In this document: positions 1 to 64,000 of the stretch, in pieces | Layout of the letters: every line of letters starts with the position of its first letter | How positions within the stretch are numbered: the stretch's first letter is position 1 | Notes under the pieces: generated by a model | Seen by the model: only the letters and a program-made list of their open reading frames with translations | What the model was told of the DNA's origin: nothing | Databases searched by the model: none | NCBI GenBank assembly: GCA_921293015.1 | Contig: OV121086.1 | Coordinates: forward strand, 28,940,254-29,004,253 | Direction: 5' to 3' | Source of the DNA: Phorcus lineatus | Taxonomy: Eukaryota; Mollusca; Gastropoda; Trochida; Trochidae | DNA: 64,000 nucleotides | Translations under genes and position numbers: made by a program

Positions 1-145
1 GAGTGAATATTGCAGAAATGAGATTTTGATATGTTTCCGTGTATTTTTTAATCGGTTTATAATGAACATTCAATTTCTATAGATACTATTTCAAAGTTTT
101 CATGTTAATAAATAATGGTTGTTTTAATTTGACTTATTCCTGCAG

Positions 146-3100
146 GAGTGGGATGCCCCAGACTTCACAGTAAAGTTTGGAGTGGAGAGCGTTCACCTGG
201 ACAGCTGGGTGAGGAAGAAGCAGTACGATACCTTCTGTGACCTGCTCACCTCCGGCATCAACCACCATCTACAGGTATGTACAACTGGTCAGAAGCTACA
301 CATCTTCCACGACAAGGCAATGCTGGCGTGTTACACCAGACATTAAACCTGACAAATGAGCCATGAATAGAGGATCCTAGCAGCCCCCTTTTAATAGTAT
401 TTTATTAAACAAGTTAATCACTTTGTACTTAATCATTCACAAGTTTAATAAGACTAGTATTAAATGGTGGGAAGTTCAGTATTTTGTTAACTCTCCCATA
501 AAAATCTAGCATAATTTGCCTACTGTGTACTGAAACTAACATTTTTGCGACATTGCCGAGTCAAATTACGCACTTGTGTGACCTCCTGAGTGTTGTACTA
601 GTTTGATTGTGAGGTATAAAATTACATAGCAGTATCATACACGTGCAAGTAATAAACACAAGGTTATTATACCCCCGCCTTACAGCGTAAGCGGGGGTAT
701 ATAGCGTTCATTCTGTCCGTCCGTCCGTCTGTCTGTCTGTCCGTCTGTCCGTCCGTCACAAATCTTTGTCCGGAGCATATCTCCTAAACTATACATGCTA
801 GCTTCACCAAACTTCATACACTTATCAACCATGATCCCTCGATGTGCCTTTTGAGGGTTAGACTAACAAATGATTTTTATTATACCCCCGCCTTACAGCG
901 TAAGCGGGGGTATATAGCGTTCATTCTGTCCGTCTGTCTGTCTGTCCGTCTGTCCGTCCGTCTCAAAACTTTGTCCGGAGCATATCTCCTAAACTATACA
1001 CGCTAGCTTCACCAAACTTCATACACTTATCAACCATGATCCCTAGATGTGCCTTTTGAGGGTTAGACCAACAAAAGATTTTTATTTTTTGCGGTTTCCA
1101 TGGAAACATGACTAAAACAGTGACTCTATGACCAAGTCCTTTGTCCGGAGCATATCTCCTAAACTATACATGCTAGCTTCACCAAACTTCATACACTTAT
1201 CAACCATGATCCCTAGATGTGCCTTTTAAGGGTTAGACCAACAGTTTATTTTTATTTTTTGCGGTTTCCACTGAAACATGACTAAAACAGCGACTCTATG
1301 ACCAAGTCCTTTGTCCGGAGCATATCTCCTAAACTATAAATGCTAGCTTCACAAAAATTCATACACTTATCAACCATGATCCTTAGATGTGCCTTTTGAG
1401 GGTTAGACCACCAAAAGATTTATATTTTTTGCGGTTTCTATGGAAACATGACTAAAACGGCGAGTCTATGACCAAGTCCTTTGTCCGGAGCATATCTCCT
1501 AATCTATACATGCTAGTTTCACCAAACTTCATACACTTATCAACCATGATCCCTAGATGTGCCTTTTGAGGGTTAGACCACCAAAAGATTTTTATTTTTT
1601 TGCGGTTTCCATGGAAACATGACTAAAACAGCGACTCTATGACCAAGTCCTTTGTCCAGAGCATATCTCCTAAACTATACATGCTAGCTTCACCAAACTT
1701 CATATACTTATCAACCATGATCCCTTGATGTGCCTTTTGAGGGTTAGACCACCAAAAGATTTTTATTTTTTGCGGTTTCTATGGAAACATGACTAAAACA
1801 GCGACTCTATGACCAAGTCCTTTGTCTGGAGCATATCTCCTAATCTATACAAGCTAGCTTCACCAAACTTCATATACTTATCAACCATGATCCCTTGATG
1901 TGCCTTTTGAGGGTTAGACCAACAAATGATTTTTATTTTTTTGCTGTTTCCATGGAAACATGACTAAAACAGTGCATCTAAGACTAAGTCCTTTGTCCAG
2001 AGCATATCTCCTAAACTATAAATGCTAGCTTCACCAAACTTCATACAATTATCAACCATGATCCCTGAGTGAGCTTTTTGAGGGTTAGACCAACAAAGAA
2101 AGCCAGACTATAGTTTGAAGCGGGGGTATGTGAGCTGTGCTCACTTCTTTACTTGTTTTTTGCTGTTTCCATGGAAACATGACTAAAACAGTGACTCTAT
2201 GACCAAGTCCTTTGTCCGGAGCATATCTCCTAAACTATACATGCTAGCTTCACCAAACTTCATACACTTATCAACCATGATCCCTAGATGTGCCTTTTGA
2301 GGGTTAGACCAACAAATGATTTTTATTTTTTGCAGTTTCCATGGAAACATGACTAAAACAGTGACTCTATGACCAAGTCCTTTGTCCGGAGCATATCTCC
2401 TAAACTATACATGCTATCTTCATCAAACTTCATACACTTATAAAACATGATCCCTAGATGTGATTTTGAGGGTTAGACCAACAAATGATTTTTATTTTTT
2501 GCAGTTTCCATGGAAACATGACTTAAACAGTGACAAAGTCCTTTGTACGGAGTATATCTTCATAACTATACATGCTATCTTTACCAAACTTCATACACTT
2601 ATCAACCATGATCCATTGATGTGCCTTTTGAGGGTTAGACCAACAAATGATTTTGATTTTTTTTGCGCTTTCCATGGAAACATGACTAAAACAGTGAATT
2701 TATGACTAAGTCCTTTGTCCGGAGTATATCTTCTAAACCGTACATGCTATCATCACCAAACTTCATACACTTATCCATATTGGTGCGTCTCTTGAGGGTA
2801 AGACCAAAAAATTATTTTTATTTTTTGCGTTTTACATCGAAACGTTACTAAAACAATGACTATCTGACAAAGTGCTTTTTCCTGAGCATATCTCCTAAAC
2901 TATACATGCTAGCTTCAACAAACTTAATACACTTATCAACCATGATCCCTAAGTGAGCTTTTTGAGGGTAAGACCAACAAAGAAAGCCAGACTATAGTTT
3001 GAAGCGGGGGTATGTGAGCTGTGCTCACTTCTTTACTTGTTGACCTTGTTTAACAAGTAATTTTTATTTAAAAGCTTTAATTTTGAACTGATTGATGAAC

Positions 3101-3662
3101 AACTGGGATCAATCAATAGAAGGAAAGTTTTGTCATTGGTCACAACAATTAATATTTGCTCTGTCTTGTTTCAGGAAAATATATTGCTAAGAGAGATATT
3201 TGGTCTTGGAGCTCCCCGCCCTGTTGGAGCTGTACCAGCTCAGAAGCTGACCAAGTTCGAGCGGGTAAATACTGCATTGTTTACATCATCCAGCATAGTT
3301 CAGGCTTAACCGTTATATCTCCAATGGCAGTAAAGTCTAACTTGTCAAATCTACTTCTGTAAGTATTCAATGCTAATTAATGAAAAACTCAAGATTAGAT
3401 TTTGAACTTATAAGTAACAGAGGCGGTCAATATCATGTTTTGAAATTTTAATCTGGATCCTTTTGTTTTTTCTGTTAGTTATAATAGTTGTCAGTTCATC
3501 CTGTTGAAGAAATTGTCTCTAATAATTGATTTATTCAGTTATTTTAGTGAATTTCATGAAATTGTATTTCAGAACATGTATAATGCAGCTGCATTCAAGG
3601 CACGTACGAAAGCTCGCCAGAAGCACAGAGACAAACGCTCAGTGACTGTTAATGGTGTTTGA
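146..3662 (+). CDS. IFRD1: IFRD1/IFRD2 (interferon-related developmental regulator), last three coding exons
   Basis: This is the 3' end of a gene that starts outside the window. Coding exons are 146-274, 3175-3264 and 3573-3662, giving 43, 30 and 29 residues plus a TGA stop. Each is bounded by good AG acceptors and GT donors, and all junctions are phase 0. The peptide matches the conserved C-terminal domain of IFRD proteins, including FGVESVHLDSWVRKKQYDTF, LLREIFGLG and the near-invariant basic tail NAAAFKARTKARQKHRDKRS. Family knowledge: IFRD1 (PC4/Tis7) and IFRD2 are HEAT-like proteins. IFRD1 is a transcriptional co-regulator, and IFRD2 occupies inactive ribosomes. Invertebrates usually have one ancestral gene, so the symbol is approximate. 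The first intron shown is about 2.9 kb and is mostly filled by the tandem-repeat element at 664-3045. Identification is by recognition of the C-terminal motifs. Confidence 0.88.
664..3045 (+). mobile_element. Tandem-repeat-bearing non-autonomous element, Helentron-like/pearl-type, in IFRD intron
   Basis: The left end has a hairpin whose arms are ACCCCCGC and GCGGGGGT, followed by a pyrimidine-rich run of GTCC/GTCT units. The middle has about 13 head-to-tail copies of a roughly 170-bp unit; the landmark TTGTCCGGAGCATATCTCCT recurs near 766, 971, 1141, 1311, 1481, 1652, 1822, 1993, 2212, 2382, 2543, 2715 and 2879. The right end carries GCGGGGGTATGTGAGC, a GTGAGC/GCTCAC hairpin, and then ACTTGTT. 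The left end occurs twice (about 669 and 880) and the right end twice (about 2100-2155 and 3000-3042), so the array is a composite or has been partly duplicated. Class assignment to Helentron-like elements or the bivalve pearl family is inference from architecture. No protein is encoded. Confidence 0.7.
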
Positions 3663-5600
3663 TGCTTGGCCAATCTTAGATTATTTTGTTTGTTTGTGTA
3701 TATTTGTTGAATGTAGAGTCATGACCATGGCAGATTCAGATGTTGACTCTGTTGTCTAGCAATGTTGCCTTGCTGTAGAAACTGTTATGATATGTGATAA
3801 TCTTTGTTTTAAACATCCATGTCTTTTGGAAGAGACCAGTGTTGTTAAAAACCATCTCCACAAAGAAGTACTCTGCAATCTCTTCAAAGTATTACAGGCA
3901 AAGTACAGGTGAATAATGCTTATAAAACTAAAATGTCATTATTAAAAATTGTAAGAATGTATTTGTAGTTCCGACTTATTGTACTATAATTGAGGTTGAA
4001 ATCAGTTGTGATTTAGTAAGGGAAGTAATTGCTGTATTAATCAAAGTGTTACCTGAAAAGTCAATGTTATTTCCCTTTTTATGCTCTTCATCATGGCATT
4101 ATACACCAGTTCTATGACCATTGTACCTCGGTGCTGTTTCACTGGTTCGCCTCGTGATTGCTTTGTGAAATTACACATAGATTGTTTTAGTGCTTTGTTT
4201 GTGGTGTTCAAATACCTGTAGTAATACATAGACTGGCATTCTTAAATGCAAGTCATTGTGAAAACAGAATTTTCTATTCACCGTCACAACCATTTTTTTT
4301 TTAACTTTCTTTTTTTAAGGTAGGTTTTAAATCGTTAAGATTTAGATTGAAACATGTATTAAGGATAAATTAAGAAATCAAAGTTTACCCTTAATGTCAA
4401 AATCAAGGCTGAACAGCATTCTTGGCAGGTTTGCAACTGTGATATGTAACATGATATGTATAATACTGAAAATGTTGGCATTGTACGAAGGCTAAATTTG
4501 TAAATATTCTGATAGCATTTATATGCGCTCTCTGGATACATTGTTAGCAATATGATCATGTGTAGTGATGTCGTTGGTGATTTAGCTTGAAATATTGCGT
4601 TCAGTTTGCATTTTAGTTGCAGCAAGAAGCAGCTGTGACAAACAACAAATCAACAAACTCATTATTTTTGTGCACATGATGATTCAAAATCAAAACATGA
4701 CTTAATAATATTATTTCTAAAGGTAGACTGAAGTGACTTTGATAGTGACATCAACCAAATAATACAATACAAATAGAATGTCAATAATTAGTGCATAGGT
4801 CTATCATGTTGGTCTTGATTCAAATTGTTTTTCATATTTTCATTATGATTTGGTTACACTTGTTACTTATGGTTTGTGTGAGATATCTTTGTGACATCCC
4901 GAGTCTAGTGTTTAAATGGGGAAGTCATTTCAAGGTTATTCATATAATTATATAAATGAAATTTGGTTCTGGTGTAGGGCGAAAATTGCATTTCTGAATA
5001 TTTGTGAAATAGATTGATTCCCTTATGTCCCTGAAATTTTAATGTATGCATGATCTCTAATAAAAGTAAAGTGCTCTCTTTATGAACATGAGGTTGTGGA
5101 ACATACTTTTTCTAATATTCTCCTAATCTACTTTGAAACATTTTGTGTTCATAAAATAACCGGTTCATAATACTTAGCACTTTCAATGAAATGTTCATGA
5201 GGGTATTAAATTTGAAGGTTTTTTGCTTGAGAATGTTTTTATCCATTTTAAATGTACATGACGATAGTGATATATATTCATGAAAATATATATAGATGCT
5301 CTTTTATCTGTTTTATCAATAGTGCATTGCAACCATCAAAATAAAACCTTTTTTGCTCTCATTAAGTGTGTTTGTTGCAAAATGTATGCTGACTCAGGAT
5401 GTGATGTTTTGGTAGCTTCACTATCCCTTAGTTGTATGCCAGCCAGAGCGCTTACATCCTCCTGGTAGGGGCATGATAGCTGGACAGGCGGACAAGTAGA
5501 AGCCAGACAGTATTTGAGCCGCTCTAAAACCTGCTGTCTTTTGCTAACTTTGTCTTTCTTCTGTCTGTTTCCTCAACCTATTTAATCCTTTTCTTCCTGT
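3663..5600 (+). other. IFRD 3' UTR and downstream intergenic DNA
   Basis: After the IFRD stop there is AT-rich non-coding DNA. A canonical AATAAA at 5059-5064 followed by a GT-rich stretch is a plausible polyadenylation signal and would give a 3' UTR of about 1.4 kb. Short open frames on both strands look random. Nothing else is recognisable. Confidence 0.45.
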
Positions 5601-5614
5601 ATGTACGTCCGGAT

Positions 5615-6305
5615 TCTTGTTAACACGATAACTCATGAAGCTTAGCACCTAGAATGTTCATTTTTGGTGACGGCTTTCAGTGGTGAAAGACTCAGACGCC
5701 AGTCGACTTTGGTGACCGTGATGTCATTTTCAAGGTCACCATGACACTTTGACCACTTTCTAATACATTGTTAATGTGATATCCCCTAAAGCTTAGCACC
5801 TATAGGGTTCATATTTGTTGACAGCTTTCAATAGAGGAAGATGCGGACGCACGTCGATATTGGTGACCTTGATGTCATTTTTAAGGTCACCACGACACTT
5901 TGACTACTGTGTATTACATTGTTAACACGATATCCCGTAAAGCTAATCACCTAGAGTGTTTATATTTGACGACAGCCTACAACGGCAGATGACTCGGGCA
6001 CCAGTCGAGTTTGGTGACCTTGACCTCATTTTCAAGGTCACCACGACACTGCCATCACTTTGTAATACATTTTTATCACTATCTCGTAAAGCGTAGCACC
6101 TAGAGTGTTCATAATTGGTGACAGCTTTCAATGGAGGAAGACTCAGATGCCAGTCGTCATTGGTGACCTTGACCTCATTTTCAAGGTCACGACACTTTCA
6201 CCACTTTGTAATACATTGTTAACGCGATACCTGGTAAAGCTTAGCACCTACATATCTCATAACGGCGGGGGACATTGCCATGTTAGTGGCAAACACTTGT
6301 TATTT
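5615..6305 (+). mobile_element. Second tandem-repeat-bearing element, about 150-bp units
   Basis: Four to five diverged copies of a roughly 150-bp unit recur. Each has a TTAACACGATA-like start, then AGCTTAGCACCTA, then TTGGTGACCTTGA, then TCAAGGTCACCACGACACTTT. Units begin near 5619, 5768, 5921, 6066 and 6220. The right end is G-rich (GCGGGGGA), followed by a TTGCCA/TGGCAA hairpin and ACTTGTT. This is the same end design as the element at 664-3045, although the repeat units differ. Non-coding; element class is inferred. Confidence 0.6.
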
Positions 6306-6880
6306 TAATAACGGGAACGATAAAAACATACAATAACAAACAATGTAAACTTGAAGCATTTATACATATACAATATAAAAGATTCAAAATGATAAACAAT
6401 AACTGAAAAACAAGAGAAATATATTGTCATTGGTTTACGAAATTGCATATGACTGCATTTAAATGGATCCCTTAAGACCTAGAAGTGTCAACATATGTTG
6501 TTAGATGACTGAATTAATAATCTTAGTCTGAAGATACCGTCAAATTGTTGGGGTATTACGTACAATAACTGTCTACCCTCATCATAAATTCCTAAACTAA
6601 TGTTTGCCCTAATGCAAGTTTTTTTGGTCCAGAAATGTTATTTACGTATTCTCAGAAAAAGCTTAACTTTGTTGGAAAGTGCGATTTGCACTTTGAGTCA
6701 TGTTTAAACAACACAGTCGCCTTATTAAGCATCCCTGAAACAAATGTGCAATCTATGCATGTGATGTTTATGTGTTATAGTTTGCGCCAGGCAAATCTGT
6801 CGCAAGCACCAGAAGAACACATTATTACAAGGGGTTTGTATAGGAGATTACGACTGGGTTACCTTTATGGAGAGAGAATG
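6306..6880. other. Intergenic, no feature seen
   Basis: AT-rich DNA without convincing coding potential or repeats that I could recognise. A short open frame at 6635-6886 has no recognisable motif and overlaps the start of the SINE relic. Confidence 0.4.
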
Positions 6881-6884
6881 AAAT

Positions 6885-7185
6885 AACATACGGGCGGGCG
6901 GGATAGCGCGACAGCGCAGTTCGAGTACCCCCAGGGGCTCGGCAACTTTGTCTGCAGTAGAGAACTGTTCTACACGCAGTAAGGTTTGGGTGCAATGCTA
7001 CAACGAATTTCAGCGCAGTACCACCCATGGTTCGCTAGTTCCAGCTGTTGCTCGCAGGTTTCACCACAATGCATAGCCACGATAATTTTTGCGGGCTTTC
7101 TCCCTGCCATAACACTAGCAGCCGCGATATAAGTGAAATAATCTTAAACCTCACCTCTCCTCATCTCACCTGCTTTTTGCTCACC
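6885..7185 (+). mobile_element. Old, degraded copy of the tRNA-derived SINE
   Basis: The body matches the three better copies of the same SINE in this window (45319-50561 split, 51939-52254, 53095-53421). It has GGCTCGGCAACTTTGTCTGC, then GTTTGGGTGCAATGCTAC, then GCAATGCATAGCCAC-like and TCTCCCTGC blocks, then a CACCTCACC-type tail. The tRNA-like head is badly worn: the A and B boxes are disrupted (GATAGCGCGACAGCGCAGTTCGAG). No clear target duplication. Confidence 0.7.
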
Positions 7186-7186
7186 A

Positions 7187-7306
7187 TGGCCTCCTTTCAC
7201 AAAGCCCCAAGGTGATCGTAAGTCCTTAAGGTAACCTTAGTGCAATGTTAAAGTATGGGAGTTAAGGTTAACCTTAGTTAAGGTTGCTTTTTTGAAAGCA
7301 GGCCCA
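7187..7306. mobile_element. Short fold-back element, copy 1
   Basis: About 120 bp, sharing the core GGTAACCTTAGTGCAATGTT with the copy at 8840-8960. The ends are imperfect inverted repeats of the type GGGCCT...CAAAGC. It abuts the SINE relic directly. Probably a small MITE-like element; its family is unknown. Confidence 0.5.
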
Positions 7307-8839
7307 GGTCTGAAACTGCTGCACCCTCAAACCTGAAATTTTATAGAAAGGCAACTTGCATCTTAGGAATCAATTTTGTAGATATAGGCATAACCGCCTA
7401 AACATTTTTCCAACTTCTCATAATTGTTGGCAGTGGAGGCTAAATTTTTCAGAATAAGATCGTTGTTATAATTAGACTCGAATTTAGTCTTGACACCTCC
7501 CCAAACCTCTCCCCCTTCAGATCTTGGCATCCCACCCTCATATCTTCTTTAACCTTCTTTCCCAGAAACCATTTATGCAAGGAATCTGACTCCTTTTTTG
7601 CAGAATACCCTCTCTATAGCACGGAGTCTAAGATGTGTAACGATCATTATCTTCCCTAAAATAAAGAGGCGTGCAATTCATGGTGGTTAACCAAAAGCAA
7701 ACCAGTTGACATTGGAGGCTCACATTTTCGATTAACATACGAATGGTGTAACTTTGAGTCAGGTGAGGTCTTCCTCCATCAAAAATGGGCGTGGCAAGGC
7801 ACTCTTGTCTTTTGTCCAAAAATACAAATGTTTGTAATTCTAATTTTTGAGAACGTAATTATTTGCAGTATGGAGTCTAAGATTTGTAAACTGTCCTACC
7901 GTAAAACATAATGTTATGGGTGAGATTTTAAGATACTATGATAAAGCTATGTTTAGATGAGTCCAATTCCCTGCGTTTAGCACGGCAATATAGTTTTAAA
8001 AATGTACACGGCAATTCTATCATTCATGTGGTAAAGATCTTAAAGCTTATGTTACTTCATATATATAAAGTGAAAGTTCAGTCAAGTGCACAAACTTCAT
8101 TGTTAAAAGCGTTGAAATACCGAAATACCTGCTTTGCTTTCAAGAGGTGGTTCCTTATATTTCGCAAGACTGTAAATAGCTCTTTCAAACATTTATTGTA
8201 TATCTTCCTAGAGTGAATGGTCTAAAATAAGGAAACGACACCCTGAACAGTAAGGATTATAGGTGGACACAACAATATCAGTAAAAGAGGCTCGACAACA
8301 AAGCCTAATTGTATTTGTTTCGTCGTCAACCTTAAACTGAAACAATATTTCTAAAAAATAATTGATGAGCTACAAAGCTCTAGTTTGAAGAGCTGCAACC
8401 ATTTTCCTTATTCCAAAACACCCTTAATAATTTAACTGTTCGATCAACCATCTCAGCTGCATTATTTCCAAATTGTGCATGGCTAGTCAAACCATTTCTT
8501 TCGTACTATTTCCACTCTGTTATACAGTAATTACTCTGTGGACAGTTTCCCCTCGTTCTTACAGATTTCCTGGAAGTGAACATGAGCAGCACTCATACCC
8601 TGTCGATATGAACAACTCACTTCATCCTTACCAAAAAGCAATGTGCTATGTAGCACTTATAACAGAGGTTACCTGGTAAGACATGACATGATTAACATCT
8701 GACGGGAGAGAATGTTTTAACTATTGAACAAGTTCCGTAGTGACCCAACAAAAAATGCCGACTCGCATGCCATGCGCTTCTAATGGTTAACTATATTTAG
8801 AAAGGTTACAACGCGTACGTTTTAGTGGTGTTTTATCCC
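7307..8839. other. Intergenic, little seen
   Basis: No recognisable gene. The phrase GGAGTCTAAGAT.TGTAA recurs near 7624 and 7868, which hints at an old partial duplication. Open frames here (for example 7938-8216 and 8473-8679, +) are short and resemble no family I know. Confidence 0.35.
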
Positions 8840-8960
8840 AGGGGCCTTTTCATAAAGCACTAAGATGATCATAAATCACTGAGGTAACCTTAGTGCAATG
8901 TTAAAGAATGGGAGTTCATGTTAAGCTTAGTTAACGTTGCTTTGAGAAAGGAGGCCCATG
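8840..8960. mobile_element. Short fold-back element, copy 2
   Basis: Begins GGGGCCTTTTCATAAAGC and ends GCTTTGAGAAAGGAGGCCC, so the ends are imperfect inverted repeats. The interior contains GAGGTAACCTTAGTGCAATG, shared with the copy at 7187-7306. About 120 bp with no coding capacity. Confidence 0.55.
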
Positions 8961-10590
8961 GGGTATATGCATGGAGCGAAAGCGAATACATTTTAAGGGA
9001 TGTTTCGAAGAACTTTACATACCAACTAAAATGAAGAGTACTTGGCTAAAGAGAGAGTTTTTAACTGATAAACTATTTGCACTTTGTAATTCCACAACAT
9101 GGTAACGACAAATACTGTGTATTGACTGCATATTCACAAATGGTCAAAATCCCAATCATCCAGACTCATCTTCTGTTGATGTCTTGGTCGCAAAAACTCT
9201 GTTACTTTATCATTAGATTCCATTTTGGTAACAATAAAGTCTTTGCTAGTTTGTTTCCTTGTCGACATCTTGTTGAGACACTGGCTGCTTTTGGATAATA
9301 CCTTCGTGAATGCGACTTGCATGATAACCCATCCACGAGGAACAACGATTATGTCTTGACCTTCACTAGCGCAGTCAAATGTAAGCAATCTTTAAAACTT
9401 TTGATACAACACGATTTCATCAAGAGTTTTAATTTCCGCTTGTCAAATATTCTTTCATTTATGTTCCTGTCCAATTTGACGTATATCCAATCATCTTAAT
9501 GGTATTTCGCTGGGTTATTTTAATTGAAGGTAATTGTTCAACTTTCTTTTCTCACCATTCCATATATAGTTCAAAGTTAGACCTGAGCAAATAAAAAAAT
9601 ATTAGTTTGATTTGTTTCTTTATTAGAACTAAAGCACAGCACAGACATAAACATAAATTTAAACAACATTACAATAGAAAATGGCTAACAATGGAGCAAA
9701 GAAGCACAAGCGTTTAAATGTATCAAGATTATCACGTGTTACTCAATAAACACGGGAGTGTCCATCTATGAATTAGATATGAATATTCATATATATATAT
9801 TTTGAATGTAAAATCTCAAAACAAACACCAACATTCGAATATGTCAAAAGAGATATAACAAATACATTTAATATTGACAAATATCGATCATATATCTCTG
9901 ATTACAACAAATTCATGAAATACTGGTCTGTATGTCATTGCCTATTTAGCTAATCTCTTACAACTCCTGTTCAAACCAGAATGATTCTGTAGTATATATT
10001 TATATGAAATGTGTATGTCTATTGTGTTTGAACAAAACAACATGTTTAATATGTTTAATTGTACCAGTTTAAAAGAAATAGAATTATAAAAAAAGATATG
10101 AATATTCAAAGTCAACATAATGTAAAGAGGAATTGAAGTTAGTTAAATACTGATTCTTTCAAAACAAGCAAAAAAGCAAGCAGATATGAGATCATACTTG
10201 CTATCTTTATCCCAGGATAAACAACATATTAACAAAGCTAATAAGAACAGAGGCAAACACATTTATGTTTAATACATGTAATACATGCTCTGACAATGTA
10301 ATTGATACTATTATATTCCTAACGAGATGCCAGGGTCTAACAAAACAAAACGTGTTATTAGTCTTTAGTAAAGAAATAACATTGGAACGTATAACTGATA
10401 ACAACAATGTCTGACGTCAACTTGTTACAATGATTAAACAATAAAATATATTGAGATTTTTTCTGTTCTTAACAAAACCCATGTTTATCTCATCTCCTGA
10501 AGCTTAAAAGTTATACATTATCACTCGTGGTTGCGCTATCCTTGTTGAATGTATATTGATAAATCATCCTGCTACATCAGAATATTTGTC
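8961..10590. other. Intergenic, AT-rich
   Basis: No supported gene. A minus-strand open frame at 9134-9388 (84 codons) has a mixed-charge composition that could be a relic of a coding sequence, but I recognise no family and it has no supporting splice context. Runs of TATATA occur near 9790-9810. Confidence 0.3.
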
Positions 10591-10598
10591 TCCGCCTA

Positions 10599-10783
10599 GC
10601 CCTGATATCCTTCGTCCTAAAACGTTGGTATCGCTTAATATAGCAAGCGAATGAAATGACTCGCATTCAGCAATAGCGGCACAACCCGAATGAGAATTCA
10701 AACAATGTCAATGTAGGCTATAAATAGCCATGAGTAACCAGCCGTAAGTGATACGAGCGTTTTAGGCCGAAGGATATCAGGGT
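10599..10783. mobile_element. MITE with about 40-bp terminal inverted repeats and TA target duplication
   Basis: The left end reads GCCCTGATATCCTTCGTCCT and the right end is its imperfect reverse complement (AGGCCGAAGGATATCAGGGT). Pairing continues inward for about 40 bp with a few mismatches. The element is flanked by TA on both sides (10597-10598 and 10784-10785), as in Tc1/mariner-type insertions. No coding capacity, so non-autonomous. Confidence 0.65.
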
Positions 10784-10789
10784 TAATAC

Positions 10790-10890
10790 CAATAATAAAG
10801 TTCCGAAATGGTACGAAAGGGTAATTTTAGGAGCCATAGTATTAATAAAGTTCCGAAATGGTACGAAAGGGTACATTTAGGAGCCATAAA
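10790..10890. repeat. Two-copy tandem duplication, about 52 bp
   Basis: The phrase AATAAAGTTCCGAAATGGTA followed by CGAAAGGGTA and TTTAGGAGCCATA occurs twice in a row with few changes. Confidence 0.75.
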
Positions 10891-11059
10891 CCTAAATGTG
10901 ATTTTAAAAAATTTTGAAATTTGGAATGGAACTCCTGTAACACCCACTCTCCTATATGTTAGGTTCCCATCGATGCACCTTATACACCTCATCAATATCA
11001 TTTTAAGATTATCTCTTCATGACCAATGACAATAATAAGGACAAAATCAGAAAATGAAC

Positions 11060-11370
11060 TCACTTCATCAAACCTAACTTAAGTCACCAAACGAAATCAC
11101 TTCACCATAACCTGTCACGTCAGTATAAACGTTAATTTCACAATAGACAATAACTTCACCATAACCCGATCCTTCATCATACACAATCCTCAACCATGAA
11201 AGGTTATATCACCATACACTATTACTTTGCAATAGACAACCTCTTCAGCATAAACGTATATTTCACCACACACCATAACTTCACAATAAATAATTCCTTC
11301 AGCATAAACGCTTAATTCACCATATACAATCACTTCATCATAAACAATCCCTTCAGCTTATAGGGGATAT
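11060..11370. repeat. Degenerate minisatellite
   Basis: Diverged units built around CTTCACCATAA, CTTCAGCATAAACG and CAATAGACAA recur across about 300 bp. The period is too blurred to state firmly by eye. Confidence 0.5.
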
Positions 11371-11845
11371 TTGACATTTTTCATCGAATACCATTTTTAT
11401 CTCATTGAGTGAAGTAGAAAAGTTATTTTCACGAGTGGCGCAGCCACGACTGTAAATATATGATTTTCTACTTTTTTCAATCAAATCATTTTAATCAAGT
11501 CATTTGAAAATGAACCAAACAACTTTTTATTCCTAGTACTTTTATGTAATACTCATATAAATGGTATTTTTTCTAATAAATAAGACATGTTTCGTATATA
11601 TATCCGTGTTTGAGAGACCAAATGTTGCTGAATTGGTCAGTAAAAGACATTTTGACAGACAAATTGACAGGACTAAACACTACAAATGTACAAATGTACC
11701 AACATTAGCAACAGCAAAAGCGGTCGATCTCCCCTATAAGACTGCTAGGGGGAAATCCAGCCATTCCATTTTTGTTTATTTAGTCATTCACATTAATACA
11801 GTAAAATCATAGTTTAAAAAAACCATTTTCACTTAAGATGAAAAT

Positions 11846-12055
11846 AGTACGTTTTTGATTAAACGTAATTATTTATACTTACCTGTTGACTAGACCTACT
11901 ATGCCTGCCTCCTCTAGGCATGCTTTATTTCAACCTTATTACCACAGACGAAACTTGAAACAGTGGAGTAAGGGATGCGTAAAATCCCCCTCCAAGGGCG
12001 GTAAGTCAGTGGTCTCGTGACGTCACTCCCAGAAGCCTTCACTCTCCGAACAGGC
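11846..12055 (-). repeat. 3' inverted terminal repeat of the DIRS element
   Basis: Reads as the reverse complement of the opposite end from the block around CTGTTGACTAGACCTACTAT through TTCAACCTTATTACCACAGA to GTGACGTCACTCCCAGAAGC. The outermost bases (ACGTTTTTGATTAAACG) differ from the other end, as is normal for the non-identical DIRS terminal repeats. Confidence 0.88.
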
Positions 12056-12107
12056 CCATAAAAGGCAAGGCAAGACAGACCAAGCGGGGAGGATGGGCGG
12101 GACTAGT

Positions 12108-12210
12108 GCGTAGGTCTAGTCAACAGGTAAGTATAAATAATTACGTTTAATCAAAAACGTACTATTATTTAAATACATATCTGTTGACTAGACCTACTAT
12201 GCCTAGAATT
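12108..12210 (-). repeat. Internal complementary region (circle-junction copy) of the DIRS element
   Basis: On the plus strand this reads through the end of one terminal repeat (ATTACGTTTAATCAAAAACG), the trinucleotide ACT, and then the start of the other (ATTATTTAAATACATATCTG), followed by GACTAGACCTACTATGCC. It is therefore the complement of the joined left and right ends. In the DIRS-1 model this region templates completion of the circular DNA intermediate. Confidence 0.88.
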
Positions 12211-12585
12211 CCACTGCACGGAGGTGGGTCAGTAGATATATGGGAGAGACGAGACCAGCGACAAGCCCTGAGTGTAAGCTAACCTACGAGTCCTCCACCC
12301 TGTGGTGAGGACAAGGTACAGCCCGGGAGACACTATCTCTACCGCTAAGCGGATCGAAGAGACAACCCAGCCACTCAACTCCTGATTAACACTGTCCCCG
12401 ACCCCTATGGGGGAAAGTGTAAATAGGAATAACCGACAAAGAACAAACGATGCGAACCGAAGTTTTGCAAGGAGCATCGAAAGACACACGGGACCCTCCT
12501 CCTAAGAGGACTGTCCCCTTCTCGGTCTGATCGGGTGGACCACCTTCGCCTGAGCGAAAACCTGCGGACCCAGCCTTGAGATACC

Positions 12586-13457
12586 TTCGAGATCTGATGT
12601 GGAGAGATCTCGTAGGTAATGATTGGCGAAGACCTCTGAAGAACGCCAACAACACCCCGCCATGACGTCCTAGACCGCGATGTTACAGTGGTAAGCCATC
12701 ATCGCTGAGACTGCTTGGATCTCATGCGGGTTGGAACGCGACGGGGGTGGCAGGTCAGAGGCCTTGTACGCGTCAATGACTGCTGACCTATGGTATACAC
12801 CCAACGCTCGCTTGTCCAGCTCTTGTGTGCTCCACGGCGAGAGAGGCAAGAACAGACGACGCCTGCCACCCCTCAGCCTGCGTGTACGCTGCACGTAAAC
12901 CCTCAACGCTCTAACCGGACACAGAGAGAGATCTATCTCCCCCCCCTTCCTGACCTCAATCGTAGAAGGTCCGCCTGTAACGCATGGATTTCTGAAACCC
13001 GAGTTACGGAGGCCATGGCCACCAGAAAAATGACCTTAATGGTGAGAGGGAGGAGGGGAACGTCGGAGAGCGGTTCATACCTATCGGAGCGAAGGTGGCT
13101 GAGCATGACAGCTAAGTACCACTCGGGTGGACGAAGCTTAGTCCTGCCGTCCCGCTTGAGGACCGACACATCTAAACCCGGCGACCTCTTCTTAAGTACA
13201 CAGAGGATACCCAACAGGTTGGGGTTAATTGATGACGCCTTAAGATGCCTGGTGTTGCGTAGGTACACCAAGTACTCTCCTACCTGAGAACCGGAGGCCT
13301 CCGCCGGGACGAAACCCCACTGAGCACAGAAGGAGGCGAAGGCCTGCCACTGGAAATCATAGAGTTTCCTAGTGGTCTTCCTATTAGAGGTAGCTGTGGC
13401 ATTGGCGACACACCTAGAGTAACCACTGCTCCTTAACCCTCTCTTAATACAAGCCAC
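12586..13457 (-). pseudogene. Tyrosine recombinase of the DIRS element (broken)
   Basis: This would catalyse insertion of the circular DNA form. An N-terminal helical domain is visible at about 13457-13060 (KLYDFQWQAFASFCAQWGF). The catalytic domain follows, with the first arginine box VTRVSEIHAL at about 12980, then LRGGRRRLFLPL, the H-x-x-R box at about 12715-12725 and the nucleophile context NHYLRDLS (Tyr codon 12618-12616). Three defects are visible: a frameshift near a run of cytosines at about 12939-12946; HEIQ in place of the expected HEIR, so the second catalytic arginine is lost; and a TAG stop at 12672-12670 where relatives have Gln. The last two changes could be CpG-type transitions. 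Assignment to the DIRS YR family is by motif. Confidence 0.88.
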
Positions 13458-13900
13458 GTGTGAAGGCAGAACACCTGAGGGTTCTCGTGTAACCTTCCGC
13501 TTGGCCTGCTGAGGAGCAGATCTCTCCGTGACTGAATCAGAACTGGGTACTGATTACAGAGACGCCGGAGAGGAACTAACCACGGTCGGGCTGGCCACCA
13601 GGGGGCGACCAGAAGAAGTCGAAAGACCCGAGTTGTCCCTATCTTGGCTACCACCTGAGAGAGGATGGCCGGCGGCGGAAAAGCCTAGGCGTCCATCCCC
13701 TCCCACCCTAACGAGAGCGCGTCTAAGGCCATCGCTCGATGGTCTGGTACTGGGGAGACATAAGTCGGTAGCTGATGATTGAGACACGTCGCGATTCAGT
13801 TGCCACTCCGTTGGGGGAGGGGCATCAGGTCACGACAGCGCGTCCGCCCAGATGTTCTTGGCCCCTGGAATGTGGACTGCTCGGATGTCCAGCTCCATAT
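13458..13900 (-). pseudogene. Linker between RNase H and recombinase of the DIRS polyprotein
   Basis: Open frames on the minus strand are Ser/Pro/Arg-rich (for example SQSSATDLCLPSTRPSSDG). They represent the variable stretch between the RNase H and recombinase modules. Frames change several times, so it is not an intact ORF. No methyltransferase-like motif was recognised. Confidence 0.5.
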
Positions 13901-14270
13901 CATCCACTAGCTCGAAGAGCGGGAGCGACACGTGAAGCAGAGACTGGGTCTTCGTGGACCCCCGCTGAACTGTCCATGTGGACTAGGAGACAGGGGCTTC
14001 GCAGGGGGACTAGCCAATGTTGAATGGCTAGGCGGACTGCATCCAACTCGAGGACTTTGATGTGCGAGTTCTTCTCTGACTGAGACCAGACTCCCGCCAC
14101 CTGCTTGTGACCCAGATGTGCCCCCACCCCTGAGTGAAGGCGTCCACGAACAGGTGAGCTGAGGGGGGACGAGGCCGAAGAGAAACCCCGGAGAAAACAC
14201 TCTCGTCTACCCGCCCCAAGCTAGGAAGCGTTGCAGATCTGGAGTCAGAGCTATGGCGTGACGACACCGC
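13900..14270 (-). pseudogene. RNase H domain of the DIRS element (frameshifted)
   Basis: Two minus frames together carry the RNase H landmarks HLFVDAFTQGWGAHLG (first Asp), VLELDAVRLAIQHW (Glu) and LLVHMDSS (Asp). The frame changes between FTQGWG and AHLGHKQ, so the domain cannot be read continuously. It lies downstream of the RT remnant and upstream of the recombinase, the usual DIRS order. Confidence 0.8.
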
Positions 14271-14860
14271 GCCTCACTGATGTGGGGGCTCAGGAACACC
14301 TGTAACGGGCGGAGGAATAACCTCCCCCTGCGGGTCAGGTCCTGAGCTGATGTTAGCAACCCCAGCACTCTCTGCCACTGACGTAGGGAGAGTGACGCAT
14401 CGAGAGTGAGATCCATTAACCAATTGTCACAAGCCATCCGTTCCCTCGTTACAAACAATCGGAAAGCTTAGTGTCTAGGAGAGCCCCTAAGAACTTCTGA
14501 CGAGTCGCCGGGATTAAGTCCGACTTCTCTAAGTTCACCTACCATCCTAGACGACGGAACAGGTCTATCGTGAACCTGAGCTGTGCCTCGAGAACGACGG
14601 GAGAACGGTTGTGAGCGAGCCCATTGTTCCAATGTTCCAAGGTTAGTTGGAGCCGGTCCCGTGACAAGGGACGCTCCCTTGGAACACCGGTAAGAGGAGG
14701 AGGAGACGAGACGGGAATGCGAAAGCCCTGACGCAGTATTAGACAAACGAACGGTTCTAAACCTAAATGCTCCCAGTTGCTGACAAAGCACTGAAGCCGA
14801 CCCCCCACCGTCGGAACGAACGGAGGAGAAAGCTGAGGGTGTGACCACGAGTCACTTCCT
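14207..14860 (-). pseudogene. Reverse transcriptase of the DIRS element, core deleted
   Basis: The N-terminal entry motif GGRLQCFVSNWEHLGLEPF and QGFRIPVSSPPPLTGVP are present. After about 20 residues the sequence then runs into NGLAHNRSPVVLEAQLRFTI and FRRLGW, which in relatives lies just after the YLDDWL catalytic box. The usual palm region with the two aspartate-bearing motifs (about 150 residues in relatives) is absent, so this copy cannot polymerise. There are also in-frame stops after FRRLGW and after KLSDCL, and a frame change before FVTRERMACDNWLMDLTLDA. The size of the loss is inferred from family architecture. Confidence 0.82.
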
Positions 14861-15199
14861 CCGCTTCCCCTTCTGAGGGGTACGGCCTTCGGCCCCAGGA
14901 TGGGGGGACTTGGGAGATTGCTGACTTATGGATCCGCGGCCACGACCTCCCCGCCGAAAGTCAGTCCTGTCTTCCTTAGGGGTAGATTGACCCTGATGGT
15001 AGTTAGCCGCCGTACGTTTGGGCGTCTTCTGACTCCCCGCGAGCTGATTCGTGAGGTCTTGTTGTTGAGCCTCCTGTCGCGTTCTAAGTACATCGGGGAT
15101 ACGACCCCCAAAGAGAAATTCCGAGTTGGCTGGGGCCTGCCGGAGGAAAGATCTCTGGTCGGGGCAGAAAGATGCAAGTGATTGTCCCTATGCAGACTC

Positions 15200-16645
15200 G
15201 TACCCCCTGACGCTAAACGCGACGCCGATAGCATGATCTGCGCGAGGTCAGCGGCCACATTGCTGAAGGCTTTGAGGAGCACCAGGTCACCCGACTCCGC
15301 TTGGCGCAGTTGAGCATCGCCTGACAGGTGAACGTCACGTGATTCCCCAACCCCAACACTGTGCGAGCCTCTCTGTCGAGATGCGTGAGCTGCGTATCAG
15401 TAACGCGATGGGGTGCGTCAGGGGAAATCAAGCGAGACGAACCCTGATCGAGAGCAGGCGGGACAAGTTGAAAGGGAGCCGGATGCAGTGGCAACTGACG
15501 CCGGCGCTTGTCAGACACTACTAACGGTGGTAGCAGACGGTTAGGATCAGCAGACGAGATGACATGCTTCATATCCTCCACGGCGTCCAGCAGGAGCCTG
15601 TAAGGAGGAAGAGCGAGTCGCATGGGAGGTGTGTCCCCATCCCACTATAGAAAGCCCTCCTGGCCACCGATGAGCGAGGTCCGGAGACGCGGACCTGACT
15701 GAGTGGTCCCTCCGCGAACAAAGCCACTTCAGTCAACATGGCGACTAAGTCCACGGCCGGAGGGTCATCCGATGACCCCGTACCTCCGCATCTGACACTA
15801 TACTGATGAATGGAGGGTCGGATACATCCCCAAAGTGGGCCTCCCAGCCATCCAAGTCCGGAGAGCAGTCACGAGTCGGTGACACCACCGTGACACAATG
15901 CGTGGGGTGTGCGAGGGACGCGAAGACGAAGCCAACCTGGAGGCCCTTAAGAGAGCGTGACACGAGTCATGTGACAAGCTGTCCCCCTCTGAGTCTCGAC
16001 CTATCGTAGTAGCGGGAGCCCCTACCGGATTCTGCTCTTCCGGAAACTACCTGTGAAACTCATCCGTCCGTTCGGTGATTACTACATCCTCCCAATCGAG
16101 CGTCCAGCAGAGAAGATACCATGTCCTTGACGGACGCAAGAAGCAGCTCCGGTTTGAACTTGTCAAACTTAGCTGTCTTCATCTTCTTCTTGCTCTTGGG
16201 AGTAGTGGGTTCGACGACTTTAAGCCTCAGCGGAGACGTACACCTCTCACCCTCCCGACACAAAGGGGGGACAGAGAGCGACGCGCCCCCGAGCGAGAGC
16301 AGGAAGAACCACGAGGTGAGAGGGAGTCCCTCGAACCCCTACCTGATTCTGCTCTTCCGGAAACTCCCGGTCAAACTCATCCACCGAATTGACGAATAGG
16401 AGAAAACTCTCGATCGCGACCCGATTCACCTGTCGGAGCTGTTCACTTCAACTCATAAGCCCTATCAGTAACGGACTTGCGAATGACCGAAACGTAGGCC
16501 TTGAAGTCTGAAGAAGAGAGAGAGGGGCACACTCGTTGCAACGAAACCCCTCCTCACACAAGTCCTTACACGTCCTACACAGCAAGTGCGGGTCCTCGTT
16601 AGCAGACATCCGACCTCCGCATTGTGTACAAAACGCAGAGTACAT
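15200..16645 (-). pseudogene. gag-like ORF of the DIRS element (broken)
   Basis: The likely start is the ATG at 16645-16643. It opens with a cysteine-rich segment with CTQC, CRTCKDLC and CNEC spacing, resembling the zinc-knuckle-like N terminus of DIRS gag proteins. The rest is spread over several minus frames rich in Ser, Arg and Pro and cannot be read as one frame. The protein would package element RNA; here it is not intact. Confidence 0.6.
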
Positions 16646-16734
16646 GGCGAAGCTAATACGGAGGTAGTCGACAAGATGAACAAGGCGAAACCAGCGAGTG
16701 AAGACCGGAGTCAACGACGCATGAAAGCCGGCCC

Positions 16735-17060
16735 AGGTAAGTGACAGTCGAGTCACTGACGTGCGCTAGACGAGGTGAGTGACAGTCGAGTCACTGATGT
16801 GAGCTAGCACTGACGTGAGCTAGACGAGGTGAGTGACAGTCGAGTCACTGACGTGAGCTAGACGAGGTGAGTGACAGTCGAGTCACTGACATGAGCTAGC
16901 ACTGACGTGAGCTAGACGAGGTGAGTGACAATCGAGTCACTGACGCGAGCTAGACGAGGTGAGTGACAGTTGAGTCACTGACGTGAGCTAGACGAGGTGA
17001 TTGACAGTCGAGTCACTGACGCGAGCTAGACGAGGTGAGTGACTCTCGAGCCCCTGACAC
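16735..17060. repeat. Minisatellite in the DIRS leader, about 38-bp unit
   Basis: Units contain GTGAGTGACAGTCGAGTCAC followed by TGACGTGAGCTAGACGAG. Most are 38 bp; some carry an extra partial unit. Each contains the small inverted repeat AGTGAC/GTCACT. It lies upstream of the gag-like start, so it is leader sequence on the element's strand. Confidence 0.88.
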
Positions 17061-17189
17061 TAAGTAGTAGCAAACCCTTCCGATAGCTAACCACTCAAAA
17101 CACAACAAGTGCGTAAACTCACAAAACGTAGAAACGACGAGACGCTTAAGTGAGAAAACACGCAAGTCTAGACGACGGAGACTATCGGG

Positions 17190-17405
17190 AGGGCCGAATA
17201 CCGGAGGCTCAGACACCGGAGGGTCCGACTATCGTAGGGTCAGACTACCGGAGGCTCCAAAACCGGAGGGTCCGACTATCGTAGGGTCCGACTACCGGAG
17301 GGTCCGACTATCGTAGGGTCAGACTACCGGAGGGTCCGACTATCGTAGGGTCAGACTACCGGAGGATCCGACTATCGTAGGATCAGACTACCGGAGGGTC
17401 CGAAA
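17190..17405. repeat. Second minisatellite in the DIRS leader, about 32-bp unit
   Basis: Alternating half-units ACCGGAGGGTCCGACT and ATCGTAGGGTCAGACT are repeated head to tail across about 215 bp. Confidence 0.88.
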
Positions 17406-17879
17406 TCGAAGCACCCCCGAAGACGAAAGACTAGTGTCAGCCGAAGGTGAAAGCCAACCGAAGCAGACGACGAGCTGTCGGAAGACCCACCTGACACTAG
17501 ACGACGAAAGAAACTGCCGGAGACCGTACGAACCAAGCAGTCACCCGACGAAGCCGGAGGGCGGAGGGTGGAGGCCGTACGACCCAAGCAGTCACCCGAC
17601 GAAGGAGAGAGAAAGCAAGGGACACGAGTTGCACGTGCAGAGCGTGCAGCTTCAAGCTTGGTAGCGCCCAGCCTAGCACATGTCAACAAGGTCACTCACA
17701 CACTCAAACCTACAATAAACAACAAACAAATATAACGCCGAGCGTGTAGATAAGGCGTAAAAACAAACCCTTTAATTGAATACGAAGTAAGGTTAGCAAA
17801 AGCAGCGAAGAATAACGCTAGAAAAGCCCAGAGTCGAGAGCGAAAACATAAACAACTGTCTTGCTCTGCAACTGAGAGG

Positions 17880-18062
17880 AGAGTGCAGGCTTCTGGGAGT
17901 GACGTCACGAGACCACTGACTTACCGCCCTTGGAGGGGGATTTTACGCATCCCTTACTCCACTGTTTCAAGTTTCGTCTGTGGTAATAAGGTTGAAATAA
18001 AGGATGCCTAGAGGAGGCAGGCATAGTAGGTCTAGTCAACAGATATGTATTTAAATAATAGT
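17880..18062 (-). repeat. 5' inverted terminal repeat of the DIRS element
   Basis: Contains GTGACGTCACGAGACCACTG, GGTAATAAGGTTGAAATAAA and TAGTAGGTCTAGTCAACAGA, all found inverted at the opposite end. It ends at the AGT trinucleotide 18060-18062. Confidence 0.88.
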
Positions 18063-19739
18063 TTTATTTTAGCTACGCTTTGAATGTTTTGATAAAAAAA
18101 GTATAATATGTTAGACCAATATATATATACCTATACTTATTTTCAAAATGTTATCAAAGTACAATTGTTGATAACATGATTAAGATTGAAATGGTATAGC
18201 ATAAATTCCTTTGTAAATCCTTTCATCTTGACGGCTACAGCCTGACACAGGTGCGCCATTGACCGCACGGCAGGAGACATTGATGGATAGAGCGGCGGTC
18301 TGTGAAGAACGCCATGGCAGTTTAATCATCCGTGGTAATATTCCCAAACTCTTTGAAACGACGAAATTGAGTTTTGAATTTGAGGAGGAAAGAAGCTTTT
18401 CATTTATCCAAGCACCCAAGTTTGAATATTATTTAGGTGACATGGAAACATATTTCAAAACAAACATAAATGTCTTCCCGATACAAATCAAATGAAGGAA
18501 CATTGCAGAGTTGACATTAATTGCAAGAAATCAGGAGTCTGTGGGCCAACGAAAATGCTTCAACTATAAAAGAGCTTACGTTGAAAGAACTAACATTGTA
18601 ATTGGGTAACCTCTGTGGAATGAAAAGTTCTGTTGCATAAAATTTAAGGCGGCCATTTACTCACAGTCATAAGGAACAGTGGGATCCGTATGAATTTTCC
18701 CTTTATACCTTCTGAAGTCAATGTACATCTGGATAAAGTCCTTCTTCGAAACAATCTTCATCCTGTATATACACCAGTCCTTTCACAAGCATTTTGCAGT
18801 CCTGAATTCAACTAAAACAGATGTTTTCTTCTATAAGTTACAATTCGTTATGCACAACAAAAATTGTTTCATTCAAAGCGTCGTCATATGTACAGCCGAA
18901 TAGAACCACCCTTCTAAAACATCTGAAGCCAAAATTAATTCAAAAATGAAAAGATTTTAAGTCCTGCAGTCAAAATCCACAAGCGTCCTCCTTCTTCAAA
19001 TCCTGCAGGAAGTCATACGAACACAGCTTTACATCTACATACAGAAGAGTTTTCCTTGTAAGATTCTCCTGGTTCTAGGTATATCAGAACAGAAAAAAAC
19101 ATTGATATCAAAGTTCTGCAGCCCGTAGATACACTTATTTTTTACCTGCAGAAGGTCCTACGTTCCTGCAGTCTGTAATTATACCAATAAAGAGTCTTCC
19201 CTGACATACAGCAGTACAAAGATACTGAGGTCATACAACCCGTACTATACTAGAAAATAACAAGAGTCTTTTTCAAATATATAGAAGAGTCTTCCTTTTC
19301 AAATCCTGCAATCTGTATATACACTTCTAAAGTCCTCGAAACTGTTTACAAAACAAGAGTCCTTATACACAGAGAAGTCTTTCTTATGTCCTGCCGCCAA
19401 TAGTAGCAGTAGACGAGCTTCCTTTTTAGACGTCGAGCAGCTAAAATACGTTGGGGAGAAGCGGTGTCCTTCCGTTCTGAAAACCACTTTACAATATCTT
19501 CATTCTATGTAACTTGAGATTATTTTGAGACCCTAAACCCTGTCTGAAGCAAGTCATAATTGATCATCCTCGCTCATCGAAAGAGTTTACTTTGTAATAA
19601 GTTAATACATCTGTTTGCTGGCCGTTCCAGTATGACAATCCTTGAACCCATGAGTCTTTTCTTGGAACGCGGACCATAGGTTTTATCTGGGATAATGAGT
19701 AGATATTAATGAGTTACTTTTCTTGAACCAGGTTTGTCA
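18063..19739. other. Intergenic between DIRS element and GPCR
   Basis: No gene recognised. From about 18950 to 19400, phrases such as TCCTGCAG, AAGAGTCTTCC and ATACACTT recur irregularly, like the remains of a tandem repeat. The tail of this stretch is the presumed 3' flank of the GPCR. Confidence 0.35.
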
Positions 19740-20636
19740 TTACGTAGACAAGATAAACAGATTTGATGTGTTTGACTTTGCTGGCACCACAGCAGGGTGC
19801 CTGTTGAAGAGACGATTTATGGCGTTTCTGAACTCGCGCATCCTGTACGTATAGATGACAAGATTGAAGCAAGTGCACACGAAGAGACACAGGAAGGTTA
19901 CCTGCTTCCAGTAATGTATGTCTGTCACGCCGGCACTAAGGGCGTTGACGAAACAAACCGGAAGCCATGCCGTCGCATTTAACAGCGCCACATGCACGGC
20001 GACTTGTGACCTACTTTCTTGATGTCTTATTCCGAAGCGCTGGTCGTTCTTGATGTGACGTCTACTTACTATATAGACTTTGCAGTAGATAGTGAAGGAA
20101 ACGATGATGAGGAAAACGAGTAGAGGGACCTCAACGATAGCAACAAGTGGGAAGTTCTCCTTGTACGCCATCGCAACGAACATTGCCCTAGCGATATCCA
20201 ACAGCCATGTCACCATTGCAACGATAGTTGTTTTACCAGTTGTGACTTGAGCCTGATAGAAAAAAGGCCAATGGGTACCCAAGAAACGCTCCAGTGCGAT
20301 GAGGGTTATGTTGTTGAGCTGCATGTTGATAACGAGATAAAGTGTGAAAATCCTTACAGTATAGAAAGCCGGGTTGCAGAAGAGATAATTTACGAAATCT
20401 GTAGTGACGTACAAGGGGAAGCCGAGCAAGCCGTATAGAAGGTCGCTGAAGGAAAGGTTGGTGAGGAGCAACATGCAAGGCTTCTGCAGAAACTTGTTCA
20501 GGTTGTACACGAGAATGATGAGAAAGTTGCCCACCACGCACATCAAACCTAAAAAACTACCTACTATCGTAAGCAGCACTAGCCATTTGCCCGATATCCG
20601 GTCAGGAATTATGCACGTCTCAGAATCGTTAGTCAT
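19740..20636 (-). CDS. Class A (rhodopsin-like) G protein-coupled receptor, single exon, orphan
   Basis: A 298-residue intact ORF with seven hydrophobic segments, at about residues 19-41, 54-76, 91-115, 137-157, 166-190, 214-236 and 244-264. Class A landmarks are GN in TM1, NLSFSDLL in TM2, LERF in place of DRY after TM3, TW in TM4, a WLPVC motif in TM6, and NLVIY in place of NPxxY in TM7, followed by a short basic helix 8. A potential N-glycosylation site (NDS) lies at the N terminus. The extracellular loop before TM5 is very short and has no cysteine, so the usual TM3-ECL2 disulfide is missing. The ligand is unknown. Such short divergent receptors occur in lineage-specific mollusc expansions, often chemosensory, but that role is inference. 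A broken paralogue lies at 23525-23820. The start is the first ATG. Confidence 0.85.
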   Translation of the reverse strand: MTNDSETCIIPDRISGKWLVLLTIVGSFLGLMCVVGNFLIILVYNLNKFLQKPCMLLLTNLSFSDLLYGLLGFPLYVTTDFVNYLFCNPAFYTVRIFTLYLVINMQLNNITLIALERFLGTHWPFFYQAQVTTGKTTIVAMVTWLLDIARAMFVAMAYKENFPLVAIVEVPLLVFLIIVSFTIYCKVYIVSRRHIKNDQRFGIRHQESRSQVAVHVALLNATAWLPVCFVNALSAGVTDIHYWKQVTFLCLFVCTCFNLVIYTYRMREFRNAINRLFNRHPAVVPAKSNTSNLFILST

Positions 20637-20889
20637 TATTTACTCAAGGAAAAAAACGAGCTTCACCTTTATTAAGCTCCTTATTGTTTCCACTTTCCCT
20701 TCTTGCAAACGAGTATTTCCATCCGTTAAGTGTTTTTAATTGCATAAGGTTTTTCATTATTGAATGCGTCCAAATCTAAAACTTTTTCAATATATTTTCA
20801 ATGTTGAGTAAATTCGGGTTTAAAAATGAATTGATCTTTTTACCCTAAAAACAGTGAAAACCCAAAGTTCACTTTGTTTACAAACAATG

Positions 20890-21440
20890 ATTGTATATTT
20901 GTCAGTTGTTAAACTCCGACTTCATCCTCTCCAGTTCTCAAATATCGAGTGATATGTATCAGGTCTCAAACACCGACTTGATCTTGTTCAGTTCTTAAAT
21001 ATAGAAGAGATCTTTTTCAGTTCTCGAAAACCGATTAGATCTTTGTCAGCTCTCAAATATAGACTTGATCTTTATCAGTTCTCAAACAATGACGTGATCT
21101 TCATCAGTTCTCCAAACATGATCTGATCATGTTCAGTTCTCGAACACCGACTTCATCTTGTTCAGTTCTCAAACAATGACGTGATCTTCATCAGTTCTCA
21201 AACAATGACGTGATCTTCATCAGTTCTCAAACAATGACGTGATCTTTATCAGTTCTCAAACAATGACGTGATCTTTATCAGTTCTCAAACAATGACTTGA
21301 TCTTTATCAGTTCTCAAACAATGACGTGATCTTCATCTGTTCTCAAACACTGACCTGATCTTGTTCAGTTCTCGAACACAGACTGGATCTCTCACAATAG
21401 CCAATTCTCAAAACGGTTAAACGTCTTCAGTTTTCAAACA
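20890..21440. repeat. Minisatellite, about 29-bp unit
   Basis: Units built on CAGTTCTCAAACAATGACGT followed by GATCTTCAT repeat across about 500 bp. They are cleanest at 21150-21340 and diverged at both edges. The array lies about 250 bp upstream of the GPCR start. Confidence 0.88.
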
Positions 21441-22735
21441 CCACTTCAATGTTTTAGCAAAACATCGAAAGAATTGTTCAGTTCAGCATGTCAAAAAGTT
21501 TAGATATCTGCAGTTATTTCTTCATTCACCCAGCAAGTTTTAGCAAATGCGAAAAGCGTAATAAACAACCTCTCCAATCACCTTATGGAATTGTCTAGCT
21601 TAGAACCAAAGCTTTCACACATAAACAAACGTTCTTCATGTTCCTTGATGCTATGCTTCATTACTGACCAATTATCCGTCTTAGTAGCGCATCCTGTTAT
21701 TACCTCCTCCTCCCCATTACACCGATGACATACCCATTAGTTCTCATTATAAATATGCCTCGGACAAAGCGTCAGTGGATGGTAATGAATATTTCATTTT
21801 ACTTCATTAGGTGCCAAAAATGATTTGCTCACATGAAAAGTATTTAAATCAAAAACATCTTAACACTAAGGGTGCGACGATCCATATGTCTATGACTTTT
21901 TTTATGGATTGATTTTGGTTTATAGTTACATTATCAATAAAGATATGATAGAATGAGTTTTTATGCATTAAGAGATGCTGTCAACAAATTGAATTGGCAG
22001 CAACAATAATGACCACATTTTATTGTTCACAAATATTAAATATTATTCCTTACATTTGTTATTTATAGTTTTATCATTTCAATGTCACAATGTGGTTTAA
22101 TTGAAGTTGATGTCTGCAAATGGCCATTCCTATTAATGGTTAATATGATTATTTCAATAATATACTTGTTAAAATACCGAAAATTATTTATAATTCAAAG
22201 CACTGTGTGTGCCTCAAGTGGTAGTAGTTTTTTCAAAATGGGTTTTTGTCTTCATCTAAGGAATCACTGACATAAGACAGTTAAATCTAAAGTACAGACT
22301 TCTTTGCAGATAATGATTATAATTGATTTATTTGGTGACCATGTGGTCCAACGGTCAAAGGGCCCACGCTTATCGATTGTCGTCCTTCCTCCAAAAACTT
22401 ATTTCATTGAACAATAATTATTTACCTTTTCAGGTTTTAAACCTCTCTGAATTTCATTTGAAAACTCATGAACAATTTTGCCTCCTGATATAAAGTCCAT
22501 AAGACATTGATCGATGAAACTTGGAATAACGACCAATCCTCATTTTAATTTGTTTCGTTAAAGTGTCACACATTCATTAATTCTTATTTGGGTTAGATAA
22601 GAGTGAAAATACCATCTACCCTGAATTAAGTTCAAATATCTTCCAAAAACGTGAATCTTTATCTCTAAATTGGGATAATATCCTGTTTTCAATGATGAAA
22701 CAAAAACCGGGAAATAGATGTTTATAAGTCGAAAG
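21441..22735. other. Intergenic, no feature seen
   Basis: AT-rich sequence with only short open frames of random composition (for example 22082-22270 + and 22558-22788 -). Confidence 0.35.
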
Positions 22736-22739
22736 TATG

Positions 22740-23005
22740 CGTCCAGTTTACATGAATATATGTTAAATGACCTACCAAACACTACCAACCAACATGTGTC
22801 TCTGTGCCTGCTGTAGATATTTATCCTAAATTACGTTTGAGTCATTGGCGCGCAACACTGTCCGGTTTTCGATCACAAATCACGACTTGTTTTTAAACTG
22901 AACTGATAAGCTCTAAGATGGTGATGTTCAGAAACAACCACTACTTCTCTATTCATTAACATGATTAACATCAATAACATACTCTGTGTCCCTTTAAGAT
23001 TTTCA
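22740..23005 (+). mobile_element. Interspersed repeat family R1, copy A
   Basis: Shares with copies at 28648-28885 (inverted) and 54750-55022 the blocks ATGACCTACCAAACACTACC, TTACGTTTGAGTCATTG, CACTGTCCGGTTTTCGATCA and ACATACTCTGTGTCCCTTTA. Non-coding and of unknown class. Confidence 0.7.
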
Positions 23006-23034
23006 ACATCGTCCTAACTTTTACCTCATCTACC

Positions 23035-23525
23035 CCTGAAGAATCCCGAAAGGCTGATGCCATTGCATGGCGTTAAGCATTTGTCCGTCCGCTCGTCCCT
23101 CAACTTTTACTAATTAGGTTTTTTAAGATTTGATTTGGTGACCCTGTGACCCTAAATAAAAGCCACAGTGACCACGCCCTAAAACCTATTTTCAAATCCT
23201 TCTCCGGCAGCAAGACGCCTGGAGAGCTGATAACATTTGTACAGGTGATAGGGATTCTAATTCATAGGTTCAGTAAACCTGTTATACCTAATGAAGGCCA
23301 CAGGGTTTCACCCTAAACACCTATTTTTATCTTGTTCTCCAGAAAAAATGAAGCCTAGAAAACTTTAACTTTGTAAACAAAATCCATTGCTGATGAGGAT
23401 TCTAATTTTTAGATTTGGTGACCCCGTGACCCCTTATGTAGGCCACAGGTGTCACGACCTGAAGATCCATTTTCATCATCTTCTCCACAAGCACGAGGCC
23501 TGAGAAACTGGAAGTTTGTGTATGA
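23035..23525 (+). mobile_element. Third tandem-repeat-bearing element (degenerate, about 140-bp units)
   Basis: The left side has a GCCAT/ATGGC hairpin followed by TTTGTCCGTCCGCTCGTCCC, reminiscent of the 5' end of the element at 664-3045. About three diverged units follow, marked by GATTTGGTGACC(C)TGTGACC and GCCACAG near 23132, 23267 and 23412. The last unit runs into the GPCR fragment. Confidence 0.45.
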
Positions 23526-23820
23526 GGGGGAAGGTCACCTGCTTCCAGTTAGTCCGGCATGCAGGATGTTGATGAGACAAACCGGAAACCATAACGTCGC
23601 ATTGAACAAAGCCACCACCTCGACCTGTGACTTACTTTCTTGATGGTGAATGCCAAAGCGCTGGTTGTTTTTTAAGTGACGTCTACTGACAATGTAGACC
23701 TTACAGTAGATGTTGAAGGAGACGATTATGAGGAGGGCGACGAGAGGGACCTCTACAGTCGCAACAATTTGGAACTTCTCCTTCTCAGTTTTTTGTCGCA
23801 AGGCTACGATGCCTTAAAGA
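23525..23820 (-). pseudogene. GPCR paralogue fragment (TM5 to TM7 border)
   Basis: The minus strand encodes VEVPLVALLIIVSFNIYCKV, then YIVSRRHLKNNQRFGIHHQE and FNATLWFPVCLINIL. These are close to residues covering TM5, the third inner loop and TM6 of the intact receptor at 19740-20636. The homology also covers the KQVTF block at the start of TM7, but in another frame. Nothing matching TM1-TM4 is found upstream on this strand, and helix 8 is missing. It is therefore a partial, frameshifted duplicate. Nucleotide similarity remains high, so the duplication is not ancient. Confidence 0.82.
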
Positions 23821-24750
23821 CATGTCAAATAACATGGTATTTGGTTTAAACATATTTTTATTCATATAAGAATCTGGTTCGGTAAACAAGCAAGTCTTTG
23901 CTTTTATGAATACCTCACCAGTACAAAACGTAATAAGCAAAGTTCACAAGAACTAGACAAATAAAATAGAACAAAATACAAGAAAAATTCAGCATGACTT
24001 AATATGTATGGGTAACATGGTATTTGCACTCAGATATGTGAAGAAACTTTTGCTATGCAGTTGTATGTCATTTTTCAGACTTTTTCAAATATCATGACAA
24101 ATCAGACAAATATCATGCAATTTGGGATATCTTTGAGGCATCGTAGCATTGCGGGTACTGTTGAATTTTCGATACAGAAGTGAATATCCATTGTACCATA
24201 ACGTAATCGTATATCACACCCAACACTTAAATGTTATAGTTATGGCATATCAGGGGTCAAAATTCCGAAAAAAACAAATCATAATCTTCATAATCCTCTA
24301 TGATTGATCGACAGCTTTAAACACAAGTCAGTGTGATTGTGATGATTGATTTCTCAAAGAGTCGATAAAAACATATTTTAATCGAAGTTTTTGGAAAATC
24401 AGAATTTCGAAAATATAAACCCTTCTGTCTAGTTCATCATGTTTAAATTCGAATTATAGCATGAGAGACCAAATAATCCCTAAACAAGATAAAGAATGTC
24501 TGTTAGAGACATGGACAACGATTGTGAGGTCTGCTAAAGTTATTTTAATGACAAACAATTTTAACCAAAATTACATGATAAATGCACCATAGACAGTAGT
24601 AAGCGAACAAACATACGGTATGCAGCTGTATATAGTTTTCCAAGAATGGATGATGTTGCAGCAACTGATACAAAGCACACATTGGTATTATATCCAATAG
24701 GATAACGATAACAATAACAGCAAGATTAAATAACATTGACATGAAATAAT
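23821..24750. other. Intergenic, no feature seen
   Basis: AT-rich DNA. A minus open frame at 24545-24766 is hydrophobic, but its amino-acid make-up follows base composition, and it runs into the minisatellite. Confidence 0.35.
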
Positions 24751-24754
24751 AGAT

Positions 24755-25260
24755 CAAAGTACACAATAGAGTTCAAAGTACACAAGACATCTACAATTAA
24801 AGCTGGTATTAGATCGAAGTACACAAGACATCCACAATCAAAGCTGGCATTAGATCAAAGTACACAAGACATCCACAATCAAAGCTGACAATAGATCAAA
24901 GTACACAAGACATCCACAATCAAAGCTGACAATAGATAAAAGTACACAAGACATCCACAATCAAAGCTGACAATAAATCAAAGTACACAAGACATGCACA
25001 ATCAAAGCTGACAATAGATAAAAGTACACAAGACATGCACAATCAAAGCTGACAATAGATCAAAGTACACAAGACATCCACAATCAAAGCTGACAATAGA
25101 TCAAAGTACACAAGACATGCACAATCAAAGCTGACAATAGATCAAAGTACACAAGACATGCACAATCAAAGCTGACAATAGATCAAAGTACACAAGACAT
25201 GCACAATCAAAGCTGACAATAGATAAAAGTACACAAGACATCCACAATCAAAGCTGACAC
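24755..25260. repeat. Minisatellite, 41-bp unit, about 12 copies
   Basis: Near-identical units contain CAAAGTACACAAGACATGCA, then CAATCAAAGCTGACAATAGAT. Alternating variants are CATCCA or CATGCA and GATCAAA or GATAAAA. High identity between units suggests recent expansion. Confidence 0.93.
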
Positions 25261-25719
25261 AAAACAGCAATTTCGGAAAACATAACAAAATTACAACTAA
25301 GTAAATCTATTTCTAGAGTATTCAAATAATACCATGCATCTACACATAGTGTATTCTGGCACCTATATCCTGCCGTGTCTTGACGTAGTACAGATTGTAA
25401 GAAGAACAGAAGGAACCTTTGTGTTTGATGATGAATAATCACCGTTTCATTACAATGCACCACGTATAATGTTTTCTCGCCGTGTTTACTGTGACAATGA
25501 TATAATTATGAAAAGCAGGAGAAAACACGTAGTAGTAGTTCATATCTCTCTTTCCGTCAGATTCTAATCAAAATCAATTGTTGTCATCTGTTTCCGGACC
25601 ACGCTGACTAACAAGGAAATTATTCAAAATTATTCGAAATAATGATATTGACAGAATAGTTCATTTGGAGTTTCCCAGCATTTCATATTTAGTCAACCGG
25701 CCACTAGGGGTCCCCGTGC

Positions 25720-26160
25720 ACCCATGAAATACACCAACTCGGCCTTAGGAAAAACTTACAATTTTGTATTTTGAATGTGTTTTATTTTACATTATTTGAA
25801 CTGAGAGTAGTCATTCAGTTGCAGTTTTTTCCAAAGCCGAGTTGGTGTATTTCAATGATAGTAGATTAGCTGTAGGTCCCTTGGTTTGCTTTTGGACACT
25901 TAATTTGTGTGTTAAAAGTGCACATAAGTACACAAACGGGTTACAAGTACTCATAATTCTATTCTAAGTGCAAATAATGTAAAATAAAATGATATGCATT
26001 AACTGTAGAGAAGAGAAAATAGATTTTTACCAAGGCTGAGTTGGTGTATTTCAATGATAGTAGATTAGCGGTAGGTCCCTTGGTTTACATTTGGACACTT
26101 AATTTGTGTGTTATAAATACACATAAGTACACAAAAGGGTTACAAGAAAGAAATTTATAA
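25720..26160. repeat. Repeat with one inverted and two direct copies
   Basis: The block CCGAGTTGGTGTATTTCAAT followed by GATAGTAGATTAGC and GGTCCCTTGGTTT occurs directly at about 25838 and 26030. The part AATACACCAACTCGGCCT occurs inverted at about 25727-25750, so 25725-25857 can fold back on itself. Non-coding. Confidence 0.65.
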
Positions 26161-26270
26161 ATACTTACATAATATCTAAAAACAATGATCAATACAATCT
26201 ATGAGCATGTGCATTCAAAAGAGAATATTAAAAAATTGTGAGTGCTTAATAAATCACTGGAATCGTTTGC

Positions 26271-27360
26271 TTAGGTACGTCGACTTAGACGGTACTTGTA
26301 GCTCCGAAAACAGGTTATCATCGGGCTTACCTTTGAAATTATATTTTCAATGTGGGAGTGCCAATTACCGTCTGATTGGAAAGTCAACCCTAGTTGTTTA
26401 TGAGTAATGAAATCGTTTATCATTCTACCTTTCATTTTTAAATTCGGTACTTGCGTAGGTACTCGTTTCCTGGAGAATGTTAAGCTGAGTCTTTTCGGTA
26501 TTAAAACTGACTTTCCATTCATCGGCCCACTCAGAAATTCTAAGTAAATCATTATCAATGAGGCATGATGTTCCATTTGGGTCACCAATAATAACGTACA
26601 GGGAAGTGTTGTCAGCAAAAGGTCTTATATTGCATTTTTGTTCAACTATGTCATTGATAAAAACTAGAAATAACAATGGGCCCAAAACAGAACTCTCAGG
26701 TACGCCTGCTAATACTGATCTTGTGTCCAACTGTTGTCCGTTTATAACTGAGAACTGGTTTCTATCAGAAAATAACTTTCAAACCAGTTCAATAATTTCC
26801 CCCATATGTTTTCAATTTGAATTTAAAAAAACCTATGGCATACTCTATCAAAAGCCTCCCTTATGTCACAGAATTTTTTTGAATTTTTTAAAATAAATTA
26901 TTTTTTATTTCATTTCAATTCATGTTTACAGTTCATATCATACAGTAGGCAATGTACCTTTTACAGAAAATTGCTTTGACGTCTTTACCTTCATCTAATG
27001 AATAAAAAATGATAAAGATGGGTAAGATGGTATACCGTCTCCAAGTGTGAAACAAGACTGCAAGGGAGTAATAATTCCATTAATTAAAAAGAAATTATGT
27101 ACATGTTTATGAACACATTTTTCGAAAACCTTTGAAAGACAACTTGTCAATTAAAAAGGGTCTGTAGTTGGAGCATAAATGCTTACTTTCCTTTGTATGG
27201 AGTGGTTTAACAGACGCAACTTTCCAGATATCAGGAAAAAACTGACTGGGATAGGGATAAATTGAATAAGCCTTTAATGCCAATCGATATGCGTACTTGC
27301 CTTTTGCTGAATGTACTGTCAGCATTTCATTTGCAGCATTTTTAATGAACGTCATTTAAA
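26271..27360 (-). pseudogene. LINE reverse-transcriptase relic (jockey/CR1-like)
   Basis: Minus-strand fragments fall in the right order for a non-LTR retrotransposon RT. KHLCSNYRPFLIDKLS lies at about 27170, FCDIREAFDRV (palm motif A region) at about 26870, VLGPLLFLVFINDI at about 26690, PFADNTSLYVI (motif C, FADD changed to FADN) at about 26620, and a post-RT segment QLGLTFQSDGNWHSHIENII at about 26360. The family's GVPQGS box reads GVPESS here. Several frame changes and an AT-rich stretch at 26880-27100 interrupt it. Non-functional; clade assignment is approximate. Confidence 0.78.
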
Positions 27361-28285
27361 GGGTCAGTTGAGCGTTAAGAAAAAATTATCTCTACAAAAA
27401 AAATAAAATTTGTTGATAAAAGACACCACTCTTATGCGAATGAACATGTTTTAAGGCTAGGCGTATCCATTTCCCACCTTGCATTATTCAAAGGTGTACA
27501 CACCGAAATGACTGTCACTCTAGACCCTGACTCGATACGTGATACTTTATTCTATGACTACGAATAACCGGCTTGAATATTGAAATGTTTAACCCTCTGA
27601 ACATAATGCAATTGACATACACATATATTTGGTTGAAAATTGAAATTGAAATTACTGGTGAGGAATGATAATAAACTCTTAAATTGCGTATATCTTTGAA
27701 GATTTTCTTCCCCAGCTACAGACTTTTTGCCGTTTTAAAACCATTCTATTATTCATTTTGTATATTACTTTTGATTATTGATTGTATTTCGATATATTTG
27801 ATTGAGCCGCAGTCTTATAAGCATCTTGCTTGTTGTGCTTTTTCACATTCATGTCAATTATTTTTCCATATTCATATCAATTATTTTTCATGAATATAAT
27901 TATGATTTTATATCATTAACTGGAGACGAGCTGTACCGAAAGATACACCCAGGCTGTTGCTTCTACTCAAGCAAATGTAACTCTTAAATTTTGCAGGTAA
28001 CTATACCCGGCTTGTACCTTTATTGAAATGTGGATGTTGCAGGCATTATTTCAAAAAAAGTAAACCATTTTTCCTCAGGCTCAAAAGATTGGGTCTTCCA
28101 CCCTCAAATATGCACGTGGCAGGTTTTCCGAACTCAATTGTCTGCAGTCATTTCGCCATACACAAATAATGCAACGTACAGTTAGTGGTAATGAAACTAA
28201 AAAGCGTGAGCATTGCGGGGTAACAACATTAGGGCGTTTACTTCTACATAGGGCCGTTAACAATGTTTAGGGCCATGATTTAATG
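27361..28285. other. Intergenic, no feature seen
   Basis: AT-rich with short open frames that have no recognisable motifs. Confidence 0.35.
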
Positions 28286-28291
28286 TGACAC

Positions 28292-28352
<61 letters not shown>
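28292..28352. repeat. TA dinucleotide microsatellite
   Basis: An almost uninterrupted TA run of about 60 bp. Confidence 0.97.
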
Positions 28353-28355
<3 letters not shown>

Positions 28356-28420
28356 GTATATTATCTAACACAAAAAAACTTGTCCGAAGACGACCATGAC
28401 AAATCTAACCAGAATGTTAA

Positions 28421-28521
28421 GGACACAAGGAATTTTATGGATAATCAACTTCTTTATTTGTACAAAAACGTCTTATTTGTACAAATAAAGAAGTTGATAA
28501 TCCATAAAATTCCATGTGTCC
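28421..28521. repeat. Long near-perfect hairpin
   Basis: Two 43-nt arms (28421-28463 and 28479-28521) are reverse complements with one mismatch, separated by a 15-nt loop. The arms contain GGATAATCAACTTCTTTATT and its complement. No target duplication is evident. It could be a snap-back insertion, a palindromic element or a transcribed hairpin. Confidence 0.9.
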
Positions 28522-28647
28522 TTATACCAACAACTACTAGAATGCCACCCAAACAGCAGAATGTTAAGATTTTAAGTATTTTGGATTATTTATTGTGTCA
28601 TTTTCTAAATAAAGCATTATACCATTATAAGAATACTTGGAAAAGTT

Positions 28648-28885
28648 AAAGAGCCACTCCGTGAGTTGTTGGAGTCACATATGCCAAACTTAATCAATGG
28701 TGTCATTTAATCGCGAATAATCGACTGTTACCAAAAATACACATTCTAAAGCTCATTGTTTTTTTACAGTAACAATATGAAGATAGAACGTCGCAATTAT
28801 GATCGAAAACCGGACAGTGGCGCGTCAAATAGTCAAAACGTAATTTTGGAGACTGAGTTGATAGTGTTTGTTAGGTTATATAACT
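28648..28885 (-). mobile_element. Interspersed repeat family R1, copy B (inverted)
   Basis: On the minus strand it carries GACTCCAACAACTCACGGAG, CGCGCCACTGTCCGGTTTTC and ACAAACACTATCAA-like blocks. These match copies A (22740-23005) and C (54750-55022), with more divergence. Confidence 0.65.
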
Positions 28886-29159
28886 AGTATCCATGTATAG
28901 TGGACGTGATATCTACACCTTTGTGCACTTATTAGATTTTCATTTGTCATATATATATAGATGTCTTTTGGACATGGAAACCTAAGATGTTCTGATTTTG
29001 TATCACCACTTATGACATTTAGGTTCGTATCAAAGGTAAATAAATGTTATGAAAATCACAGAGTACGTGGCTCTCTAAGGTTCAACTTTAACTCGATGTT
29101 ATGTGTATCTTTCTTAAATAAATGACAACAAAATAATGTATGGTCAAAGCTGAAATTCA

Positions 29160-29300
29160 ATACTGATTATGGAAGTGATGAAATGACTCGTTATTTCCCT
29201 AGGTCAATGACGACCAAGAACATAACCATGCCATACTGTCAAGCGGATATATTTTCTTACACTTGGTTCATATTAAAGGTATTTATAATATAATAAGAAA
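29160..29300. repeat. Duplicated 3' flank of ApoL-like copy 1
   Basis: Shares GGAAGTGATGAAATGACTCG and TTATTTCCC with 32430-32500, and AATAACATGCC-like phrases after it. Each block lies a few hundred bases downstream of one ApoL-like copy, so the duplication unit included flanking DNA. Confidence 0.65.
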
Positions 29301-29569
29301 AGCAGTTTCCTTTTATATAAATTTAAGAATACTTATGTGAAATAGGAGAGAAAAATAATTGTATGGTGGGTTAAAGTTGATACAATTGATGACGTCATTC
29401 ATGACAAAGCGAATGACATCGTTTGAATAATGTTATTGTTCTTAAAAGACGTTCGTCAGCTTGTAGCAAACCAAATGGTTATATGTGAATAAAAATTGAT
29501 TTAAGCAGATATTATTTCAATTGATGGTTATTTTGATAAATAATAGATTTAAATGTATTGTTATTGACT

Positions 29570-30268
29570 TCATTCATTATTTTCCAAAGCCGACGCCATT
29601 TTTTCAATCATGTCTGCAACTTTAGACGAATTCTTGTGAATTACATCCGCCAAGCTGATTACGATCCCAACACCCATAAACCCTGCGGAAGCCACTTTAG
29701 CCACAGCAGGATTGAGTCCAACCTTTGCAACAACCTTTGCAGCAGTTTTCGGCATTTCCTGGGCAGCCAGAGCAACAAAGATCCTATTAGCTTTTGATGT
29801 TGTTTCTACAACTTTGATAGCAGTTTTGATACTCCCTACCAAGTTAAAGACAGTTTTACCCAGGGATGCTGTACTTACAACACCCCGAATTAAATCCTCA
29901 ATTGATATTCCCTTTGATTTGAGCTCAGGTTTCAACTTCTCTATTAAATCCCGAGTTATTTTCTCCAATTCTTCAAGGATCTTTTGAGCTTCTTCAGCTC
30001 GCTTCCGTAAGATCTTGAACTCTGCAATGGTCGTGGCCACTCCCCCTGCACCTGAGGCAACCCCGATTCCAACACTCGCAACGGTCAAGCCGACGGATAT
30101 ACCGCCTGTGAAAGGAGCCAGGATTAGTCCTGCAACACCCAGACCTCCTGCCACAACCGCTGCTGAACTGAAGGAAACTTTAGCAATTTTCATGTCTTTC
30201 TGTTGTTTTCTCAACATTACGCTGATTTCCTTAGTTTCTTGGCAGCTTGTTTCTGAAGGGCTTTGCAT
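29570..30268 (-). CDS. ApoL-like protein, copy 1 (5' part disturbed; possible pseudogene)
   Basis: An open frame of 232 residues is closely related to residues about 115-353 of the intact copy at 32857-33918. The conserved apolipoprotein-L-type core is present: a Gly-rich hydrophobic hairpin (LGVAGLILAPFTGGISVGLT), then a coiled-coil region (KILEELEKITRDLIEKLKPE) and the C-terminal NSSKVADMIEKMASALENNE. The first 14 or so residues are out of frame relative to the paralogue. A single-base deletion lies just before ISVMLRKQQ, and in the paralogue's frame a TAA at 30270-30268 replaces a Lys codon. Translation could instead begin at the in-frame Met of MLRKQQ. Family members are membrane-associated and linked to ion or lipid handling; the function here is unknown. 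Status as a working gene is uncertain. Confidence 0.7.
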   Translation of the reverse strand: MQSPSETSCQETKEISVMLRKQQKDMKIAKVSFSSAAVVAGGLGVAGLILAPFTGGISVGLTVASVGIGVASGAGGVATTIAEFKILRKRAEEAQKILEELEKITRDLIEKLKPELKSKGISIEDLIRGVVSTASLGKTVFNLVGSIKTAIKVVETTSKANRIFVALAAQEMPKTAAKVVAKVGLNPAVAKVASAGFMGVGIVISLADVIHKNSSKVADMIEKMASALENNE

Positions 30269-30310
30269 TACGAGATTTCATCATCAAGAGTTTGGTCTCC
30301 GACTACAAGT

Positions 30311-30760
30311 ACTGAAAATATTAACCTGTTTTGTGAGGAAGCGAAATCCATTGTTAATGCTATATCAGTATATCCACATCGAGAGAACATTCGGTTTCTA
30401 ATAAAAATCATTACGTATCAACAGTTGTAATGCAATACTACTTGATGATCCTTTAAATATCATACCCACGCAAGTAAATGATCGCAAAAAAATGAAGTTA
30501 CAACACTGTTCAAAGATAATAATACATATTGAATGATATGTATCAGAAATAACATGCACTGCCTACATCAAACTCTAACTTATCTATCTTCTTTTAAACT
30601 AAATAATGCTAACAATTGAAATGCTAACTTCTTTGTATTTGTACTTTGTAAAGTTGTACTTGAAGGTTACTCATACATGAAGGACAATAATTAAAGCCCT
30701 GGATATGAACATTAATTAAGCCGTATTTTACCTGTTGCATTTCCAATACCTACCTGCCAT
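30311..30760 (-). other. Putative 5' exon and intron of ApoL-like copy 1
   Basis: On the minus strand, AACATGGCAG at 30763-30754 is followed by GTAGGT, a strong donor. A good acceptor (ATTTTCAG) precedes 30311. The same ATGGCAG/GTAGGT block surrounded by similar sequence recurs upstream of copy 2 at about 35300-35340. Joining the two sites opens a short frame that stops at 30270-30268. This is inference from splice signals. Confidence 0.4.
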
Positions 30761-30923
30761 GTTAATCCGGTTATTAATCGTAGTTTAAACAAAGACTTAA
30801 GTTTGCTGTCAGTAACAATAGTCAATAGTACACTAGACAATTTATTCATATGGTCCCAATGGTAGAATGCAGCAAGCCCACGTAATCCCTCATTACGCAG
30901 CCGCGATGCCGTCAGTTATTTGA

Positions 30924-30951
30924 GGGGGGGGGGGGGGGGGGGGGGGGGGGG
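30924..30951. repeat. 28-nt poly-G run
   Basis: An uninterrupted run of 28 G followed by AGGAGGAGG. It may form a G-quadruplex, and its length in the assembly may be inaccurate. Confidence 0.95.
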
Positions 30952-31142
30952 AGGAGGAGGTTTTAGGTAGCGATTTCAATATTTCAAATTCAAGATTTAC
31001 CTGTATGACAAGAAAGATTGATAATGTAAGTGAAAACAACTATAGATTTTAAGCTCTAAGATTAAATGCGTTTATTGAAAGCATCCTCATTGTCGTTTTT
31101 TTCTTCTTTACATTTCTTCCCTTACGTCTTTAATTCTTTCTC

Positions 31143-31454
31143 TCATATAAGCTTTTTTAACCTTAAATGATGTACAATAGTTGTTCCATGCTTTGAAAAC
31201 ATCTTACCTGAAAGGATTTTAATTTTTGATACTTTGTCAGTATACAGACCATATTTTATAACAACCTTAGGTGTGTATAACAGTTTTTTTTCCAGTATGA
31301 GTAAGGTATCTTTTTTCCGAGCAAATAAAAATCTTTTTATTTCTTCTAGTCTTTTTCTGGTATTTATCACCCTTAAGTAAGCACGGTTTGGGGTTAATTT
31401 GATTCCTAGAACTGCAAAATCCTCATCATACCATTCATTCTTAAATTTGTACAC
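31143..31454 (-). other. Unidentified open frame, possibly a transposon relic
   Basis: 103 codons on the minus strand, rich in Lys, Leu and Ile, including FAVLGIKLTPNRAYLRVI. The tone resembles the post-RT part of some LINE ORFs (a VLGI phrase followed by a basic region), but no diagnostic motif is present. The frame upstream is interrupted by stops. I do not recognise it. Confidence 0.3.
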
Positions 31455-32429
31455 AATTATTTTTCACTGCCTGCCATTGAGCCAATCCTTTAGCTTTAGT
31501 CTTTTGTATATCCATTGAAAATTCTAAACAGTTTCAATCGCTGCATATGGACTATCCTTGAGGAGGTTGTTATACCACATTAGATAAACATCCTTTTTCA
31601 GACAGACTCCAGTGCTGTATTCCAATTTTTGCAACAAATTCAAATTGATTATTCCATTGCCATTGCTTTTAGAATTAGCTTTATAACCTGAATACGTACA
31701 TATTTGCTAAATACATTACACGGTAAGTTACCTGTATGCGGATAGTTTAACTATCTGGAAATGTGTGTTATCTGTGCATTCGTTTTATTTATAAAATATT
31801 GGTGCGCGCTAGTGCCTTTAAGTCATGAGTTCACCAGGGATTTATGAGGGCGAAAATCTGTTCTGAGAAAAAGGGACATTACTTCAGGAGTGCCACATAG
31901 CAAGGTTATACTGTACTCACATAAGACGAAGTGAGATCTTGAGATAATATTTATGAGAACGTAATGAAGATGTTTAAATGCTATAGAGATTTTCTTCATC
32001 GTTTTCGAAAATATCAGCTGACAAGTGCCTTTAAAACATATACAACATGTGATGGATCTTTTCTTTATACTTTGCATTGAATTAAGAAGAATATGACAAT
32101 GTGAAGTAATCTGGCTTATTCGCCCTTAATAACACAATAAGTTGATGCATTAAAAACTGAAGGAAATCCAAATTAAGAGAATGCATTTATTGACGTAAGG
32201 TCATGGAAGCGTTTTTTAGAAACAATATAAGGTCAACAATATAATTTCTCAGGACAAAAATGACAAATCACATAATTTGATTGCCAAACTGACTGCGGTT
32301 CGCCTGTTTGTTATCAAAGCATAATACCATTATCAAGTAAATTTGATATGTAAAATTGTCTTCCCTTATTTCAATTGTTTGGTCATTATATCAAAATAAG
32401 AGGCAAATGTAAATATAAGATTGATTATT

Positions 32430-32510
32430 GATCAAGGAAGTGATGAAATGACTCGTTATTTCCCATAGCCTACGACGACAATGTCCAAAAACATACCACA
32501 CTGAAAACAA
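32430..32510. repeat. Duplicated 3' flank of ApoL-like copy 2
   Basis: Contains GGAAGTGATGAAATGACTCG and TTATTTCCCATAG, the counterpart of the block at 29175-29205 downstream of copy 1. Confidence 0.65.
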
Positions 32511-32856
32511 ACATACTGTTAACAAAGCATATGATATTATTTTAAAGTAAATGTGAGCCGTCTACTCAAATTCCGATATATTGATTTGTTTGCTGAATAA
32601 GAGGAATATAAATATAAGGTTGATTATTCCTGGCTGTATTTTCCAAAGCAAGAAGACGGCCATGACAAGGACCAACAGCATTATGTAACATTGATGTTTC
32701 CAAAGCTTTTATATCAGTTTTTTTGCACAGGATAATGGTTTTAATTTATAATGTACACAAACATAAATTTGAGAAGAATAGTATCCCTAATGTGGGTCTC
32801 CTTGTCGAAAATGAGACTAATAAGTACTGTTTGATTGTTGGTGTTGGTATAAGATT

Positions 32857-33918
32857 TCACTCGTTATTTTCCAAAGCCGACGCCATTTCTTCTATCATGT
32901 CTGCAACTTTAGACGAGTTCTTGTGGATGCTTTTACTGTTCTGAAACACATCCTTCAAGCTTATTCCGATCCCAATGCCCATAAACCCAACAGAAGCCAC
33001 TTGAGCCACGTTCCCAACCAGAGAAGGATTGAGTCCAACCTTTGCCACAACTCCAGTAGCAGTTTTGGGCAATTCCTGAGCAGCAAGAGTTATACAGATC
33101 TGATCAGCCTTTGATGTTGCTCCAACAACTTTGATAGCAACCTTTATACTCCCTACTAAGTCAAAGACAGTTTTACCGAGCGATGCTGTACCACTTGTAA
33201 CTCCCAAAACAAAATCATCCATTGATATTCCCTTTGCTTTGAGCTTTGGTTTCAGCTTCTCTATCAAATCCTGAGTCTCTTTCTCAAGTTCGTCAAGGAT
33301 CTTCTGAGCTTCTTCGACTCGCTTCCGGATGACCTTGAACTCTGCAATGGTCGTGGACACTCCTCCGGCAGCTGAGGCAGCCCCAATTCCAACACTCGCC
33401 ACCGTCAACCCGACGGATATACCTCCTGTGAGAGGAGCAAGAATTAGTCCTGCAATACCCAGACTTCCTGCCAAAACTCCTGCCGAACTGAAGGACACTT
33501 TGGCAATGTTCATGCCTTTCTGTTGTTTCCTCAACATAACGCTGATCTCCCTCAGTTCCTTGGCAGCTTCTTCCTGAAGAGCTTTGCATTTTGAGATTTT
33601 CTCATTAAGAGATGAGTCTTCAGCTAAGGTTTCACCTTCTGGACAATCCTCTTTTGCTTCTATTCCAGATTTACTATCTAATGTATTCTCCAATGAAATA
33701 TCCTTTACAGAGGCTTCATCGGAAGACGCCTTCTCGTCCACTATTTCCTCAAACGGTGCTTCCTCAAGCGTAGCGTCTTCATCGGAGTTATCGTTTAAAG
33801 GACTATACCAAACTGTGGTATTTTTTATTGAGAATTCCTCGGGTGAATCTACATCTGAGCGAGACTCTGGAAAAAAGAAATCGTTTGGATAATTGCAAAA
33901 CGACTTGTTGAAATGCAT
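32857..33918 (-). CDS. ApoL-like protein, copy 2 (intact)
   Basis: A single 353-residue frame starting at the first ATG. Residues 1 to about 105 are acidic and Ser/Glu-rich and probably disordered. From about 110 a helical region begins (ELREISVMLRKQQ). The Gly/Ala-rich hydrophobic hairpin typical of the apolipoprotein L family follows at about 140-190 (AGLILAPLTGGISVGLTVAS, then VGIGAASAAGG). Next comes a charged coiled coil (EEAQKILDELEKETQDLIEK), a second amphipathic or hydrophobic segment near 300-325, and the C-terminal IHKNSSKVADMIEEMASALE. No signal peptide is seen. Family knowledge: ApoL proteins associate with membranes and several form channels or act in immunity and apoptosis. Invertebrate members are mostly uncharacterised, so no role is assigned. 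It is tandem and co-oriented with copy 1, about 2.6 kb away. Confidence 0.82.
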   Translation of the reverse strand: MHFNKSFCNYPNDFFFPESRSDVDSPEEFSIKNTTVWYSPLNDNSDEDATLEEAPFEEIVDEKASSDEASVKDISLENTLDSKSGIEAKEDCPEGETLAEDSSLNEKISKCKALQEEAAKELREISVMLRKQQKGMNIAKVSFSSAGVLAGSLGIAGLILAPLTGGISVGLTVASVGIGAASAAGGVSTTIAEFKVIRKRVEEAQKILDELEKETQDLIEKLKPKLKAKGISMDDFVLGVTSGTASLGKTVFDLVGSIKVAIKVVGATSKADQICITLAAQELPKTATGVVAKVGLNPSLVGNVAQVASVGFMGIGIGISLKDVFQNSKSIHKNSSKVADMIEEMASALENNE

Positions 33919-36900
33919 TGTTAATTCCTACGTCTATCAGACGAATGAGAGCCTTCCTACAAGGTTATTCTGAATGTAATAGAATGACTTTTTCTGTGAT
34001 CATAAATGATCCTTTCCACTCATCATTTATAAATGAGATAAAGCATGGCTTACTGCCTTGATTATACTTCCTTTTGCCAATTAGGTTTTCTTTAGATTAT
34101 TCTTTTCAACAATTAGCCATTTAAACCCAAGGACCCCCCTCCCCAATTTTGTCTCTGTGAGAAGTACTAAAAGAGATAGCACTAAAAGGATCTTTGAGGA
34201 CAAAAAAATTCAAGCGGATTTACCGCATGCACATATTCATTCAATAGCCCTATATCCATCAAATGATAATATTTCAGTTTCAAATTAACTGTATTTTATC
34301 AGGTATTAATATAAAAAATGCATAACGAGAATATATTTGATAAAGTAGTAACTATATAGCAAGTGTAGCCACAAAGGTCGAACTGAATTCTGAGTAGGCT
34401 AGATAGTTTACAACAAAGGTCAGTGCACAGACAATCGATGAATGTTCATGTTCAACTCATTGAAATCAGATGGGACCTATCTCTCAATCGTTACACCTCG
34501 TTACGAGTCTGATCTGCAGACTGCTCAGGAGTAGCGTAAGCTAGGTTGTCATGTCTGTAACCTTCCATAAATTCAAATAAATCAGAGGCCCACAGAAATA
34601 TCATCATGCCGATGATTTTTCTAATCTCGTTGCTGATTGGCTGGAGTTTAACTGCTACGATCACTACATTGGGCGGTAATTGAAGCAGCAACGCAACGAG
34701 GTTGTAAGTTTGGTCTTATTTCAATTAGATTGAAATATCAGCAGCCATGGCGTGTAAAACAGGATCAAACCTATCGAGCTTCTGTTTAAACTAAATGTAT
34801 TATTTTTTTATAACAGTCGAATTGATTGTTGTTGGCGTTATTTGCAGTTTTTTTATGAATATACTTTTTTATAATTGGATTGATCTGCATTGATAAATAT
34901 TTATTACTTGAGTAATAAAAACTTATAAATTAATCAATTCAGTCCTGATATGTCCAAATCATTTATTCACGATGAATCTTCAAACCGAAAACAAAACGTC
35001 CCTAAAGGTATACCAAAAATTTGATGTAAAAAGATGGGATTTTCTTTTGACATCTTCGAGACTTGTCACACTACGTGGCATATTTATTAGTAGTCGAAGC
35101 GTACATAAAATCCTCCAGTGTTGACCATCTTGTGACGTACAGGTGGTAGAGATAACACTAAGGAAATATACAAAAAAACGTTGTTTAAAACTGTATTACA
35201 AAGTTACTCATATAGTTACTTGCACCTGTGCAACACAGTCTAAACAACTGTACGAGCACTAAGCCTTATTTTACCAAAACCCCCGTATCGAAACGCCACA
35301 ACACCTACCTGCCATATTTATCCGGACATACGTAATTCCGGAGAAAGACTTATTTTCAAAACAATTCCCTCAGTCACAAGGGTGTTCTGGCCCATATATG
35401 TGTTATTATGTCCCGTGGCCACAAATGCATCCTAAAAAGGCGGCATGCAGTCAGGCCACCTAACCTCCGATGTGCAGATATGGCCGTCACTTAATTCGAG
35501 GAAGTGACGATTCGTAAGTAGGTCAACTGTTGTGCGAGATATCGTTTTTCTTATCTGAAAGTGAAAGCATTGATGACAGTTTTCTAAACGTGCAAAGCCA
35601 GGGTCGTCGTCACTCATACATGATAAAAGTATAGAAGGAAATTGTAACTTAAATTCAGTAACAATTCACACAAACATTGTTGGAATCTGTAGTTTAACTA
35701 ATTTGTAACATGTGACACCCATTGGGTGCAGTGGTCCCCACTCTTGAAATCCTGTATGCGCCCATGGGTGCACGCCGTTTTTGTCAATGTAAACTTTTTG
35801 TAAGTAATTTCATATCAGTCCTGTTCTAATCACTTGTATTTTCAATTTTCATTGATTGCTGATTGATTACTAGTGAATTTCAATTAAAGTCATAGTCTCA
35901 TTTTTGCAAGGAAAATTATAATGCATGCCGGACAAATAGTTCACCACTCACAGAAATCTTTCCCCTGACGTTTGCAACAATTTTCAGAACTCTGCAGGTA
36001 TTCTAGCCCTCAATAATAAAGTTCACACTACCCTACCCTACCCTAATATTATATCTTTGGCGAGCGTTAGTCCTTACCACGTCATTTCGCTAAGGCCGTG
36101 ACGAAGAACACATAAAATTTACCAGCTGAATATCCAGTGAAAATAGCTAATAGATTACGCTTTTTCAAATACAGACATAACAAAAAGGTGCTAAACTCAA
36201 TGAAGAATGCGTCTGTCATAAGTATCGACGATGCAATAACTAGATTTCCGGTGTTTCGCACTCGCGATGGGATTGCACTTGATTTGGTACCTCATCAGTC
36301 TGAAACGGCATACGCCAATAAGCTGCTTCATCCAAAATTGTAAAATGGGCATAAAAATTAAAATCTTTGCAAACGTGACAGGAAATATTTGTGTTAGTGA
36401 TCAGATTTTGTTCATGAAGAATACCGAGTTCAGTTTAGTTGCCTTACAAAAATGAGACTATGACTTTAATAAATGTTTCTTTAAAGGCACCAACTATATT
36501 GACACCATATATTGACTAACACCAATCTTTTGAAAAAATAGAAGAATGTCAATTCATGTGTATCTCTTGGTGTTTCAACTTTCCCCACCAAGGTAATCTA
36601 CCATATTGGTTAGATGGAAACTATTTACTTATTCAGATCATGAAATCATTTCTAAAAGGACAAATTATTAAAATTGCAAGAACCACTATATCATGTATAT
36701 GCCTATTCCAACAGAAATGCTTTGACTGAGTATTAAAGTTTGTGCAGTGACAATATGTCTTCTCATTGAAGTATTTATAGGTATATTAAAAAACTGCAGT
36801 CATTCCTTCATATTCCAGCCATTTTTAAAAATAACCATTTTGTGCATAACAGACTTCCGAAAAGTTACATTAATTCAAAATCATGTTTGGACATTGTAAA

Positions 36901-38080
36901 ACAACTAAATAATTTTGTCTTGCTTTCAGATTCATTACAATTGTTCAGTGACACATGTCCCTTTGTTCATCAAGATCCTACAATCACCCAATTGTCATAA
37001 TTTGCCCTGTATGCATTATGAATAAACAACCAATGAAACAAGCAGACAGGATCAGCTACATCCCCCACCAAATGGCAAACGTTTGAGATACATTGAACAA
37101 TAATTATGAAGCTTTACTTTTTCAATAAACCCTTAGTGTGGCGGGGTATAAAGCCTAAAAACAATTTGCCTACCCTCTTCTCTGCCATTGCGAAGACATA
37201 ATACAACAAATTTTGTATTTTGTTTATTTTGTGTATAGAAAATTCATAATGTAAGCATGGTACCACAAACTTCCAAGTTTGGTCTGGCTCAGCCTAAAAT
37301 GTTTTTTCTTATTTTACTGGGATATATATACTCTGTAAAATCCACCTCAAATCAAATTCTGTTAATGTCTATAAGAACTCAATTTCTCCAAGAAGAATTT
37401 TTTTCAGGGAGATATGATGCTTGTTGTATATTGAAAAAAGAAAAAAACTGGAAACATTCTTGTGACAAAATAACTTTAATTTTCAACAGATAACACAATG
37501 TAATTAATCAACATTATCATTGGTTTGAAATGAGATGTCAACAATTCATTTCAAACTTAAACAGAATATTTTTCAGTGAATTTTCCTTTTCACAAAAAGA
37601 AATATGTAAACGTATATTATTACACACCAATGAAGGTCTGAAACTTGACAGCAGGTATGCTAAGAAGAGTTACTTCCCTTACACCTCAAATGATATCATA
37701 CCTTGATAGAATGTTGTTTGTCACATATCTTTAAACTCGTTTCTGATTTCATGAGTCAATTTTACACTCTCATATGAATGTATATAGTTAAGAACATGAT
37801 TCTTTTTTCAGAAAAAGAGAAAAATATTAGTCTTCACTTCTTATTTTCCCCCACGTAACGTTCCTTACAGTTGGGCCATTTTACTGGGTTTTTGAAAAAT
37901 CTCCGAGGAGTGAAAATCTTAAAAATAGCAACTGACTTTATCTTTATCCCTCAAATGTACATCTACTCAGACTGACATCTTTCTTGTAAGAAATATCGGC
38001 ACTTTGCAAAGGTGAAGGAACACAAACATCCTTAACAGTTACAGAAACAATTTAGTGGTCAGTTTGGAAAAGCATGGTAG
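33919..38080. other. Intergenic or 5' flank of ApoL-like copy 2
   Basis: About 4 kb without a supported gene. Near 35300-35340 the minus strand has a block matching the putative first exon of copy 1 (ATATGGCAG then donor GTAGGTG), probably a 5' UTR exon. At 36000-36060 there is a short CCCTA repeat. Open frames such as 36137-36343 (+) and 34491-34691 (-) are short and unrecognised. Confidence 0.35.
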
Positions 38081-38084
38081 TTGC

Positions 38085-38772
38085 ACAATTAACTTTGATT
38101 GTAATCCATCAGGATTCTGTGTTTCAAGCCCAAAACAGCCCCACCTGTAACAGAGATCACGTGGGAAGAAATGACTTGAGTAGCCTCCATGATGAGAGAA
38201 ATCCATAGGGCATAGTTTATCACATTCTCTCCCAACAGAGGTAGCTACGTCATTATGAGTTACCATGTGTCCGCGAGTTTGATATGGAGATATATCATGT
38301 GTTCGAGTTAGATATCAAACGAGAACGAAGTCATAAATTCCTATACTACCTCTGTCCTAATACCAAGGTTTTTTGAGCGTGAAAAGTAGAAATCTCATTA
38401 GATACAATCAAAGTTAGTTGTGCAATCAGTGACGCTGTTTCAAAAGGTATCATTTAAATCGTCTAAATTATTTCCGTAAGTATTCCAAAAGCAAAACTTT
38501 ATTCGAATATGCACCTTGCACTAAGAGTCTTCTTCACAGAACACATACGCCTCATTTTGTGACTGCAACAATGCATAGGCCTGTTTGACAACAAATATGT
38601 TATTCATGCATTCGGTGTTTTCATTGGCTGAAATATTGCCAGGTTGTTTAAGTTGCAACATCGCCCTGGGAGGGGCAACTGCAGGAAGCCGGAGAAACCT
38701 TGGTATTAAGACAGAGGTTGTATAGGAATATATGACAGGGCTAACTCTGTTGGGAGGGAATGAGTTTATCAA
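38085..38772. repeat. Overlapping inverted repeats
   Basis: TTGCACAATTAACTTTGATT near 38085 is inverted near 38404-38428. Separately, CCTCTGTCCTAATACCAAGG near 38346 and TCTCTCCCAACAGAG near 38228 are inverted at about 38690-38765. The two palindromes share sequence but have different centres, so they are probably nested or rearranged fold-back elements. Confidence 0.55.
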
Positions 38773-39723
38773 CTAGGAACATATTCAAATGGCTGTCAAC
38801 AGAAAATTATAAAAAGCAGAAGGAATCAATTACATCATTTAACACCATAATAATTTTGCAAACTGGTGTAAGAATTGCAATTTTACTTTTTATCGTTTCT
38901 TTTACTATGGACAAGAAATATCCAATTAAATTAGTTTAGTCTAATTGCTGATCTGCTGGCAAGTGTAACTATGGGTATATTTCGATTGTACAATAACTTC
39001 ATACCCTCTATAACAATCAAGCAAACTGACAGCAGAACCAAGGGACATAACTCAACTCAATTTCACTACTTCTAAAATTGGAAAGTTCTTGAACTACAAC
39101 ATTTTCCATGACTTGGCCCTCAGCCCTCTCTGTGGTTGCTTGTTAGAATAGCAGGTATTAAAAGAAAATATGTTTCAAGAATTATTTGTATTTTGGGTAT
39201 TTTAATACAAACAAAAGACATGCATTGATTATCAGCTCTCTGACTAGTTTATCAAGAATATACACATATTTCAAGCACAATGGCAGGCATAAAGGTATCA
39301 TTAGAGAAAATATTTAGCATAGTTGCACTCATCTTTGATAATCCAGGGCAAAGGTTGCAATATTTTTTCACTAATACCTTGTGGCCTGTTGACCCATTAA
39401 TTCTGGGCTGCCTTCTCTTGGTAAAGACTAGGCTTGAGGTTTTTATTAGGTTTATAAACATAATCTCAAATATCAAACTATTGCAAAAAAACGTCAGAAC
39501 AAACTAAATGGATGAATCAACAACATGTCCACAATGATCAACTTTAAATTCTTAACAAATTGGTACAAAGGGATAGGAGTACTTCAGGTGGCTACTTCAC
39601 AGGAACCGGAAACAAAGAAAAGTATCTGCAGATTAGCAAACTTTCTAAAGTATGCAATCAAAATTATCACTATATTACCAGTTTTTTTGCTGAACAATGA
39701 CCAGGAGCATCAGGCCTCCAACA
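38773..39723 (-). other. Probable 3' UTR and flank of THUMPD3
   Basis: Non-coding DNA downstream of the THUMPD3 stop. On the minus strand an AATAAA-like signal can be read near 39442-39447 (plus strand TTTATT), which would give a 3' UTR of about 280 nt, but other candidates exist. Nothing else seen. Confidence 0.35.
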
Positions 39724-42700
39724 TTAGCTTCCAGATCCATTCTCTGAAGTACCTGACATTTCTTTTGAAGTAGAATCAGTTTTGGAAGCAGCATCAGAGT
39801 CAGTTCCATCACCAAGGGCACCAGCATCCTTGGTGCCCATTTCTTTGACACAAGATTCTTCAGCATCAGACACTTTGGCACCAGTGGACTTCTCTTTGGA
39901 TTCAGAGTCCACCTCCGACTTGTCTGAAGAGTTGAAGGTATGTCTGACCACAGTGAAGCCTGAACCTGACCGAGGATCAGAGGGCATGGATGCCCTAAAA
40001 TCTCTGCACCCAGAATCCTTTGGGACTTCCTGTTCTGCGTGTGGTCCACGGTTGAGGAGATTGTTGGTGCGGTTCAGGAGGTACACCCCAGCTGCCAGAC
40101 CCCCGAGGTTGATGCTGAGACAAAGGCGCCTCTGCCAGAATCTGCCAAGTGCTTGGATAGCCTGTTAATGTAGAGATATCACCCATTAATTGTTATATTG
40201 TTTTCTTATGAAGATCCCGGGTACTTAATTCTGCCGGAATGTGCACAGTGCTTGTGATAGCCTGTATATGTGGACATACACACATTTACCAAAGGCTGCT
40301 TGTTTTATTGTTATAAGATGAGTGGTTACTTCTGTCAACGAGGGCCACGGATGGTTAAGCACTATATAAAACAGTTTTATAGCTGGGGGAAAATGCATTA
40401 AAGTCATTGAAAGAAAATTCAAATCAACAAAACTGAGTTTTAAACTGAAATGTTAAAACTTAACACATAATTACCATTTACTAATCAATAGTTTAGTGAC
40501 TTAATAAAATGAGTTCCAATGTGATATATTACTGGTAAATAATGACATTAATTTCCCTGGTGTGAGGAAAGGGAGATACCGGTACCATGGTACTGGATGT
40601 GACACAGAGGATTTTTCATAAATTTTGGATGTGGCTTAGATACGACCCGAAATACCATATGTCCAGAGTTAAATTCAAAACGTCTTTTAAAAGTGACACC
40701 TTTATCTCTAGAATTAAAAAATCATGATATTTTCTTATTTTTACATTTAATTGAAAAAAATGGTCATATAAATGTTAGTAAGTCAAAATTGTTTTCTTTG
40801 TCACTTTACTGAACTTCTAAGCATTAAGATGCTAACAACCACTACTTGTTGTTCAAATAACATCATCTATGAAGTTTTACATATTTGACCCCAACAAGTT
40901 AAATATGGGCGTGGGACAGAATATAGTATTCTATTTATTATTCAATTTGTGAAGAGTGTAATTTCTAAACTTGCAGACGGAGCAAAGTCTGTTATATAAC
41001 ATCACCATGACAGTGTTACTTGGCCCTTGGCCATTAGGTGAATATTGTGAGTCTTTTGATGAATGACCTTGCAGGCGACAACGATATCGAATACTCTCCA
41101 ACCAACTAAATACACAGCTCACCTTGATGATTGCCTTCTTATCCTGAGTGAGTACACACACCCGGCCGGTGCCCGGACGACACACCCGTGCCATCTCCAG
41201 AAGAGTGTCCGGGTAGAGACGCTGGTTATTGTACCGGGATCCTATCCTGCAGTCACACACAGTACATCATATCACCTCACACATTCAATAAAAATTGTAT
41301 TACATGTATATGGAAGAGAGTTCAAAATTCTGTTTATAAATTGCCAACACAAATCAAGCATAACTGCTAAACAGTGTGTTGATATCTGCAAGTTGGTTAC
41401 CACGGTGACAGAGGTACTATCAATGTGATGTCACAGCTATACACATGAAGCAGTAAAACCATTCAATATTGTTTTAATTATAAATACTAAACTGCAGTAT
41501 CTTCCATAGGCATTTAGTACTGCAAGTCTGTGTGTATCAGAATATTTTGAGTTTTCTGATTGACGCATAAAGATGGTCCACACAAAATTATTCTTTATTG
41601 ATAATGCATTTGAAGGCTTTGATTTATAATAACCCCAAACTCCCTCAAGCCCCATTAGTTGATTATTTTCCGAAACCATTTATCATGCAGGCTACCTCCT
41701 TTAAGCTGCACAATGGGTCAGTGCCAAACCAGTTAAAATTGCCTATAATCAGCTTATCAAATGGAATTGTCACTTGCTAAAGATAAGGCTACTATAGGGA
41801 TCAACTGTTTAAGGGTCAAGTCAGCAAGTACAAAAATATTGAAGATTCTAGCTGAATACTCTAGGATCACCGGCTTAACCTTTAAAATACACATTCCAGA
41901 TGTGCCTATCATAAGCCTAATAAAAAAACAAAAAATAATTTTTGTGGAAAGTTTCAAAAAATATTTCATCTTTTATTCTCATTAATAGTATAGGTAAATT
42001 AAAAAGTTGCACACATTACAAGTTGAGCTGTTTTCAACTGTCCATATTTTTTCCATTTTGTACACAGCTGACCATAGACTTTTTTTATCTCTTAGTCGAC
42101 ATTGGCCGTCTTTACTATTTCATTGTTGATTACAGGTCAATTGTAAAGAATAATAAGTAACTATTAGCATCAATTGAAAGCTTCGGTGAGTATCAATATA
42201 TTAATATGCCTTAAAATAGCAAAGTTAAACTGAAAAAGCATGGGTTAGTGCCTTTAAGTATTGATTTCAGCAGAAAGTCCTTACAAAATCTCAGTTATAT
42301 CATGTGAGACCAAAACAATTGATTGAATCACGGAAATTAGTTGTTCCTGCTATATATATTGACTTTGTTTCTTTTTAAATAAAATAGCAATTCTGGATCC
42401 AATTATTTAAGCAACTTTAAACAACATGCTAATTTTGGAAATTCTCTCTTTCAAAAAGATTTTAATCTGAAAAAAAGAGTTTCAAGTTCCAGGTATACTG
42501 CCAATTAGGGATTGAAAATAAATATCTCACCTTTTCCCAAATGGCTGCAAAAGAAAAATTTTCAAGATTAATCAATGTAAATGCAGCGCTGCTGAACATC
42601 CTGTAAATGACAAAATTATTTCAAGAGAAAATCAATATGGAACAGTGGGTGTGGTATCTGACATTGAAACTTGAACTCGGGCAGGAATTAAATCAATCAA

Positions 42701-45700
42701 TACGATTCGAATCCTTGACGAAGCCTAGGTCCAAAAATATTGAGTAAAAAGTTGGCTAGAGCTTTTTAACCCATAATGCAATTTCACAGAATAAATAAAG
42801 CAGGATTTTCATTTACCAGATCGGTAATGAAAACATCAATGCTGTTCTCCTTGAAGGGGAGATAATTCGCATCCCAGTAGGCAGTGTCGACCACAATAGA
42901 AGATCTGGAGAAATTAAACTTCATTCATTACGAAAGGTTAACATTTCGAGAGATTCATGAAATTTTTTTGCAAAAACTTTATCAATAAAATGTCACGATT
43001 TCAGACAATGCCACAAAATTAGACAGCAACTTATTTTCCAAATCGTATGCAAATAACACAGAAATAGTTGATAAAATGCTTCTCAAAACAAACACTATTA
43101 TTATCTTTATGAATGAGTTTCAACAAACTGATACCAAAGAAATACATATTTTCTTCCTTACATGTATGTGAACAATGTTACTGTTCAAATAATGGAAAAT
43201 ACTGAAACCATAAATAAGATTACTTCTATCTAACAAGAATTAATCATCAAATGAATTATATCTTACTTCTTCTCTGCTTCAAATGACTTGTTCAATGCTG
43301 CAACATTCTCCGCTGTTCTGTCGACCCCCTTCAAGAAGATGTCTCCTCCTATATGGAATGCTTGGGGCCAGCACCTTGCTCCCTGTGCCAATACAGTAGA
43401 GTTACAACGACTTGTTCCGTAATAGAAGTGAAAATTTAACAGAGCCTAATGGGATGAATTTGCATGATGGTCAACCTAAGATTACAGAAATTAAAGTTTG
43501 TATGAAAAATAACTCCTCTCAGTGCATTTTCTAAATGTTAAGTTAGTTTTAAGGAATACCATTATATGATATAGGCGAAAATTCACCTTTGAGTAATTAT
43601 CCTTAGCACATATACTGCCTCATCGGTGAATTAACAGATACAAAATCATGACACACAAATATAATGGCATTTAAATGTCGTTGAAGTGGTTGGTTTGTAG
43701 TGATGAAGATCAAACTTATTTCTTAACTGTGTAGTGTAGGCTATCACCAGAGGATGACTATATTATGCAGACTTGTTCTTAGTAGATAAACATTCCGACT
43801 TGTTTTCATCAAGTGCTCCTACCTGTATAGGAATACTGCCACATCCACACATAGGGTCACAGACAATGTCTCCCGGCTGAATCTTACACAATCTGCATGA
43901 ACAAAGAACATCAAACTAGGATAACAAATTCTCTTAAATAGGAGGGACACATAAGAAAAAGTAAACATTGGATGCTTTTTACTTGATATATCAGTCTTTT
44001 CAAGTATATCTTAACAATCCTTTTGTTTAATGAAATTATGGTTAATTATCCACAATTGTTAGTCAATTAGTCAAAACAGGTTTTTTTACTCACATTTGTC
44101 TACCCTATAATACATTTAACATGAAACAAGTAAATGAGCACTACCTGAGCATGTTGTGAGCAATGGTGGGTCTGAGAGTGGTAGCTCCAAACACAGAGAT
44201 GTTCCTGTGGTGGAGACTCTCCCTCGTCAAGCCAATACATACAGCCACATCCGTCCACTCTATGTTCAGAATCACCTCAATGTCAAACTTCTTCATGTCC
44301 ACGTTCCAACCAAAGTACTGCTGCACCGCACCTCCAAAGTTTGCGGCAGCACCTTGAGAATCAAAATGGTGGCCCTCTCCTGCACGGTTACAAGTCACCC
44401 TGAACGCAGGCACCACAGGATTGTGTGGGACCAGTTTTTCTTTTTTTTCAGGAATTGCGGTGTTTATTTCAGGCTTCTGGGGACTTGTTGACTCTGTTGA
44501 TGGTATTTGAGAAGACTCTGAGGTTGTTCCTTGACACGTTGCTGACTCTGGTGTTTGAGATGCTTCTTTGGATGGGACTTGAGGACTAGTTGGAAGGTCA
44601 ACTGACGAACCTGTTTCTTTATGATTGGCATCTGCATCACCTGATCTCTGCATCTCTTCTGCCTTTTGTATCACTGAATCCAAAGTTTCAGCATCATTTG
44701 CGTTCTGGGTTTGTTTGGGTGTATCTTCAAGGGAGAGTTCCCTGGTTGCAGAAGTCAGATCAGAGGTATCATTTGCTGCCACCTCTTCGGTTGGTTCAAT
44801 CTTGGATTCCTTCCCCTTGCTCTGTTTAGCATCAGTATCAGATTCTGCGTCATCAAATTGACCTTCCTCATAGTGTCTATAACCTTGACCCGGATTCATG
44901 AAAGGGGGACAAACTTGAACATACTTCCCTTTATCACTGACATACTGAAGGTCAGACTGACTGTCAGCATCACCAGAGTCTTTCTTGATCTCTTTTTGGG
45001 TTTCGTCTTTCTTGAAGTCTTCTTTCCTTTTGTCTTTCTTATCCTTTCCTTTCTTACCAAACTTGTCCTTTTTACCAGATTTCCCTCTCTTGTCCTTTGA
45101 TTGTTTTTTCGGCAAAGTGTCTTTGTTAAAGAGGAAGGGTTCGCCAAGATCGTAATCCTCACTGACTGGAGATGATGAGATTGGATGTTTGAAGGTGTAG
45201 AGCTGCTTCCACACCTCGAGTCCCACCTCCCAATCCACATCCTTCACCAGCTGCCTCAATTTACCCATGCACTCCAGCTGTGGACAGAAAACAAGACTTG
45301 AATATTGTTGTCTTCAAGTTAGGTGAGGTGAGGTGGTGTTTAACGCTGCTTTCAAGAGTATTTCACTTATATGGCGGCTGCTTGTATTATTGCAGGGAGA
45401 AAGCCCGCAACACCATTGTGGCTATGCATTGCGGTGAAAAGTGCGAGCATCGGCTGGAACTAGCGAAACAATGGGTGGTACTACACTTTGTGTAGCATTG
45501 CACCCAAACCTGTTTACAGAAGGAGCACAATGGAGAATCAATGTATCCAATCTTATACAATAAAGTGTTTGTTGACAAAATATTTTGAGTTATCCTATAT
45601 TGAAACCATTTCAAGTTCACACTTTGTGTGCACCGATTAGGCATCATATTAATGTTTTCCCATTCATTCTGTTGAAATTTTTTTACAAATAATTCTTCCC

Positions 45701-48700
45701 ATTTCAGCTGGCCAGTAGTTTTATCAAAACTAAATTGACATAATTTCTGATACAAATGTTTACTATTGGCAAGTTTGGAAACATTAAATGGAAGGATTGG
45801 ATAGCATTGTATATTTATATCTTGACTAAAATTAAAATTTCTCTTTTTTAAGTATTGGAGTACAGCTCTCCTTATACCCTGGTATGTAAGAAAATCAACA
45901 GAAGTATTATATTTGTTACCTAATTCTTCAAAGGACATAACATTACCAGTTTCATTCATAATATTTCTTAAGTATATTATACTCTCCTTTTCCATATTTT
46001 TATTGACGATTGTTTTCCCCCCAATTAGAATATTACTGTTGTGCCAAAGAGACTGCTTTAAAACAAGAGGGCAGTCTCCATCCTCTTGGTAACATACCAG
46101 TAAGTAATCAGCCCATGCCTTTATAACATCCTGCCAAAATCTATTTGAAATTGTAGGTAGCATACAGTTGCTAATATAAATACTATCCGCAAACCATAGT
46201 CTCTGGATATTTGTAATATATACTGAAGTATTTTTACTCCATGTAGAATTGTTATAAAGCAGTCTTTTGATCCATATTATTTTCTGCGATTTTATTATAT
46301 TTTCTGTTATTGGAACATTGATTCCTCCATTTTTGGCAATAGATGTAATAACACTCCTTTTAATCTTATCTTTTTTACCCTTCCATACAAACTCAAAACA
46401 TCTTTTCTGAAAAGATTGAATAATATTATCTGGTGGATTTGGTAATGATGAAAAGAGATGATTTAACTTTGCAAGCAATAGTGATTTTAATACAACATTT
46501 CTGCCCATGGGTGTCAGCGATCTTAATTCCCAGCTTTTCATCTCTCTCTCAATTTTTTCCAGCTTGTCTGAATAATTAATATCAACCATTAAATCTAGAT
46601 CTACATCAAATCTGATACCTAACAAATTAAATTGTGACTGTGTCCAATCTAGATGGAAATCCTTACACATCTTGTGTTTGGATCTCTTCTTTGATCCTAT
46701 CCATATCAATCTTGTTTTTTCAGTATTTACTTTAAGTCCTGAAAATCTTGCAAAAAATGTTAACACGTGAAGTACTGCATAGAGGCATTTTTCTGTACCA
46801 TCTAACGTTAAAGAGGTATCATCTGCAAACTGTGCCAAAATACTTTCAATGTTACCAATTTTAATACCTTTTATTTTCTTGTCTTTTCTTATCATAAGTG
46901 CCAGGATTTCTACACATAAAATAAATATATACGGTGAGACCGGATCTCCTTGTCTACAACCTCTTGTTATTTTGAAAAAAGAACTTCCAAATCCATTTAC
47001 AAGAACACATGATTCAATGTCATTTAAAAGAACAGAAATCCACTCACATAGACTTGGTCCAAAGTTAAAGAAACTAAGTACATTCTTGATAAAGTTTCTA
47101 TCCACAGAATCAAAAGCCTTCTCAAAATCAATTAATAATAATAGTCCTGGTGTTTGGAATGTCTCACTATAATCCATAATATCATAAATCAGTCTAGTTA
47201 CTTCACCTATATATCTACCTGGTACGAAGCCCTTTTGATCTTCATTAATAATTGATGGTAATATGGGTTTAATCCTTTTTGCTATCACAGCAGATGCAAT
47301 TTTGTATGAAGTATTTAACAAACTTATAGGGCGCCATGATTTAAGATATTGTTTAGGTTTATTTGGTTTTGGCAAACATGTAATTAATCCTTGTTTCTGG
47401 GTTACAGATAGGGAACCATGTTCATAAGCATAGTTTAAAGAATTAATCAAGAATTTATTTAAATCATACCAAAAGAATTTATAAAATTCAGTTGTAAATC
47501 CATCAGGTCCTGGCGTTTTTTCATTCTTCATTTTTTTCAGTACATTTAAACATTCTTCATAAGTTATTTTGCCCTCTAGATTTGATGATTCCAAATCAGA
47601 CAATCTTGGGACACTTGTATCTGAGAACAAAGATTCAAGGTCTATCTCTGAACACTCTTCCTTAGAGTATAATTTTTCATAAAATTTTTTAGTTTCATCG
47701 AGTATGTCTTCTTGTTTATTTATTTCAGAACCATCATTTCTAACAAGTTTTGTAATTGATTTATTTAAAAAGTTTCTAGTCTTTAAGTGCAAGAAATATT
47801 TGCTAGGTTTTTCACCATATTCAATCCATGTAGCTTTTGATCTAATAAAAAGTCCTTTAGTTTTTTCCTTATTAATTTCTTCTAGTTCTCCCCTAGTGTC
47901 ATTAATATTTTTTAGAATATTTTCTTTCTCACCCAAATTTTCTTCATTATCTAAATTAATTTCAAGCTCTTGCATTTTTTTCCCCAAATCTGACTCTCTA
48001 TTATTTCTCTTTTTTTTCTTTGTAGAAGAATAATATATAGTCATGCCCCTAATTTCAAGTAATAGCATTTCCCATAATAACTGATCATTTAGTTCATATT
48101 CTACTTTTGTTTCCTGCTGATCAGGAATCTGATATTTCAGTAGAGTTGTTTTAATTGTATCCTTTACCTTTTTAATATAGTCTGAATCGCGTAATAATGA
48201 ATTGTTGAATTTCCAGAATCCCTTACCCCTTTCCATTTGTGATGAGTTAATTGTAATTGTCACAATAGAATGGTCTGAGTTAATACTTGGGATTATATCT
48301 GTATCTGAGACAGAGTACATCATGTTATGTGTTACCAAAACAAAATCTAAACGAGATTGCTTTAAGGGAGTTGGTTGTCTCCAAGTAAAACGCCTTTCAT
48401 TAGGGTGTAAATCACGCCATGGGTCCTTTAAATCCAGCAAATCCATTATCTCAATTACCTCCTCTCTAGCTTTTGGATTATTCACATGTTTATAATTGTA
48501 TGTATCCATATCTGTATCTAAAACTAAATTCCAATCACCGCAAATTATTGCCTTATCACTTTCAAAATTTTCTACGACTGTTTTAATATTTTTATAAAAT
48601 TCAGGTTCATCCGTATTTGGCCCATACAGGTTGACCAATGAATAAATAATTTCATTAATTTTTAGTTTTAAAGCTACATAATTCCCTTCATTTTCATCAA

Positions 48701-51700
48701 TTACTGTCTGTAAAATATCAAATTGAAAATCATTATTGAAAAGAATGGCGGTGCCCCTTGCATTGCTTCTATAATGACTAAAGTAACATTCATTATATCC
48801 CCATTGTTGTCTAATTAATTGTTCCTGCTCTTTTGTAAAGTGTACATCTTGGAGACAGAAAATTTGTGCTTTCTTTTTTCTCAAAAACCTGAAAATTTGT
48901 TTTCTTTTGAAGTTATTATTAAGGCCTCTACAGTTTAAGGATAAAATCTTAAATTTGTCTTTATTTTCCATCATTACAGCATCCTGACATTATAATCTGT
49001 TCAATTACAGCTACATATTTTGTATACCTGCAATTAGCAATAAATATCTGGTATATATCCAAAACATCTATGGTTTTCCTTTGTATATCACTTCCTATTC
49101 TGTAGATATAAAGCACAGTATTTACAAAAATTCCTTTGCATTCTTGGAATTGGGAAATGAATGTTAAACACAATAAAATTAAAAAAAGAATGATAAAAAA
49201 TCTTAACCTGTCAATTGTGCTTTCAGCAATGTTTTGCTCCCCAATTTTATCAATACAATATTTTACTCTGAAATTTGGCCGTAAAAAATTGGCACTTAAA
49301 ACAACAGAAATTACCAACTGTTCCCTACTCCGGTGGGAATCATCATAGTTTTACTAAAACTAATAACTATATCTGTTAAAAAATTTAGCATTTATGTATT
49401 ATGTTGGCTGTCCAAATATATAAAATAAGAAGTGTTATCACACAGGTCAGCGTTAACTTAACGTAGATACCTCTATATTGATATTCATATCTCAATAGAT
49501 CACACCAAACAATGTAATATAGACATATAAACGAAACTAAGTTTCAATAAATCCAATAAACACAGATATGACAAATTTAAATTACTGTCATCAATGCTTT
49601 GCGTTATCAGTTCTGTAAACAGGTGCCGGAAAGCATTATTCATTTATTATGTGACTGTAATCATGTTAAAAAAGTGTGGAAAGAATTGACGGAATGGCTA
49701 GATGACTTGGCTGAAGGATGTATTGAATTAACACCAGAAAATATTATTTTTGGTTTTAAGGGTAAAAACAACAACCCATTAAATGCCATTTGTTTGCTGG
49801 TAAAACAAAATATTTACAGTTCTAGCAGAACAGGACAGAAACTAAATTTTTGCTCTATCCAAAAAGAATTATTAAGATACTATGAGGCATGTAAATATAT
49901 TGCTTTCACAAATAACAGTAAGCCGAAATTTTATTCATTTTGGTCCTCTTTTCACACTTTATTCCAGCGCATCAAAACTGGTACTTAATCTTTATGAAGA
50001 TGATGTTAATTCTTGCTTAAAATAGCAAATGATGTAAATCTTGAAATGTACACTGTTGAATTACAATTTTCACACTTTATTCCAGCGCAGCAAAACTGGT
50101 ACTTAATCTTTATGAAGATGATGTTAATTCTTGCTTAAAATAGCAAATGATGTAAATCTTGAAATGTACACTGTTGAATTACAATATCTAGCAGTGATGG
50201 TACTGAATCTGTATATTCTATAAGATCCTAAGAACTGAAGATGATATAAACTTTAAAGTGAATATTGATTATTACCTGCAATAAGAATAGTGAAATGTGA
50301 ATATTATTCTTCCTTTGTTTTGTATACAAATACATAATGTCAATTGTCATTGTTAATATACAATACACAAATGTAAAATGTAAATCATCTTATGGGAAAT
50401 AAAAACATAAAAAAAAAAATTTAAAAAAATTGCACCCAAACCTGACTGTGTGTAGAAAAGTTCTCTACTGTAGACAAAGTTGCTGAGGCCCTGGCGGGAC
50501 TCGAACCACGGACCTCCTAATACGAAGCCGAACGCGCTTACCACTGCGCTATCCCGCCCCCTGTTGTCTTCAAGCTGACCAGCAATAAACTAAGTCATTT
50601 CAAGGTTACTCATCTAATATCAGCTTAGCAAATAAAAATGTAATACCATACTGAGTGAATTATTCAGGACACCTAACTTAAAAGCACTGTAGCATGTTTC
50701 TTTTTAAAAATTTTATTTTTCAAATTTCTCTTGAAAAATAGTTTCTTCAAATTGTAAACATTTTATTACTCAAGCTGATTCAGTAGTTGCAGAATAAGGT
50801 GTCACATTTCAAACAAAAACTACACGTGGAAGTTTTCTTTGGACCGGTTACACCTATTAATCTTTTAAATAACTGAAATAGATTTGTGTAGTGGGTATGT
50901 TTGTTCAAAAAAAATATAATTGCATTTATTACTCGCCCGTGTAAGATACTGCAGTGTAATATTTATATGGCGATATTAAACTAGTGTAATACCACTGCAC
51001 GTATGACGTCATAATATTGTGTGGTTGTGACGTCACAATGTTGGCACCGACGTTACAATGGCGGCCAAGTCGCCAAAATGTTACGTTTAAGTACACTTTC
51101 GGCAATCATGCTTGATTACTGAGGACAAGTATATATATATATTTCCTGATATCCCATTATTTCTAAAAAAAATGTGTAACAGTGCAAACAAAGTCAGAGA
51201 GGCAATTTACGTTAAGAAGTTTTAAAAACAGGGTTAACCCCCCCTAACACCCTCTTATATTGCCAATTTATTCTTGTTACACTTTGTATAAACACAGAAT
51301 TTAAGTGGGTGAGTTATTGTTTAGCGCTGCTTGGGCAATGTTTCAGCAATTAATGGCGTCACAGAATTAAGAGTTTATGCACACATATGCAACAACCAGG
51401 AAGCAAGCTTTCCACATAGACATATGGAGGCTTGATTTAAGAAGAAATTCATCATGGCTAACCTAAAATCATCATATGATCAATATAAGAAGACATGCAA
51501 ATCAATAATTTCAATTAAAAATAAAGAACTACTACAAATAATTTCTCAGCTTTGAGAAAATCAATAAACAATCAACAAACCTCATCTTTGGAGAACTGAA
51601 CATTTTTCCATGAGGTCATCACCACTCTCACATTATCCACACATCCCAAGTCAAGAACCTTCAACAATAAATTGCTTCTTTTATGCAAGGCTAAATCAAT

Positions 51701-53913
51701 ACATACAAATAGATATTCAACATTTGAGCAAGTGTTTCATATAAGAGCGTATTTTTTTATTCTCTGATTTTGTCAAATTTAAGCCAGGTAGGGGTGATAC
51801 ACATGTATAACACATTAAAAATAAACCAAAAAAACATGACTGTGGGTATCAAAAGCTATCGGATAAAGAGTTTTTTGTTGTTTATGAATAGAATCAACTC
51901 TCGTACGGAAGGGGATATTGATATCTATACTTGATATATATAGGGGCGGGGTAGCGCAGTGGTTAGCACGTTTGGCTTCGGATCAAGAGATCCGTGGTTC
52001 GAATCCCGCCAGGGGCTCGGCAACTTTGTCTGCAGTAGAGAACTGTTCTACACACAGTCAGGTTTGGGTGCAGTGCTACACTGAGTTTCAGCGCAGTACC
52101 ACCCATGGTTTGCTAGTTCCAGCCGATGCTCGCAGGTTTCACCGCAATGCATAGCCACAATGGTGTTGCGGGCTTTTTCCCTGCACTAATACTAGCAGCC
52201 GCGATATAAGTGAAATAATCTTGAAAACAGCGTTAAACCCCAAATCACTCACTCTCTATACTTAATATAACATCAGATATTGATTCTTTCAATTTCCTGT
52301 GACAATTTAACATCCAATCTTAATTTGTTCATGATGTCATAGAGGACAAAGAACAAAAACATATGACACGAAGCAAAACACAAAGACATTGGTTTCAATG
52401 CTTTCTTGGTAAAAGTGATATTCATATGTATGATAGGGTTTTTGAAGAAATATTAATGTCCATCAATGAGGATGAAATGTGTTATTTATTATTAGTGAAA
52501 ATAACATAGGAACATGTTAACACTATAGTGACTTATAGCACTAATGCTCTGACATTCTGATGCAGTGACATGCTCATGACGTTATGTTGTTGCTGAGGCG
52601 ACATGCAGGCTCTTTTAGGGCAGACTCAATGACTGTGAAGGTCAGAGTAAAAATATAACATTTAGATCATATGATTGAAAATTTCCCTTTAATTGACAAT
52701 ACCATGTTAATATCATCTCCTGAGGTAGTTCAGATAATCTAATCTTCCAGGCCTATTTTATCTGTAACAGCTTCCCGATAATATTGATCAATAAAAAGGA
52801 AACATTTTACTTCAATCGTCACATGGATAGAAAGATAACCCTTTGACTTCTGTATCCAACCAGTTTTTCATCTTAGAAAATTTTCTTTTTTATCTAGTGG
52901 CATGAAATATATTGCTACCCACTACATAATGATGGTGTCTGTCAATAAGTCAAGCAAGAGTGTAGTTGCGGTGAATTCAATATTGCTGAACAAAAAAGTA
53001 AATTTTCAATAATGTTACAACAGTTTGATATATTAAAGCCAAAGGAAGCATGCTGGACTATTCCTGAGGCAAAAGTATACCAGTCATAGTATGAGGTGAG
53101 GTGAGGTGAGGTGAGGTGGTGTTTAACGCTGCTTTCAAGATTATTTCAATTATATCGCGGCTGCTGGTATTAGTGCAGGGAGAAAGCCCGCAACACCATT
53201 GTGGCTATGCATTGCAGTGAAACCTGCGAGCATTGGCTGGAACTAGCAAACCATGGGTGGTACTGCGCTGAATTTTAGTGTAGTAGGCCTATTGCACCCA
53301 AACCTGACTGCCTGTAGAACAGTTCTCTACTACAGACAAAGTTGCCGAGCCCCTGACGGGATTCGAACCACGGACCTCCTGATCCGAAGCCGAACGTGCT
53401 AACCACTGCGCTATCCCACCCCCAGTCATAGTATGACACTCTTGGTATTTGTCTTGAAAAGACAAACATATCATCCTTATTTTGAACATTTCATACATAA
53501 AGTATTCCACTGCTGGTTACGTTCACCATATGGGTAAAATACTTCATTTACATTACCTAATTACAGCGTTAATTAATCAATTTGTAACCCTACTTGATAC
53601 AAAGAAAATGTTATCCGAAGATAATAGGTCGCTTAGTGACAACTAAATCTTTATACAGTGTGAGTGCAAGTCTGTAACACAACTGACAGTTGCAGAAATT
53701 AAACACAGACATGTGTCGACATACGCTGGCAACATCTTTAACTGGAATTTTAGCAATAACTTTCCCCCGGGCTGCTTTTGCTGCAATTCCAAATTTTTCT
53801 TCTACTTCTTCTTTAGCAGTTTGTTCAAAGCCAGTTGCCACTGTTGCTTCTATTTCACACAGTTCAATGTTTTTATCCTCACTCGGAGTCACGTTGTCTG
53901 TGGGGGCCGCCAT
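39724..53913 (-). CDS. THUMPD3: THUMPD3, tRNA (guanosine-N2)-methyltransferase, complete gene in nine coding exons
   Basis: Inferred exons are 53913-53725, 51658-51581, 45277-44145, 43892-43823, 43382-43267, 42904-42817, 42544-42531, 41246-41123 and 40161-39724. They sum to 2,250 nt with matching phases, giving 749 residues. Exon 1 carries the N-terminal ATVATGFEQTAKEEVEEKFG segment. Exon 3 carries a long Lys-rich then Ser/Glu-rich linker and the THUMP domain (FRVTCNRAGEGHHF, LTRESLHHRNI, TTLRPTIAHNMLR). Exon 4 has the SAM-binding motif VCDPMCGCGSIPI. Exons 6-7 form the catalytic motif ITDLPFGKR. Exon 8 has EMARVCRPGTGRVCVLTQD. Known role: with TRMT112 it makes N2-methylguanosine at positions 6 and 7 of tRNAs. 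At 749 residues it exceeds the human protein (about 507), because of the linker and an acidic Ser-rich C-terminal tail of about 95 residues. Introns 1 and 2 carry transposons. Confidence 0.93.
45513..48974 (-). CDS. LINE ORF2 (endonuclease-reverse transcriptase), C terminus cut off by inversion
   Basis: The open frame runs 1,195 codons from 48974; about 1,155 are LINE-derived and the last 40 or so read into the SINE, ending at 45387. Residues about 8-240 form an apurinic-type endonuclease (LSLNCRGLNN, CLQDVHF, ICGDWNLVLD, RLDFVL, SDHSIV). The catalytic Glu expected after LQ is Asp. Residues about 470-760 form the reverse transcriptase (KTPGPDGFTTEFYKF, WRPISLLNTSYKI, LLIDFEKAFDSV, GCRQGDPVSPYIFI, QFADDTSL with both aspartates). 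The GKGFWKFNNSLL phrase after the endonuclease is typical of Tx1/L1-clade elements. No stop or frameshift is present, so the insertion is young. The missing C-terminal about 127 residues are encoded on the other strand at 49611-49988. Confidence 0.9.
49605..49988 (+). CDS. LINE ORF2 C-terminal fragment (cysteine-histidine domain), forward part of twin-primed LINE
   Basis: Starts at the junction with FCKQVPESIIHLLCDCNHVK, which continues exactly where the inverted ORF2 part stops (SFCKQ). The C-x2-C...H-x3-C pattern across the two parts is the zinc-knuckle-like motif found near the C terminus of L1/Tx1 ORF2 proteins. The frame ends at 49988 and is followed by a 3' UTR and A-rich tail. It cannot be expressed as part of ORF2 in its present orientation. 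Confidence 0.85.
   Translation, partial: YQFCKQVPESIIHLLCDCNHVKKVWKELTEWLDDLAEGCIELTPENIIFGFKGKNNNPLNAICLLVKQNIYSSSRTGQKLNFCSIQKELLRYYEACKYIAFTNNSKPKFYSFWSSFHTLFQRIKTGT
49951..50187 (+). repeat. 118-bp tandem duplication spanning the LINE stop codon and 3' UTR
   Basis: The segment from TTCACACTTTATTCCAGCGC to CACTGTTGAATTACAAT occurs twice, 118 bp apart (starting near 49951 and 50069), with one visible difference (GCATCAAA or GCAGCAAA). The first copy includes the end of the coding region. Confidence 0.9.
50575..51580 (-). other. THUMPD3 intron 2, remainder
   Basis: AT-rich intronic DNA. Near 51305-51420 there is a TTTAGCGCTGCTT phrase resembling the TTTAACGCTGCTTTC tail of the SINE family, but the rest does not match. 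No exon found. Confidence 0.35.
51924..52269 (+). mobile_element. tRNA-derived SINE, intact copy
   Basis: The head has RNA polymerase III promoter boxes: A box TAGCGCAGTGGTTAGCACG and B box GGTTCGAATCCC, in a tRNA-like arrangement. The conserved body follows (CAACTTTGTCTGCAGTAGAG, GTTTGGGTGCAGTGCTACAC, CACCCATGGTTTGCTAGTTC, GCAATGCATAGCCACAATGG), then TTAAACCCC and a CACT-type tail. It is flanked by a 15-bp target duplication, TCTATACTTGATATA or TCTATACTTAATATA (51924-51938 and 52255-52269, one mismatch). It lies in THUMPD3 intron 1, antisense to the gene. Confidence 0.9.
53080..53436 (-). mobile_element. tRNA-derived SINE, intact copy
   Basis: Minus-strand copy with a clean tRNA-like head (GGTTCGAATCCCGTC) and a GGTGA-type repeat tail at the left. 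It is flanked by a perfect 15-bp duplication, CCAGTCATAGTATGA (53080-53094 and 53422-53436). It lies in THUMPD3 intron 1. Confidence 0.92.
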
Positions 53914-54749
53914 GTTGAAGGTCCCTTATAAAAACTATTTTCCTAAATACTAATTCCAACTGATAGGTTATCCAAAGCCGTTAACCGAAATTGTTATAAT
54001 AAAGTAAAAAGAGGACTTTTTTGTAATAAAAAGGAAACAAGACTCCATTCTGTCGACCATTATTTCCGATAAAATGTCAAATCCTCCAACGACATAAAAT
54101 TTTTGTGGAATACAGTGTAATCAATTAATGTATCGAGGGTGAGATATTAAGTTTAATGATTGGGTCCTGATAAATTGTTATATGTTTGTTAAAAAACAAA
54201 TACTGGGCGGGATGAAACGTTTTTGTTTGCGGAAGGGCTCACTTCTACACTAGATACGACTGACTAGTTCTCTGAAAATGCACATAGATGTTTAAAACTC
54301 TCTCCGGTAGGTGCTCTTCAAAACCAATACCGTCAAACTTTCAAAACCTACATAGTTGATAAATGCACGTTTTGATTGACCTTGTAAAGATTAATTAGTG
54401 TAGCCCAAACAAAACTTGAAAGAACTTTTGATGGGAAAAGTACTGATTAGATTTTTTTTTAAACCAAAGAACTTAAAATTCAATCTCATCCATTTAGTGT
54501 TTTTAAACAATCCCTTAGATTTTTTAAGATATCATATACTGTTTAAGTGACACTGAGTAAGTTTGTTAATATTTTCTGTGGTTGAAATAAAAGCCAAAAT
54601 ACTATAATTTGCTAAGTTAAGTTCAAATCGCCCCTCTAAAATTGCATATTTATTGCTAAAATGCCAAATCTATTATATTTTCCTGTTTTCAAAGATTTAT
54701 GAAAATCTGCCATATAATGTCAGAAAGTTGAAATTCTTCCTCTAATTTA

Positions 54750-55022
54750 CATATATATTACTTAAATGACCTACTAAACACTACCAATCAATCTGTGCCT
54801 TTGTGTTTTCTGTAAATCCTTTGTAAAAATTACGTTTGAGTCATTGACGCGCGCCATTGTCCGGTTTTCGATCACAAATCACGACTTTAACCTGTTTATT
54901 GTCACCATACAGAACTCAAATGCTGATTTTCGTAATAAACCAACTCTTCTTGATGAAATAAAACTATTTAATAAGTTAAAAATATTTGACTCCAACAACA
55001 TACTCTGTGTCCCTTTAAGATC
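54750..55022 (+). mobile_element. Interspersed repeat family R1, copy C
   Basis: Contains ATGACCTACTAAACACTACC, TTACGTTTGAGTCATTGACG, TTGTCCGGTTTTCGATCACA and GACTCCAACAACATACTCTG followed by TGTCCCTTTAAGAT. It matches copy A closely at both ends, with a different middle. Confidence 0.7.
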
Positions 55023-55365
55023 TCCAATGATGCCAATGATAGGGCTGTTGTTTCTGTACTTTTATCAACTTATATCGTCGTTAAAAAGGCTGACTTCTCA
55101 TGTAATAAAACATGCACATATCGTTATCAAAGGACCTCCAGCTGACAAACGTTGAATTTACACATGAATATACCTGCGGTTAGAAATATTGACCACTGAA
55201 CTGACCACAGCATATGTACAAGCTATTAGGGCACTCAAAGGGAATAAAGTTATCGTCTACACTCTGTATTGAACTTTATGAACGCTCTCCCACGTTTTAC
55301 TATTTAATACTGATGTCGTATAACAATAGAAACAGCCTGATGATCCACAGCTGATTTCAGATACA

Positions 55366-55467
55366 ATAACAATAACAATAACAATAACAATAACAATAAT
55401 AATAATAATAATAATAATAACGATAATGGTAATGGTAATGATAATGGTAATAATAATAATAATAATT
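55366..55467. repeat. AAT/AAC/ATGGTA simple repeat
   Basis: Runs of ACAATA, then AAT, then AATGGT, then AAT units over about 100 bp. Confidence 0.95.
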
Positions 55468-57705
55468 GGTACTTATAAAGCACTATATCCATACACAGGG
55501 TTCATGAGGAAAGCGCATTGACATACCAAAAGAAAATACTATGTGAATTAAAAAGTGTATTTTTGGAAAGAAAACGTAACATAAATTAAATGGATAGGGA
55601 AAACTGGCCAAGGCTCGAACATCAATAAGTTATCGTTTTCTTTCATTGGATAAATCTACATTGGTTTATTTTTTTGCTCGGAGCCTACAATTAACAGATT
55701 TAAGAAAGAATTAATTTTTTTGCAACGTAATGTTCACTCTCAGTACACGAATTGAAGGAATTGAAATATCCCATATGTCTGAAATCATTTTGGCAAACAT
55801 TCTAAGCTAGGGGTGCATAAGAGAAGACTATGATTAACTTTCGAAGTAAGGTCAGAACTGTCCGTAACGCGGATGATTTGATACACTCGGCTACTGTTAT
55901 TTTCGTTTAGTTTACAAATAGTTTTACATTCCAAGATAAAAATCAACTAAATCTTGTTTGGCGGACTGTTAAATACTTTCTTCAGATAAACATACAATAT
56001 ACTTTCCTATAACCGAGCTTCGAGAAGACTGGCGTTCCTTCACCTCCGCGACGAGCACATATTTCTATCATTGCGATTTGTCATAAAACCATCTCGGGTT
56101 GAACAAACGCTATAGAGACATGTTAGATCACTATGGCGTATCATAATTTGCAATGATGTTCAATTTCTTTCGACGTTTTCACCTACTGGGACGTTCATTA
56201 TCTTACTGAATTTTGTGTGTTAAATGTCAGAAATAGCCAAAATATGATTTTAATAAAATAATCCCAGATTAAGTAAGAATCAAGTTATTTCATGTAAATC
56301 CTGATATCAAATAAAAGCCATGTTTAAAGACAAACCACTTTAAGTGAGAAAAGCCATAGCGTCTGAACATAACTAAAAGGCTCTGTTTTTATTTATCTTT
56401 ACAATTCAGATTTGGATGTTTTACCAAAACATTTCAGTGAAAAAGGTCGACGAAATACATCGGTTATGAAACTTTAATGGAGTTTAGTTGTATATGTCGT
56501 AAAATGCCCTGTTTCGAACCTTTAGAGTTTTCAGTGTAATGTTTTCTTCTAAGAATAATTCAATCTCACGTCTATGAAATAATTTTTTTTTTATAGAACT
56601 CCTCCTTTTCTGACAACCCTCCATTCCAATTCCATATTTTGAAACCCATATCCGTTCGCTAAGTGTGTTGTCCATGCAATTTTGATTGATCTAAATCGAC
56701 ACTGTTTCTTCCCTGGAGATCGTAAAATTAATGTCGCATATGATGAGAATTCAGCAATCAACCCTTATGGGAGAGTATGGATTCTTTGATTAACTTTTAA
56801 TTACCTGTTAATTGCTAGTTCAATAAATTCTCAGATTTGTGTTTCCACCACATGGCCATTTATTAAGTTTAGAGATATCAATATCATGAGTTAGTTTCAA
56901 TGGATAGAATTTTTTAAAATCAAATTAAACTCTCAGAGGTTGTTAGTGACACATATGTAAACCTGATGTTGGAGCATGTTTTTGAAGAAAAATGACAAAA
57001 TAAGTGACATTTTCTATATTGATTATAGGGACGTAAATGCAGACCATCATCTAATCAACATAAAGTAGTTGCAAAAAGGAATGCTAGAATTTAACTGTTA
57101 TCTTTCATGTGATAGATTACTAATAGATACATTACATATGTTGAGAGTGACTTATCAACCATCTTTTGCGTTAACATGCATATATTTGATAGCTTCATTT
57201 ACCAGTGGAAAACTTCTTGTGAACCAACATATTTTTCTTGTCCATCGCTTTATATATACAGTGTTACGACAACAGTTTAAAATACAGTTCCAAACATTCC
57301 AAAGTCAAATATCAAACCTTTGGGTTAATCAGGTTCTATAAAAACCATAGTTAAATAGTTCACGCTGTGTTCACTATAGCACCAAATCTGTGTATCACAT
57401 TTCATCCGTGTCAACAGACGCTTCTGCGCTTTTCGATTGGTTGTCCCGCATGCAGCATATGAGGAATCTCGCATCAAGTCATGTGACTCGCACGTTGTGT
57501 GTGTTTTGATGTGTAGGAGGATTGCTTCCGTCGAATGCGACATGAACGGTCGATACTTGGAAAGATCGGCATAAGAAGAAAGCCGCTTACTCGAAGTGGA
57601 GTTACTGTGAGACGAAGGCAGCGTACGGAGGCGCGAATTCAGTAATGTTTGAAGTTACAGTCTCTACCTGGATTTTTTAGGAGTGTTAGTGCACAATATG
57701 GCGCC

Positions 57706-57862
57706 ATGAGGTTTACGTTCAAAAAGATAGCGTATGCCGTTTTGGGACTCTACTTTCTTGTGACTTGTTACACAGGTTTTGTGCTTTTCAGACGGCGTCT
57801 CTATGCCGCATACACGAGCAACAAAGAGAGGATTATCCTTGAAAAGATACAGAATTTAAGAG
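57706..57862 (+). CDS. First coding exon of an unidentified type II single-pass membrane protein
   Basis: The ATG at 57706 opens a frame of 52 complete codons ending at a strong donor (AGAG/GTAAGT, 57863). The peptide starts MRFTFKK, then has a hydrophobic segment of about 20 residues (IAYAVLGLYFLVTCYTGFVL), then FRRRLYAAYTSNKERIILEK. This layout, with a short basic tail, one membrane anchor and a charged stem, is typical of Golgi type II enzymes such as glycosyltransferases, but no catalytic domain is in the window, so the identity is open. An upstream ATG at 57698 gives only a three-codon frame. A CCAAT-type box lies about 270 bp upstream. The next exon was not found before 64000. Confidence 0.6.
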
Positions 57863-60800
57863 GTAAGTCTAAGATTACAACTGTCAGTGTCGTCTGCTTT
57901 CTAAACTCGATACGAAGGCTCTGCTCAGCGTTGTTTTGTCAATGTTGACAGAAGTTTGTGAGCTACTGACGGGGAATCCCTTTGTCGGTGACAGCTCCGC
58001 ACATACGAAGCTGTGCTGGTATTTCAGATTTATATCGGAATCCACGCTGGGTCTGTGTCCCCATTGCATCACAAACGCTACGCCCCGTTAAGAGGATTAT
58101 TTTCCAGTAGAGTACTTGATTAGGCGACCCTCCCACTTTCTGGAGACAATCGCGGATTGTTTCACGCTTCAGTTACTTTCATTGTTATACACTCCTCTAA
58201 GAAACCCGACCTGCAGTGAGATAACATTTTGTAACAGCCAGGCAGACGGGATGAAATAGAGCTCTTGGCTAGCGTTGTTATTTCACTGGACATTTAAATT
58301 CCAGAAGTGTTATGAATAATTAATCTACCGCCTTCGTTTCACAGTTACAACACATTCCCACTTTGTAATAGTCTTGAGATCATTAATCACTAAATTTGTA
58401 AGACAGTAACTACATTTGATGTCATTATTTCACAATGTATCTTTCAAAATATAGTATGGTCATATTGCATGTTTTGTTTTATTACAAGAGTGTCATTTAG
58501 TGACACTTTATATCTAATTTGTTTGTATTAGTGTTACATTGTAAGCTGATCGACTTGTCTGTTTTGCAAATACAAAAAGTTGATAATGACATAGAACTGG
58601 TTACACTTGACAGTAATAGGGAAGGTAAACAATGATGGATTATTTTGATAGATTGGCAAATGTCAACTCTGCATTGTATGCAAACCACAGGCAACTTTTG
58701 ACCACTGCTTCCTTTCAGGCTCTTTATATGACAGAAATGTTATAAAGTAGAGATGATTCTGACAAGATAGTTTAGTAAACCCTGTTAGTTTGGTGATCAC
58801 TTTTCACATTTTAGTGTTGATACTTAGCATCATTATGTTCTTTATGTTGTGAATGCCATGACACTTTACTTGATAATATTTGGTCAACCTAACTCTCATA
58901 CTAGTAATATTTGGAAAGAAGTCAAACTGGTAAAGGGACAGTTCTATTCTTCTGTTTTTATGTGGAAATAAAATATCGATTAGGACCTTTTTTGGTTTAT
59001 GCAAGTACTTTATTAAAACATTTACTTAAGCACAAAGCAGCTGAAACTAGTTATAGTTTGGTGATCTAGCTTTTATAATTTGTCAAAGTATTTCACTCAA
59101 TAATTCAAAGAGAAACAAAAGAAAAGCAAAGCCATTTCAAAGAGCTACAAATGTAGAGATGCTACCTACAACATAACAGGGTAACGGGGCATAAGTGGTC
59201 AGTATTGGTTATTAATTGTAAATTTTGAATATTTTGTCAACATATAATGTTTAGTGTTATTAAGTTGTAAAATTAGTGAAAATAGACTAGTTTTGTTATG
59301 ATCTCACTCAGGGCTCCAGATAAGATGCGTATCTGCGTAAAATACGCACGGGTCATTCAAATATACGCATTAAAAATGAAAACAATGAGTGACATATACG
59401 CACAACTTTCCCAGAATACGAGTCGAATATTTGTTTACAGGAGTGATCGTCACTTGTCAAATAAAGTTTCATTTGTATACATGTCTAATCTTTACATCTC
59501 GAATAGTAGCCACTAACTTGATGTCAACCTGTATGAAAACAAATATTACCAAGTTTATATTCCATCAAAGAGAAATCTCTTGTTTATTTACAGATTAAAC
59601 GTGTGGGAAATATAATCGACTAACATCGAAAAAGGTGCTAACTCGGAATGGGGATCTGAAAACGATAAACCCTGAAATACTCCTTATTTTTTTCATGTGA
59701 TAATTTTACTCTTAAATTTTTATTTTGAGGAGTGAAATAGCCCTTGGTCCAAATAATTATCTGGAGCCCTGTCACTGAACGTGTAAAACTTTAAATGGAG
59801 GACCCTTTCAAGCTGAGAGAACAGCCCCTTTATCATTTCTTTCATGCCATGCTCTGATCATATGAGTTCAAGGGTGACTTGAAAGGGTTATGCAGATGTA
59901 AGATACTCTAGGCAGGGGCAAAAGATATGATCAGTTTGATTTTATGTTGTTTTTCTTGTTTAGCTATGGGCTATAATGAACTCATTCACAGTAGGTATAT
60001 CATTGGAGGATTTGGTGAAGAATTCACTCATTTTGAGAAGTTACGTGAAGTGAATGTTGGTGTTGAATAATTTTAAATGATACAAACCACCAAAATATAA
60101 GGGATACAAGTATGAAAATAATATAAAAAATCAAATCCCCCAACACGTTTGAAATTGGGTTAAAGGTAAGTGTGATTACTTAAATGATAACTTATTTATG
60201 TCAGTCACTTATGGAAGCATCTCCACATTTTGGGATCCACTGAAGAATGACAACAGAGAAAAAAATTTAGCTTAATATTTAAAGAAAGAAAAGTACTGTC
60301 AATCAGGGAGGGTTTTCAAATAACAGAGGGATAGAGGTTTTACAGCTTCTGCTTTCACTGGCATGCTGTAAAACTACCTCCTCCTTGCTTATGGTCAACA
60401 TGTCCAACTCCTATTAAGATGATGAAATTTTGAAGACTTAGTTTGGTAGGCCTATTGATTAAAAACATCTGAACAAGATGGGCTCTGAAACCCTGAGTGG
60501 TTGAAGAAAAATTCCTTAACCATTTTGATGTTTTCTAGGAATGTTTTCAAAGAAAGCAGATAAACCCTGTTTATGTTTTGGCACCAGTTAAGTAATTTAG
60601 GAACGATGTTGAAAGAAATTGTTATTTGAACCTGTTGTTTGTAAGTCTTATCTAAGTATTAGATATAAGTAAAGGATAAGAGTTTTATAGAGGCAGGTTG
60701 TGGAGGTGGAGCCGAAAATAGCTGGATGGGTTTGGGAGATCAGGAATGGAGGTATGGTTAAGTCATTAGTAAGATGTGTTGTTGCACTGGCTGATACACA

Positions 60801-63800
60801 GAACTGGAGATGCCCCCTCCTGTCATCTTCAGACATGAAAAGAAAGGAAATGCCTTCTGTAATTGGCACATTCTCAAATGTCAAAAGTCTTGGCCTTTTC
60901 TTCCTTCTATTTAACAAACAATTCTCATATCATGAAAAACTAATGCAAAGATAATATTTTGTGTGTAAGATATATTTCTTTATTTTTTAAAACAGGGATG
61001 AAAAGGTTACATGTTGTTGTAGGAACGGTTTTGTTTTGTTTTTATTTTTGGAAAATGTTGTGCTCTTTTAATGGATAGTGGATAGGGTTTTATTGTGGAA
61101 ACACTATTTTTTGGCATATCAGCTATATACTAGTATGTTAATGCTATTATCTTTTTAGTTTCTGAACCAATGAGAGCCCAAAAGATGTAATAAAATTGCT
61201 TATTTTTGCAATACATTTTATGTACAAATATTCAGCATAGGTTAGGATAAGTTCTGTAGATATATATATAAAAAAAAGTCTCTATAGGAAAGATGAGGGT
61301 TTAATACCTGTTATAACACTTCAGTTAGATCAATCTTGATATTCCTTATTTAATTGAAAAAGCAAATTCTGGTAACATCTAATTAAACAATACTCTAATT
61401 GATTGATTCTCCACATCACTGTCAACATTTTATCTATTTGACTTGACATTTGTGGCTCCTTCAAGGGGTAGGATGCATGTCATGCCTAATTGGAAAATAA
61501 AACATTTTGTGGCGGTCCATACATCAAGAATTGACAGTTTTGACATGTTGAGTTATTTATTTCTCACATTGTATCAGTAAGAAAGGCCAACTGATTTCAA
61601 GTAATTAGTTTCCTCAAACGTTTCTCCTAACAGTCAGCTCAGCCTCGGGATAGGAACTCAGCGTGAAGCAATAATTTTTTCTCCATATTCAGAAAATTTA
61701 TTGCTTTTCCGAATCAATTTATGATTAGACTGATTAACAGCGATGCAGCTCGAGGCACAGTGAAGAGAAAAACCATTCACTGACCCTAAGGAATGGCTTT
61801 ATTGAATTTTGCGTCAAATATGTATTTTAAATGCTTTTGTGTCCTATCAAGGTAACTGTTACGGAATTCAGGATTGCTGATGAAAGATTTAAGTCAAATT
61901 CCTCTCGAGGACCATAAAGTGAGTTTTGCAACACTGCACATTTTCATTTTCATTTGATTGGTCATTGTCGCATTTCAGAAAGGTTTTGTAACATCCTATG
62001 TTGTAACGTTTTGGCAAGAGATATATGAATGATAATGATATGAGATAAAAGATATGTACTACTTTGCAGGGTTGTTTTTACCTTAAGTTAGAATAGGTTT
62101 ACACCACTCTCTTGAATTGGTTTAAAACCACCCTCCCCAATAGATTTTTCTGGACATGAAATGAACTAACCAATGAAATGATTATTTTATGAAACTTTAA
62201 ACATGTATAAGGCAAGCATACAAAAACTAATTAATAAGATCATTTAACAACTTTCCATGCAGGAAAACTTCTTAGTCTTCTTATTGAACCTGGATTCAGC
62301 AGCAAAGTGATAAACATCTGATTTAAATCTTTTCCTTCCTGAGACAAAAAACTGGATTTTTCACTCAATGTCATAATCTTCTTAGAGATTCATTGCGTTA
62401 ATTGTATGCTGCAATTCTGAAAGTGATTCGTAATTCTCTGAAGCAATAGCGCTTTCAAAAAACACTCCAAGAGTAAATTGTGCAGAAAGTTTGATAGTTT
62501 CCAAATCAACAGTTTTTTAACAAGTAAAGGGATACATTAAGCTGGAAGTATAGAAGGAAACTATCACAGATATTGAAAGCAGATGGATAACCTTATGATA
62601 GTAGTGTCAATCTGGTCATTTATAAAGCAGTTGGCCTGAAGCTTCAATCCCAGGGGAGTACATAGCCATTAAGGAGTCTGCCATGCAACTCTGCAGATTG
62701 TAAGCCAAGAACCAGGCTTGTTGATAAATGCAGAATAGCTTCAGCAACAGACTTGCATTCAGCCTCTTAAAAAAGTTTTGGTAAAAGGTTGCTCTGTGGA
62801 ATTTCAATTTCCAAGTGTGCCATCATGGATCTGAAGATGAGATGGAATTCTGAAAGAAAACTAAACCTGATTCAGGAATTATTAAAAGTTTACGAAAGAG
62901 GAAATGAAGATTTTAAAACCGATAGACAGGGTTTTGCTGCAGCTATAACTTGGCATGCGCACAAAAAGTGTACATTTATTAGCAGCAGATGTTTGAGGCG
63001 AAGAATTTCAGCTTGTAAATCTGTAATGGAAAATTGCATCTGAGCATAACTTCTTGGCGAAGGATTTTAGCTCACTGACATGTCTCCCTTCTGTAATCTT
63101 CAATTTCTTTTTACTTCACTCAGAAACTTTCCTGACAGATTGCCTGTCATCTCTCTGTGCAAGCCCTTTGTAATGGATTTACTTTGGGAAATGTAACTTT
63201 TTTATTTTGATCAAGACTGAGACACGCAGATTCAGACTTGGTAAAAACAATTTTAAGGGTTTCACCAAATTTTGAAAAATTGAAAGTAACTTGGACATTT
63301 CTTTGCAAAGTTTAACAAAGTGTAAGTGCATAAAAGATAATTTGGAGATGAATATTGCTTTCTGAGTTTGATATGGAACCCTTGATCTTCCTGAAATCGG
63401 TACATGTTTTCTGATAGTTTTTTTTCTCTCAGGATTTTTGTTTTTCGTGAAGATTTATCTATTTTTGATTTCTAAAAATGTTATTGGTTGCATATTATGA
63501 TATGAGAAAATGTTTTCTTTACCATCTTGCTTTTAAGTCCCAAGAAATATTAAAATTTGAATTGAATTTATGTACCGGTAAAGTATACACACAGTCAATC
63601 GAGAAAATGATAAATAGATTACTGATGTGATATGCTAAGATGGAGTTACTAAAAATAAACATCTGAGCTCAGTTCTTTTGTAACGAGCATCCTGGATGAT
63701 TAATTTCACCAATTTTGTATTTCCAGTTTATATTTCCTTCTTCCCTTTTGGTTTAGTCACACTTTCCCTCATTATGGGAAGATCTGCAATTTGTTACATG

Positions 63801-64000
63801 TGTGGGAAAAAATATTAGTAAGTTATATATTAACAGCCTTATGAAAATGAAAATACCTGATATGTGAAACATTTGATTGCCATCAAAGTTTCATGTATTT
63901 GCATTTTCGTTTGTAATGGTTATTGTCATGTGGCTGTTTTATAGAAAGTTTGAAGTGCTACAGATTAGCTATGAAATTATATGAATAACACATACACAGG
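57863..64000 (+). other. Probable first intron of the membrane-protein gene
   Basis: About 6.1 kb of AT-rich DNA. I found no exon with both splice signals and protein-like content. Open frames at 60700-60954 (+) and 62789-63043 (+) have mixed composition but no motif that I know. The one clear insertion is the inverted-repeat element at 59309-59771. Confidence 0.4.
59304..59776. mobile_element. Non-autonomous DNA transposon, 463 bp, with 15-bp terminal inverted repeats
   Basis: The ends are CAGGGCTCCAGATAA (59309) and its exact reverse complement (ending 59771). TCACT flanks both sides (59304-59308 and 59772-59776) as a probable 5-bp target duplication. The CAGGG start recalls hAT elements, but those usually duplicate 8 bp, so the superfamily is uncertain. 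No transposase. Confidence 0.75.

Follow-up and report, generated by a model that had tools for sequence, protein, structure and literature searches.

A single twin-primed retrotransposition of an apparently L1-type LINE into an older SINE very probably (about 0.93) created the arrangement at 45497-50444 of the window, by which we mean the whole 64,000-nucleotide stretch of Phorcus lineatus DNA analysed here. We favour one such event because a target duplication, an inverted 5' part, a normally oriented 3' part with a tail, two microhomologies and collinear relatives occur together. The 5' part of the LINE (45513-49610) lies in the opposite orientation to the 3' part (49611-50428), and ATTGCACCCAAACCTG, present at 45497-45512 and again at 50429-50444 with 16/16 nt identical, encloses the whole element. 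The first A of ATTGCACCCAAACCTG could belong to the A-rich tail, so that the duplication measures 15-16 nt. The features of the insertion, from left to right, are as follows.

45306-45318, no strand: left target duplication of the SINE (TGTTGTCTTCAAG), 13 nt, two identical copies.
45319-45512, minus strand: 3' part of the interrupted SINE, by its match to three other SINE copies within the window.
45387-48974, minus strand: ORF2 frame from its first ATG, 1,195 codons, interrupted after SFCKQ, with 40 further residues read from target duplication and SINE.
45497-45512, no strand: left target duplication of the LINE, from the identical repeat pair and the junction comparison; the terminal ACCTG (5 nt) is the putative second primer.
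45513-49610, minus strand: 5' part of the LINE in inverted orientation (second cDNA), 4,098 nt, about 1.25 kb of the 5' end missing; collinear in other copies.
49611-49614, no strand: TTCT microhomology at the inversion junction, from comparison of antisense with sense element.
49611-50428, plus strand: 3' part of the LINE in normal orientation (first cDNA), 818 nt, with the ORF2 C-terminus, 3' UTR and A-rich tail.
50429-50444, no strand: right target duplication of the LINE, from the identical repeat pair.
50445-50561, minus strand: 5' part of the interrupted SINE, presumably a tRNA-like head, from comparison with other SINE copies.
50562-50574, no strand: right target duplication of the SINE, 13 nt, identical to the left one.

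The inverted part holds a spacer and ORF2 with its endonuclease and reverse transcriptase domains. Supporting twin priming, the breakpoints of the two parts lie no more than 14 nt from each other on the element. Two independent LINE insertions lying head to head would suit a family that is young and multi-copy, but a single target duplication encloses everything, neither a separate A-rich tail nor a separate duplication accompanies the inverted part, and on the element the inverted part stops where the 3' part begins, to within those 14 nt; the chance of such an origin is practically negligible. Within the 3' UTR, we also observed a 118-nt tandem duplication (49949-50066 and 50067-50184, 99% identical). 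It is present in the other young copies covering that part of the 3' UTR, although L022 and L025 have just a portion of it, and is thus a feature of the family.

We searched the window's own genome (958 Mb) with a probe of 701 nt from the 3' part and scored the best 40 of 164 candidates. The probe had at least 41 matches in the genome, and at least 24 besides the window copy matched at 94-100% across whatever portion of the probe they covered. The breakpoint is spanned by 19 of these 24; all 19 are collinear and carry TTCTGTAAACAGGT once each, and in every one the two window parts overlap by exactly this 14-mer. A probe 5' of the breakpoint returned the same 19 copies and, among the best 40 of 188 candidates, none further above 84%. 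A further probe, taken from the extreme 5' end of the window copy, matched nine others at 99-100% with all 17 candidates scored, and in each of the nine the match lies on the strand that carries the copy's own 3' part. The earlier note's description of an inverted 5' part bounded by a target duplication is borne out by these comparisons, and the head-to-head copies that it had named as counterevidence did not appear: among the 22 other copies with the 5' end seen, 0/22 are inverted, all being full length or simply truncated (L007, with 12 nt of flank, and L012, with its 5' end beyond the stretch examined, are left out of this count). The matches listed also included many older relatives of the element (77-84% identity), which point to several lineages of the family in this genome.

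Close inspection of the junctions revealed a short microhomology at each. At the target junction, the target reads T-CAGGT-TTGG and the element A-CAGGT-GCCG, with 5 nt in common and mismatches on either side; at the inversion junction, antisense element (TCAG-TTCT-TTGAG) and sense element (CTCC-TTCT-GTAAA) have 4 nt in common. Over 200,000 draws each, exact microhomology of at least 5 nt arose at 0.76% of random element/window junctions, and of at least 4 nt at 2.7% of random antisense/sense element junctions. The complementarity of about 5 nt between ACCTG and CAGGT, proposed at first reading, is genuine, being flanked by mismatches and with CAGGT carried by 2/3 other SINE copies.

The match of TTCTGTAAACAGGT at both junctions is exact, on the plus strand at 49611-49624 and on the minus strand at 45508-45521. 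This part of the original claim stands, and what needs narrowing is the length copied twice. Because TTCT and CAGGT are junction microhomologies, only 5 of the 14 doubled nt, GTAAA (49615-49619), were certainly copied into both cDNAs; TTCT may stem from the step that joined the two cDNAs, and CAGGT may represent the primer. By itself the 14-nt inverted repeat is weak evidence: with two mismatches allowed, the 14-mer had three matches in the window against a shuffle mean of 1.01, a number reached in 10/100 shuffles, and 15 inverted repeat pairs were found in the same stretch. The case rests on where the 14-mer lies, precisely at the target-duplication border and at the inversion point, together with the collinear copies. 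A collinear, 5'-truncated copy that inserted normally and had its 5' part inverted later would end with identical topology, and junction microhomology fits end joining too. Such an inversion, however, would need a break coinciding precisely with the border of the target duplication and would need to double a piece of the element, and the inverted part contains no flanking SINE sequence; this history is very improbable.

Under twin priming, the LINE endonuclease would nick the bottom strand, and a first cDNA of about 0.8 kb would be made from the RNA tail, reaching at least GTAAA (49615-49619). A second nick about 15 nt off would yield a 3' overhang ending in ACCTG, which could anneal to CAGGU of the same RNA at a site that the first cDNA includes as well. 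This second primer would then be extended about 4.1 kb toward the RNA 5' end, stopping about 1.25 kb short, and the two cDNA ends would be joined via TTCT. Twin priming as originally suggested is supported, with two additions: the 5' truncation of about 1.25 kb and the second microhomology, TTCT. Speaking against it are the shortness of the microhomologies (5 nt and 4 nt, with chances of 0.8% and 2.7%), the AAGGT of the third SINE copy, the lack of inversion in the 22 other copies with the 5' end seen and the length of the inverted part.

Dual priming, proposed in a passage of PMC2837659, would instead employ two RNAs of the same family, one per nick, with their cDNAs joined. It would explain the doubled stretch (GTAAA at least) without one stretch of RNA being copied twice. 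Two RNAs need not, however, give breakpoints at most 14 nt apart on an element of about 6 kb, and each LINE part has a minor variant in common with L006, though at only two informative sites. Alleles of another subgroup are absent from both parts, at few informative sites, in agreement with one source subgroup. We give dual priming a slim chance and regard twin priming of a single RNA as more probable.

The element that received the LINE is a SINE on the minus strand. Its two pieces (45319-45512 and 50445-50561) join to 311 nt with a 13-nt target duplication of their own, and we take the 5' piece to be a tRNA-like head from its A and B box motifs. ARAGORN at default settings found no tRNA in this head, and a permissive run produced overlapping, unconvincing models in another SINE copy. 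Three further SINE copies in the window (51943-52252, 53101-53426 and 6919-7148), 85-88% like the interrupted one, pass through the insertion site without a LINE; these are paralogous stand-ins for the empty site, not the empty allele. The site reads CAGGTTTGGGTGCA in two of them and AAGGTTTGGGTGCA in the third, with CAGGT at the corresponding place in the two and AAGGT in the third. The presence of CAGGT in 2/3 LINE-free copies suggests that the target most likely carried CAGGT before the LINE arrived.

That the LINE landed in a SINE is incidental. Repeats are the targets of some Tx1-group elements, and we considered insertion directed at SINEs for this family; it was rejected, a SINE lying at the junction in 1/23 copies with a readable 3' end, namely the window copy itself. 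In two other copies, SINE matches start 861 and 1,062 nt past the anchor. Clear target duplications, 9-16 nt long, were found in 16 family copies, and C directly precedes the duplication in 14/16, window copy (45496/45497) included. Measured against the C share among non-A window bases, this gives a P of about 1e-6, for a pattern picked after viewing the sites. With 14/16 preceded by C, the window copy sits at a site of the kind that the family's endonuclease usually cuts; having a SINE next to it (1/23) is atypical.

The insertion is recent, in agreement with the earlier note. Its parts carry two private substitutions in 1,379 nt (compared with 15 other copies) and two in 759 nt (compared with 19), or 4 in 2,138 nt, and the mean pairwise difference is 0.35% for the former part and 0.41% for the latter. 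An assembly artefact fusing two copies is conceivable where many near-identical copies could mislead an assembler. Yet both copies of the target duplication are intact, the SINE sits at a unique place, and private substitutions occur in both parts (2/1,379 and 2/759 nt), making such a fusion extremely improbable.

Beyond its inversion, the window copy is incomplete. Three long collinear copies reach 1,248-1,304 nt farther upstream than the inverted part does, and a full-length 5' end at 49610 was rejected on that ground. One of the three has a stop-free ORF1 of 308 codons (L035:3161-4084, minus), and in the remaining two the ORF1 reading is split between frames. Judged by these longer copies, the window copy lost ORF1, and its second cDNA appears to have ended short of the RNA 5' end. 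Compared with Pfam, ORF1 matched no family over the cut-off and gave only sub-cut-off matches, mostly to coiled-coil models; a search for solved relatives of ORF1 found none.

The inversion breaks ORF2 in a way that could mislead annotation. The minus-strand ORF at 45387-48989 has 1,200 codons from stop to stop and, as previously reported, 1,195 counted from its first ATG. It follows ORF2 as far as SFCKQ and then runs on for 40 residues, read from the target duplication and the SINE. The ORF2 reading picks up on the plus strand at 49611 with FCKQVPES, just as first described, and in the collinear copy L006 SFCKQVPES is uninterrupted. The window copy can encode no whole ORF2 protein, and ORF1 is absent. 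Annotators should hence be warned that this stop-free ORF of 1,195 codons is a broken ORF2 with SINE-read residues. Adjoining the insertion is another long ORF (44141-45313, minus strand). A Pfam search with it found no family; to us it resembles a THUMPD3 exon, in which case the LINE would presumably sit in the intron upstream.

A known mechanism is seen here in a clean and recent case, whose main use is as an illustration and an annotation warning. Twin priming can be followed base by base in an animal L1-type LINE that has near-identical copies for reference. Among the papers that our literature search covered, none combined twin priming and a mollusc, which is only a hint of possible newness there; papers that name both twin priming and an invertebrate exist.

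By its ORF2, the element is probably an L1-type LINE at the superfamily level (L1 and Tx1 groups). ORF2 matches the Pfam families Exo_endo_phos (6.6e-15) and RVT_1 (2.4e-34), and its best solved relative in the PDB is human L1 ORF2p (E 6e-97). A search with the C-terminal piece found no relatives in phages, and none were found in viral contigs. In gastropods, the L1 superfamily is represented by Tx1, according to a passage of PMC11203168. Like other members of the superfamily, this family has two ORFs, an ORF2 with endonuclease and reverse transcriptase, and an A-rich tail, but its ORF1 matches no LINE ORF1 family in Pfam. Human L1 uses a TTTT/A site, whereas here C/A marks the duplication edge.

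Insertions of human LINE-1 with an inverted, twin-primed 5' part were reportedly described by Ostertag and Kazazian in 2001. The window copy resembles them in its 15-16 nt duplication, in a 5' part inverted next to a 3' part of normal orientation, in breakpoints near each other on the element, in microhomology at the target junction and in overlap of the cDNAs. It differs in host animal and in being a distant L1-type LINE, in that 0/22 other copies are inverted, and in the length of its inverted part, 4.1 kb where the median in the human germline is 751 bp. Inversions make up 18.4% (165/897) in the human germline; simple arithmetic puts the probability of 0/22 at that rate at about 0.01, the sampling of the two sets being different, and hints that this family inverts less often than human L1 (1/23 with the window copy).

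According to PMC12016303, breakpoints are at most 20 bp apart in 132/287 human L1 inversions, overlap occurs in 44/106 germline inversions, the median overlap is 12 bp (quartiles 4 and 17) and the median target duplication 13 bp. For cultured cells, a passage of PMC4245944 reports that, apart from one exception, human L1 in human cells was the source of the 5' inversions, and that their target duplications were mostly of 10-20 bp. The overlap here (14 nt aligned, 5 certain) and the duplication (15-16 nt) fall inside these published human L1 ranges. The cDNA overlap has the size of the target duplication, which is also true of human germline inversions, and both lengths might be set by a single constraint of the integration complex, common to human L1 and this distant LINE, an idea that we consider unlikely. 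The event enables overlap and target-duplication lengths to be compared across distant L1-type elements.
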